Shown here in pieces: positions 1 through 64,000 of a stretch of DNA of 64,000 nucleotides (the stretch's first letter is position 1; every line of letters starts with the position of its first letter). The stretch covers positions 186,001 to 250,000 of the forward strand of contig MU404062.1 of the NCBI GenBank assembly GCA_022695795.1, given 5' to 3'. The DNA is from Biscogniauxia marginata (taxonomy: Eukaryota > Ascomycota > Sordariomycetes > Xylariales > Xylariaceae). The notes below the pieces were generated by a model. That model searched no databases. It was not told the DNA's origin and saw only the letters and a program-made list of their open reading frames with translations. The position numbers and the translations under genes were made by a program.

Positions 1-2372
1 TTCTCTGAGGCTCCTTCGATATCGCGGGTACACGACGGCTGGCTGAAAGCAATCCTTTAGTAGTACGTCTACATACCGCATAATTAGGTTTTCCGTATCC
101 TGGCTCATGTGTCTCCTTTCCCGGCCTATGTGTTCTGCTTCCCGCATATGGTCTCCCCAGAAATTAATCGCATAATTCAGAAAAGGAAAGGTATCTTGAT
201 CAAATGGCAGCGGCTCAGGTGACTGAAGGAAGTAGCCCCTCAAAAAAGCATAACTAATATGCACATCTAATGTGGATTTATACAATGTATAAGTTAGGCA
301 CTTTTTTGCGATCAATTCGTGTCCCGTCCCGAGGAGAGACGGTCCAGAAGAATCAAGAAACTCTTGCAGGGTAAAATGCATAAAATTAACGGTCTGATCT
401 TGTCCCACGGTCGTGACAAGGCCTAAGCAGTTCGTTATGACATTCTCGGAGACTATGTCATCAGCGTCTAGGTCCTCCGACCCAACCCCTGTCGAGACAG
501 CGTGGCGAAGCTCGGTCAATGTCAAGGGACGTTGGGCTAAGTGGACCCATGCCAGTATCTCGAGGGCTTGATCAGCTTTAGCTTTACTTTGCTCCCGTAT
601 TCTCGAGATCGTATTCTCGTATGCGACTCCGACGTTTTCTAACAGACCGTCAAGGGCCTTGCGTCTCTTCGTGATCGTAGGTTGGCTGAGAACGTTGGCA
701 ATGTGAAGAGCCGGTAATAGAAACCTGTTATACTATGTCAGAATGGATACAACGAATCATTGTAACGAAATATTTGGGTTACCTACATTCCGCTGGATGA
801 AGCAATTATTCGCTCGATGATCTCCGACTTGAGGCTATCATTCATAAGTCCTGGTTCTTGCTCTTCGTCCTGAGTTATTTGGAACTCGAGGAAAGCTCTG
901 ATATCGCTCTCGTCGGCTACAATCTCGGTAAGTGAAGGTATTTCCAAGACCGACCGGATGTTAGGCTCGACGTGTTTTCGGGCCGTGATCAGGATCTTGG
1001 CCTTTGTCAACTGCTTGACGACTTTCAGGATAGAGATAGACTCGCAACACTCGTCGAGTGCATCGATACAAATATAGACAGAGTCAAAGCCGAGCATGAT
1101 GTCTTTCATATGAGCCAAGGTCTCCTCCATCGTAAGCCGCTTCGAATTATTTCTTGAAGTTTGATCGAGCGAAGGGGGAATCCTATTTGAACAAGCTAAC
1201 ATTTGTCTGAGTAAAGCTCGAGCGATGTCTACCGATTTTTGGTCTTCTTTCTGTGCATAATCGAAATATATGTAACATACTGCCACCTTTTCGTCGTGGG
1301 AATATCGGGAGAAGAGGTCGTCTATCACCGCGGAGCTGCTTTTATGAGCCTGAAGTATCTGCCCAATTGGGTCGTAGACTTACCAAAACACAGATTTTCC
1401 AGCACCTGGGTTTCCCAGGCAGCATAACACGTGTTGACTAGTGCCGCCGGTAGATAGCCAGTCGTCGACTTCGTTGGACCTCAGCATCTTCTTGCAAGAT
1501 CCCGGTAATCGTTTCAAAGTGACACTCTCATGTTTCTTCCCGAAATCAGCAGGTGAGATCCAGTTCAAGACCTCTCGAAGATGTTGGCCTACGATATTGT
1601 CAACAACTAAGAACATCATCCTCTTCCTACTAGTTATTCCTTATCGTCAAAAGTCTCGTGCAGACTACGCAGAGATGTGGCTATCTCGTCCACATCAATC
1701 GAAATGACACATTGCACATCTTTAACTTGCTTCAGGGTATCGTTGAGCTGTCCGGTAAGAGAACCGGTCAACTTTGAGACTGACTCCAAAGCGCTTTCTT
1801 GCTGCTTTAGATATTGCAGCAATTCTTTATGATTTTTTGCCAGGACCTCGCTATGAACAAATCAGCAAGTTAAGCAAGTCACAGGAAATAATGATGATTC
1901 ACCTATCATCAATTACTACGAAGAAGTGGAACGTCTGCACACACAGCGACAATGAGGGGCAGATATATTGAGCTTCCTCCTTTCGGAAAGGCCAACGCAG
2001 CCGCTTGACCACGGAAGCAGCATTTTCTTTCGCTACCGTGAATCTTCCGGTAGCGGCGGATGTCCCATTTCCCGACGAATCTTTCTTATCGTCGAATCTA
2101 TCGCGAAGTTCCCCAAGATTCCTATCGCAGTATCGAAGGGCGACGCGGAGGCCATTATCAGCATGAAATTGAATGTTCTTATCAATGTCAGATCTCAGCA
2201 GTCGTTCGAGCTGGGCCAGCACGCTCCGCAGCGAGCTGAGTTCGGTGTTTAAGGATTCTATGTCATTCGGCGCGTTCTTGACGTCCCGGGAGTATTCGGT
2301 GATTAGCTTCGTCAGCTCTATCGTGAGGCTAGCAAGCCCTGCGATGCTCGCCGCCGTCGAAAATGGCTCCAT
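1..2372 (-). CDS. NACHT-domain STAND NTPase, 3' end beyond window
   Basis: Partial gene: start at 2372, C-terminus beyond base 1. Proposed exons 1903-2372, 1669-1850, 1384-1606, 787-1335 and <1-724, which keep one frame. The N-terminal 120 residues resemble the Helo-like/fungal N-terminal domain of STAND proteins (starts MEPFSTAASIAGLASL). A NACHT NTPase follows, with Walker A GNPGAGKS spanning the third and fourth exons and Walker B VYICIDALDE. After it comes the helical region typical before ankyrin or WD repeats, with LEILAWVHLAQRPLTLTEL. Such proteins are implicated in fungal non-self recognition and programmed cell death; the C-terminal sensor repeats are not visible here. The intron at 1607-1668 is the weakest part: it is needed because the frame breaks near 1634, and a real frameshift is the alternative. 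Sure of the family, less of the exon 2/3 junction. Confidence 0.8.
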
Positions 2373-5300
2373 AAGACCTCTGTTTCCTGTTATACTTCTG
2401 TGTAGGGTGTGAAATTCTCTGGTTTCGGACTGTAAATCGTGCCGTTGGAATGATCAGGTAGGTGTGTTCAAGTAGGTGTGTTTAGGTTATATCATACGTC
2501 TGGAGGTGACTTTTGACCATCATCAGGCCTCCAGAAATTGGGTACCATTCGCTGCTAACCAGAGTCACCATACAGAGAGTACTCCTAGTGCATATATGAT
2601 CTGCACTACTACCATCTGTCCCACACGTTCTTTGGGGCTGTGACTGCATATATTGTGTTACCTGTACGGCCAATCACCTCCATATGCGTAAGGTGAACCC
2701 TGTCTGTTTATGTACTTTAGGTCGGCTATATGTTGATTTCCATTTTGACGTGGCTCTACATGCTACTTGAATGTGTCTCTGGTGATAAGGAGCTCTTATG
2801 ACTTTCAGCATAACATCTATTGGCCATTAAATTGAGCAACTGAAATACACAAGGTTGGCCTAGCTAAATGAATAGATGGCAGAAGAGAACTTGTAACCAA
2901 TAAGAGAATGGATTCGTTGAGACTAGGATTGATTAGGCTTTCAGATGTGGGTGCCCAAATGAAGGTGGCTATGGGGGTGTCTGCCCTTTCATGCATGACG
3001 GTGCTAGCCTACATGACTTATAGCATTCAGCCGCAGCCGAATACGCCTTACACATGCCAGTAACTTAGCTTACAGCGCAGTCTCGGATCTGATACCTAGC
3101 AACAAGTGACAGTTGATGCATGTAACCTAATTAAGGAAAGGAGATATAGGGGTTGGTAGAGGTATAGTGAAAAGGATAAAATGGTCATGTGCCTTTGACT
3201 ATAGTCGACGACCTAAATCAGATCCTTATTATGCTAATGGTCTCATCTGGAAATTAGCTACATGTATTGAAGAAAACGAGTTTGACGGTGAAGTATATTT
3301 ATGGACAAGGGAGATGCTACTCAGCTCGGCGTGGAGGTAGACACTAGCTCTAAACACATAAGAGACGAAGCATACCTTATATCTAGTTCTTGTCTTCGAC
3401 TCGGCACCCGTGCTACGCAATTTGGTACTATCTAGCAATGCAGCAAATAGTATCCAATCACACCAAGGAGGCGGAATAAAGAGCATATTATTGCCCCGAG
3501 AAGCTGCACTTGGACGCCGAAGCAGGCAGTGCATCACAGCCTCCTCCAAGGTCAACCACTCGCCACGTTAGTTCCCTCGATAAGCCCCTTAACGCCCCAG
3601 CGAAGGATCACTTATTGGAAATTATTTCCCCTCCATTAGCATATGGGCTATAACGTAATCGTCACATCCCATAGGTATCGCAAGATATCTATCAAACTAA
3701 CTACAACGACAGAGAAAAGGCATATTTCAGCATCCATCGCCTTCTTCTATGAAAATCGACGCATCGTCATAACAATATGTATATATACTCCCCATTCACC
3801 AGCCTCTCCCCTCCATCAACCCACACCCCCAACCGATCAAATAAGCCGAGCGGTGCCCGCCTAGCCTTGCCCAACCCTCGCACGAACGACCACGGGAAAC
3901 AGCATGGAAGATACGCAGAAGACACAAAAACACAATGAACATACATGTATCTCGCTCATTTTTGACAGGTACACATACAAACAACCAAGACGAAGGGAGT
4001 AAAATAAGAAATCAAAAGAAATTACCATTTACCCGCTCTCTCCACGTCTGATCTACCTGATGTTGCTACCTACCCCCGTGGGTATCCGCTCCCGTCTCGA
4101 CTGACGCCAGCCAGATAGCCAGTAAGTCTTGTGATCTAGGAGGAATGGGACGGACTTAGTAAATTCTTTTTGTTTCATGGTTCACGATTGCTATACTTGT
4201 GTTTCCTTCACCCTTTTTACCCCACAGTTGCTGTGCTATGCGCGGGCGGTATTATACTGCTGTGGATGTGATGTGCACGAACCCGTCTGGCCCCAAGTCC
4301 CGACGTCGTAGTACCAACTAGGTAGTTCGTTCGGCCCTTTCGTTACCGCTAGGGGAGGACGTTACCTTATTTATATCTTTTCTTGCCCCCCCCAGCTACT
4401 AAATTTCAGCCTGGACTATACTTGAGTTATGATACTCTCTAGACGGGGAGCAGATACCTTCTTCGCTTGCCTGGCTGTTCCATTAGTGCAGCATCATATG
4501 GGCGTTTAGTAGTCAAGTTAGTCTAAGTAAGCTAGTAAATAGGTGAAAAGGGGCCGTGGAATTGATATCAATGTAGCCCTCATCCTTGCCTCCCCAGGGC
4601 GAGGAGGAGACAGGTAAGTAGGTTGGTGGTAAGTCTGCTGAGTTATGTCCCTTCTATATCTTAATCCATGCTGCTCCCCTCCGTACATGTATATGCATGC
4701 ATGTCTGATATACATGTTTATATTTACCTTAGTATCTGAGCTATAGAGGGAAGAGTCAGAGTCGCACTAGTATCTTTTCAAGATCAAAAAGACCCTTGAG
4801 TGATATTATAGAAGAAAATAGTGTCCTAATCGCGAGACGAATGGGCTTCACTAGTCACAAACACGAGAAATCCACGGCATAACACGAATAAGAAATACCG
4901 CTCCTATCTCACGCTTTCACGCTCCCCCTTTGTCTTAACTCATCCTAGAAAGACCGAATCATAAAAATCTATTTTCTTTCTTAAGACCCCTCGACGCACC
5001 TGGCAGATTCCACGAAATATCGTGGCCTAGAGTGAATCAAGATTTTCCTCCACCCTCTACTGGCACATAAGTCTCATCGAAGAAGCCTGATCTCAGATGA
5101 TATATATAAATTATCACGAGATTGCCAAAGCAACACTACACGCAGGTCTTTGGTTTGCACCAAGGACAATCGTGGACAGGTTCAAGATAGACCCGACTGA
5201 CGCCCTGAAGGCGGTGATAGAAAACCATCTACACCAAGGACTGCGTCTTGGCGAACGTGTCTGTTTGAACTTGGGCGATGGATCAAACACGTCTATCGCG

Positions 5301-8181
5301 GCTTAACAGCCCAGTACCCAACCAAATATTATATTGGCGGCACTACAAGGTTGGCATCCCACAGCAATTAGTAGCATCCCAGAGAGCCTTGTTGTACATA
5401 CGTAAAGAGAGACCGCATTCAAGGTTCTTCTAGTCCTAGTTCTAGTTCTGGGTCCAGTTTCTCGCGCAAAAAACTGTCTAGTTACCTCATCTTTAAGGTA
5501 AATTCATGACATCCCATATCCCCCATAAATAAAAGCGAAAGATATATACCGAGAGGGGGACCTAGAGGGAGGATACAAAAACAGAGGAAGAGGAAGATCG
5601 AATGCGGTATGAATTCTCTCTTAAGACCTCTCCTGCCCCTATTCACCAAAAGCTACTTGTCTAGATATCTATCTATCCATGAAAAAAAGAAAGGAAAAAC
5701 AAAGAAGGGATAATCGAAACATTCATACAACCAAATACACACCTCACATAACTACCTCCACCTCTACCTCTCTACCTGATCTACCTTACATATGCCGTGC
5801 AACTAACTAACCCAACGTTCCTACATACCTACCTATATATAAACCCAACTCTAACCTACCCACCTACCTCGCAAGGGACTAAAGAGATCCCCCCCCCGCA
5901 AAAACCTCCCTATTAACCAGAACAAACGATGGACAAACCTATTCATTACACCCAAAAAATCCACAAGCGGTATGCAGAAAGGAAGAAGAAGGGGGAAAGG
6001 ATTTCACTATGTAGAACACAGAGCGAACGAACTAATGTAGCACTTTGACCAAGGACAGGTAAAAGCCCAGCATACACCCAACTACATGTCTACCTCCCTC
6101 CCTTTCTACACCACCACCATCATCATCATCATCACTATCATACATATACGCATTTCCATCCATCCACCCATCCATCCATACCAATTATTCATCACCTACC
6201 TTACCTTACCTTACCTTACCTTACCTACTTAGCTCCAACAAGACCAACCAACCCACCCAGAAGACTCAAAACACCAACTCAACCTATCAATCCAAGCTAC
6301 ATATGTACCTAGGTAACTGAGTCAATTCCTACGGTACGGTACACACGTACGTAGTACGACATGATAACCTTACCTATCTACCTACCTATACACGCACGAT
6401 GACTAAACGAACTACCGCGTCCGCGAGGCTGATGACTTGACAACTTACTACCTACCTACCTACATACATAGGTACCCCACCTAATCCCAACCTGCCTTAG
6501 GAGGTATATACCTATTAAATGACGGGCACTTCCAACGTGCCACTTCACGTTAAAAGGGGGAAAGCTCCACTGAACAAACATCAATAATAACAGGTAGGCA
6601 CTTAGGTTAGTATTTCTTACCTAACCCAAAAGTATCAACAACTTAACTCTTCCACAACCAATCTATCTATCCACACACACACACGCATACACACACATAC
6701 ATACCAAAGACAAAAGATCAACTTCTTGGACGGGAAAAAAAGATCAATTACCAGATGCCAGTAGTTTGGAATCTATGAGAGGACGATGCTATCATACAAG
6801 TGTGGCTTTCTTTTGGTGGGGGAAAATACCCCCACGACTTCATCCACCCGACACGTCTCGATGCTATGGTTTGGAGGGGAAAAAAAAACTGAAACTAGGC
6901 TCGTGAAAGAATCTGAAATTAGATCGGGTGATGATGATGTGGAAGAGGTTTCTCGACTAGATTGGCTCGAACAACGTGTAACCGAAAGGCGAGGGACAAA
7001 AAAGGGCAAAAAAGAAACGCAAGGAAACCATCAGTCTCGCCATGGTCCATTGTGTTGAACCTCGAGATTTGAACCTCCCACTACGTCACTTTCACAGGCT
7101 TCCCCCTCCGCGAGAACTTGGGGCCTGAAGGTGAACAACAGGACCATGGAAACCTTCCCCAAGCTACCTCCGGTGGTGTCCGTCTTGGCAACCGATTATT
7201 GAGATGACAAGGATTGCGCATCCATTGAATCGACCGCACCGACGGATCTGAAAAAGCCCGATGCCAAATGCTCCGAACTATGTCTTGCTTGTCAAGAACC
7301 GGCATCGCTGATGGCGTAAGGCAATTCTTCCAACAGTCGATTAGCCTCATAATCATGGTGACCCATCATTGAGTATGTTCGTCCATTCGTAGCAGCCGTG
7401 ATTCGTAAAATGTCGTCGCTCCACTGCCATCTCTCAAAGTACCCCCCGAATCAGGCACTCGCCAAGGCCCAAGTCCTGTGGCGAATCCAGGTTGCAACAG
7501 AAGAATACCACGATCCAGCGGGGAAATGGCGCAATGCGGGCTGTAGATCATGCAAACTCTAGTCACCGTCCGAAAAGCTGCATATCCTGTGAAGGGGCAA
7601 CGGGACGGCCAAGCCTCAACAAGGTTCGTGATCTTCCAAATACTTGTCGTGTCGCCACCTATCAGTTCTAAAGGAAGGGCAGGCAGACGTATTTTTGGGA
7701 AAGGGGGGGGGAGGAATTGTTGGTGTAAGTCTTTCCGAGGGTGACCACCCGACCAATGGCAAGCCACGCATTTGAATCGACGATGCATAATTATCTTCAA
7801 CCAATTCGATACCCATGGGAGGAAACTTGGAGCAAGATGCGGAAAGTGAATTCTCGGTAGTGACCAGGCCACGGTTGGCCCTTTGAGGGGATAGAGATTA
7901 GTCGGTGCTGGATTCCGGCCAAGTCCATATCCGACCCCCTCGACAGCTACGGGTGCGACAAACGGTATAGGTGTAGGAAAGATGGGGAAATGGGATGAAA
8001 AGAAATACTGATTTCATGGCGCAGCGCAGAGAAAGTCACGATGACCAAACAACGCCAGACCACCGCAGCCTTGCAATTATAGTTGTTTCAAGAATGCCTC
8101 GAATGAAAGGAGAACCTCATGAATGCATTATATTCGGGGTATCAGACGCAAGGCAAAGGGTTGTCACCAAACCGGTGACAG
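2373..8181. other. Gene-free interval with simple-sequence tracts
   Basis: No supported gene in 5.8 kb between the divergently transcribed 5' end of the NACHT gene and the 3' end of the MADS-box gene. ORFs here are short, mutually overlapping and unlike any family I know. From about 5.7 to 6.7 kb the DNA is pyrimidine-rich, with many TACCTACC-type runs, a CAT run near 6115-6135 and a CA-rich tract at 6671-6704. The part just left of 8182 is probably the 3' untranslated region of the MADS-box transcript. Confidence 0.6.
6201..6225. repeat. (TTACC)5 microsatellite
   Basis: Five perfect tandem copies of TTACC inside a wider region dominated by ACCTACC/TACCT words. Non-coding context. Confidence 0.9.
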
Positions 8182-9060
8182 TCACGATTGGTGAGATGTG
8201 TGTTGCGGCAAGCCCGACTGCGGAGGCATGGCATACTGGGGGGCGCCGCGCTGCTGCACGTAGTTTTGATAAGCCAGCGCCTGCTGAGGGTCCATGGGGA
8301 CGTTGGGCATGTAGTTGGGAGGCATATGCGGGTTCTGGGGCATGCCTGGCCGACTCGTCTGCGGCGGCATGTGGGAGTTGGGCGGCTCTTCCGGCGAGTC
8401 GACCTGGTTGGAATCGTCGACGCCGTTCTCGTTACCCGGGTTCGGCTCGGGCGCGTTTAGGCAAGCCTGGAAGAATTACCCGGGTCAGTCTCGGATCAAA
8501 CTGTTTGCTGTTCAATGCGAACTGCAGGGGGGAAAACACAAACCTGAATGAGGTTCTTGCCTTCAGCCTTGGTCACCAGAGGCTGCAGCTTGGGAGTGGT
8601 GAAGGTATAGACAAGTCCCGTCTCGGACACGACGAGCAGCAGAACTTGGGTGCCGGTTAAAACAGAGAGCTCATATGCCTGCCAAGTTCCAATTCACGTT
8701 AGCGATGCCGGAAGCCAAGTTGCAGTTGCGAAGGCGAGGCTGATTCGAGCAAACGCGTTTGACGCGACAATTCGCAGGGCGGGAGGGGATCCGCTGGGGG
8801 TGGCGACATACCTTCTTCATGATGCCGGCCTTGCGCTTGGAAAAGGTGATGTGGCGACGCGACTTATCGCTGATGAACTTGATCTCGATCTTGCGACGCT
8901 CGCGGCCGCCCTTCTCGTCGTCGTCGTCGTCGTCGTCGGCGATGCTAGCACGCTGACGCTTGATGCCGCGACTCTCCGCGGCGGAATTGCCATTGCCGAC
9001 GTGGCCGTCGTCGAGGTCGGCGGGCGAGGTCTGGTCGTGCTGATCCGTGATGTCGGCCAT
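8182..9060 (-). CDS. mcm1: MADS-box transcription factor, MCM1 ortholog
   Basis: Three exons, 8812-9060, 8544-8678 and 8182-8466, give 222 residues. Introns are 133 and 77 nt with GTATGT..CAG and GTTTGT..CAG ends. An acidic N-terminus with a run of aspartates (about residues 42-48) is followed by the MADS domain at about 53-112, with the typical stretches RERRKIEIKFI, RRHITFSKRKAGIMKKAYEL and VLLLVVSETGLVYTF. The tail is rich in Pro, Gln and Met, as in fungal MCM1 proteins. By family, it binds CArG-like boxes as a dimer in the nucleus and works with mating-type and other cofactors in mating, cell-cycle and developmental gene control. The first intron falls right after GIMKK, inside the MADS domain. 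The start was chosen because it is the only ATG before the domain in an open frame. The long upstream interval suggests an extended 5' leader or promoter. Confidence 0.95.
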
Positions 9061-10220
9061 TTTTTGTGCGTCTATGCGATGGTATCACGAACAAAAAAGG
9101 CAAAAATGGTGGAGATACTGTTTTGGTCGTGGTGCCGACGACCTATACTGGATCTGGAGGTGAGCGGAGAGGCTCTGGTGGTAGTAGGCTGGAATCTTGT
9201 CGCAGAAACCTGGTTGGGGCGCCTGCTGGATCGAGTCTGGTGTGTGCGGGCGGAACAAATCTGGAAGCGAGCGCCGAAGAATTTAGAATGTGTTCGCCTA
9301 GGGAGTGCTTTGTTTGGGGATGCGGCTGGTCTGCTTAGGTATTACCTATTACTATTTTGTGTTTGATTCGGGCGCGGCCTGTCCCAGTTTGTCGTAGCTG
9401 AACGGGAAGGGATGAGATGGGATGGGATGGACCTCGAGATTTGCCCAGTAGGGACACACACGCAAAAAAGTAAAGTCAATTAAGTGCGGGCGGCACAGAC
9501 ACGAACGGGAAACCCTCCAATTTTTGTTGGCCCTGTCCCGTGCTGCGGTTGCGGTGGGTTTTGGGGGGGAGACGGAAAATAAAATAGGTACGAGTAAAAA
9601 AAGGCCTTCGGTGAAGGACAAAAGTTCGAATTCCCCCTGTAGAGAAAGAACCCAAACGATGTCAGTATCAAATCTGGTTTGATTGATCAGGAAAGGTGAA
9701 TGCGGGATGTTTGAAAAGAGAATAGCGAGGTTGTAGCACACGGGGCACGACGGGCACGACGGGCTTTTGCGTTTGGCCACGGACCAGCCAAGTTTAAAAA
9801 GTGAAGCTGCGGGGGGCGTGTGTGTGTTTCTCTGTCTCTCTCTCTCTCTCTCGTGTGTGAGTGCGCGCACTATGTACGTAGTTATGTGTATGTGCGCCGG
9901 CAGGGGGGGTGTGTGTGGGTGGGTACCAGCTAAGCACGGTAGACACTGGGTACTTGACACTAGCGTCTAGGCACAGCCTAAGCTGGCGGGCTGGCAGGGA
10001 AGTGCACTGGCCACAAGGCAGAAACAGGGGGCAAGGGCGGTGGGCTCTGGGTGGCGGGTTCTGATTTCTTCGTCGTTGAACCGATGGGTCGGTGGGTTTG
10101 CCCGTCCTCCCAATCACGCATTCGCCCTCCAGCTGAACTAGTGAGCCACTAACACTAGCAATACCACTTCAACGGGGGAAAGTGGGCGGGGGATTCATTG
10201 CTTGATGGGATGGATGGAGT

Positions 10221-10251
10221 ATGTGTGTGTGTGAGTGCGTGTGTGTGTGTA
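10221..10251. repeat. GT-rich microsatellite
   Basis: Interrupted (GT)n tract in the upstream region of the MADS-box gene. Confidence 0.85.
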
Positions 10252-13200
10252 TGGTGCGCATGTAGGTATGTATCGGGTGGCAGATTATGGCAGATGGGTA
10301 GGGTAGGAGACGAGTGCAGGAGGTGAGAGTGGGACACAGGAATGACTGGGCTGATCGATCATACCGTCTTCCGTCGATGGAGTACTTGATGTCGATATAC
10401 CTCACTAGCAGATTGGCTGCAACTTACCTACGACAACTGATATTGCGGAGGAGGATGTTTGTAGACAGTGCAAGGCCTTGTCCGCGCTTCGTAGGTACCG
10501 TGTGGGATCTCGGTTTGGCGTGCTCGAGTAATGTGTTAAATGGAGAGAGTAGGTGGGGATGGGCTTATGTGCTTGGGGAAGGAGGCCAGTCTGGAGGGGG
10601 CAGTCTTCGACCAGTAAGATTGCTGGGAAGGGGGCTGGGCTTGCCGAAGGAGGGAAGTGCTGCAGACGACTGGTACTTGATGCGGTAAATACGACAAGGA
10701 AAAAAAAAAGAATGAATAAAAAACAGAGATGGAGAAATATACCTACTTACCTACCTACACTACATCCACCTACAGCTGAGAGCCCTCGGTAGGGTACGAC
10801 TTATTAGTGGACCTGACAGTGCACAGACCAGATTAACGACCTAAGATACGTGCGATACTCTCCATAATTGCCAGCTGCCAGAGTACCGACCTAGGTACCT
10901 AGTTTATAAGTGTTCTGTTATACCGTAGATGCGTGGGTTATATACTGTGTACTGCACCTCCAGGGACGGGGTTTGGGACTGCTAACGAGGGCCGAGTCTA
11001 CCTTTACATGTGCATAGCCAGATGGATTTGGAGGTGATATGCTGGCTGAAAGCGTTCTGCAACCTCACTACTGCGCCAACACTTTAAAAGACCCTGCCAG
11101 CCAGCCTACCTGGTAATAGCAAATACGATGCATGAAACAATATAGCATTGTGTGTTAGATAATTCGGTGACCGCCACTTTGATACACCAGGTGTTATCAT
11201 GAGCAGAAACATAGCTATCGAGAGCTGGAATGGTGTCGACATGAACACCTTGGGCTGGCTCGGGAGGATTACCGGCGTCAGGTGCCCGATGGAGACAGAC
11301 CTGGAGCCGGCCGGTTGATCGTGCTGAATTATGATGAATATTTTACACCAACATATATACCTACATACCTATAGGTAGGGGGTTTTAATTCTATTGTTTC
11401 CTTGCAGTTTACATATATATCTATGTATACCTATAGGTAACTAAGCATTGCTTTTGAAAATCACGAGACGATCATCGCACTGAGTATGATATCACAGCTC
11501 TTTGCGACATCAATTGATCTAACGATGAAGGAATGTAGACGTTGAAGACGAGCAACGAACGGTTCAGAAGCGCGGTCGGCAAATACCGGCAGAACTAGCG
11601 TAACAGGTTAGCGACCCAGATATTCTACGTGCATAGACACCTCCTGCTTTAAAGTACATGTATACATATGTAGGTAGATACGTACCTTATGTAGCCTGCA
11701 CACTTAGTTAGGTACATTGGCACTTACACCAGCGTCCCTGTCCCAGGCTAGCCCTTCGGGGGTACAGATCTATAATGCAAAGTACCTCTGGACACGAGTA
11801 CAGGGTTAGTGTACGCCAATCCAAGCAAACCGAGAGCCGTGCTTCGCAAAGTATATACTCTGCAATGAGAATATGACAGATCATGAGAGGGGCCCCAGTT
11901 ATAGCTACTAGGTATTGTCTTACATACAAACATTGCATATAGGGATTTGAGGTAGGAATTGGGATAAAATAAAATAAGAACCCCAAGGTTTCGAAACGGC
12001 GGAACGGTTTTTGGCGACGGGAACAAACTTGGCTGAACCAGAAACGTGGAATGACAGGTTGACCTAGAGCGATGGCCAGAACCAAAGACGCCGATGAGTT
12101 GCCTCTACTAAGCGAATAGGTAAGCCCAAAACTACGTCTCCCAGGGGACTGAGCTTCCAAGTCCCATGCAGCGAGTCGGCATCATGTGAGCTGACAGTCC
12201 TGTACTACACACTACTGCAAATTTCACTACAACATAGAATTCTCAAGAGTTGAGTAATTTGGCAATGGGCAAAGCCGGAGTTTGAAGACCATGTATGCAC
12301 TGCTAGCTCGTGTTTGTTGGGCGCAACGTGATGTCTCGAGACCATTGCCTCGTTGTCTCAGACCTCATGTTGTTGGTGGTAACCCGCTGTTGACATGTTA
12401 CATAGCAGCTATTCGACTCTGTGTTGGGCTACGGCGCCTGGAATGATTCTTGTATAAGAACCCACGGTAGGCTGGAGGCAAGGAATTGCACATGCTAGTC
12501 TTTTGAGGAGAGCTAGACGCCACTGCGTGAGTCGCGTCTGCTTATGTAGGTAATATGGCGGTTCTTAGAAGCGTTACCCACTGTCTACCGGGTTGGTGGG
12601 GGGGTTTCAACACGCAATGAGAGAGAGGTCTTTTCTCGTATGTTCTCATTGAAATTGAGATATGCTGGCCCTTTGCTTTGAAATGTGGATGCGGTAATTC
12701 TGAGGTCAGGTAATTTGGTGATCTAGTGTTAGTAGCTTGTCATTGTGTGGTATATCATGCTAGTGTAGGATCTGTAATAGAGTGATCAGCGGTTCAATAT
12801 ATGAAGCATAGCGCGGGAAACGAAGGCGTCTCGACCAGCGGAATGTGCCAGGGCGTAACAATTATCAAATATCATATTACACACATAGCGACAGGCCACG
12901 CGATATTAGGGCGCTATGTCGATGTTCGCGCGTCCGCGTTTATTTCGATATCACGTGGAGCTCCCCAGGTTGAGTGTTAGCTGCAGGACGAGAAATCGGC
13001 ATCGACATTGCGGGAACTCCTTTCGAAGAGGCTTCGTGCAAAGGCGCCATTGTTGGGGTCCACTTGACACCATCTGCACCGCGATGCAAAGCCTAGACGC
13101 CAAATACACAGAGATTAGGGCCACATTTAAATAGCACCGATTGGTGATGTTTTAGCATTTCTGCAGGCGCTATTTCATTTGACAGTTTGGCCGGCCGGAG

Positions 13201-14473
13201 TCGCTTCGACTAGTTTCTGCGGAATGCCTCTAACTAAGGTTATTAGTTACCTTGCTTGGTGTCTGGCTACATCTTACCTAAACATCCGAGTCATCAACTC
13301 TTCAGCAGGTGACCGGGTAGGTAGATGAACGAAGATTGACACAAGACGTCCCGTAATGCTGTAGGCAGACCTCGCGGCGATCAATTGCATCCCCTGGAGG
13401 CTGTGTATAATAGCTATGTCAGTACACCCAACCCTCGTAAAAACCAGGGGCCACAGCGTGTTTGGCTATTTCGAGATGACTGATGAAGTAAGCCATCGAC
13501 GCAGCCGTCGAGGTGACAAAGGTGCTAGCGCTGACAACTGGGACTCGCCTGAAAGCCACGTGGGTTGCGCTCCTCGGAGGTTGCCTTGGAGTTGAGGTAA
13601 GCTTTGAATGACCTTCATTAGGAAGAGACTCTACGAAGCTAACTTGTAACCTTTCAGAAAGGGGGGCTGAAAGCGCATATATGTGCATAACGCTTTCTGC
13701 CAAACTGACCCCCAACTCTATCTGATAATCCACGACGGCGACGACAACGACGATATCGGTGCAAAATACTTCTCTATCGCCAACTCCAATGAGCTGGCAG
13801 CTGGCAGTTGCCAACCGTTAGTTAGCATAAACCCCCAAAGCCCACCCGCATTCTATCACAGTAAGACTTGACCCGCACAGTAGGTGTATGTAGTACGCAT
13901 TGCGGCCTGTCTAATGCTAGCACATGCAGCACAAGAGGAACAAGGGGTGCGTCCAGCAAGGGCTAGAGGCTACTGTACCTTGACCTTGTGACTGTCCAAT
14001 GGGGTTGAAGAGGGATGACCCTTTAGGAGTTGTGTCCAGATTAGGAACCAGGGCTACGGGACATGGGGGGGAGGGAAAAGATTGCCGGCAACAACAAGAA
14101 AAGATACGTAGAGGGCTGTTCCTCTGGATGAATTATCGTAAGATGGCTTTCAAATCTCGGCTCGAGTTGGTACTGATAGTGCCCGGGACAACTCAAATCT
14201 GCATGTACGGTAGAGAACCTAGTAATCCCAGCGTGATAAGGTGACATCGAAAGGGCGGCCAGTTCTGGTTGTGAATACATATCTCTTACCTACTACTACA
14301 TGCGTACATATGCAAATGGAACCGAAGTGGATCGCCATTGTCCCAAAATTCGCCGTTCCTACTGATTGGCCCCTGCTCTGGAGTCCACCAGCAAGGTAGA
14401 TGCATCCAGCCGTCGCACCTCTCTCGCACAGACAGAGCGGACGCTTAGGATTTGCATTAAAGCCACCTCAAGC

Positions 14474-14500
14474 TTTTTTTTTTCTTTTTTTTTTTTTTTT
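14474..14500. repeat. poly-T tract
   Basis: T run of about 27 bases interrupted by a single C. Confidence 0.85.
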
Positions 14501-16090
14501 ACTTGAGTCAGAAGCCGTTCAGCATATGTAGCGGGATTTGACAGCCTGTCAAGCTCGGAGGCCAACATGCGTAGTGTGCCTTTGAACGATACCGTGGGAC
14601 CCCTAGCAATCGCCGGTTGGGAAATTGTGTGATCATTAACTGATACGACCATGTATGTATGCACATATGTATTGGTCTTTCTAATATTATCAAGGAATGC
14701 CCGCCGTAAGAACCAGGAGGTTGGTAAGGGTTCCCCAGCCTTGTGGGAATACCCTCCTCCCACAGGGAAAAAATGGGCGATTCGATTTACAGTTTCACCC
14801 CCGCGAAAGTGGCTGTGATTTATCACGAAGTAAGCTGTGGGAATAATAAATGAGAAAGAAAAACTGGACACAATCGTAGTATAGACATGGTAGTAGGAGA
14901 GAAAACAAGGGTAATAATGTGTGGGGAGAGAGAGAGAAATAGAGAGGACAATGTATTTAGAAGAGGGAAAGCGGGGAGATGTTAGCCGGCCAATGAGAGA
15001 TAGATGCGAGGCCGAGAACAGGAAGAGCAAGCAGAAAAGAGTAAAACAACTAGCCCCGGAGGAGGGATGATGGTTGTTGGAGACACGGGCGGACAGAACT
15101 GGGGTTTGATGGATGACATGACTATTGGCAAATGGATTGATACGTATGACTGTACAAATTCAATTATCATGTACCGCCCGCCCACGCCGGCCGTACCAGA
15201 CGTTATAAAAAGAGATAACTGACTAAAAAAGACTCAACATACCTAGGTATGTAGTAGTCCACGGATCTCAACTATGGTACACTAACAAAGCCGAAGGAAT
15301 TACTGATCATCAAAAAGTCGACGAGGATAATAATAAGCGGTGGGCGATATTTCACTCTATTATGGTTATTATTGTCATTACTACTTAGTTACTGTCGTAG
15401 TTGTTACACTAATTTGTCGATCGAGAAACCAATAGTCATAATACCAATAATAATACCTACCTAATTACCTACTCAGTACGAGTACGTAGCTAACAAAGAA
15501 GACAGCAAACGCGGCAAGTCTGGAAACATTGAAGTGCGTGTCCCCGGAAAAGAAAAAGAGAGAAAAAAGGAAAGAAAAACAAAAGATATCGAATTAATCC
15601 CGAGCCGGAAAAGCAGGAAAAGCCTCAAGGGTTTCCCCACAATACATGAACGATTGTCCAGAATTGACGACACATAATTATCCTCCCCCCAGTCTAGTGG
15701 GAGACGACGGGAACCGGGCATGCTTTCTTTTATTCTATACACTACATAAGCATGTGTACTCCGTATCCGTAAGTTGTGTGTATGGCGGGATATTTGGATG
15801 AAGAGAGGGGGGGCCAAAAGATCCCTATTTGATGTAATCCGTATCGAGTCGCATCAACTCCGCATTTCCAACTCCATCGCTTCCAGAGAGGTTGGGGAGG
15901 GAGGGGAGGAGAGGGGGCGCGGGACGCGGGACGCGGGCCAAGCTTCGTTCCTTAAAGGATTTCCCATGAATTGCCAAGTCTGACCGGGGTTTACGAAATC
16001 CTTCTCTCTTTTTTTCTTTTTTTTTTGGAGAACATGAGAGTTTTGAGTGCCGATATTGGCGCCGGTTACCCTTTTTTTCTTTCAAATCTT

Positions 16091-16150
16091 GGTGTGATGA
16101 TGATGGTGGTGGTGGTGGTGGTGATGGTGGTGGTGTGGTGGTGTGGTGCA
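16091..16150. repeat. GGT/GAT trinucleotide microsatellite
   Basis: GATGATGATGG followed by long GGT repetition with a few interruptions, in non-coding DNA. Confidence 0.85.
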
Positions 16151-16800
16151 TTATTAGGTAGGGTAGGTATTCTATTCTACTCTCGGAACCCTTCACAGGA
16201 AAACACAAATACGGTAATTACCTGATATCTTCAAATCCCCACCATAGTGATAGTGGCTGCAGGGAGGGACGGATTACTACAGCCAACATGTTGTTGTACG
16301 CCAGCAAGTTCGTGATTAAAGCAACGTCCCAGAAGAGTGTCTTTAAAAAAGGTAAGCTGTGTTATTCGGGCATTTTCGACCGGCGGAAATAGTGATCCGA
16401 GGCTACTAATGCAATATATGTGTATGTAAGTATCTATAGCACCTCACATCAATTGGAAGCAATTTCCAAGTTCCAGGATCAGGTATAGACTTGCGACGAA
16501 ATCCCGACCAAGACGAGGCTCCGCAAAGTCAATTGATTGATCCCGCTCAACCCCTTCCTCCCTCTCTAACTTAGTCTCTAAGATAGAGAAAATATCAGTA
16601 TGAGGTGATTAATATATGCTGCCCCCGGAAGGTATACGAACCTGCTCTCTGTAACGTCTAAGTTGCCTAATGTGGCAATAATACGTCCGCTGACTGACGC
16701 GTACGAATAGCTGAAGGGGCGAGACGCTACACTACTTCTCTCTCCTTCACCTACCACAGCGAGAGAACATGAAATCGAAATAAACATGCTCAATAACTCT

Positions 16801-16834
16801 CGCTTGCGCTTGCTTGCTTGCTTGCTTGCTTGCT
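16801..16834. repeat. CTTG tetranucleotide microsatellite
   Basis: About seven tandem copies of CTTG/GCTT. Confidence 0.85.
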
Positions 16835-18611
16835 GCAGAGGATCATCTCCCGTATCTTTTACCTGTTTGCGCCGGCATGAATCAGCTTCGCTCTGCGCGG
16901 GGGGTGTTTACCTTTCAAGGGGGGCGAACACCCAGCGATCTTCGTGCCAAAGCCACCGTGGATACTAGGTACTACATGTACATTACATACATAGGTACAT
17001 AACGTTGATATAGATATGCAAGCCTGTTGATCAATCTAAGTCGATAGCGTGCCACAATCGGCACAACCCACGATGACGACAGCGAGTACTCTCCGCGCTA
17101 CAGACGCCACCTCATGCCCCGTCACAAGCTCCAAAGCGAAGAAGACACAATGCTACTCGTAGTCCTTGATGGCTATCGCCACGGGGGCAAAACAACGATT
17201 GCAGAAAAAGGAACAATATCTTGTGACACCGGCGTAGTTGGTATAAGTATACTGTGTGCCCCAGGTCTCACGTCTCCGACGCAGAGAGAAGTTCAACCAT
17301 ACGCAGTACCGAAGTCTCGGGAACCATGTCGTCAAGCCAATGGTATTTCTCGCGAGATAATGATGAACACTGCTGCTCCCGGCCTTCTCTCCATCTCCAT
17401 CTCCTGCCAGCAGCCGTCTCCGTTCCATCAATCTCCGCTCCCGTACCACCCAGTATTAGGAGAAGTAGGTGGCGCCCATATGTGGGGAAGAGAGGGTAGG
17501 TAGGCTGGCAGGGAGGGTGAGAGCACAAATCTCAACATCCGTCGGCGAAAGCAATCGCATTGACGGCGGCAAGTTTCCGAAGGAGGCGCTTCACCCCAGG
17601 ACACACAACGACTTACTGTTTTTGCTTTTTTTTTTTTTTTTTTTTTCTGTACGTGTGTCTGACCGTACACGGACAGCTCCGGACGTAAACCTGGCATTGG
17701 GTTTCGAGTCACATCCTGTACAACCCAATTATAGCTTCACAACTCGGACGAGGCACTCGGTGAACTCGCTCATTTTTTTCCTGTTCTCGACAACCCCAAC
17801 CCCCCCTTTCTTATCAGTGTAAAGTAGTAGACTCGAGGAGAAAAAAGGTACGGAGGTTGAAAGAATCGCAACTAACGGCTGAACTTGGCAAAGGAGAAGA
17901 AGAAGGAAGAGGAGGAAGAGGAGGAAGAGACTGATAGATTTGAATATTCGCTGTAAAGGTTGTCCGATATAAGCGACACTATAGAAGCTACGCACACCTA
18001 TACTACACTGTACTCGGCCTAGCGTAACGTGGAGTATAGGAAATCCCGTAAACCCTAACTACATGCGTACAATACATATCGACTTACCTGAACGAGTAGC
18101 GATCTAGATGAATCTCTACTCACATCTCCTATCTTGACCGTTAGATCGCCCGCCCGCAAGTTTGTTTGATGATCTTCAGCAATCTCATCTCGGTCGCGGC
18201 GTCAGACGGGAATATGACGTGCGTAGCTGCATACACTTATAAGAGCATCAATATCTCAGCTTGGCGCCTCGCCTCTATTACTCAATCTGGTTCACTTTGC
18301 ATTCTTTTTCCTTTCTCCCTTTTTTTTTTTCTTTTTGATGCGCAAGTGCGCAAGTCGAGGAACGAACGAACGAGGGTTTCTGCCGGTATAGCCTCTTCTA
18401 TGCGCTTCCGAATAAAGTGAAAGCTCGTGATACCTACCTTTTAAGGTCCCCTCTCTGGATCGTACCCTCGACGGAGATTACCTAGGTCCTACAGCATCGT
18501 TTTCCCCTACACCATCACAAAATCTCGTACACATCTTACGTCTAGATGGGATTCGTAATTCTCCCTTGTTGCTCCAAAGAGGATCTTTGCTCCGAAGCAA
18601 AACTCACATAA

Positions 18612-18616
18612 CGCGT

Positions 18617-18654
<38 letters not shown>
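18612..18654. repeat. (GT)n microsatellite, about 43 bp
   Basis: GCGT copies pass into an uninterrupted GT tract. It lies about 1 kb upstream of the tetraspanin start. Confidence 0.9.
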
Positions 18655-19700
18655 ATACCAAGGATTTACCCCTACCAAGCCGTCAGAGCCTCATACCGAA
18701 ATCATTCGATTTCCTCATGATCGGTAGCAGGGGTCCGAGGCAAGAAAAGGTATTGGCGCATCTTATAATTGGTCGCCCGGCGCTTTGAGTCTCTAACGAA
18801 TCAGGAATCAGGGGTCGCACCGTTCGGTGGTTGGCACGTGCGTGAGAATCTGGCGAAGCGCTTCAGCCCTGCCCTGGCAAGACGATGCCAGATGCGCTGC
18901 CCCCCTCCAAAATCCCCTGACAGCCCTTGAAACCTCAGACGTCGGGGATCGAACATCACGAACCCCCGTCCTTTGAGCTTCCAGACTTTGGCGAGCAGGG
19001 ACCGCATCGCCTTTGTAGGTGGATCTCCTTCACGTTTCCTCTGCGTTTCCGCTGGCCCTGCTCAGTCAGGCGATCCAGGCATTCGCCTCTCCCTCCTGGC
19101 GTGCGCCTTTCTCCCATTCTCTATCTCTCTCTAGGTATCTTCAACTCTCCTAGCTTCTTTCGGCGGTGTCCGCGAATTTTTAATAGCCTTTTTTTTCTTC
19201 CCCTTCTATCAAGGTTCCTTAGATAGGACAAGACGAGAAAGACGGCGTGGGGGGTTTCATGTCCATTCTATGCTAAGCCTGGCGCTTGCGTCTAATTCTC
19301 ATTCCCATTCTCATACCTAACCATATTCATCTATACGCCTTTTCTTCTTCTTTTTCCCTCCCCCCCCCCCTAATTGATACTTTCGTTTCGTTGTTCAATT
19401 CTTGCTTTCCGGCTTCGCGTCGAAGGTATAGGTGCCGTTGCGCCGATCTTTTTTCTACGTTCATTTCGTCTCTATACATTCGACAACATTAATTACCTTT
19501 TAACGATAAGACGCCGGTCGTCGCAAATTTATCTTTTTTGGACAAAACCCGTTTGAAAGTGCTGGAGGATTAGAAGGAATAGGGTCCGCGGACCAGACAG
19601 GAGGTGGGAAGAGACGGACAGACGACTTTTCATTTTTTTTTTTTGGGACTCGACGAGAAGAGAAAAACAAGAGCCGACGAGGCCAACTCGGTAGATCAAG

Positions 19701-20502
19701 ATGGTTAACAAGGTGCTCGCGGCCTTCATCGCCATCGATGGATTATTCGTATCGATGGGCGCTATCATGCTGGGATTCTCCGTCATCGTCCAACAGACCT
19801 GCTTCGACCCGCCGACCGAGGGAACCCAAGCCGCCCGCGATCTGCTCTACCAGAGGTTCCCGTTTTCAGGTGAGTGAGGCGACGTGTGAAAGATGGTGGG
19901 GAGAGGAACCATTGAAGTGGCTAACAAGTTCGGCAGCCGGTATCGCAAACGCCGTCTTGACGTTTATCGTGTTCCTGACTACTCTCCCGGCGATAACTAC
20001 CAACAATCGAAGCTGGCTCAAGGTCGCCGGCTACCTAGTCGTCGTCGATGCCGTGTTCACCCTGATCATCGGCGTCGACCTCTGGATCGTCACTCTGAGG
20101 CTCAGGAACCAATTCTTCGAGATATGGGTATCTCAGCCGCCCGAAGTCCAGGACCTGATGCAAACGGCCGTGAGTTCTAACCTGAAAGAAGGGCGCGTGT
20201 GATACATCCTTGCTAACCCGAATTCTCAGTTCCAATGCTGCGGCTATTTCAACAGCTCTTCGCCGGCCTTCGTCACCGACTCCACGTGCCCCAGCCCGGC
20301 AGCCGCCGCCCTTCTGCCGGGCTGCTCCGCCGCGCTGAGCGCGTTCGGGAACGTGTTCGTGGACAACATCTTCACGGCGGCTTTCGGCATGGTCGGCATC
20401 GACGCGGTCCTCGTCATGGCTATAGCCTGCCTGCTTAAGGATCGCAAAGAAATGGAGCGGTTTCGTCACATTGATGAGAAGACTGGGACCAGGGGCTTCT
20501 GA
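19701..20502 (+). CDS. pls1: Tetraspanin, PLS1-like
   Basis: Three exons, 19701-19869, 19937-20169 and 20230-20502, encode 224 residues, matching the roughly 225-residue length of fungal PLS1 tetraspanins. Splice sites are GTGAGT..CAG for both introns, and the first has a CTAAC branch site. Four hydrophobic segments are present. The large outer loop begins after TM3 and has the tetraspanin CCG motif at residues 137-139 with further paired cysteines (STCPSP, LPGCS). The tail ends in charged residues RHIDEKTGTRGF. In plant pathogens such as Magnaporthe and Botrytis, PLS1 is needed for the appressorial penetration peg; it is also present in non-pathogens, where it acts in ascospore germination. 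So this is no proof of a plant-pathogenic lifestyle. Sure of the tetraspanin call, fairly sure of PLS1 orthology. Confidence 0.93.
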
Positions 20503-23500
20503 ACGACGGTGTCTAACTATTGTCTTTTTTTCCCCCATTTGTCCTTAGCCACTGCTTTTAAAGCCTGAGGAACACGTCGTAAACACACCATTGATTGGTG
20601 GTTTTAATGTATCAACGATTTCTCGACGGCCGCCAAGCGTTATTGAAACTTATTGGAATTCGAGGGTTTCACCCCCCCTTGTCTCGGTCGATAGTGTGTA
20701 AAGGGCGGGATCATGAACGTTTTAAGGGATATTTTGGACTCGAGGGGCGCTTTATCTCGAGCTTCGAGTCTTCGTGGTCTGCCCATGCTCGTCAACCGGC
20801 CTACGGGAAACTCGATACCTCAATTTTTCTTGCCATGAAGCGTTGTTCCGTTCTACTCGATATTTTTGAGTAGGCCCTTCTTTTTTTTTTGGGAGCATGT
20901 TTTTTAAACTAGATACAAATGATAGAATTGTATCGTCCCTGATATTGTTTATCCCTTTTTCGGTTCCCTTAAGTAAATTACGTAGGTATATATATCTCAG
21001 CATCGCACTGTTCAATGCAAATGTACATCGACCAACCTAACCTACTTCTTCTCTGGTACATCTGCGGTTTCCGGTATAAACCCTGTTTTTCGCGTGCATT
21101 ATTGAGGAGAGCCTATTGGTGTTAAGGCCGGAGAGACAAAGTACATTTGTGGGATTCTTGAGAGGAACAACTCGCTTTCGTGGATTTCGTCTATATAGCA
21201 ACCTCGTCTTGTTTCCATCTACGTTCCGTGTTGCGTTCCTAGCCGGGATATACGTAGTGCCCCTGAGACGAGATATCGAGGACCGCAATAGCACTAACCA
21301 ATCCGATATGTGTATACATGGAAGCAAGTACGTCTATATTTAGATAAACCCAGGAAAGCATAAATGACAATCGTTCCCCAATGCTCGCCTCCCGATCATA
21401 AGTCGAACCCAGCACCCGGAGACGAATCATTTGTAAAGTTGGCCCGATACTCCTAGTTACTAGTAAGTCTTTACGAAACCGCTCTCCTGCCTATCTATGA
21501 AGTAGAGAGACTCTGATTGATATAACTTGATGTGACCTGATCTTAATCTATATATTTATTAAGGCTACCCCCCTATTGAGCCAGCAACATATTCCCGCAA
21601 CCTTACCACCGAGAGATAGCCGAATCTCGTGATTTTTCTGGTATTTAGTATGAACATAAAGGTTGCTAGACATCTCTCATTTGTAGTTGAATGGTTAATC
21701 CTTGGGTGTAATAATATTTCCTTTACCTAGGAATATATCCAGGAGTCTCTCACCAAAGGACCATCATGGCTCGTACTGATCGAGGCTGGAAGAGGTGAGG
21801 GGAACCACAGACACAGACTTGAATAGGAATAAAGGGAGTTTCGTTAGGTAAGAAGACCGCTCCTCGTTCCAGCTCTTCGCGTAACAACTTCTATAAAGTC
21901 CCCATCGTCACAGCACCTAAGGCATACTCCATCTCCGTGTTGATTCGTACAGGCTGCTGGTTCACAATATACGAAAAGAGAAAATTGTTAAACCAATAGC
22001 CACGGCGTAGGCGGCCTCTGGTTTCCAAAGCGAAGAGGATGGTGGACAGATGAAGGTATATGGAAACCGACAGGTAAGGGTCAATGAATTGGTAATGTCA
22101 ATTAGGAGCATTGCCTCTTTAGACTTGGAGTCGAATGGCTGGGTTGTCCTCAAAGGCTTCCCTACCCACGAGGCATGACTAGACGTTTTGAACAACAAAG
22201 TACGTAGCAGTAATATTCATGCCCTTTTCTAGTAGATAAATTCGTGACGGAAAAGGCATCGAGAACGAGACCTCCTATATGTCTGAGAAGATTTGGAGAA
22301 TGGAGAGTTTAGTGTACAGTTGCCTCATAAACACGACCTTCCAAATATCGACCTGTCTACCGTGCAGTGTAGATCTGAAATCTGAAGTTCCGGTGCAGTA
22401 AATAGTCACTGCGAGAGTCTGTAGAGTGAATAGTATTTCCCCAACCGCGTGAACCAAGGCCCGGGGAAACTGGTTGTCCTAGCAAGTGTCATGTCCCAAC
22501 GTGATGATTCTAGACAACATTTGCTCTCATGTCTCCCCTCTCAGTGAGTGCTAGATACATGTATGACTACTTGCCAGACATATTAACATCCGCAATAGTA
22601 GGTAGGGTAAACACTCGCTCACGTTGTTGATACAGCAATCGACTTTGAACATTATCAAATAAGAATGGGCAAAAGCTTGTGATATAGAAGGTTGTCTACA
22701 GATATAGTTATGATCACAGCTTTACGGATTTGCAAGATTTACAATTATTCACAATGATCAGACGCGACATCAGTTTGGGAGGGCATCAGATTGTTCTTGT
22801 ATTGGATCGTCGGCACCAACGGGACAAATTACAAGATGGAGTGAAGGGTGTGTGACCAAGATATCCAACAAGACGGAGGACCCCTGGCTCAAATATACAA
22901 AATCGCCTTCCAACTGCTAATCTGTGAAATCCGATTCCTCCCTGATTGTCATCTCTTCGTTCCGGACGGGGGGCACGGTGCTGCCCCATTTCAGCCAGCA
23001 GACTCTCTCGGTGAGTCGCAAGGGAGCAAGACGACACGACCAGGTTTGCCAATTAGGGGGGAGGATCTCGCATGACTGGCCGTGAAAAAGAGATTGTGGG
23101 ATCGCTTCAAAGCGACTTATAGAAAGTCGCCGAGCGAAGGGGAAAAAAAAACCCCTCGGCTCTCAACTCAGCCGCAGGTGCTCTCGCAGCAGCACAGAAA
23201 TGTCAACAATCTCCGAGAGAACGTGATATCAATCGAACGGTTCAGGGGGGCCGCGCGGGGGTGGGGGTGCGCTTCGCAGCCGAGCAAGTCATCGTGGGTG
23301 GCGAATTTTTGCAAATTCAAGCTACGCCCAGTCAAGTCCTGTCGTCGGCGCGTCACGCACGCACACGCACAACACGCACGCAACGACACAACACACACAG
23401 AACCTCGAGATAAAACTTCCAACCTCGATTGGGGATATGAAGAGTGTTGGCTTTTGGCATACCCCAATGCAAAAGGCCGTTTCTCGACCGGAGGAGTCAT

Positions 23501-25636
23501 TTGGGCGCGAAAGCAGCGCGATACGGACCGAGGAAAGCCGGGGGGTGCCGCCGGAGGAGGGAGCACCGGCCCCCTTTCGCGACCTGGCTCTCCCCACGGT
23601 CAATCGAACGCATCCCGAGGGAAACATCGAGACCGAAGATGAGAGAGCCGGTCAGTCGAATGGGGGAGGCGCGTCTGCACAAGCGCAACGGCGGCGGGGT
23701 GAGCGGTCGGAGCGGTCCGACTCAAGACCGGAACCACGATCTACCCAGAGGGAAATCGAAGCTCGGTCGAGCGGACTGCGTCACAAACCAGCTGGGACCA
23801 GTTATCCGCGGTCGAAACGGGGCGCTCTGTTTCCGTAATTCTGCCGTATATGGTCATGGGGAAAGGAGTCCGGCGGTGCGGCAACTCGACTTGCGTCCCA
23901 TCCGCATCATTGGAGCAAAGACTGACTGCCATGATGGGAGCACAACCGCTTGCCCGACCTCTCGAGCGGAAGCAGGTGGGGGGTGCGGCTGGCTGCCACG
24001 GCAGAGGAAATGGCATGCAAAGAAAAAGAGAAAAAAAAGGAAAAGGGAAAGCCGACATGGCTACGAGATGGGGCCAAGGGGGTTTATATGCCCAACTGCG
24101 TAACTCTACGTCAGGCATTGAAGTTTAGGTTGTGTGCTAGGACGGGACAGGGGGGGAGGAAACAGGGCAAGGCTTGCGTTGCTGTGCGTGCGCAAGGAAC
24201 TTCCATGTCTCAGACAACGATCCCATCATCTTACTGGAGATTGAGTTTGGGACGCACACCTCTTCCGATAGGTTTATTTACATCCACTCAAATTCTCAAC
24301 TCCAGTTCCATACCGAGGATCAATGAGCAAAAAGGATGAGAACTAGAACCTTTTACTATCCATTAGTGACCATAGCCGATGATGAATTACCGATCTACAG
24401 AATGAAATTGTGTGTGTGTATGTGTGCGCGCGTGTGTATGGGACAAGTCAAAGCGGCAGAGTGGCGCAAGCACTAATACGAAGAGCACTCGAGACAAGCT
24501 CAGAGGTTGCGTCGAGTTTCAGCATCGGTACGTCATCCTCGTGACCGTGGTAGGGACCAGGTAAGAAAACAGACAAAAACAGGTTTTCCCCACCCGCATC
24601 CACCCCACTCTTTAAAGCCTCATCGTCGGACCGCTGCAGTTCGTGGCGTTCCATTTCCTCTTCCGGAAGCACCAACATGGCAGGAACGCCACCCATCACT
24701 ATGACCTCGTTCTTCCCACTCTCTTTTGCATCTCTCGGTATTTGTGCCTACAGGTTAGAAAGAGAAAAAGATATGTAGCACCTAGTCCGGATTGAGAGGT
24801 GAGGGCAGACACTATCCAATTAGAGCAGAGAAAGAAAATTGCTGCCACCCCGCTTATCGGAGCTTTTGCGCCGGGGCGCGTGTAAGTGAGATCACTAAGA
24901 TCGCGATTGAAGGAGCCGCTACGTCCCCTGTCAGGTACCTCGATGACGTCGAATTTCCCGTTACAGTAGACAGCTAGAGGGCAATCTCATATTTGCTATG
25001 CAATTTTCTTTTCTTCCTCGCTCGTGGTCCTACGCACGAAATAACATGTACATTATTAGTACATGACATTATTGGTCGGTTGATCAAAAACATGTATCGA
25101 TCCGATAAGCGAGAGAAAAAAAAAAAAAGAAAGACTCTTTTCTCGTGGAAGGGAGGTTGTCTTTTATTGGTACTGTAATTCCCATCTCTCATGCTCCGTG
25201 ACGTCTATGACTTATTAACCGATTCGATGTTTGTCTTCCCGTTTTGCGATGTGTGTGAGTGAGATAATGGGAAAAAAGAAAAAGAAAAAGAAAATCTACC
25301 GTCATACCTATCATTTTATCCAATGTAGTAGTTTAGGACGAGAAACTCCGAGGGGGGACGGCATGTATAAATATAAGAACGTCATAACTCTCCCTCTTAC
25401 ATCGTCCTGACTTCACCACTACATACATACATTACCTACTTACAAAGAACCACTAGAGCTCTCTGTCTCTTAAGAATAACATTCTGGTACCTCGCAACAA
25501 CAACCACAACAACAACCAATACACCTACACACTACCTACACATCTACACCCGCACACGCCTACCAACCAACCACTTGATTCTTCCAAAAACAACAACAAA
25601 ACCACAACCCAAGACAGAAACCTAAAGTCATTCACA
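20503..25636. other. Gene-free interval with a GC-rich ORF-dense patch
   Basis: No gene supported in 5.1 kb. Between about 23.08 and 24.35 kb several frames on both strands stay open at once. None has a recognisable domain, and most begin at non-ATG codons, so I treat this as a compositional effect. AC-rich (23350-23400) and GT-rich (24408-24440) tracts are present. The last 250 bases are the leader of the next gene. Confidence 0.5.
25366..25373 (+). promoter_or_regulatory. TATA box ahead of the 81-aa small protein gene
   Basis: Perfect TATAAATA, about 265 bp upstream of the ATG at 25637. Downstream lies an A/C-rich leader with CAACAAC and ACAACAAC words, poor in G, as in efficiently translated fungal mRNAs. 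A start site near 25400 would give a 5' leader of about 240 nt. Inferred from sequence only. Confidence 0.5.
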
Positions 25637-25951
25637 ATGGGCGCCGTACTATCCTGCGTAAGTTCCAACCTCCCCCCCCAATAACCTCCCTCCTATCCTA
25701 ATCCTCCCTAACCTCTCGAATAATAGATTCAATCCATATTCCGCACCATCGGCTCCGTGCTGATGGCCATCGTCAACGGCGTCGGCAACATCCTGCACGC
25801 CATCATCAGCGGCATCGTGTCCTTCTTCGACATACTGATCTCGTTCCTCTCGTGCGGCTACTGCGGCCGCCGCCGCCACTCCACCGGCGGCACGCGCAGC
25901 CGCGGCTTCGGCAAGCGTCATCACCACGCTACCACCACGAGTGCGATCTAG
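25637..25951 (+). CDS. Small conserved fungal protein with N-myristoylation/palmitoylation signal
   Basis: Two exons, 25637-25657 and 25727-25951, encode 81 residues. The 21-nt first exon encodes only MGAVLSC. This fits the N-myristoylation pattern (Gly2, Ser6), and Cys7 would allow palmitoylation, so membrane anchoring is likely. The second exon encodes a hydrophobic stretch with a Gly/Ile/Val-rich amphipathic pattern (SVLMAIVNGVGNILHAIISG), then FLSCGYCGRRRH and a basic Arg/His tail. The 69-nt intron has GTAAGT, a CTAAC branch site and TAG. Strong third-position GC preference in exon 2 supports coding. I recall similar short proteins with the same MGAV.SC start in many filamentous ascomycetes; no function is known to me. 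Confidence 0.85.
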
Positions 25952-26811
25952 ATCGGTAGAGTAAAGGGGGAGTCGAGTGAGAAGAGAAAGGAGAGAGAGA
26001 GAGAGAGAGAGGAGGGGAGGGAGATTGGACAAGGTTAGATGTTTATCATTAGAGGGATGCTTGTTGGTTGTGATTTGTGTCAAAGAAGGGAGGGGACTTG
26101 GGGTGTTAAAGATCGACTGATACCCACGGACTAGGGAGCCATGTGCATGGAAGTAAGGAAACAAGTCTGATCCCGGCCGTTTGGCTAGTGGACTTTGATT
26201 GCAGAGTATTTTACTTATGATGAATACGATACCCCGTCTATTGTGTATGAACACTGCAGAGTTACACTTTCATTCGTCTTTCTTTTTCCCGTCCGTATTC
26301 ATCGCATTATATCAGACTATTTCAATACCAATCGCGCCTTGCTTGATTTATCCAATTTCTATCCATGNNNNNNNNNNNNNNNNNNNNNNNNNNNNNNNNN
26401 NNNNNNNNNNNNNNNNNNNNNNNNNNNNNNNNNNNNNNNNNNNNNNNNNNNNNNNNNNNNNNNNATGAGATGATATCAAACCGTTCTCTTTTCATATATA
26501 TATATATACTCAACGTAAAGGTCTTCAATCCTAACACTCCTCCCCTTCGTGATGCCATCGCGCCTTGCTTGATTTATCCAATTTCTATCCATGAGATGAT
26601 ATCAAACCGTTCTCTTTTCATATATATATATATACTCAACGTAAAGGTCTTCAATCCTAACACTCCTCCCCTTCGTGATGCCATCGCCAAAAGTGATCAT
26701 GACACGTACCATATCCTGCCAGTACCTTTTAAAAAAGCCATCGATCTAACATACCCAGGTATCATCCGCATCAAGACACAACATACCACGTCCCCCCCAA
26801 AAATCCATTTA
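25952..26811. other. 3' flanking region with GA tract, assembly gap and tandem duplication
   Basis: Convergent intergenic region between the small protein gene and RAD1. It holds a (GA)n tract at about 25991-26011, 97 undetermined bases at 26368-26464 and a 126-bp duplication. No gene seen. Confidence 0.7.
26331..26682. repeat. Perfect 126-bp tandem duplication interrupted by a 97-N gap
   Basis: Copy 2 is 26557-26682. Copy 1 is 26331-26367 plus 26465-26556, split by the N run 26368-26464. The bases flanking the gap both contain ATG; overlapping those three bases makes copy 1 exactly 126 bp and identical to copy 2, including the internal (TA)n stretch. The gap therefore sits inside a repeat and may hide further copies or none. 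Confidence 0.9.
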
Positions 26812-29688
26812 TCAGTACTCATCCACATCGATGAGGTTCCGGTTGAAGAACCCGTGCACCTGCCTGCCCGCCTCGCGGCCGATGAGCGGCGCCAGCTCGG
26901 CCTCGCTCATGTTGGCCACGGCGCGCACGTTCTTCGCCTCGAGCGTGACGTTCTTGATGTTCGCGGGGGTGATCCCCGGCGCGGCGGCGAGCATGTCGTG
27001 GGGCTCGAGGTTGAAGGCCTGGTCCCCGGCGCGGGCGTCGCGGTCGAGCCCCGCGCGGACGGCGGCGGCCGGGTCCGGCTCGTCCTGCTGGGCCTTGAGG
27101 CCCTCGAAGATCTCGGCCGTCTGGTAGGGGCTGCTGCTCCAGACGATGCGCAGGCGCGGGAAGGCGAGCGTCAGGAGCACGATCTTGGACTGCAGGTCCG
27201 ACGGCGAGCCCGCGCTCGGGTCCACCGAGCGCAGGTTGCCCGACAGGTCCGCGAACGGCTCCAGCGTGAACGACTTGTTCTGGTCGAACTCGATCAGCAG
27301 CATCGGGCTCCGGTAGTGCTGGAACATGGTCTCGGCCTGGCTGTACAGGCGCCCGTCCTTGAAGGAGCTGATCAGGTCGCTGATCGACTTGCGCTCGACG
27401 CAGATGTTGGGCGAGAGGACGTAGTCCCCGACCGTCAGCATGCACGGTACGATCTCGATACTACGTCCGTGTAGTAAGGACGGCAGCGAGGAGCGGAACT
27501 CTCGGACGTCGACCACGACTCTAGGGGGTTGGGCCGTGGCAGCAAGCCGGCCGCCTCCTGCTATTCGCGTGTTGACCGTCCGGAGGAAAGCCTCTTGCGG
27601 GTCTTCGACACCATGTGCGTCGACCGTCATGACAACCGACATGCTAGCACGCTCCTTGATGAGCTTGGTGAAGCAGTCCTTCTCACGCCGAACAGATGCG
27701 AGATACCGCTGTTCCTCGACGGACCCACCATAGAACATGAAGTACACACGGACATTTCGGTCGTTGTGTGAAGATCGGTAGACCTCTACTCGTCGGATGA
27801 AGGAGGCGTCCGGTTCATACATGATGATATACCGGGGCCTGACCTCTTCAAGGACATGCTCATCCTGGTCACCTTCGTAGGCATGCACGACAACTAGATC
27901 TTGCATCTCATAAAGCTCGAAATAGTCGTCCATATCCTCAAGCGGATCGATGATGATATCTGCTTTCTGCTTCGCCTCCTCTTCTGTAAGTTCTATCTCG
28001 TTCATGAGATCAACAACCTCGGCAGGCTTTTCGAAGTACTGCGCGAGACTGCCGTTAGCGGTTCTACCGGGTGCCGCACCAACGGAACCGCCTCCGCGCA
28101 TGCGTCGCCTCTTATTCGCAGGAGCTTTCCCCCTATAGTTACCTTGGGCCTTTCGTGAGTCTACGGCGCTCTCGATGGCTTTCTGGTTCTCCGAGAAGAG
28201 CGCATTGTTTACGTTGGCAAACTCTCGCTTCCAATTTAAATAACTACGAAGCTTTTTTCTCATCATGTACGCGCCAGACGGCTTCTGCTTCTCCTTGTTC
28301 TGTTTTGACTCGTCCTCAACCTTGGGCTGTACGTACATTGTCTCAAGGTAATCTCGAAGTTGGCGACACGTTGCTGTGTCCGAACACATTATGAGAATGG
28401 TCCCGTTAGAATCATCTTTCATCACAGGCTCGAAATAAAGATCCCTGTCAATCTCCTCTAGAATCTCAGCAAGGAGTGTCCATTTCGGTTGTTCTTCTAA
28501 CACTGGACGAAGAGAATCGATAGAGCTCTGCGCAGTGGCATTCGTTTTGCTAGCATACACTCTTTGCTTGGCCGTGCTAAAAATAGTATGTGCAGCATCT
28601 AGAAACAACCAAGGGGATTGATTCTGCCTCGTAGTGCCCGGCTGTGGGGAATGCGCGGCATGGATGGTATCTAAGTGCTGTAGGAAAGAGACCGAGTCGA
28701 AAGCCAGGACCGAGTGAAGCATGCCCCTGAGAACTGTAAGATCGCTGACAATCTGCTTCGTCTTCCAGCTGACTCGATGCCAATTTGGATCTAACTGTCG
28801 TCGTACCATGATATCGAAATTCTTGAGTAATGCACTGTCTAGGTTCCAGTCCTCCATGTCCAAGCCGGAGTTACCTTTCTTGAGCTCATGGATGCTCACT
28901 TCAACGCATTCCATGATGGCCGTCTGGATCTCTTTCATGGCATCCGTCATGGGAACCTCAAGCTCAATAACTTCTGCCTTTTTCTTACCCTCGAGAGAGC
29001 CCGCGACAGTTACATGGAAGCGGGGCCAGAGCGAGGCTTTTCGTAGGAACATATTCCGCAGCATAGTTGCTAAGGGGGAGAACCCAATGGTGAAAGGGTC
29101 TGGATTATCCGAGAAAGCCTTGAGGAAGCCGGTCTTGTTCTTCTGGCGATATACTCGCAGGATGAACGCCTCGAGGGATGTAGCCACAACCTTGTCTGCG
29201 TGCAATACCACGACTCCCGTAATGCTCTCCGGGTGGAGCAGTCCCGTCAGGAGGTCGACCACTAGGATACGAGAGGTGATACTGTATATTCCACCCTTCG
29301 CATACATCTTCTCCCTGGCGGCGACGGTGGTGAAGTCGGTATTCACCACAGTCAGACCCCTCGCTTTTGGGGCTCCGCTGATAGCGGCATGCTCGGCTAG
29401 AGCCTCGCCAATCCATGCGTTTTCCCTCTCTTCCGCACCGATGATTATCAGTAGATTATTTCCGGCGGCGTCGTAGCTGTGCAGCAGGTTGCTAACCAGG
29501 CGCATAAGGCCGAGGCCCTTCGCGATGACGACGAGCTCATCTTCGGCGCGTAGTTCTTGGAACAGGTGCTGTTGGTATTCCTAGTGGATACAAGGTCAGC
29601 TGAACTCTGGCAACTGTGGTTAGAGCGGATCACGACTCACAAGAGGCAGTGAAAGCTTCACTGGTTGGGGAGCATTGTTCGCAGACAT
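26812..29688 (-). CDS. rad1: RAD1/XPF (ERCC4-family) structure-specific endonuclease, catalytic subunit
   Basis: Two exons, 29641-29688 and 26812-29580, give 938 residues; the 60-nt intron is GTGAGT..TAG. The N-terminal half is the degenerate SF2 helicase-like region of XPF, without a working Walker box (ELRAEDELVVIAKGLGLMRL, HSYDAAGNNLL). The nuclease domain starts near residue 704 with VVVDVREFRSSLPSLL and holds the signature GDY (734) and VERKSISD (744-751), which fits GDXnERKX3D. The final 70 residues form the tandem helix-hairpin-helix region (AAAPGITPANIKNV) used for dimerisation with RAD10/ERCC1. The complex cuts 5' of lesions in nucleotide excision repair and removes 3' flaps in recombination and crosslink repair. 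The start at 29688 precedes the conserved KLSLPLEYQQ stretch; an in-frame codon further upstream seems less likely. It shares a 571-bp divergent promoter with the small gene at 30260. Confidence 0.97.
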
Positions 29689-30259
29689 GCGGGGCACGTC
29701 TTTGCCAATGGGAGGAACGCGACGGGAGGGATTCAACGGTGGTCGTGCATATTCGGCTGAGAGGCGAGACGGACAATATGTCGCGTAAAGGTGGTCGGTC
29801 GGGTTATAGGCAGGTGGCTTAGTTTGTCTGGTCTTGGTTGGCCAGACGTGGTGGTTGTCGCGGGTAGACGGAGGATGAAGGGAGGAAAATCTGGGGCCGC
29901 GAATCATCGGCCATAGTTGCCGCCACTGTGACGCCGGATCACGGGTTTAGCCAGCCTACCTACATAGAGCTAGGGGTCCATACCTTAACTTTATTATTAA
30001 TACCTTATGCCTAGGTACTTCCCGGAAGGTCTAGACTTTATGATACGTCATCGTCCCGTGTAATAGAGGTGACACCAACCAACGAGTCTTTGAGTATAAG
30101 ACCTGACAAACTTCAACCACTAACTTGCCTCTTCTCTCCCCTACCTTTTCATTTACCATAGTGAAACCCTACCTCATACAACAACCTTCACTCTCTAATT
30201 CAGGAAAAAAAATCCTAACTACACTTTCCACACTACAATTGAGAGCACCTCAAACCAAA
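29689..30259. promoter_or_regulatory. Divergent promoter between rad1 and a 71-aa gene
   Basis: 571 bp separate the two start codons on opposite strands. No clear TATA box. The right half is CT/AC-rich leader-like DNA and the left half is the RAD1 leader. Shared regulation is possible but only inferred from position. Confidence 0.5.
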
Positions 30260-30549
30260 ATGCCTGAGAGTCATCCTACAGACCAGGTAGGCCAAGCCCC
30301 ACAAATTACGCTGTGATGACGGACCACGGGAACCTGGACTGACCAAATACTAATCAACAGCCACAGACGGGCAAGATTGATGCTGATACCAAGCCTCATA
30401 CTCCGAGCTCAGCAGCCGAACCTAAGGGTATAAACCCATTCTCGGCTCACAAGGCGCATCCCGGTCCTGTCGTTCCGCAGAGCATGCCGGAGCAGGAGGG
30501 GACTAAAGAAGAGCGACAGGCCAAGGCGAAGCAGTTGAATGACAAATAA
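30260..30549 (+). CDS. Small hydrophilic protein of unknown function, 71 aa
   Basis: Two exons, 30260-30286 and 30361-30549, joined in phase 0. The 74-nt intron ends TACTAATCAACAG, a near-perfect fungal branch site plus acceptor. The product starts MPESHPTDQ and is Pro-, Lys- and Glu-rich without hydrophobic segments. It has a central GINPFSAHKAHPGPVVPQ segment and ends QAKAKQLNDK. Composition suggests a disordered protein. I do not recognise a domain. The frame is open further upstream, so a longer N-terminus cannot be excluded, but the splice signals and the ATG make the short form most likely. Confidence 0.7.
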
Positions 30550-32035
30550 ACATGCCAATCTGTACTGCCTACTTCTAGTGTTACATGATGAAGGATGACT
30601 TTACGACGGGCCACGCAAGGCGGCACGGGGTGATATTGGCAGGCAACGATTCATGTAATAATCATAGGCAGACACGGTGAATCAAGAGGGTAGTACCTAG
30701 TAATACTAAAACGGTCCAACAGACCAAAGTGACCGAGACCTTTCTAACGGATACCTGTTAGTATGCTTACCTAAGGTACTACTATTCTGTGTGGTGTATA
30801 TGGCTACCTAAACTCTAGGCAGCATTGAATTATAGGTATTGGTAGTGGCTAGAATGGCGTTCGTCCACGCGTCATGCCCCGAAGACTTACGGTGCTTAGC
30901 TGACTGATTGACTACCTGGAGGTTATGTAGTTTTCTCTGGCCGGGCAAAAACCCAGCGTTACAAAATAATAATGAGTCGAAATAGGAAAAACTTCGTGAT
31001 GTCCGAATGTCAATGATAGAAAGTCTAATAACGAGTTGAAGTAAGTATAGTAGGTGATTGAACTATGCAATTGGAAGAGATGCTTAATCTAACTAACTTC
31101 GCATCTACATGTAAACCCAAGGCTCCTACCTGTACGAACTACATGCAGGCTGGATGCTACCTAAGGTACCAGGTAAGGTTGCATTCCATGGATCCAACCT
31201 ACCTGGTACCTAGGTATGGAATACCTGTTGTGGCGGTGCAGACACTTGATGGCGACCTCATGGGGAGGTGGGGTCACCTGTGGCTTCTGCACCCTTTTTT
31301 TTCTTCCACACTCGAGTCCACTTGGACAGGCTAAGGTCGACTTGGAACTTTCCATGATTGGGCTCCGTCATTTGACGCTTAATGATGTCGGGTCTCTTAT
31401 CCTCCTTCTCTACCTCCCATTACCCATACATGTTGTAGGTGACTGGCGTATTTCGTACATGAGGGCTAGGAGACTCTCGCATTCGCGAAATGCACGACAG
31501 TTCAAACGAGCTGGCATCGTCTTACCACCCCCAACGGATTTCTCATTACAGTACAACAGAGCTTAAACAGTTATCAACCTAATCAATCAATCAGTCGGTC
31601 TGCAACTCTCCGTCGTAACCGAGTTTTTCCCAAAGGCTGTGCTGCGCTGGCTTTACTTCTCTCTCTCTTTTGCACTTTTGCCCTCTCTATCTCGCTCTCT
31701 GCCTCTGCCTCTGTCTCGCTCGTCGACTTCACAGCCCTCGACGCTCAACTCAAAACTCCATTGGACTGCAGTTCTTTTAATAGGTATCTGCAGCCAACCA
31801 CCAGAGCGAGTTATCTGGCCGCCGAGCCGAGCCGCATTCCCTACTCGTTAAGCGCCCTCACCCGCGCCGACGCTGCGAGACCGCTTTGCACACACATACT
31901 CAATACCACATAACGCTGTATCGATGATCAATTAGCTTCTGCGGGCAGGAGATATCGTATCGACAACTTACTCTTGTCCTTCGTCCTCCGACCCGCCCTC
32001 ACCATCACGCGACCCTCACCACCACCCCTGTCAAC
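30550..32035. other. Intergenic region upstream of las17
   Basis: No gene seen. There are several CCTAGG-centred palindromes, for example at 31206-31217. A CT-rich stretch at about 31655-31735 and further pyrimidine-rich DNA up to the ATG look like a fungal 5' leader. Confidence 0.6.
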
Positions 32036-34088
32036 ATGCCCTCCATCCTCAGCGATGAAGACAAGGAGACCGTCAAGCGGGTGGTGCCCAAACAGACCAA
32101 CAAGATCCAGGCTGTTGCCGTCGCTAGGCTGTACGTCGCATTTCCGAACAGGTCGAAATGGACGTACACCGGACTGCAAGGTGCCATCGTTCTCGCCAAC
32201 GACTTGGTAGGGAATACCTACTGGTTGAAGTTGGTAGATGTATCCGTAAGTTACCCTGCTAGCAACCTCCCGCTCCTCGATGACGGCGTCCTGACCCCTT
32301 ACAGCCTGCTGGCCGAGGCGTGATATGGGACCAAGAGATATTCGACACCTGGTCCTATAATCAAGACCGGACCTTCTTCCACACCTTCGAGCTCGAGGAC
32401 TGCCTGGCTGGGCTGTCTTTCGCCGACGAGAAGGAGGCCAAGCAGTTCAAGAAGAAGATGGATGACAGGGAGAAGAACGCATCCAAGGCCACCAGGAACA
32501 CCCCTTTTGGTGGCTCTGCACAACACCCGCACAAGTCTGGTTTCTTCGGTGGCATCTTTGGAGGACATAGGCATTCCTCGGCACCCACGCCTCCCGACTC
32601 GCCACGCCACGCACCCACGAGGTCTTCTTCCATACATCATGTCAACGGTTTCCACAAATCCCATTCCGAATTTGCCAAGTTAGAGGCCTATGACCCTGAA
32701 TGGCGAGACAATTTCGGAAACTTCTTGTCCGAACAGGGACTCACGGACGAGTTTATCAAGGAGAATCAAGATTTCATTGTCGATTTCTTAAAGGAGCAAG
32801 GAGGTGGAGAAACAGGAAGGTCGACAGATACGTCAATACCACCACCTCCTCCCCCTCCACCCGTCAACGGAATTGGTAGCCATAGTCGAGCACCGCCACC
32901 GCCTCCTCCTCCCAGCGGAAGGTCTGAGATTGCGCCGACATCGTCGGGGTCCCGTCGTGGTGCCCCCCCTCCTCCGCCGGCACCGCGAAGATCTGGTAAA
33001 TTAGACGTTGCCCCTTCCACACATCGGGAACCAACGCCTCCGCAAGAACCAACCCCCCCACGCCCGCGTTTCAATGCTCCTCCTGCTCTACCGGATGCTG
33101 GCAAATATGCCCACGTCGAGCCACCGCGAGCTGCAAGCGCTGGGCCTCCGCCGCCTCCTAGGCCTCCTAAAACCGCAATCGAAGATGAGAAGCCGGCTCA
33201 TAGGTTTGGCGTGCCCCCAGCTTTTGCCGGGCACAAGCAGCATAACGTGCCGCCACCACCGCCGGCCAGGGGTTCAGCACCTGCTCCCCCACCGCGCAGC
33301 GAACCATCTCAACCAGTACCACCGCCTCTACCTCCGAGTCTACCACCCAAGACTCCTGCTGCGAGCGCACCGCCTCTCCCTCCAGCTTCCTCTCGGCCCG
33401 TCCCAGCGCCACCTCCAAGAAGCACTCCTCCTCCGCCCATTCCAGCATCAAGTGCGCCGCCTGCGCCTCCCGTACCTCAAGCATTTGCACCACCTCTTCC
33501 ACCTCAGCTGCCTCCCCCAACAGCTGCGGCCCCACCTCCCGCACCACCTCTTCCAACATCTATGGCGCCGCCTCCTGCACCTCCACTGCCATCTGGAGTT
33601 GGCGGACCACCTGCGCCGCCTCCGCCTCCGCCTCTACCAGCACCGGGAATGGGTGCGCCCGCACCACCACCTCCACCACCACCTCCGACTGGTGGTGCTG
33701 GCGTTCCACCCCCTCCGCCGCCTCCTCCGCCTGGGGGTGCCGCTATTCCGCCACCAGACGCCAGCCGTAGCGCCGTGCTCGATAGCATTCGGGGCGCCGG
33801 TGGTATCGGTGCACTGAAGAAAGTGGATAGGACTCAAATTAGAGACAGGAGCGGCGCTACCATAGGGGGTGGATCAGATACAGGGCCGCACGGTAGTGGG
33901 TTGCCCCCGGCTGGTATCTCTCCAGGGGGTGGCAATGGAATGGCCGACGCTCTTGCTGCAGCCCTACAGAAACGAAAGGCTAAAGTCCGAGATAGCGGTA
34001 AGTGTTTCATTTTCAAATGCATCTGTTCATATCCATGTAACTAACCTTTGCCGGGATAGATGACGAGAAAAGTGATGACGATTGGTAG
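32036..34088 (+). CDS. las17: WASP/Las17-type actin nucleation promoting factor
   Basis: Three exons, 32036-32245, 32305-33997 and 34060-34088, encode 643 residues. Residues 1-118 are a WH1 domain (AVAVARLYVAF, WTYTGLQGAIVL, FFHTFELEDCLAGLSFADE). A residual GTPase-binding-like segment (DPEWRDNFGNFLSEQGLTDE) follows. A long polyproline region of roughly 370 residues with PPPPP runs would bind SH3 proteins and profilin. One WH2 motif lies near 555-577 (SRSAVLDSIRGAGGIGALKK), then the central helix (MADALAAALQKRKAKV) and the acidic tail DDEKSDDDW. The 29-nt last exon encodes only this Arp2/3-binding tail. The family activates Arp2/3 at endocytic actin patches. Introns are GTAAGT..CAG and GTAAGT..TAG with CTAAC. 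Confidence 0.96.
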
Positions 34089-35901
34089 AGTCTAGTCGAC
34101 AATGCTCGTGTACGGCGGCGTGTGACTAGGAAAGAACGAAAGCGCGAAAGTGAGAGAAGCTTAGGCAGGGTTTGAGGAAGAGGAATCGATAGAACGCTCG
34201 TGAGCTCTAACTAAGTCGTCAAGGAACGAGCGAGAGGTGGATGACGAACTTGCGTATTTTAAAAGTTGAAGTGAGGCGGGGATAAGGAGGAAAGAAGGAA
34301 CCCTCTAGTCACCCCCGATGGTAAAGTATTTTTTCGGAATACCGCACTACTTAGGATCGGTGATTGATGGTCGATGCTACTACTACAGATACAGAGCAAG
34401 CCACCTCACCAGGAAATTGCCTATTATACCATTCCCCGTCTATACACTCATACAAAATCTCTCTACCATCCTCTAAAGTGGGAAAGGAGATCAGAAAGAT
34501 GCCTTAGGCTAGATATATATACCTAAATTTTTTCAACTATTAGAGGTACGGCGCAAGCCGGCTTTGTTTTCGGATATGCATACACACATAAATACATGAG
34601 TACTCGCTCAACGTATAAACGGAGGGATTCCTTCCTGATCTATGGGTTTGATTGGGCGTCTAGAATGCTTTGATGTCTCCGATATATATATGTACCTACA
34701 TAACTACCTACCTGTGTATGTATGTATGAGTGGTGTAGTATGGGGGTGGTGTTCCAGAGAGAGACCAACAAACGCAATACTAAAAATTATATAAATATGT
34801 TCGGTTTAGATGAGAGCCGCTATTAGCAGAAAGGAAAGAAAGGAAGAACAGAAGAGAAATAGGACATGATCTCTCGAGAAAGAGAGACAGTGAGTCACTG
34901 GGTAGGTATGTATATGTGTGTTTTACACTTGCGATTCTTAAAAATTTAGTAGGGGATAAGGTAGGCACTGGCTGCCAGGTAGCAATTTAAGATTATCCCA
35001 AAGACGTACACTGTCGCATACATACATACATACATACGAGAACCGACTACGTGGTGGCTAATGACCAATGATGTTATACAGTATAAAAATAGGGGAGGAT
35101 GATCTTGCTTCGGTGTCAACTCGAACAGATATAGTAGCCCAAAGTATCTAACTAGGAGCGTTGCCGTAAGGCATTTCAGGGAATTTATTCGCCAATAGCA
35201 CACAAAGCGACTCACCTCCATATCACAGGTCATCATTACGAGAGGAAAGAGTAGGTACGTATATATGATACGGTCCAGAAGAGACGCCGAGAAAAAGGAG
35301 GTTATGTGAATTGACTTGTCTGACCGACTGATCGATCGATCGATCAAGGATGCTCTATAAATAAAAATCCATCGCGCAACCATAAACCAACCTATCAACC
35401 ACCATCCTTAGGGGAATAACCTCCCAATCCCAGCGCGTTTTTCTTGGTCCTTCGTAGCGACGGCTACTACCCGTTTAAAAAGGCATGTTTCTCTCGAGTA
35501 AAGCCATCACCGAGCAAGGGCGTAAAAGATGATGTCGGGTGCAAAAACGGAAACGAAGAATGAAGTAGGCCATGACGTCTCTCCCACCACGGCCTTATGC
35601 TACTGCCCCCCGGAAATGAATAACCGCAATCGCCCAAAGAAAACTGTCGCGGATCCCAGGGACGTGAGAGACGAAGCGTGCCATCTGGGTTTGAGAGAGA
35701 AGACAGGTTTTGGTTTTGCTTGGCCCAGGTCAGTATGATAATAACCCAGTTGGACGATTGCCTCCCCCCCCTTCCCCCTCTGCTGCTCTGCAGTCTGGCC
35801 CTTTGTTCTCGTCAATAAACAACTCGTCGAGACGAAACATGATGATAACGAATGGGACACCGGCCCTATGTGCGTGGTGTTTGTTTTGCCCGGAAAATCT
35901 C
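34089..35901. other. Convergent intergenic region, 3' ends of las17 and tif11
   Basis: No gene seen in 1.8 kb. It holds a (CATA)n tract at about 35017-35037, a GATC repeat near 35331-35346 and scattered ATATAT stretches. ORFs here are low-complexity. Confidence 0.6.
35017..35037. repeat. (CATA)5 microsatellite
   Basis: Five tandem CATA units in non-coding DNA. Confidence 0.9.
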
Positions 35902-36763
35902 TTAGATGTCGTCGATCTCGATCTCCTTGGCGCCAGCGGCGTCCGAGTCCGAGTCGCGGTCGTCGTCGAACTCGAAATTGCACTCGCCCTCCTCGCCGGG
36001 GCCGTATGTGTCCGTCTCGTTGATCTTGGCGTTCTCGGGCAGCTCGCCGTAACTCTTCAGTGATCGAGCCTCTTCGGCCGTGTACTTGAGGATCACATCG
36101 CCCTTATCGTCCTGGTACTCACGTAGCGACAGGAGTATTATGTCGCCCTGGTTGATCCAGACCTTCTTGCGCAGCTTGCCCCGGATGTGTGCCAGCCGCT
36201 TCGCGCCGTCAAAGCATTGCGCTTCTAAATGAGAGAAGACAAGTTAGTTATTTTATTTTTATTTTATTTTCCTGGAGCTTGCAGGCGTGGAGGAGAGATT
36301 CTACTCTCCCCAAGACAGAGACACGCCGGAAATGGAAATAAAAAGACCTAACTCTGGGGATCACGTACCGAGACGACCGTTCCCTAGCATCTTGATTACT
36401 TGGGCGTATTCTAGCAAAAGTATTAGCTAACTGTTCGTGCTGCAGCTTATATGAAGGAGATGTGGAGGACGAGGGAGTGTTTGTCGGCGGCGATGGTGAT
36501 GACAGAGAATAAGCATCTCACGAACCTTGGCCATCCTCTTTGAAGGTGAGTTCTCGCTTTTCGTTGTCGTTCTCGTTCTTTCCACGACGACGATTCTTAC
36601 CACCCTATTTTGCACCATTTGTTAGTCGATGGGTGTGTCTTGCTCGGCGACAATACATGAACGTGGCAGTGGGGGCGGGATTGAGGAAAGAAAGAGAACA
36701 GAAAGAAAAAATTAAAATATAATAAAAATAGTTGACTCTTACCTTTCCCTTATTCTTAGGCAT
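35902..36763 (-). CDS. tif11: Translation initiation factor eIF1A
   Basis: Four exons, 36743-36763, 36526-36604, 36369-36410 and 35902-36224, encode 154 residues. The N-terminus [18 protein letters not shown] is the basic tail. The OB fold (about 28-105) includes [20 protein letters not shown] and [20 protein letters not shown]. The acidic tail ends EIEIDDI, the conserved C-terminus that contacts eIF5B. It acts on the 40S subunit in scanning and start-codon selection. Introns of 144, 115 and 138 nt are long for this window, and exons 1 and 3 are only 21 and 42 nt. The phase is kept at every junction and the ortholog alignment is continuous, so the model is firm. Confidence 0.96.
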
Positions 36764-37513
36764 GTTGACCGGAAGCTTCGCTACTCAAGAATAATCTGGG
36801 GTGCGGGCTAGAGAAATAAAATGATATGGTAGTATGAACTACTGTGGTGCCGAAAAGTTGAAGGCGATGGAAGTTCTGTTTTTCTGACAGGTTGTGGTTG
36901 TGGGATGTTTGTAGTGACGTTGGGCTTGTTATGTATGGAGTGCGGGCCAGTTAGAGACCTCTAGAATGAGTAATAGTGGGGTCAATGAGTAATGGTGGAG
37001 GCCCTTTCGTGCGGCTTAGCGCTCTCACGCGCTGCGTCGGAGATACCCTGGGGCGAGCAGGTATGGTTGGCCCATGGTGGGGTCGGCTTTTGGTGCACAG
37101 CAAAGTTCCTGAATAGGCTAGTATGTAGATGTATTGAGCACAGAGAAAGTACATCTTATCTAGCTAGCCATTCCACCTGTACAGATGTATTTAGTTGATG
37201 AAATATACTTTATCGAACAGCTACGACTACCTATTGTACCCAGGAACGCCCCATTTAATCTATCAAGTTTTCAACGCTGCCACCTTCAAGAACTTCTTCT
37301 ACTTCATAGCTAGGAATTTTTGTTAATTGCGACACCTTCGGAACAAGTGGTACCAGCAACGCCCTGGCCCATTTGTCTTGTATCCGTAATATTGGGGTTT
37401 GTCCTCTGCCTTAAGTTTATCTAGCCTCTCGTGTCTATTTCTAACACACGCTCTCGATACCCGCCCGATCTACGACCCCCAAGTCATGGGCTTCTTGCAG
37501 CTCGACTCGACAC
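36764..37513. promoter_or_regulatory. Divergent intergenic region between tif11 and an unknown gene
   Basis: 750 bp between start codons on opposite strands; no gene and no clear core promoter element recognised. Confidence 0.45.
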
Positions 37514-38341
37514 ATGCGGGGACCGGTTAAGACCATGACAAGGACTCTCTTCGGCCGGCCCCTGGACCCGTCACGGCTTGCGCATCATGTCCGTTTCCAG
37601 ATCAACCGGCGAAATATGGGGTCCCAGTCTTCCCCGAGAGCCTTGAGAACAATCCCCTCCAGGAAGACCGAGTACACGCCTTCCCGTAGTTATTTTGCAA
37701 AACCCGATGTATATATACCTCCCAAGATAGCGGAGGTATGCAGAAATCACAATTTAAGTCTGTGGACCGAAACGCGCGGGTTGAAGGTTAGATTTGAGAC
37801 CAACAAGTACAAGCTTAACGTTTTCTTTTCGAGGAGGCATTGCATCGACATGAAGTCGCAGAAGTATCTTGATGCGGTGGAACACCCCTTCACCCAGTCG
37901 ATATTGGACATATATATCGCCCAGAATGGGACGCCGCTGTGGTACAATGCCTGGTCTGCTTCGACTATGTCGGGGGCGTCGCCGTTGCCGACTAGGAAAG
38001 CGGCCAAGAGGATGCAGTATGCGCTGCGCAAGGCCCTGGAGGAATACGGCTATGATCGAGAAGGCCGGAAGATCGTGACAGACGAGCCTAGCCATGTCAT
38101 GGACTTGTACGGGACACTCAGGGTGGGCTGCGGAGATGCGAAGGCCATATGCAACGCCAAGGCCGCAGATCTACTGGAACACGCGAAGAAGATCATAGCC
38201 GCTGCCGAGATGGAGCTTCGGAGGGACCACACGGGTCAGCATATCCCGTCACCACGATCCCGGACCAAGCCCCAATTTGTCCAGAGGCCGAGGCCGACAT
38301 CATCCGTGAAGCCATTCCAGTTTACTAAGGTCGCAAGGTGA
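37514..38341 (+). CDS. Conserved-looking protein of unknown function, 275 aa
   Basis: Single uninterrupted frame with an ATG start. The first 35 residues are rich in Arg/Lys and free of acidic residues until the first Asp (MTRTLFGRPLDPSRLAHHV), compatible with a mitochondrial presequence. The middle has mixed alpha/beta character (LSLWTETRGLKVRFETNKY, SILDIYIAQNGTPLWYNAW), then an Ala/Arg/Lys-rich helix (RKAAKRMQYALRKALEEYGY) and a charged Pro-rich tail. I recognise no domain or catalytic motif. The frame stays open over 276 codons with regular codon use, and the position between tif11 and chs5 argues for a real gene. A possible upstream exon cannot be excluded. Confidence 0.7.
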   Translation: MRGPVKTMTRTLFGRPLDPSRLAHHVRFQINRRNMGSQSSPRALRTIPSRKTEYTPSRSYFAKPDVYIPPKIAEVCRNHNLSLWTETRGLKVRFETNKYKLNVFFSRRHCIDMKSQKYLDAVEHPFTQSILDIYIAQNGTPLWYNAWSASTMSGASPLPTRKAAKRMQYALRKALEEYGYDREGRKIVTDEPSHVMDLYGTLRVGCGDAKAICNAKAADLLEHAKKIIAAAEMELRRDHTGQHIPSPRSRTKPQFVQRPRPTSSVKPFQFTKVAR

Positions 38342-38943
38342 TTTTGGTTGTACGGGGATGGGCACATCGGAAACTAGAATGTTTCTTTGAGCATGTATCA
38401 ACACTGTGTCTTTTCTCGTACTTGCGTTGGATTTACAAGACGTGTTATCATGGCCACCGTTGGCTTGGGGGAAGAAGAAGTGATGTGAAAATGTTACACT
38501 CGCAATACCTTGGGTACCTACATATACCTGGTAAGTAGGTAGATAGGGGATAGGTAGTCCAGTACAGGTATCTATGTATGCACCGAGTTAGCTCGGACGC
38601 ATAATAGATTGCATGCGATTGAGCACTAATGCAGCGGCTTGTTTTAGCTGGCGTTTAGGCTGGTGAAGTTAAGTAATTTAGGTAGGCACATGTTAAGTTA
38701 GGTACCTACATGTAGTTCCACATGCTTAGTGTGCAGCAAGGGAAGTGAGCTCTAAATTTCTCCCCCAATCGATTGATCGACATAATTTCTTGTTGGACAC
38801 GAAACACCAGCTTTCGATAATACCTAATACACAATAATAGCAGTCACTTGCCCACGACAAACAATAAGCATATGTGATACACAAGCCAATTCTCGACAAA
38901 GAACAACTGCCCTGCTGCGACTTGACATCAGTTTATTTTCGAG
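38342..38943. other. Intergenic region upstream of chs5
   Basis: Nothing coding seen; contains TAGGTA/TACCTA words and the short chs5 leader. Confidence 0.6.
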
Positions 38944-40301
38944 ATGCTCGTCTCTCTCACAGTCGGCAAGGTCGACGCCGGCGTAACGGTCCTCCTGACT
39001 CCAGATAAACGACTGGTACGAGTCTCTCTCCTGAATCCATTTGCTGTTGGTCGCAAACCGTCGCGCAGATTCAAAACACCCATCTTGGCCCCTAATTCTG
39101 TCCAGCGGCGACCACTGAACCATTTAATGCTAACCGAGGTCCTCTCTAGATCGAGTTTCCCTCTATTCTCCTGCCACCGAACATCGTCTCGGGCTCCATA
39201 GTTGACATCACCGTAGCCCGCAACAGTGCCTCCGAAGCTGAGGCCGACTCGCGCTTCGCCGCCCTCCAAGACCAGATCTTCTCATCCTTCGGTGCCTCGG
39301 AGCCCAGCACCCCGGTGCTGCGCTGCCGCAACGCCACCCAGACCTCCGTCGTGCTCGAGTGGGATCCCATCGAACTCGCTACCGCCGACCTGATCTCGCT
39401 GTCGCTGTACCGCAACGGCCAGAAGGCCGGCAACATCCCCCGCCCGCTGCAGATGCACAGCACCAAGATCAGCGGGCTCGCCGTCGACACTGAGTACTCC
39501 TTCCACCTCGTGCTACGGACCACCGCCGGCACCTTCGCGAGCCGCCAGGTCGCCGTGCGCACCCACAAGATGACCGACCTCAGCGGCATCACCATCACTA
39601 CCGGAATCATGCCCGCCGGTACGCGCGAGGCCCTGTCTAGCGCTGTTGAGCGCATCGGCGCCAAGATCGTCGACAGCGTCCGCATCGACACCACCCACTT
39701 CGTCACCACCGAGGGCCGCGGCGTGCCCTGGGAGAAGGCCGTCGAGATGAACATCCCCGTCGTCCGCCCCGAGTGGGTCGAGGCCTGCGAGCGGAACGGC
39801 CGCATCCTCGGCGTCACCAAGTTCTACCTCGACGCGCTGCGGCCGGGCCCGCCAAGCGAGGAGCAGACGAGGACCACGGCCACGCCGCCCTCGGGAGGCG
39901 GAGGTAGCGCGGGCGGTGGCCACGGCGGTGGCGGTAGCAGTGGTTCTGCCGCCCCGGCGCAACAGAAAGATCTCCCTGACCCTCCGCCGGCGGAGAACGG
40001 GGACGCTAGCAAGGAGGCCGGGGCGAAGAAGGAGGAAGGCGGGGCGGAAAGTAGCTCGGAGGAGGACGATGACGACGAGACGGAACACGGCGGAGGCGAG
40101 AACAAGACGAGGGCCACTACGGACGAGCAGAAAGTGAGGCTCGAGGACAAGGAGGACCAGAAGGTGGCGCTGCGGCCCGGCGAGCCGTCTACGGAGAATG
40201 TCGCGGCCGGGGAAGCCGAGGGCGACGAGAGCGGTGATGATAAGACCCCCACGCCGTCTCCGGGAGGCGATGCGGCATCTTTCCAGGATGTACAGTTGTA
40301 A
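38944..40301 (+). CDS. chs5: Chs5-type exomer scaffold with FN3 and BRCT domains
   Basis: Two exons, 38944-39015 and 39150-40301, encode 407 residues. The N-terminus (MLVSLTVGKVDAGVTVLLT, then IEFPSILLPP) is the conserved Chs5 dimerisation/Arf-binding start. A fibronectin type III domain follows at about 78-162 (TSVVLEWDPIELATADLISL, TEYSFHLVLRT), then a BRCT domain at about 167-250 with PEWVEACERNGR. The C-terminal 150 residues are acidic and low-complexity (Glu, Asp, Gly, Ser), as is usual for Chs5. In yeast, Chs5 with ChAPs forms exomer, which carries chitin synthase and other cargoes from the trans-Golgi network to the plasma membrane. The 134-nt intron has GTACGA..TAG and a CTAAC branch site. 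Confidence 0.95.
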
Positions 40302-41783
40302 AGGGAGAGGGAGAAGGATGGGATAGCAAATCCATCATGTCTCTATCTTACCTATTATGTCCTAGATGGCTTAAAGGGAGTCGAGGAGAGAAAGAGCGAG
40401 ACAGAGAGATAGGGACGGATGTATTACAAAACCCCCAAAACTTGGTTGTTGGAAGTTATTTGAGGTGAATTCTTTAGGGCTTATATCTACCTACCTAGGT
40501 AGTGATAATGGGGGTTTTATAGAATCCGAGAGACGAAGAAAGAAGATAAGAGAGAGAGTCCTAAATAGGCTGTAGGTATTGATTGTATTATTAGATGTAA
40601 TATGTGAGAGTTTTTTTTTGGCTTTCGTCTTGATTGCTAAGTGTGTGTTTTTGGGGGTTTTGTTATTCTTAGGCAGTTGGTTAGGGGGCTATAGTTGGGC
40701 CTTACTTGATCTCCTTTTGAATTGATACCGTAGATGGGAGGTTGCCGTAGCAGATACTACAACTTCTCGTGGTCTCATGGGGGGTTGCTTATTTATTAGC
40801 ATAGCTTCCATGGGATTTAGCTAAGTCGGTGACTTTATGTTCTCAGCAAAGCTCGATGGCCCTACCTCACTCGGGATTTACCATGATTATATAGGTAGAT
40901 ATCATTTCATTCAGAGCATCCTCCCCGAGGCCTAATCTAGGTACCTGAGAATTCAATTATCTTAGGACTAGTTTTGTGGGTTGCTTGGTTTGTTCCCCTG
41001 TGAGGTCAGGTTCGCATCTTCCATCATCTGCCCTTCTCCTCCGTTGGAGGCCCGATATCCGCGGGTTTCAAGTTCGTACACATTGCTTTATATCCAGACA
41101 CACACACACACACACATATATACATACAATTCCATTGATCTTGGCAGCTTCGCAGCCTAACCTAATACGATGAACCAGCGGCAGCTTGCAGACCTCTCTC
41201 TTCTTCTTCTCCCTGTCCACTATACTGAGCGAGGCACGGCTGCCGGTGCTTCATTGTTGTTCATGACATCCTGTAAAATCCTCTCTTTTTTTTTTCTGGG
41301 TTTTCTTTCGTTTTCTTGGGTTGGGGTTGGGGCTGGGGGAGTCGGAAATTTCTTTTCCTGTCTGGTGGTTCTCGTAGAGGTTAGCAGGGGGTTCATCTAC
41401 GCGTTGATAAGTAGGAGTGGTGGTGATTTCTTTTTCTTTTTCTTTCGGGGGTAGGGTTTTCATTGGAAAGGAAAAGGGGGGAATAGAATGTCGGTGTATT
41501 TTACCATAAACAAAGAAAAGCGTGAGTTTCATTCCTCTTCTTCTCTGTCGGATAGGAAAACAAGGCACTAGGGGTCGTTGCCGGGTGCAAAGGATGCTCC
41601 GGAGTCGTGATCTGTGCATGACTATGGGGGATAGGAACAAGGAAAGGCACAAAGAGTATAATATCGTCGCCGACTTCACATGATATCATATCATGAAGCA
41701 CAATCTCTCACTTTCCCTATTCCGTGTACTGTCCTCGCAGAGCAGCACAGAACAGCACAGCACAGCACAGCAGAGCAGATCGC
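40302..41783. other. Convergent intergenic region
   Basis: 3' flanks of chs5 and the 2EXR gene. There is a perfect palindrome CTACCTAGGTAG at 40491-40502, a CA tract near 41098-41116 and a CAGCA-type repeat at about 41741-41775. No gene seen. Confidence 0.6.
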
Positions 41784-42974
41784 TCACATCTGGCCTTGTA
41801 GTTCACGGGCAACCTTTCTAAACCACGGCATACCCCCCTCGTTCAAGCCTGAAAACCACGTCTGGATTTCGTCCTGAATGATCGCGATGTGTATGCAATG
41901 GCAGTAACAGTAGCCGTGAAAATCCGGATCGAAGTCTCGGCCACAGGTGCAGCGGCCGGGGAACAGCGCGTTGAGCTCCCGGTTGATCGCGGGGAAGAAG
42001 TTGCGAGTATAATACTCTTGGTTTATCCACGGGCCGATCGTGTCCTCAGCAGGGTCCCAAAGTTCCACTGCCTCCTCCTCTTCATCGTCTTCGTCGTCCT
42101 CAACTTCTTCTTCTTCTTCCTCCTCATCCTGGTCCTGAGAATCTTGGTCATCGTCGCCGTCCTGAACAGAGTCTAGATCCTCCTCCGGCTCAGGATCTAG
42201 CGGCGTTATCCACCACATCTGCATACCGATGACGTTCTGTGCCTGTGGGAGATCGCGTGTGTTGTGCTGAGGGAGTCTAGCTGAGGTGTAGCGGTAGTAC
42301 AACGGCACATTGGCGCGTATGGTGGACTCCATCGATTCACGGTATTTAGGGTCAAGCTTAACCCTGCGTTTCTGACAAATCTCGGCGCGTATCTTGTATT
42401 CCTGCTTGAGCTCCCTCATATAATTCTGCCATTTCAATTTCTCACTGTCGTCGAGCTCGGCATAGCGCATTCCGCAGATGAACTTGTCGCGCTCGAGGTT
42501 GTAGCGGAAGACGCCACAGTCGGGGCCGTAAGAGGCGGGGATGCTGCCGGAGCGGGGAGTGGCAGTGATTATATGATCGTGTAGCTCCCATCTGTCGATC
42601 TTCTTGATAGCTATTGTCTCTGGATAGGCTTCCAGAGCGAGGGACCGGGTCTCTCTATTCAGACTGAGGAGGGGGGAGACAGCAGTAATCTGAAGGGGCA
42701 TGATCTTTCGAATACAGGTGTCGACGATGATGAAGCGGTCATGTTGTTCCGCCTCTAGTACCAAGTGCCATATCTGATTTCGTATTTCACCAGGGAGGCT
42801 GTTGAAGCCAACAATAGGAGGAGTCGAGCCGATCTTGAGGGATTTGATCAAGTCGGATAGCTTCTGAGGTAGCTTGGCAAGGAAGGATTTTGGGGCTATG
42901 ATGTACTTGAATGATGTTCCTGCCGCGCCGAGTGCTGTGCGCTGGTGCACCTGTGTTTGTGCAACGGACGCCAT
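41784..42974 (-). CDS. 2EXR-domain (F-box-like) fungal protein
   Basis: Single exon, 396 residues, started at the ATG at 42974 because the frame upstream offers only TTG. The 2EXR/F-box-like signature is at about 55-130: GFNSLPGEIRNQIWHLVLEA, a short beta segment FIIVDTC, then SPLLSLNRETRSLALEAYPE. A long Glu/Asp run (about 270-310) separates it from a Cys/His-rich stretch (GRCTCGRDFDPDFHGYCYCH) that could bind metal, though I do not recognise it as a known finger. Such proteins are numerous in filamentous ascomycetes and mostly uncharacterised; a role as ubiquitin-ligase adaptor is only a guess. Confidence 0.85.
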   Translation of the reverse strand: MASVAQTQVHQRTALGAAGTSFKYIIAPKSFLAKLPQKLSDLIKSLKIGSTPPIVGFNSLPGEIRNQIWHLVLEAEQHDRFIIVDTCIRKIMPLQITAVSPLLSLNRETRSLALEAYPETIAIKKIDRWELHDHIITATPRSGSIPASYGPDCGVFRYNLERDKFICGMRYAELDDSEKLKWQNYMRELKQEYKIRAEICQKRRVKLDPKYRESMESTIRANVPLYYRYTSARLPQHNTRDLPQAQNVIGMQMWWITPLDPEPEEDLDSVQDGDDDQDSQDQDEEEEEEEVEDDEDDEEEEAVELWDPAEDTIGPWINQEYYTRNFFPAINRELNALFPGRCTCGRDFDPDFHGYCYCHCIHIAIIQDEIQTWFSGLNEGGMPWFRKVARELQGQM

Positions 42975-44285
42975 GGTGAACAACCTGAAATGGATGTGAT
43001 GAAGCTCTCGAGGCTGGGAAATGGAACAGGGGGGAGGACAAGAATCGGCGGTGTTACAAAGAATTACTGTGAGGATCTCGTCAGAAGGTGTACGGGTTCA
43101 AGAGTGTAGCAGCAATAAAATGTGCTGAGGTGACGGGATGGTTGTGACGAAAAGGGCACGAAGACCAAAAATACTGGGAGTTGGCAGTGCTTTTTGTACC
43201 TCTGTGAGCAAACTTATTTTCTGATTCTGTGCGTTCTCGTTGCCTCAGCAGGAACACGGCTTCTGGTTTTTGTAATAGATTTCTGAGAATATGCTGCCTA
43301 GGTAGGTAGGCGAATAAGGAAAGAGACTCGCCAGTGGCGACGCGTTGTTTGCATAATATAGAAGTTCATCGGGTACCTTAGGTTCTGCTAACTCAACAAA
43401 TCTCAGAAGTACATGTGTCGACGACTACCCCCCTCTCATGTTTCCTGCTGCCCTTTTCCTGTGGATGCTGGCCACCTTAGATGGTACATGAAGACAGTCA
43501 ATACAGCCAGAAGAAACACGGCATGACTCATATATTGGTAAACAGATGCAAAAAGAGAAGGATAAAAGCACTTGGTAGCATCTAAAGAACCGGCGAATCT
43601 AGCTAGGATGAATATATATAATAGGTCTGGTACAAGATGTTCTCACAACGGTAAATCACTAACATCTGGTAGATTTCAAGCACTCATCCCCCAATACTTG
43701 AAATAATGGTGCTGTGACCTTCCATGCTTTGCTTGACATGGCCATAAACGTATTTATTTACAAAACACCTTAGACAGGTGAGTAATACTAGGGCATTTTG
43801 CATTCTCCTCCCCATCTCTCTATTGCTTCTGAACCACTTTACCTTTAGTACAGTATTAACACATAAGAAAGAAGAAAATTGTGTAATGGGCTATAAAGAA
43901 GTATTTATCTATGGTCTAGTACAGTCACAAATTCCTTTAGTTATCTTAATAATTGCTTTCTCATAAGCAAGCACGCACACGCACACACACACACACACAC
44001 ATAACATTCGATTATTTAGCTCTCCCTCTAAATACTTGGTTATTTGTATCAAACCAACCGTCACGAGATACCTTTGGGATGAAGCAACCAGATCGTGCTT
44101 TTGCAAAGATATAATTAGAGATACCTTGTATGTGGTCCCTTTGCATACAACAGGGCTGATTTCCTCATTCACACAGTCCTTGATGATCTTTTCACCGACC
44201 CAAGCCTTCCTTAGTACATGACACGGTAGTAGCTGCTGTTGCAGAGAGATCTCTATCAAACATGAACACCAAATATTACATCACA
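42975..44285. other. Intergenic region
   Basis: No gene seen. It holds the leader of the 2EXR gene, AT-rich DNA, and a (CA)n tract at 43971-44001. Confidence 0.6.
43971..44001. repeat. (CA)n microsatellite
   Basis: GCACGCACAC followed by an uninterrupted CA run. Confidence 0.9.
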
Positions 44286-45137
44286 TCAAGGCAGTATCTC
44301 TTGGCCCTTCCAATCCCAGCACCTGCCCCTATCCTCGACCTTGCTCCCCATCACGACCTCCACCATCTTCTCGGCCGCGAACTCCGGGCTGAAGAGCCTG
44401 TCGTCCTGTACGTTTCCCCAGAACTCCTTGCTTAGCCCCGTCTTCACCGTGCCCGGGTGGTACGCCACCGCTATCGCCTTCGCCTTGCTGCGCGTCTGCA
44501 GCTGCAGGTCGAAGGTCCGCGTGATGCTGTTGACGCCCGACTTGGACGCCCGGTAGCTGTACCACCCGCCGAGGCGGTTGTCCGCCGTAGATCCCACGCG
44601 CGCCGAGGTGCTGAGCCAGACGGCGTGCTCTGGGATTTTGAGGGCGGCGGGCGCTCCTTCTCCGCTGCCCTGCTGAGTCCCCGCCGCCACGTGGGACAGG
44701 TCCACCGACTTCCGCGGCAGGAAGTCACTGAACCATTTCATGAGCATGAGCGGGCCTAAAAGGTTGACCTTGAGCGTTTCGAGCGCGTCGTCGTACTCTA
44801 CTTGAAATGTGCTTCTCTCCGGGTGCAATATCCCTGGCAGTGCGAAGCCTAGGTGTAGATGGTACTCCCTGGGAGAAAACAGGGTCTCCGCCTTGGCTCG
44901 CGCGGCTTTTATCGTTGACTCATCCGTCACGTCGAGTTTGACTAGATGTAGACGAGCGCTGGCATCGTTGGCAGCTTGATCACTGCCAAACCCATCCAGA
45001 ATAGAGTTCTTGACTTGTCCTAGGTCTGACCGTGCGGTTGCGAGGATAGGAAGGGTAGTTGTCCGGAGCAGGTGCCGGGTCAAAGCATGTCCAATCCCCC
45101 TACTTGAGGGAGAGACGAGTATCCAAGGCTTAGACAT
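44286..45137 (-). CDS. Short-chain dehydrogenase/reductase
   Basis: Single exon, 283 residues. The N-terminal nucleotide-binding loop is SPSSRGIGHAL (about 9-19), where the usual TGxxxGIG threonine-glycine is replaced by Ser-Pro. The family features VKLDVTDEST (about 66-75), VNLLGPLMLMKWF, the catalytic Ser region WLSTSARVGS (near 178) and the YxxxK pair Tyr195/Lys199 (YRASKSGVNS) are present, followed by HPGTVKTGLS. This gives an NAD(P)-dependent oxidoreductase of the C-factor/CsgA-like type; the substrate is unknown. It borders an AT-rich degenerate region. Confidence 0.9.
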   Translation of the reverse strand: MSKPWILVSPSSRGIGHALTRHLLRTTTLPILATARSDLGQVKNSILDGFGSDQAANDASARLHLVKLDVTDESTIKAARAKAETLFSPREYHLHLGFALPGILHPERSTFQVEYDDALETLKVNLLGPLMLMKWFSDFLPRKSVDLSHVAAGTQQGSGEGAPAALKIPEHAVWLSTSARVGSTADNRLGGWYSYRASKSGVNSITRTFDLQLQTRSKAKAIAVAYHPGTVKTGLSKEFWGNVQDDRLFSPEFAAEKMVEVVMGSKVEDRGRCWDWKGQEILP

Positions 45138-48100
45138 TTTTTCTAGTTATTGATGGAATACTGTGGGTTTCGTTTACTGTTTGGTATATGAGAATGGCCT
45201 GTCCAGTTATCCTTGTTGTGGAGATTGAGTGTAGATATCCGCATGTGCTACTCAGGTTAGTAAAAACACTGTATAGGAAATCCCTAGGTAACATCTATCC
45301 GGGTTGCGGGGAAACAGTTGACTTCGTCGTGATGTTTTTCAATAAATTTCTTTAAAATATAGGTACAAACTAGTATTAAGCCACACTCAAAACGGCCCGA
45401 TAATTCTTCAGCTAGGTGTCTCACTTATTATAACTAATAAAACTGCCACGACACGGCGTCCGTGATAGCATATAAGCCAGCCTGGGGTATCAAATCAACA
45501 AATTTGATATTTTTTACCCCTTTAAAAACGGTGGAGTAGTGGTGTAGTTGGCCCAGCACTGCCGTGATAAAAACAACGTAAGTTTAAAATGTTTAATAAA
45601 TTATCCTATTATTTTTCAAAGTTTTAATTAAGATTTAAAATATATCTAGGTATTGTCTGGATGCAAAACCAAAGAAAAGAGAAGAGGTTGTAAAAGGGAT
45701 GGTTGATTGACCAAATGGGTCATGACGGAATCTGAACTAAGGCTAAATTTGCTAAGCAACACGTGCCTTCCCCACAGTATAGTATAAATATAAACGCTTT
45801 ATTTATACTTTTTGATATTATTGCTAGTTGTCTTAGTAGTCATCTTAGCAGAGAGAATGACCTCGTTAACATAGTCTCTGACCATCTCATCAGATTCCCA
45901 CGCCGCGTATAGCTTCCCCAGGAAATGTTCCGGTCCGGTCTTGGATAATGTGGCCTTGTGCACGGTGTTAAATAATTCATTGAGAGATGGCCGCTTGGTA
46001 TGATCGGGACTTGCACACCGGGTGGCTAGACGATAGATATCTTGGTCAAGATTTGCGTTGTCTTTGAAAAATGTGTTGGGCGTATCTGACCGGTTATGGC
46101 GACTGCATGATCTAAGTAGTTGGTTGCCACTTTGCAGGGCACATAGCAGAAACTACCTGTATGACCTACAAAGGTACCAATGTCGTAAATGTTTCCAATA
46201 TCTTTTTTAGCTTTTAGCAGTAGGAAGAGACTAGCGGAGGTGCTCAAAGTTGTGACCATTGACCTGCTGAGATTAGGCAGAACTTCACGGACTACTTAAC
46301 ATTGCCCAAAGTAGCCCTAAGCGCCAAGCAATTCATATCGTTGGAAGCCCCTGGGTACACCAGTCCTTACCCTCTCATTCTAGGGACTTCTAAAAACAAA
46401 AGGACGCTGAAATGTGCGGCCTGAGGCGATCCGTAGAGGCGCAAGCTGGTGCTTCATGCCTTCCAAGGACAGGCACGGCGAGTGCCCATATGAGCTTTAT
46501 TGTATATAAATAGATATCTATCATGATTATATATGCCTAATTAACTAGATAAACAGACAGTAGCTAGGCCTAGAAACTACAGGCATGGCCATTACTATTC
46601 CATCTCCTAGTAGGTGAAATAGTGTTAATGTTATCTTATTTAAAATAGTAGTTCGTTGAACTTCTATATAGCCTGTTGGAAGATGGATTTAAGAGAACGG
46701 CTATGCCAGTGCAAGAAACTATTTAGCGCCTAGTATAGTAGAAACCGCATGTATTTCACGGGTAGTTCTGGTCTTGAGATTAGCGCTGCGTTAAGTCTCA
46801 ATTGACTAGTTGGTTTGTTTAGTTTGCAGGAAGTTCACGCAAGACAGTCCTCGCAGGAGTATCGTCTCGTCGTTTTACAACAGTCAACCAGTGGGCGAAG
46901 TATAGGAGGGCTTCACCCACCTGCCTAGGTTTACCTTTGGACTAATAAATCATCCTATCCTCATATCTACGTCCTATCTCGATATGTTCTGCCTCAGCCG
47001 TCACGATGACAGCCGTGCACCCTCTGGCATTCCCACACCGAATTTGGGGAACCTAAGTCCATGTTACGGTAGCTTGATTTAGGTATCGTGAACCAAGATG
47101 CATTATATAAAAGGGCATTTTGACAATTTGCTAATATCGTATTGGACTTGGCTTTCTTGAAATTCTCGATCCGCTCTAACGATTGCCGGCTGGTGAGGGG
47201 AATAACTAACTGCCCTTCTACATCGCCAACCCCTCATCTTCTTGCGGGCTGAAGAGGTTTGATTCTGACATTTGGGCCTAGGCGAACTTTGGATTTAACT
47301 TTTCATGATACATCACAACGACATGCCCTTCGTCGACTACTAGGATACCTTGTCGAAAGATTGACTTTCACCGACGGCCATGACTCGTCCTGTATCATCA
47401 CAATCTTGGAATATAGCGCCGCTCTAGCCGGCAAAATGGGTTCACGCAATACGTCGTTGACACCGTTAGATCATCACAGCCCTTCTGATTTCTTAGATCT
47501 TTCTTAATTGTCAAGGCTTATTGAGTCTCACCGGTTGGGATGAAGAAGGGTGTGGCTTCGAGTCAGAAATAGTCAGGCTGCTGGCAATATGTGGCCATTT
47601 ATTCTTAAGGGAATAAGATTATATGCTGATAAATCGCCTGGGCGAGATAGTGGGCGCTACTTGATAGGGGAGCGAAAACGAACAGCAACCTTGGAAGCCG
47701 TCCACTTAGCTAGTTAAAATAAAATGTCCGACTTCCCGTCCCAACTTCTAGGGATGGATCGGTGCCTCGGGAGCTTCTAGTCTCTTTGTATCGATCCAGA
47801 AAACCGCCAGCTTACCCTGGTTATGCTAGTCATTAGCTTGTATATCTTTGCTGTCTCGCAAAGCTTTACTACTGTCGACTATATTTGGACAGGGTATGGT
47901 CCTGTCAAGTGGAACATCAAACAATTTCCGTTTCCCCACGTCATTGGCTTTGGTTGGAGGAGTCCTCAGTCGGTATCCTTATTTATTCACTGGCCGGGGC
48001 TCGTTTATCCTTTCTATAAGTTGTAAAGAGATGTCTGCTTATCTCTGGGGCAGTTGGCACACTCTTTACGTGTCTAATCTCTCTATGATAACCCGCTTAC

Positions 48101-48501
48101 CTTACTTTCAAGTAAGTTTCACCTTCGTTAATACATAGTGATATGAAATTTCTTGGACGGGCTAATGCTTGGTTCGACGCGTCTTGGTCAACTATAGCTC
48201 CACTAGGCCGCAGATAGAAGTAATACTAGACGCAGTTTTGTACCAATTACTGACACGAATCAGCCGTTCAGAGTCAGGTTAAGGTTTAGGAGGGTCACTT
48301 GTGATGGTTCTCATCTGACGTTTATGTGATGAGAAGGAAAAGGCTCACCTGAGATCTAGTAGGAAACGGAAATAAGGGTACAGACAAAACGCGCCCATAG
48401 AGATTTAAGTACATCTCCTACCCCATCAGCCAAGGTTACTGTTCGCTCCATACCAGATATGCGACCAAACACTAATAACAGCTAAGTCGCTTGGTGAAGG
48501 C
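45138..48501. other. AT-rich, degenerate region
   Basis: About 3.4 kb with lower GC than its surroundings and many TA-rich stretches, for example 45360-45660. Apart from the remnant at 45800-46320, I see no supportable gene. The look is that of decayed or RIP-affected DNA, but a proper RIP index was not computed. Confidence 0.5.
45800..46320 (-). pseudogene. Gene remnant, possibly protein-kinase-like C-terminus
   Basis: On the minus strand one frame reads DIYRLATRCASPDHTKRPSL followed by NELFNTVHKA and about 55 further residues to a stop. The Cys..Pro..Arg-Pro-Ser spacing resembles the end of a protein-kinase C-lobe. Just upstream the plausible coding sense shifts to another frame (GSFCYVPCKVATNYLDHAV, ITGQIRPTHF), and a TAA interrupts further upstream. 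Either an intron or a frameshift separates the two parts. No start or complete domain is visible, so I call it a remnant. The kinase assignment is weak. Confidence 0.3.
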
Positions 48502-51057
48502 ATGTCACCGCTGCCACTTGAAAGATCGTTTCACCATCCTGACGTCACAGAACAAAATCTTGCACGACTTCAGAGGAAAAGACAAGATGACGAGGGCTTC
48601 AAAGAGATGATGCAGCTCTTAAGTAGCATACCGCCTCCAGAGAACTTTATGTCGATACCAGACAATTTTCATACATCTGAGGACGATAAACCAAAAAAGT
48701 TCAAAGTCTTCCGGAAAAGGCAAAAGCATAAGAAATCCCGTCCGCCTGTTATCAAACTCCCAGACTCTGCAGTTGCTGCTAAAACCATCGATGGGCACCG
48801 TTATATCGCAATATCCATACCGGTAGAGCACTCGTACCTGAGACCGACTTCTTTACAGTACCCAACAGACAACTCAAAAGAGGCAGATGCTAGCCGAGAA
48901 GTCCAGCCGAGACCTACACGAAACGTAGCCGCAAACCGACCTATCACGGCTCTCAACCCGGTTATCGAAGATCAGGATTCTTCATCTTCATCCTCCCCGA
49001 GGACGTTGCCCCATTTAGACCAGACCCCCTTGACTACTAGCCCCCCAAAATCTCAATTAACATCTATTGCCGAATCTCAGGAGCAACTGAATTTGCGGGA
49101 GGGAAACTCACATCAATTACTGGAGGGACATATAGATCATCATACTGAGTTCGGGGATGAAAGTACGCTTCAAACCTTGGACGTAAGAGAGCTGGAAAGA
49201 GGGACTAGCTTAAAGATGAAAACCCCAGAGCTGAATGTTCCGGATGCTGAGATTTCAACCACCCAGACGGTACAAGTATCACAGGTTGAAGAAGCCGATC
49301 AAAGTATTAGATCGATGGAGCTACCACAATTGAGGAACGAGCCAACGAATGACGATGCTGATTCGAAAGGCAATTCAACTAAGGGCAGCGGAACATCAAC
49401 CGCTACGCTCAAATCTCCGACGAGCCCAGCCATCAAACTAGTATTGCCCTCAAGAAGCTCCAGTAAGAAGGCAAAGACAAGCACTCGAAACGATGAAACG
49501 AGAAATCCTCCTATCAGTACCCGGCGCGTGTCAATTGGCGGCACTGTCAATCTAAATAGAATCAACGACAACACCCCACAGCGGGAGTCATTCGCCGAGA
49601 GTCTGCTCACGACCGAGTCATCACCTAGGCTGATGAAGGCAGAAACAGCCAAGGCGTATCGCAGCATCCCTATTGTAATCGCCCAGCAGTCGCGGCATGA
49701 AGTCGACTCTCCCTTGGATTTGGATTTCCCATCACCTCCTATACAGCAGGTCAGTCGTTCTGTACAGACCGATCTACCGTCTGCATCTCCACAACCTATC
49801 AAGAGGACAAATAGTAAGATGGATCAAGTACACGAGGGGACGCAAAAGGTCATTGATAAACCGCAATCACAATCAGAGGGAACTCAGACTGAAAATATAA
49901 ACGAGTCAATGATGAAGATCACAACCGGAGACACCATTGGGCAAACTAATGATGAGACCAGCCTACCCTTGTTACATGTTGCACCGACGTCGGGTGATAA
50001 GAAGCCAGGTCTTGCGCCGCTTAGCGTGATGGGGATACAACCGACGATGCCAAAGATGTCACCTTCTGCTATTCTTGGTAAACAAAAGGAGAAGGACATA
50101 TTAGAACCACTTGTCGCTGGCGCTGAGGAAGTACCACCACAACGGAAGACCTCATTCCTACCTCGAAATCTTATTCCCACCCGTAGTTCATCTTATCGTC
50201 GGGCCGAGAGGCAGGCAGAACGCAAGGGAAAGGAGGTGCCAAAGGCGCGTCAGACTGCGAAGATGCTGGCGGAGCAGAAAGAGACGTCCGGGAAGCTGTC
50301 GCGCCAAGAACTTCTGCGCCGATACGAGAGCCTGAAGGAGACCTACATCCATGACATGGAGAGGCGCCAGCAGCGGCTTGAGCGCAACGTCGACTTCTTA
50401 ATTCGCTCCCTGGCGCCTTTCCTAGAGAATATCAACAGTCGCCTCGAGGAGCAACATACCATACAGCGCGAGAGCTATTATTCGTACCCCTTAGGCCCCT
50501 CCCGAACCCAACCACCACCACCACCACCACCACCACCGCCACCACCACAACAGCGGCAGCGGGACCGACCGACCGAGACTTCGGGGAATATTCGTTCCGT
50601 CTCCAATCTCATTAATGTCTTCGACGGCTACCGTTCCCAGAGTTTCCACGGCAGAGAGCCGCGGACGAGCAGGCACCGGCCAACGAGTCTCCAACTCGGA
50701 GGCCGGCGACGCGGGGAAAGCCGACCCGCCGCAGCCGGAGTCGGGGCTATCCACCAGGGTAGCCCCCTGAGGGAATCATTCGAGAGGGAGATCGCGCGCC
50801 GCTCGCTAGCCCAGCGGCGTGCGGCCCAGGCCGAACACAACGACGGTGGTGGCGTGAGATCCTCGAACACTCACATCAGTGACAACAACGCCACCAGCAG
50901 CGAAGAAGAAGAGGAAATCCGCAGCGCGGGCCCCGCCCGCCCGGGGACTACCGAGCGGATGATACAGGAGCTGCATGGAGAGGAGGGATTAGACGAGATG
51001 CCACTCGAGGAGCGCGAGGAGTTTGCGAATATCTGCGAGGCTTTTTCACGGCTCTAG
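48502..51057 (+). CDS. Large disordered protein with a C-terminal coiled coil, unknown function
   Basis: Single exon of 851 residues from an ATG. The first 110 residues are basic and fairly ordered (KKFKVFRKRQKHKKSRPPVI, then HRYIAISIPVEHSYL). Residues about 120-590 are Ser/Thr/Pro/Gln-rich and look disordered. A charged helix predicted as coiled coil spans about 596-652 (LSRQELLRRYESLKETYIHD, RRQQRLERNVDFLIRSL). It is followed by a run of at least ten prolines near 671, a Gly/Arg-rich part and an acidic C-terminus. I know no family with certainty. Composition suggests a scaffold or nuclear/cytoskeletal protein, but that is a guess. Confidence 0.8.
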   Translation: MSPLPLERSFHHPDVTEQNLARLQRKRQDDEGFKEMMQLLSSIPPPENFMSIPDNFHTSEDDKPKKFKVFRKRQKHKKSRPPVIKLPDSAVAAKTIDGHRYIAISIPVEHSYLRPTSLQYPTDNSKEADASREVQPRPTRNVAANRPITALNPVIEDQDSSSSSSPRTLPHLDQTPLTTSPPKSQLTSIAESQEQLNLREGNSHQLLEGHIDHHTEFGDESTLQTLDVRELERGTSLKMKTPELNVPDAEISTTQTVQVSQVEEADQSIRSMELPQLRNEPTNDDADSKGNSTKGSGTSTATLKSPTSPAIKLVLPSRSSSKKAKTSTRNDETRNPPISTRRVSIGGTVNLNRINDNTPQRESFAESLLTTESSPRLMKAETAKAYRSIPIVIAQQSRHEVDSPLDLDFPSPPIQQVSRSVQTDLPSASPQPIKRTNSKMDQVHEGTQKVIDKPQSQSEGTQTENINESMMKITTGDTIGQTNDETSLPLLHVAPTSGDKKPGLAPLSVMGIQPTMPKMSPSAILGKQKEKDILEPLVAGAEEVPPQRKTSFLPRNLIPTRSSSYRRAERQAERKGKEVPKARQTAKMLAEQKETSGKLSRQELLRRYESLKETYIHDMERRQQRLERNVDFLIRSLAPFLENINSRLEEQHTIQRESYYSYPLGPSRTQPPPPPPPPPPPPQQRQRDRPTETSGNIRSVSNLINVFDGYRSQSFHGREPRTSRHRPTSLQLGGRRRGESRPAAAGVGAIHQGSPLRESFEREIARRSLAQRRAAQAEHNDGGGVRSSNTHISDNNATSSEEEEEIRSAGPARPGTTERMIQELHGEEGLDEMPLEEREEFANICEAFSRL

Positions 51058-51692
51058 GTTTTACTCTTAATTGGTTCCCGTCCAATTTCTTTCCTTCAAT
51101 AGTCGGGGAGTTTTGCATAATCTTGTCTTCAAGATTTTCTTGGACATGTACCCTCATTTAAATATTGCTCTGGATTATCAGTATGTATTAGCACTTCCCG
51201 CGGTATTAAAAGCAATTATGGATATGTATGAAGGGGCTAGGTTGGGAGGATTTTGAGAGTATGTAGGTACGCAGTAGCGTGAAGTCCCTAGTTGGTGCGC
51301 ATATAGTAGTAAACGATGCTAGGCGGTTGACATTACGAAGTTTGCTAGTATGTAGAAAACTAAAGCATGTATCCTTGATCGAGCTTCTGAAAACCTTAGT
51401 TCAAGTATCCATATCATCATAGGCCTTCGACTGCTTTATTCCCCCTTTCGTGTAGCCTAGATCTTAGTCTATAGCTAACCCAGTCAGATATCAAAAGACT
51501 CTACCCGAAGGCTAGATCATCCTAGCATTTAGAGCTCCTTGGAGTTGGTGTGTACGTTGTGGCTGTACGACGTCGTCGCAAATTAATTCTCCCCAAACCG
51601 ATAGTATTTCTTGGCAGTGAGCTCGTTTAAAACCCTCATACAAAGATCACACGACTTATACTGTAAAAGGGCTTACTAAAATCTGGTACTCC
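51058..51692. other. Convergent intergenic region
   Basis: 3' flanks of the 851-aa gene and the carboxylesterase. Nothing coding seen. Confidence 0.6.
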
Positions 51693-53895
51693 TTATACGC
51701 CGGATTCCTCCCTCACCTTCTCGCTGTTGATGAACTCGCATCTCTCTAGCAACCTCTCCCACCTGATAGCCTGCTCTGGCTCAGTCGCGACGGCCCCGTC
51801 TTCGTCTTTTCTGACCACCACCGGCACGCCATCATGAGGGCCCCCAAACAACTTCAGCGAGACCTCGCTCGGGAACTCATCCTCGAGCTGCTCTTTTGTG
51901 GCCTCCGCGAATGCCGCGGGCCACCCCTCAAGGCCGGTGGCTCCAGAGGTCACAAACCTGGCAACATTCCGGCTCATGGCCTTTGCGAGCTCGAGCTGCG
52001 CGGCCGAGTTGTCCGCGCCACCGCCCACATTCTGCACGTTCAGCACGTAGGGGATATCGCTGAGGTGCACGACGCGCCACATAGGCACGCCCATGTACTC
52101 GTAAACGGGTATGTAGCGCGTGGCGTTGTGCTCGTAAAGGCGCATCTGCCCCGGCTCGACGCCGCCCTTCCGCACGTACTGCCACGCGAAGTCGAGCACA
52201 GGGCACGTGAACCAAAGGTCCCGGTTGATCTGTGCGGCGCGGTAGTACTGCGGCGAGATCGGCCCGTCGCGGTCGGGTCTTACGAGGCCTTCAAAGTCTG
52301 AGAGCGGGTACAGCTCCAGGAGCCTCTCCTTCGTCGATGCCGAGTGCTCGGTGAGCCAGAGTCCGAAGCTGGCTAAAACCTCGTCGTCGGTCGAGGTCGA
52401 GGGAGGGGCGTACCAGGCGCCGTCGTTCGTTACCCAGGAGGCGATCACTGGCACCCCCTTGACGATCTTCCCAGATCGCACCAGCCCCGAGGGTCGGTCA
52501 GGAATAAAATCATCATCATAAGTGGGGTAGAAGAATCCTTCTCCAAAGGGTGGGCGAGCATTCCGAGATGCTGTGACCGAAAGGTTGGCCAATATGTCGA
52601 CCGGCGCCTCCCGAAGACACTGTAAAGTTTCCGAAGATTGACTATCGTCTCCTTCTACGCAGCCTACCTCTTTTGCTATTGCTGCTGTATTATCAGCCAC
52701 CAGTCCCGACTTGGTATTAAAGTTTAGTCCTGGAGCACCAGACATCATTCTATTATCTCTAAGTCAGTATAGGAACAGCGCATTGAAAAGGGGCCACTTC
52801 TCACATTGCTTGCTGGAACGGAACGCCACGCTCTCCTCCAAAAGATGTGAGCTGCAAGCCAATATCGCTTGCTCCTACGCTTTGGCCGATTGCAGTTACT
52901 GTTATACGAATTTCGATCAGCAGTGTTGAGAAGTAGAAATTAAGTGCTCGAAACAAACAAATTGCTCACCTCTCTGTGGATCACCACCAAAGTTCTCGAT
53001 GTTGTCGCGGACCCCTATATGTCAAGTTATATAAGCACGCAGACTGAGACATCAAGATTATTTTCTTAATATCACGTACATTCAAATGCTGCTCGTTGAT
53101 CACGCAGACCGGCGTTCGTCAGTTTAGCCTCAACCATCGCTTTACTCGTTGCAAAGCCGAAAACTAGAAAGGCTTGTTAGATGACACCTATCGCGACAGC
53201 AAGTCTTGTAATTGACATACAGCCCAGACGGTAATTAATGGCGACAAAAATCAATGGCTGTCCATCTGTCGCAGCCTGTTTGACTAGACCATCAGGCGTG
53301 TAGAGGACCTCCGAGGCCGAGCCTAGGGCGTGGCCACCTACATTTGATGAAATCGAATTAGCACAAAAACATATTGATTAAATACCTGAGAGCATTGTAT
53401 AGATTATTAGCAAGTTAATGTCGTACCTCCATGCATCCATACCATTACCGGCAACTTGGTATCTGGATTAGTGCCACGCGGTCGGGCTATCCGCAAGCTT
53501 AGGCAGTTCTCGCTCACGTTGGTGACCCGGCTAGTGAACGGAAGCACATCTCCGGTCGCCTGTGGGCACCAAGCGCCGGGCTGGGTCGCATCAATGACTG
53601 ACCCCTTGGCGTGCCGGACCGGAATAGGGGGGGCGAAGCGATTCGCGCCCGAGGTGTCCTCCGCATAGAAGATATTCTGGAAATGCTCGACGCCCGAGGA
53701 CCGGCTGCCAAGGTATCTAATGTCTCGGACAGGGTCGATTACGACAGACGGGGAGTTGAGCCATGAGGGCAGCTCGATCCCAGACTCATCAACCGTCCGG
53801 ATCAGGGCTTCTCTGAATGGCTCTAGATAAACAGCAAGGATTCCAAAGAGCAAGGCGCCTAGACCTAAAACCCAAGAAAAAGCGCTTCTGGCCAT
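51693..53895 (-). CDS. Type-B carboxylesterase with N-terminal membrane anchor
   Basis: Six exons, 53427-53895, 53221-53337, 53080-53163, 52970-53014, 52805-52898 and 51693-52749, encode 621 residues. Introns of 55-89 nt have standard ends, and the phase is kept throughout. Residues 4-28 are hydrophobic (SAFSWVLGLGALLFGILAVY), a signal anchor. Alpha/beta-hydrolase marks follow: oxyanion HGGGHALGS spanning the first intron, INYRLGFFGF, LRDQRAAFEWVRDNIENFGG, and nucleophile Ser245 in GQSVGAS, where most relatives have GES. The catalytic His is probably in WRVVHLSDIPYVL. It hydrolyses carboxylic esters; the substrate is unknown. The start is MARSAF because the open frame further upstream begins with TTG. 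It forms the left edge of the putative RiPP locus, and its link to it is positional only. Confidence 0.9.
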
Positions 53896-54814
53896 GATTT
53901 CTCTGAATAGCAAGCACGCGCAAAACTAAATCATGCGGCCTTCACGCATTTTTCGAAGTGAAGTGTAGTGAAAGTACACAAATTATAAAAAGTTAGCATG
54001 CATTCTGTCCGTGAAAGAAAGCATACGATCAAATAAGTTTAGAGAGGCGAGGCTAGATGATCTCACACGGACCCTCCTCCAAGCTTACATAGCTACCTAC
54101 TTACATATCTGGATAGGCGGTTTCTCGGAGGCAAGGGGGTATTCCTACATTCCCGATCGGCCAACGACATTTATGATCCCGCGCCACTTACACGGTTTCC
54201 GGGCAAAGTTGGCTAGCCATTCGACTGTGCTGCCACGGAGCTCGGGGGAGTTAATACTTATGGGACATAGGTCGATCCCCGCATACGCACCTACATACGC
54301 AGCTCTTTAAAAGGATGACTAGAGTGTAACGGCAGCATTGCAGATCGGTGCTGACACCGCCCATCTCGTGCCACCCCGGTCTGTCGATCGTTCTAAGGCC
54401 GAGACTGCCGGTGCTTTGTTACTGAACGCTATTTGCCGAGTTCTAACTACTGCGGTACACTGTGTGCATTGATAGAATGCAGGCAACTAATAATAGCAAA
54501 TCGTGGGGGAACAGCGCACACGGTCCCCTCTTCCATGGCTCACGCAAGCCTTGTTCGTTGGATGGAAAGCAAGCTTGTCACCAAGACGTTCGTTATGGAT
54601 TAACTCGCCCTGAGGACTTGATGGCATCGAACAGGTCATCATGATAGATCGAACTCGTAAATCGGTGTTGGCATGGCATTTGAACGAATTCAGTGTCTTG
54701 GTATAGTGTTTATATCCTCGTCTCAGTGCATATAAATGAATGACTTATAGGAGATACAATTCAAAACCAGGCCGAGAGTGTCAAAATAAATCCTTGCTTG
54801 TAATAACCCAAGAC
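53896..54814. other. Intergenic region between carboxylesterase and membrane protein genes
   Basis: Both neighbours are on the minus strand, so this holds the esterase promoter and the 3' flank of the membrane protein gene. No gene seen. Confidence 0.6.
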
Positions 54815-56197
54815 TTAGACGGTTTCTTGGCTAGTGCTGACATACTTCCCACCGTGGATGCTCGTATGAGGCGTCGAGCCTCTACCGCGCCAGGCCTCTA
54901 AAGGTTTCGGTTCAGACATTCTAGAGATCTCGGTGCGGGTGAGAATGCCCGAGCTGTGCTCGAACGGCTCCTCGACATCGCTGTAGCCCGCCGCCGCAAC
55001 TACACTGGGTGCGTCGTGCCAAGGTATTGCATGATGCGAGGACGTCCCCAAGGCGACCTTCTCTTTCGAAGTGATGGACAAGCCCGTGCCATCATTAGAT
55101 AGCTTGCGGCTTGCCCGCTCGGGAGAGAGAAGGATCCAGTTGGTGGGGATAACTGACCGTAGGAAAGGGACTGAGCTGTCACGGAATTTACCAACTACGG
55201 GACCCATTGTCGGCATAGAACAGACGAGAATAGCGACATTGGCTTCGACATCGGACCAGAGAATGAACAAGGTGAAGTCCCCGATGAAGTCCGGATTTGT
55301 CACCTTGTCGTAAGAAGTCACTAGATAAATATACATGCGCGCTATACCAGCGCCAATTGTGCTATAGCCAAGTTAGCGTTTCTAGAGTATAGTAATTAGA
55401 CCTATGAGGGGGAGTGAGTAGGTATAGACTTACAACAAACCAACCATGAAGATACTCGTCACGCCAACCTTTTTCTTAGTTGGCATGTGGAGCCTCCAGA
55501 TGAGAGGGACGGGCATCAGTATGATGATGAAATCCGTCAACAAGTCCGTCGCCGTGAACACGGTGAGCATGGACAGCGTGTCGACGCACTGGGTCAAGAA
55601 GATACCGATGGGAGCCCAGTTCCAAGTCCACCGCGTGCCACACTGGAAAACAGTCGCGAAGAAAAAGGCGACAGACCATAACGTCAGGATGCCGACCATA
55701 GCCCAGCAGAAGATCACAAAGGACTTTGACTGCCCGAATATCCGCTTCCAGAGGAATACAAGCGAGAGCTTGATCAGGCCAAACGCGATCTTCTCAGTCG
55801 TCTGGAACGCATACTTGTACTTCTGCGCCAGGTGCTCCAGTTCGGTGGTGACGGGCCAGTTATCCACGACTGGAGAGTGGCCGGTGATGGCGCCCTGTAC
55901 TGTACCGCCGATAAAAATGCCATTTAAAGCAAGGACGAAAATCTTCCAACAGTGGTGCTCAAGGTTAGCTTCGAGATTTTGTAGAATAAGGGGGGCTAGC
56001 TAGTAAATAGGGGGTTATCGTGAGCTCACCAGTCCCACAAGTGCCAGCCAGTCATCCGCACCGAGACCAGCTCTCGTCAGTCGCCTAGCATAGAATCTGA
56101 AGACAACAGACAATGTGTTCAATAGGCAGAATATTGAGGCCATAACAATGAGGCCTTCGCGGTCGTCGACCAATTCCAAACGCGCAGAGTAAGCCAT
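54815..56197 (-). CDS. Fungal rhodopsin-like (PTH11-type) integral membrane protein
   Basis: Three exons, 56030-56197, 55434-55942 and 54815-55361, encode 407 residues; introns are 87 and 72 nt, both with CTAAC branch sites. Several hydrophobic helices match the fungal rhodopsin-domain family: an early RFYARRLTRAGLGADDWLAL, KIAFGLIKLSLVFLWKRIFG, WSVAFFFATVFQCG, FTATDLLTDFIIILMPVPLI and later GDFTLFILWSDVEANVAILV. The C-terminal 120 residues are hydrophilic and probably cytosolic. No N-terminal CFEM domain is present. Related proteins include GPCR-like receptors, but most are uncharacterised. Its start faces the UstYa gene at 56906 across a 708-bp divergent promoter, so co-regulation with the RiPP locus is possible. 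Confidence 0.9.
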
Positions 56198-56905
56198 GTT
56201 GACTTATTAAATTTAAAAGCGAAAGTGGGTTAAGGCTAAAGTGACTTGAACACTGATCAAAGCTGTCGTGAGCGGCTAGCTCACTTTACCATTGCATTGC
56301 CTCTTCCCACAGTCCGAGTCGTAAAAGCCTTTCGAGTTTGCTCACGAGAATGAGAGGTCGGGAAGGTAAAGACATAAGACAAAGAGCCGGGGAGGGTGAA
56401 GAAGAAAGGCAATTCGCTGGGACGACGCCTTCTGCGGATCGCCGAAGACGACCTTCTGGTTCCCTGGCAGCCTGGGTAGTGAGTAAATAGAAATGCGCGG
56501 CACTTCCTGCGCTCGCAGTTGACTCTGGGCCCCAGATGTGACCAAGGATAGGAATGACCTGCAATTTGGTTACTGGATTCTGAAAATATCCACTTCATAC
56601 TGCATGAGTTAGAATCCTTCGGTTTGAACTTGATAGTGCACGCCTATCACATAGGTGCTCCAACGTCAGCGGCTAGGGCTGTGTGCAGCGGCGGGTGTGC
56701 GCCTCGTCTCCTTTGGCGACTATCTTTCCTCAGCTGTAAGTCCGAGACCCAGGCAGCCCTGCTTAACTGTGTAGATATCCGAATTAATAAAGCCGAGACC
56801 GTCTGAAAAGGAATGCTCATTGATAATGGCGGCCTATACAATGGGAAGAGCGTTTCGAAAGTGAGCAGGCTGAAGCATTAGCAATATCTGCACCCAAACC
56901 CCAAA
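56198..56905. promoter_or_regulatory. Divergent promoter, membrane protein / UstYa-1
   Basis: 708 bp between opposing start codons, GC-rich in the middle. No binding site is assigned with confidence. Confidence 0.45.
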
Positions 56906-57757
56906 ATGACCGCTTCCTTCGAGAGCAAAGAGAGCCATAGCCTGCTTGCCGATACTGCGGGTGTGAGTGACTACGATGGTGAGAAATGTCATATACCGTC
57001 ATCTCGGTCATCCTGGTGCCGGTGCCAGAAACTGCTCCTGGGGCTACTCTCATCATCTCTCATAGCGAACCTAATACTCATCACCCTACTCTTCCACCAC
57101 CCCGCCCCGGCACCACCAGACCAACCATCGCGATACGCCGGCCTCCAGCTCGTCCGCTCGGAGCCCTACGTGCGCGTGACCAAGTACAGCTCCCCGAACG
57201 AGACGTTTCAGGAGCAGCTATGGCGCGACATCAGCGTCGACGCGGGCGTGGTCGCGCTGCCGGACGCGTGGGCGGCGGGCCGGGGCCTGCGGGCGGCGCA
57301 GCGCTTCCCCTGGGACCCGAGCAAGGGGGTCTACATCCTGCACGGCTACCACAACCTGCACTGCCTGAAGGTGATCCGGCTGTCCGTGGGCGAGTACCGG
57401 CGCGGGGCGCCGCAGTCGCGGTCCTGGCGCCACGTGAGCCACTGCTTCGACGCGCTGCGCCGGCAGGTCCTGTGCGACGCCGACGACACGCCGCGGGCGA
57501 CGGAGCGCCGCGCCGAGGTCGTCAGCGGCTTGCTACAGCACCGCCGGTGCCGCAGCTGGGAGGAGCTCGAGGGCTTCGCGCGCGCCCACACGGCGTGCTA
57601 CAGGCGCCCCGAGGACCCGGAGTCGGAGGAGGGCAGGTCCGTCATCGACAGGTTCAAGCACTGCCCCCCGGATAGCGGGTACGTCGTCAGAGACGACTAC
57701 GTGCCTTCTGACGAGTTTCTGGTGGGACTTCCGGAGGAGTCTTTGGAGGATCCGTGA
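56906..57757 (+). CDS. UstYa-family (DUF3328) oxidase, copy 1
   Basis: Single exon, 283 residues. A hydrophilic cytosolic N-terminus precedes one membrane helix at about 42-63 (KLLLGLLSSSLIANLILITL). The lumenal domain has both UstYa copper-site motifs: HNLHC at 149-153 (preceded by GVYILHGY) and HVSHC at 176-180, followed by FDALRRQVLC. A PEDPESEEG acidic patch lies near the end. UstYa proteins carry out oxidative cyclisation of fungal RiPPs (ustiloxins, asperipin, phomopsins) and act in some other mycotoxin pathways. GC is clearly higher from about 57.1 to 57.7 kb than in the neighbouring DNA. It is tail-to-tail with the repeat precursor gene, 482 bp away, which supports a role in modifying that peptide. 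Confidence 0.93.
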   Translation: MTASFESKESHSLLADTAGVSDYDGEKCHIPSSRSSWCRCQKLLLGLLSSSLIANLILITLLFHHPAPAPPDQPSRYAGLQLVRSEPYVRVTKYSSPNETFQEQLWRDISVDAGVVALPDAWAAGRGLRAAQRFPWDPSKGVYILHGYHNLHCLKVIRLSVGEYRRGAPQSRSWRHVSHCFDALRRQVLCDADDTPRATERRAEVVSGLLQHRRCRSWEELEGFARAHTACYRRPEDPESEEGRSVIDRFKHCPPDSGYVVRDDYVPSDEFLVGLPEESLEDP

Positions 57758-58239
57758 AGGGGGGGCACTAGGCAGCATGGAGAAAATTCCCTTAATGCAG
57801 TGTTTTGTACTTATAATACAACGTGTTATGACTTAAAACATGTATGTGGTGCGCTTTTATGGTGCACCTTCTTATAACCAATGATTTTTCTCGTGTTAGC
57901 CGAGTCTACAAGTCAACTTGATCCAAATACCCTGACATGTTTAAGTCTTATGATTTCGCTCCGAGGGGTATTCAAATATAGAAAGGAATGAAATACGACA
58001 ATTGGGTATCAAGGGAGCGACTGAGGTTTGTATATGCTAAAAACCCACGTCCTCGTAAACTACATGTTTAGCCATTCATTATCCTCATGCCATATCCTCC
58101 TCTCATATTCATACATAGGGGTCCAATGAACCATATGGAGCTCTAATCTAACCTAGCCGCCATCACGAATGCTGAACCTAGAATCATATATTCCTTACAA
58201 AAATAGGAAAGGTCTTTTTGAGTGTGTAGTGTTTCATGA
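57758..58239. other. Convergent intergenic region, UstYa-1 / precursor
   Basis: AT-rich 3' flanks of both genes. Nothing coding seen. Confidence 0.65.
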
Positions 58240-58575
58240 TTAGAAGCCATCCGCGACGACAACATCGTCCCCCTCGCGTTTCTTGAAGCCGTCAGCAACG
58301 ACAACGTCGTCTTCGTCTCGCTTCTTGAAGCCATCCGCGACAACCACGTCGTCTTCCTCGCGGCGCCTGAAGCCATCGGCGATATCGACCGAGGCATCAT
58401 CGCGAGCAACGGTGCTCAACTCCGAACCTTGACGGGTTTTAGCTACGAGTTCGAGATAGTCTATGCACCTCTAAATGGGTAGTACGGTATTTGAGGACTT
58501 ACGAGGACGAGCCGGGAGTGCCGTGGCCATGCCACATAGCCCGAGGATCGCAGCGGAGAGCGTAAGGGATCGCAT
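58240..58575 (-). CDS. Kexin-processed repeat peptide precursor, UstA/dikaritin-type RiPP precursor
   Basis: Two exons, 58503-58575 and 58240-58442, joined across a 60-nt GTAAGT..TAG intron, encode 91 residues. Residues 1-19 form a signal peptide (hydrophobic, ending GMATA). A short spacer leads to four repeats of exactly 14 residues whose last Phe falls at 49, 63, 77 and 91. Each unit is an 11-residue block ending ADGF: three copies carry DDVVVADGF, and the first, more diverged copy has ASVDIADGF. Blocks are separated by RRR (50-52), KKR (64-66) and KKR (78-80), and a single Arg38 precedes the first. Known UstA-type precursors share this plan: signal peptide plus tandem cores between kexin sites. 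Two UstYa genes flank it. The core is not one I know. Mating pheromone precursors share the kexin-repeat plan, but the core lacks their Trp/Cys pattern. No ORF finder with a 60-codon ATG cutoff would report this gene. Confidence 0.88.
58269..58442 (-). repeat. Four tandem 42-bp coding repeats within the precursor exon 2
   Basis: The last part of exon 2 is built from 42-nt units (14 codons). On the plus strand this shows as the recurring word GAAGCCATC/GAAGCCGTC at 42-base spacing. Units 2-4 are nearly identical in DNA; unit 1 is diverged. The repeated part fills roughly 58243-58410. Confidence 0.8.
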
Positions 58576-59694
58576 ATTATTGTGCTTATTCTAGTACTGC
58601 AAAAGATGAGGGTAAATTTTGGACTAGACTTTGGTAATATCCAAGTAATGGCGAGGACTGGAGTGACTAGCTATGCCGGTGAAGTAGATAGAGTATTCAG
58701 CATTCAATGACGCTTCTCACCCTTTAGGCCCCTGAATTAGTCTCTACTTATCAGGCATTAGGGGTAGATGGTCCTCGCCCCCCGGGCCTACCGGCCTGCC
58801 TGTCTGCCTAGCAATATACCCTGCCGTCTTTTGACACCAAATGATCGACAGCAGCGGATCGGAACACTGTCGTTGCATATCGGAGTTACAAGAGACGGCC
58901 CGAATTTGGTGCCCGAGGAGGGCGTCTGTGTTATAGATAAAGCTCAACGCACATTCGTCGGTACTAAACTTGGTTATGAGTATGTCGATGTAGTCCGCGA
59001 GGTTACAGTGGTGGCGCAGAGTGCGGGAGCATCGAGGTTATCTAGGATACCTGATATCGTATGGATCACCTTTCATTCCGTGAGGCAGGGCTGTCACTTG
59101 CTAACCAAGCGCAGTAGTGCTTTGCGTTGCTGACGCTATCATCACAAGAGGATCCGAATTACTTACTGTACTGGACTGGGCCTCCATCTAACCAAGCCAA
59201 GTATCCCTGCATAGGTATGCATATGGTACGTATGAATGATCTCAATGGCTAAGAAGGACCTTGCATATATCTTAGAGACATCGGGTGCGGTACACTACAT
59301 GGACGAATGGCTTCGTTTTGAAAATGGAATAGTGAACTATTAAACCCCCAGATTACGAATCCTCCAGCCACTTATCAGGGGTTCTCTCGGCCATTCCCCA
59401 AGGAAGATACTCAATCTGGTGGATACAGCGCGATGATCGTCTGGATGACGACCCCAACTACCGACGCCATATAATCCCGAAGGATTCTAGTCATCACCGA
59501 CTTGCGTTAGGACCGTGCATAACCACGATCCTCGGAGAGCGAGATGGCGCTCGTATTTGCCTACCTGTCTCTTGCCACTCATAGAAAGAAACATCGATTA
59601 TGATTGTGTATCTATCCGACTTTTCGGTATACCTGCCTCGTACGGTTCTTCGCTGCCATGTTTCCTGCTGAGTCCTAGGTGTGCATTCGAAGCC
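58576..59694. promoter_or_regulatory. Divergent promoter, precursor / UstYa-2
   Basis: 1,119 bp between opposing start codons. An ATG-started ORF of 121 codons at 58768-59133 (plus) lies inside, but it has no recognisable domain and I do not call it a gene. No regulator-binding site is assigned. Confidence 0.45.
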
Positions 59695-60527
59695 ATGTTT
59701 CTAGTATCTAGCAGCGATGATAGCCAACATGCCTACGAACCACTTACGAACAGCGGAAGATCTAGTAGAGATATTGAGGGACCGCTCAGTGAGAGGCCGA
59801 GAAACACGTCAAAAGATTCAATAATATTAAGGCAAATTTGCAACCTGCTACTCGTTCTCGCCTTCGTCCTCACATCAGTGCTAAGCTTTGCCGCCGGAGC
59901 GCTCTCTACGCGCGGCATCGCCTACCTTGAGGGAAGCAAGACGGCACCGCAGATACCCCTTCCGACGGTCCAGCGAGAATTCGTCTACTCCTCGCCCTTT
60001 TCGCAAGAACCTCCCCAAGGCGAGGGGTCGGGCAAAGAATCAGAGCCGATTTGGGATGCATTAATACCGGGTAAGTTTTTATCATGATGCAACATCGACA
60101 CGCCGTCTCGTCGACTCGCTGATAATTTCAAACGTGGTAAGACGGGCTCGGGTATTTCAAAGATCAGCGTCTTGCGCCGCAGGTCTCGATACCCACGGCA
60201 TTCCACCAGCTACACTGCCTGTACCTGATAAGGCGCGCCTACTATTCACGGTCGGACGACCTGGAGGAGTTTGACTTTGGCAAGGACCGCGCCGTTCACG
60301 TCGCGCACTGCTTCGACTATCTCCGACAGGGACTGACGTGCTCGGTCGACACCACCGTCGAACCCGCCGTTGATGAGGAACATGGCTTCCTCGGCAGCGG
60401 GTTTCAGCGACAGTGCCGAGACTTCGACACGCTGAAGAAGTTCGTAGCAGAACGAAGGGTGTTTAATGCGAGTGGGTTTTTGGCGAATGGGCTTGATCAT
60501 GGGCATGCCCATATAGCTAGCAGCTAA
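59695..60527 (+). CDS. UstYa-family (DUF3328) oxidase, copy 2
   Basis: Two exons, 59695-60070 and 60142-60527, with a 71-nt GTAAGT..AAG intron, encode 253 residues. A Ser/Asp-rich cytosolic N-terminus is followed by a membrane helix at about 47-70 (ICNLLLVLAFVLTSVLSFAA). The lumenal domain contains WDALIPDGLGYF, then HQLHC at 147-151 (in SIPTAFHQLHCLYLIRRAYY) and HVAHC at 178-182 followed by FDYLRQGLTC. This is the complete HxxHC pair of UstYa/UstYb oxidases. The start at the Met of MFLVSSSDD was chosen over the open frame upstream, which looks non-coding. Divergent from the precursor. Two different UstYa homologs also occur in the ustiloxin cluster (UstYa and UstYb), and both are needed there. 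Confidence 0.93.
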
Positions 60528-61146
60528 GCACCGCTGAGGAATCAATATAGTAACCTTGTTCATGAGGTCCCCATTTGAGATTGGTTACTTGATTGATAGT
60601 CCGTTTTCAGCTACGGTGATGCCTCGTTCAACATAGCCAATCAGAGTTGATTCCATGTTCCCCTTTCGGTCATTGCATCGCTGTGCGCGTAGTATTCCGT
60701 GTGTAGTGCTACCTTAGCAGCTTAGGACGACACTTGGCGGTGGGTGTTGCAGGGGTCACCCGAATTATTGGGTTTTCACTATTCATCAGTAAGACTGACA
60801 GGATCAGAATGATGTGTCGAAAAGATGCAGCGGAATTAAAGAAAATGCACAAATTTAAAATGTCCTAGCAGCCCATGTTAATAATAATCATTAATCAAAA
60901 CATATCAATAGCTAAGTAATGTACCTCATATAGCTAAAGTGAGAATGAAGCAAAGCGAAGAGCAAATATATACCTAATTGGCTAGACCGTAAGGTCAACC
61001 TATCGTATCTACTTATGCATATATGCGAAAAGAAATAATAAATTATTTGACTTACAGGGAATTGAACCCCAGGCCTCATTCAAATCATGATGAAGAACTA
61101 CGCAACGTCTTTCCCTCACTTCTTTTTATCCATCGAATTTTGCATA
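60528..61146. other. Convergent intergenic region, UstYa-2 / metallopeptidase
   Basis: AT-rich from 60830 to 61040. Nothing coding seen; a short tRNA-like motif near 61050 was examined and rejected. Confidence 0.6.
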
Positions 61147-62657
61147 TCAAGCGCAGACAACGGCGCAACCGCTAGGAACCGCGTTATAGCAGCCACTCGG
61201 AACGACGCACACACCGCCGCTCTCCTGGTAGAGGTCGCGCCACCAGTCATTCAGCTGGTCCGAATAATCCTCACCCAGATCATCCGCGGAGGCGAAGGTA
61301 TCGAAGTTGAACGTGTAATCCGGGTTGTCCTCGGCGTCCTCGTCGTGCACGTCGTCACCGGGGGCCGTCCCGTTGCTCGCCGAGTACGCGGTCGGGCATT
61401 TGGGATCGTGGGAATAGCTGTAGAAGTTGTTGACGGCCGGCAGCGCGACGGAGCCGTTGCCGTAAAGATCCCAGGCCGCGAGACTCGCGTTATCGGACGA
61501 GCGAGTCTCGACGCTGTCGCTGTCGCGGTTGTTCGGGTCCCACACGCTGCTCGGGGCAGCGGGCGCGAGCGGTAAATGCGGGTAGATGTTGCCGAGCCTG
61601 CTTTGGATGTAGCGGACCGAGGCGTAGAGCGCGAGGGAGTCGGCGTTGCGCATGACCCATTCGCCCGTATCAACGGCATAGCGTGCCAGGGCTTTCACGG
61701 GCTGCGGGCCGTACGCTTTCACGGTAATGGAGTGGCCACCCACCCCCCGTGCTGTCATGCGTAGGTCCGAGATGTGTCTATTGTCGCCGTAGGATTCGGC
61801 GTTGACGGTCCAGTCGACATGCATGAGCTCATGCGCCCACACATGGCCTTTGTTCATCATGTAACTTCCGACATCATATTGCCATTCCGGTCCCATTCCG
61901 GGGTCATTGCCATTGTCAATGGCATCATTCAGATTGAGAGTTTGGAAGTAGCGCGGACAGAAGTTTATGCGTGCGAGACCAGAGTCGGCGTCCTTGTTGG
62001 TCGTGTATGCGTATGGGCCACGGTTGGCGGGATTAGGATCGCAAGCATTCTTGCACTTCCTCCTTGGATCGTCGCAGCGGACGTGAAGACGCCAATCGAA
62101 AGGAGTGGGAATATATCCTGGCTGAATAGTGGCCCATTTCTTGTACAGGTCTGAGACGGGTGTTAGGCGAGTTATAGGTATGTATAAAGGCGTGTAGTAT
62201 ACTAACCCTTGATCCTGGTCTGAACACCTACGTTCAGGGCGGGCGGTCCTAGGTATTCGACAGCAGAGGCTTCGTTCCAGTTAATGTTATCGGCCTCTTC
62301 GAGAATCTGGTTCATGATCTTCCACGATTGGAGCCAGCCTTTATAGATCTCATTACCATCCCAGTTGTCACAGCCATCGTAGCGAACGAGACGGGTGGCC
62401 GCGGTCCCAATATCTCCGTCATAGGTCATCCCCTCAGCCTCTAGAGCATTCTTGAAGTAGGAGATAGCCTGCGTGATATGGATGTCGACCGACACAGGTT
62501 GATGGTCGGAAGTGACGTTGGTCATTACCGTGGTAATGTTGTCTTGCCTGATGGCGAAGGAATTCCGAAGGCCATGAGGAATAGATACACAAAAAGCTAT
62601 TTGGATCCAGAGGGACGGGACAGTCACGAAAAGGAAAGAAAGGAGAGTACGAGTCAT
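61147..62657 (-). CDS. Secreted HExxH metallopeptidase, aspzincin/M35-like
   Basis: Two exons, 62207-62657 and 61147-62150, with a 56-nt intron, encode 484 residues. Residues 1-25 are a signal peptide (LLSFLFVTVPSLWIQIAFCV). The zinc-binding helix HELMH is at 257-261 in HVWAHELMHVDW. Downstream come VKAYGPQPVKALARY and RNADSLALYASVRYI (NAD at 319-321), resembling the deuterolysin/lysine-specific metalloendopeptidase superfamily, where an Asp is the third metal ligand. Six or more cysteines and several N-glycosylation sequons fit a secreted enzyme. The C-terminus is Cys/Gly/Pro-rich. It cleaves peptide bonds outside the cell or in the secretory route; substrate unknown. Location next to UstYa-2 makes it a candidate peptide-maturation protease, but fungal genomes hold many such genes. 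Confidence 0.85.
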
Positions 62658-63739
62658 CTCGACGACAAAATGATCGAGATTAGAACGATCGAGAATAATT
62701 CAAGAGAGGGAAAACGATAGGTGTGGTGAACTCAACGTAGGTAGGGAGCATCTTCACAGCCATTTTATACTCCTATCGAGGTACTTTCTAGTTATTCGAA
62801 GGCATCGTACAAGGCTGAAAGGATGCATCCTGTTGGTACTTAACCATATGTCTGCATGAAAGCAATTCAACAAGCGGGACGAGGAGGGTACAGCTTGCAG
62901 ATACTTGGGACGAAATTGGCACCACTATATCAATTTCATTCTCAAACTGGTGCGACGTAACCTAAACCATCATCACTAGAATTACTGCGATCGCTTTTGT
63001 ATTTTGCACATTTCAAGCCGTATTCGTTCGCAGCATTCAGCCGCCAGTGTCGAGAAGCCTAAACTGCTCCTATAAAGCGCATAGGAATTGGGGATACCTA
63101 ATAGCCAGAGTGTCCGGTCCGCATGGTGAATTGATAACACTGAGGAAGCTCAAGCGACAAACATCTGTGTATGATGGATGTATCGTTCCAAGGTTGCCGC
63201 CGAGAGACAGAGGAGTTCGTATGCATCAGTCTCTTGCCTGGTCTCCAGCAGTAGCCAAGCGGCGTGGGAACATGAAAGCATCAGGGGTGCTGCCCCTGGT
63301 GATGAAGCGAGTGAATCATTATTTAGACTGATCCGTCTGGTGCTACCACTAAGGTCAGTGTTGGGGTCGGTTGAGTGTCATGCTGACCACCAGCCTAATG
63401 GGCGTCAAAGATAAGTAAACTTGATAGGTTGCGTGAGGCAGAAGAGCAGGGAAAGAAAAAGGGGGAGAGGAGGGCTCTGCATAGGGAGGTGGCGGTGGCG
63501 GTGGCGCGTCTAGGGTCGGTCATCCTCGGCTGAAAGTGGCTGAAACTGAATACATGAAATGAAACCAACAGGTATCGTTCGCATTTCTATTTCCGGCATC
63601 GCCCTCAGCCTGTCGCTGGCGTTTTGATATAGCAACCAGTCCCCAACGCAGCGATCCTTTTACCGGCGCACCACGTTCCCACGTACGTGTAAACACAAAA
63701 CTACTCACTGAATTACCAATATCCCGCAACCCTCACATC
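62658..63739. other. Divergent intergenic region
   Basis: Holds the promoters of the metallopeptidase gene (left) and the partial gene at 63740 (right). No gene seen. Confidence 0.55.
62763..62769 (-). promoter_or_regulatory. TATA box of the metallopeptidase gene
   Basis: TATAAAA on the minus strand, about 105 bp upstream of the ATG at 62657; standard spacing for an inducible fungal promoter. Confidence 0.55.
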
Positions 63740-64000
63740 ATGTTTCCCTTCTGGCCCTTTTCCCGCGAGGCGCGGCCCTCACCAAACTACGACCCCACCC
63801 ACGAAGACGACGCCGACCAGGACGTCTCGGGCCCGCAGACGCGCCGCGTCGTCCTCGGCGCCCACTCGACGCGCGTGTACGGCTACCCGTCGTCCGGCGG
63901 CGTGCTCGTGCTGCCGTTCTGCAACGGCGTCGACCTCGCGTTCCTGCACCTCCCGCGCCTCGGCCCCGCGGAGCGCTCCGGAGACCCCGCCGCGGAGGAC
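63740..64000 (+). CDS. Partial unknown protein, 5' end only
   Basis: An ATG at 63740 opens a frame that runs off the window after 87 codons. The DNA is strongly GC-rich at third positions, in contrast to the DNA upstream, which supports coding. The product begins MFPFWPFSREARPSPNYDP and continues RRVVLGAHSTRVYGYPSSGG, with an acidic EDDADQD patch. No domain recognised from this part. Confidence 0.65.
   Translation, partial: MFPFWPFSREARPSPNYDPTHEDDADQDVSGPQTRRVVLGAHSTRVYGYPSSGGVLVLPFCNGVDLAFLHLPRLGPAERSGDPAAED

What the first reader, a model, noticed from the sequence alone, without database searches (positions are those of the whole stretch)
58240..58575. Unannotated kexin-repeat RiPP precursor with a new ADGF core
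Seen: a 91-residue protein with a signal peptide and four 14-residue repeats ending ADGF, cut apart by RRR/KKR sites. Known: UstA, PhomA and other dikaritin-type precursors have this design. Inferred: the locus makes a small cyclic peptide from a DDVVVADGF-like core. The gene is split by an intron and has no long ATG ORF, so automatic annotation would easily miss it.
Basis: partly seen in the sequence, partly recalled or inferred. Interest (0 to 1): 0.92.

Follow-up and report, generated by a model that had tools for sequence, protein, structure and literature searches.

The report
Phe-core fungal RiPP precursor gene
A fungus carries a small, apparently secreted protein made of four near-identical short peptides separated by protease sites, flanked by two enzymes of the kind that chemically modify such peptides, so it very probably makes an unknown small modified peptide of a known general type.

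Summary
On the minus strand, 58575-58240, a split gene encodes a signal-peptide-like start and four [VI]x[VI]ADGF cores separated by RRR, KKR, KKR. Four relatives were found (Cytospora, Rostrohypoxylon, Whalleya, one weak unnamed record). In all 19 cores Phe is last, positions 1 and 3 are Val/Ile/Leu, and there is no Tyr. In Rostrohypoxylon and Whalleya a relative of the first UstYa lies on a contig of the same length as the precursor's. So this is a KEP/dikaritin-type RiPP locus with a Tyr-free core that I did not find in print (supplements unread). Thousands of KEPs are known: a new member of a known kind. That the product is modified or cyclic, and where, is untested; the nearest chemical analogy is victorin.

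The parts
58503..58575 (-). precursor exon 1: signal-peptide-like N terminus
   Evidence: splice reproduces P0001 exactly; hydrophobic stretch and small residues at -3/-1; no SignalP run
   Evidence: branch-like CTAA 15 bases from the 3' end
58240..58427 (-). precursor exon 2: four [VI]x[VI]ADGF cores separated by RRR, KKR, KKR; ends ADGF-stop
56906..57757 (+). UstY1: UstYa/DUF3328 protein, 283 aa, one exon, HNLHC and HVSHC
   Evidence: PF11807 75.9 bits, cut-off 25; motifs; 120 proteins listed at E<=1e-20, the query itself included
59695..60527 (+). UstY2: UstYa/DUF3328 protein, 253 aa by my model with intron 60071-60141, HQLHC and HVAHC
   Evidence: PF11807 79.5 bits on the second-exon frame; splice model, no RNA; motifs

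Best explanation
The locus is a small dikaritin-type (UstYa-associated) RiPP cluster. The precursor enters the secretory pathway; Kex2 cuts after the RRR/KKR sites and a Kex1-like carboxypeptidase trims the basic residues, leaving EEDDVVVADGF, DEDDVVVADGF and EGDDVVVADGF (and a leader-linked VDIADGF). The two UstYa oxidases modify the conserved [VI]x[VI][AG]DGF part; most likely they join the C-terminal Phe to an upstream Val/Ile or oxidise/desaturate Val and Asp, and further trimming gives a short secreted peptide. Shown: gene, repeats, flanking UstYa genes, conserved cores and basic sites. Inferred: secretion, cleavage, the modification, its chemistry and the product's role.
For: Precursor between two UstYa genes that pass the Pfam cut-off and carry both HXXHC motifs, with no recognised gene in between. 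Relatives: Cytospora chrysosperma, Rostrohypoxylon terebratum, Whalleya microplaca (91, 116, 95 aa, no Pfam domain) and a weak one (E 0.33) on a 3768-base ENA contig. In 19 cores of 5 proteins position 1 is V/I in 19, position 3 V/I/L in 19, position 2 varies, Phe 19, Asp 18; 16 of the 19 are followed by a dibasic site and the other 3 are the last core of their protein. The last four positions were part of the pattern that collected the cores; cutting at dibasic sites instead gives the same picture. R. terebratum: UstY1 relative F5B19DRAFT_468783 and precursor F5B19DRAFT_468784 have consecutive ids and contigs of equal length, 158033; W. microplaca: both on contigs of length 645043. No second copy of the precursor was found in the genome. 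Literature: 22% of 7878 KEPs have a DUF3328 gene nearby, on average 3.09 genes away, while 98.6% of 216 putative fungal pheromones have none (PMC7329392, abstract and passages); UstY enzymes use a dicopper site (PMC12186524, passages).
Against: No expression, peptide or knock-out data. Most UstY1 relatives have no known ADGF precursor; on a tree of 42 of the 120 the three precursor-linked ones are not a clade and are no more clustered than shuffled labels (500 of 500 shuffles as low), although they fall in one modestly supported group of six (83/87). No tyrosinase, P450, methyltransferase or transporter was seen in the neighbouring frames, so the cluster would be minimal. Contig identity in other species rests on equal contig lengths.
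Confidence: 0.82

Rival explanations
1. The gene makes linear Kex2-cut secreted peptides (signal, pheromone-like or effector-like) that no UstYa touches; the flanking UstYa genes serve another pathway.
For: About 78% of KEPs have no DUF3328 neighbour (PMC7329392); UstYa genes are common in this genome, 34 exon matches on 17 contigs, a lower bound; UstY1 relatives are widespread without a detected ADGF precursor; the tree gives no extra support for the pairing; cores have no Tyr.
Against: The precursor sits between two UstYa genes; a UstY1 relative is on the apparent precursor contig in two further genera; 98.6% of 216 putative pheromone KEPs lack DUF3328 neighbours.
Confidence: 0.13
2. A special case of the best explanation: victorin-like extended modification (chlorination, desaturation, change of the Phe ring) rather than a simple Phe macrocycle.
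For: Victorin is said to be closed between the C-terminal Phe and an internal Leu and is chlorinated (PMC9233826, passages); two UstYa enzymes could do two different oxidations; DUF3328 proteins chlorinate, hydroxylate and desaturate.
Against: Core residues differ; no further known tailoring genes seen nearby apart from a short-chain dehydrogenase and a carboxylesterase frame 3-14 kb away.
Confidence: 0.2
3. Chance low-complexity repeat with no coding role.
For: Single short array, no second copy found in the genome.
Against: Annotated gene, four relatives in other genomes, mostly third-position changes among the three similar repeats, conserved dibasic sites.
Confidence: 0.01

Closest known systems
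Dikaritins (ustiloxin, phomopsin, asperipin-2a) with UstYa/DUF3328 oxidases
   Same: Signal-like start, repeated cores between dibasic sites, adjacent DUF3328 genes with double HXXHC.
   Different: No Tyr in any of 19 cores, so the Tyr-O ether of ustiloxin, phomopsin and asperipin cannot form without prior Phe hydroxylation; no tyrosinase or peptidase family was matched nearby, though an HExxH frame lies beside UstY2.
Victorin precursor system (Cochliobolus victoriae)
   Same: Kex2-type multicore precursor, DUF3328 enzymes, ring closed through a C-terminal Phe (PMC9233826, passages; DUF3328 in that cluster partly recalled).
   Different: Core sequence [VI]x[VI][AG]DGF is its own; the partner residue would be Val/Ile, not Leu.
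KEPs (Kex2-processed repeat proteins; PMC6339444 of 2019, PMC7329392 of 2020)
   Same: Four repeated motifs interspaced by three Kex2 sites.
   Different: 'ADGF' is not in the main text of PMC7329392 nor 'DGF' in that of PMC6339444; figures and supplements were not seen.
Epichloecyclins (GigA)
   Same: Multicore Kex2 precursor; aliphatic residue N-terminal, aromatic residue later in the core (PMC9233826, passages).
   Different: The aromatic residue is Phe at the end of the core, not an internal Tyr.

Membership tests
KEP | signal peptide for ER entry | tested here: inconclusive
   Hydrophobic stretch (KD 1.95-2.34 over 11 residues) and small residues at -3/-1 in all 5 proteins; SignalP was not available
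[quoted passage not shown]
   Four motifs, three sites
KEP | at least 3 tandem repeats of at least 8 aa between KR/KK/RK/RR sites (wording of PMC7329392 section 13) | tested here: inconclusive
   Read strictly, P0001 has 2 fragments between two sites (P0002 2, P0003 4, P0004 2, P0005 3); counting the C-terminal fragment, 3, 3, 5, 2, 3
Dikaritin | clustered DUF3328/UstYa gene with two HXXHC motifs (PMC12048977) | tested here: met
   Two flanking genes, PF11807 75.9 and 79.5 bits, motifs found; such genes also occur in non-RiPP clusters
Dikaritin | product carries a UstYa-installed oxidative modification (e.g. side-chain macrocycle) | not testable with these tools
   needs mass spectrometry
Ustiloxin/phomopsin subgroup | core YxIx closed between Tyr and Ile (PMC7329392) | tested here: not met
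   No Tyr in any of 19 cores
Victorin-like | C-terminal Phe cross-linked to an internal Leu (PMC9233826) | tested here: inconclusive
   Phe last in 19 of 19 cores, but candidate partner positions are V/I with one L; the bond is not testable here
Fungal alpha-type pheromone | as a rule no DUF3328 gene nearby (98.6% of 216, PMC7329392); a tendency, not a strict definition | tested here: not met
   Flanked by two

The most novel reading that the evidence does not exclude
A UstYa-modified RiPP family, present in Xylariales and Diaporthales, whose only aromatic core residue is an invariant C-terminal Phe, so that its two oxidases must make a non-phenolic link (Phe ring or C-beta to Val/Ile) or another C-H oxidation.
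Probability: 0.35. Interest if true: 0.6.

Novelty: new member of a known kind. Interest (0 to 1): 0.42.

Why it matters
It gives a compact, testable pairing of a Tyr-free core with two UstYa enzymes, useful for asking what else these copper oxidases can do beyond phenol ethers. It also shows that a 'hypothetical protein' hides a conserved precursor family found in two orders of Sordariomycetes. As a class it is ordinary: 7878 KEPs, in 838 types plus 2560 stand-alone ones, had been listed by 2020 (PMC7329392, abstract and passages).

Tried and rejected
Paralogues in the same genome: only the locus itself matched. Solved structures for UstY1, alone and as a 45-row profile, and for the 61150-62280 frame: none. 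NCBIfam for the precursor, UstY1 and two neighbouring frames: none. Tailoring genes: Pfam on 99 of the 133 frames of 65 aa or more listed for 43-70 kb gave a short-chain dehydrogenase and five weak or sub-threshold families. The 34 frames left out were those already scanned, frames overlapping the esterase, UstYa and precursor genes, one frame between precursor and UstY2, and four short frames at the far end. Fifteen larger frames elsewhere in the window or up to 29 kb beyond it gave ERCC4, WH1/WH2, BRCT/fn3, 2EXR, myosin and HAM1 matches and nine had no match. Papers: none holds both UstYa and Biscogniauxia; 'ADGF' with 'RiPP' gave 66 papers of which the 20 listed are unrelated by title; IADGF, VADGF, DGFKKR, VGDGFK, DGFKRR gave 8 papers, unrelated by title and start of abstract, not opened (one is a maize peptidome under fungal infection); 7 papers hold 'Biscogniauxia marginata' and 'genome', none on this gene by title. 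'DGF' is absent from the main texts of PMC12048977, PMC7099791 and PMC9632046. A chance repeat and a pheromone were rejected as above. Three precursor-linked UstY1 proteins as one clade: not borne out by the tree.

Full report
What is there. The window is bases 186001-250000 of contig C8 (727578 bases) of a 45.3-Mb genome. The best protein match to the finding is hypothetical protein F5X99DRAFT_370221 of Biscogniauxia marginata on a contig of the same length, so I take the window to be from that fungus (Xylariales). The minus strand from 58575 to 58240 encodes it exactly if 58502-58428 is removed as an intron: MRSLTLSAAILGLCGMATALPARPRSELSTVARDDASVDIADGF-RRR-EEDDVVVADGF-KKR-DEDDVVVADGF-KKR-EGDDVVVADGF. 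Neither was checked with RNA. The only CTAA branch-like site lies 15 bases before the annotated intron end. The claim that annotation missed the gene is wrong.

More than chance. The array has the second highest score among the tandem repeats of the window (168; a 126-base repeat at 26465-26697 scores 387). Cutting six-frame translations of 606 overlapping 420-base tiles at dibasic sites, only the 4 tiles at this locus have three or more fragments with the same last four residues. The three closely similar repeats differ mostly at third codon positions (2, 6, 21), with 15 synonymous and 8 non-synonymous codon differences; including the divergent first repeat the counts are 24 and 31.

Neighbours. 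Both have two HXXHC motifs, a feature proposed to mark RiPP-related DUF3328 proteins (PMC12048977, passages and section 22). No recognised gene lies between either and the precursor. In print 22% of 7878 KEPs have a DUF3328 gene nearby, on average 3.09 genes away (PMC7329392, abstract, passages and section 13). Further out come a fungal rhodopsin-domain gene, a carboxylesterase and a short-chain dehydrogenase; no tyrosinase, P450, methyltransferase or transporter was matched among the frames scanned. A frame with an HExxH motif beside UstY2 matches no family. The cluster borders are not known.

Relatives. Searching 5.8 billion proteins with the precursor gave itself and Cytospora chrysosperma VSDG_03392; a two-sequence profile added Rostrohypoxylon terebratum F5B19DRAFT_468784, Whalleya microplaca F5B20DRAFT_543765 and, weakly (E 0.33), a protein on a 3768-base ENA contig. 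Three of the four named species are Xylariales, Cytospora is Diaporthales. The five proteins hold 19 cores: position 1 V/I in 19, position 2 free, position 3 V/I/L in 19, then A/G/S, D (18) or E (1), G (17) or A (2), and F in 19. The last four positions were part of the pattern that collected the cores; splitting at dibasic sites instead gives the same picture, the exceptions being RL after the last Cytospora core and short tails ADNSE and DVR. Sixteen of 19 cores are followed by a dibasic site, the other three are the last of their protein, and none contains Tyr.

Linkage elsewhere. UstY1 gave 120 proteins at E <= 1e-20, itself included; 117 have two HXXHC motifs, 2 have one, 1 has none. Among them are R. 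terebratum F5B19DRAFT_468783 (61% identical; contig length 158033 as for its precursor, with the preceding id) and W. microplaca F5B20DRAFT_166791 (62%; contig length 645043 as for its precursor). A tree of 42 of the 120 does not make the three precursor-linked UstY1 proteins a clade (3 changes, 500 of 500 shuffles as low); they fall with three others in a group of six with modest support (83/87). So the pairing is shown in three genera at most, and UstY1 relatives in many other genomes have no known partner precursor.

How it probably works. By analogy with the dikaritins (PMC9233826, passages), the protein enters the ER, Kex2 cuts after the basic triplets, and UstYa oxidases modify the cores; final trimming frees the peptide. 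UstY enzymes are reported to use a dicopper site and to make, for example, a Tyr-O to Phe-C-beta ether (PMC12186524, passages); others of the family are held to desaturate Ile, Asp and Pro in phomopsins, to chlorinate or to hydroxylate (PMC10880069, passages; PMC12048977, section 22). With no Tyr in the core the phenol ether is excluded unless Phe is first hydroxylated. The closest chemical precedent is victorin, said to be closed between the C-terminal Phe and an internal Leu (PMC9233826). The invariant Phe and the two always aliphatic positions, with a free residue between them, suggest these as the sites. This step is inference.

What is not shown. No transcript, peptide or mutant is available. 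A linear secreted peptide remains possible (about 0.13). A pheromone is unlikely because of the UstYa neighbours.

Novelty. Strings from the cores were found in no relevant open-access paper (8 papers, judged by title and start of abstract), and the main texts of the two KEP surveys do not hold 'ADGF' (PMC7329392) or 'DGF' (PMC6339444); figures and supplementary tables were not seen. In the passages seen, the Hypoxylaceae survey reports ustiloxin-like clusters (PMC8403587). I file it as a new member of a known kind, with an unusual Tyr-free core.

A side result. Around the other UstYa places listed (16 contigs, loci L014-L031, 5-10 kb each) a scan for dibasic-bounded repeats found three more KEP-like frames: on C39 seven QFVIDGYEE repeats, on C15 three NWN.AAWSNFVKSYVDGAE-like repeats, and on C21 a single frame in which a signal-like start and three TNWY[AS]DSA[AS]G[IM] repeats are followed by a region with HQYHC and HAIHC. 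The last has only a sub-threshold UstYa match (E 0.011, 16.1 bits, cut-off 25) and could be a precursor fused to its own UstYa-like enzyme; it deserves its own study. A search for DUF3328 with 'fused' and precursor terms showed no paper on such a fusion among the 10 listed of 94, by title and start of abstract.

Noticed in passing
L020:6458-7343 (+), G000:C21: One gene model (278 aa, one 49-base intron) joins a signal-like start, three TNWY[AS]DSA[AS]G[IM] repeats separated by dibasic sites and a C-terminal region with HQYHC and HAIHC (UstYa match E 0.011, below cut-off): possible RiPP precursor fused to its own UstYa-like oxidase.
   Followed up: partly
L024:1013-1639 (-), G000:C39: KEP-like precursor with seven QFVIDGYEE repeats about 3 kb from another UstYa gene; its IDGY resembles the ADGF core here with Tyr for Phe.
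   Followed up: partly
L014:2546-2809 (-), G000:C15: KEP-like frame with three NWN.AAWSNFVKSYVDGAE-like repeats about 2 kb from a UstYa gene.
   Followed up: no
window 61150-62280 (-): 377-aa frame with an HELMH (HExxH) motif and no Pfam or PDB match, next to UstY2; the frame at 62205-62699 upstream holds a signal-like start. Possibly a secreted metalloprotease; membership of the cluster unknown.
   Followed up: partly
window 51696-55999 (-): Carboxylesterase (two frames) and fungal rhodopsin-domain gene (two frames) just before UstY1.
   Followed up: no
UstY1 tree: The UstY1 tree seems to depart from species relations (as recalled): Aspergillus avenaceus falls among Xylariales and Diatrype stigma pairs closely with Hypoxylon fragiforme, which may mean gene transfer.
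   Followed up: no
window 26465-26697: 126-base tandem repeat, 1.9 copies, 93% matches, just outside the ERCC4-domain frame's low end.
   Followed up: no
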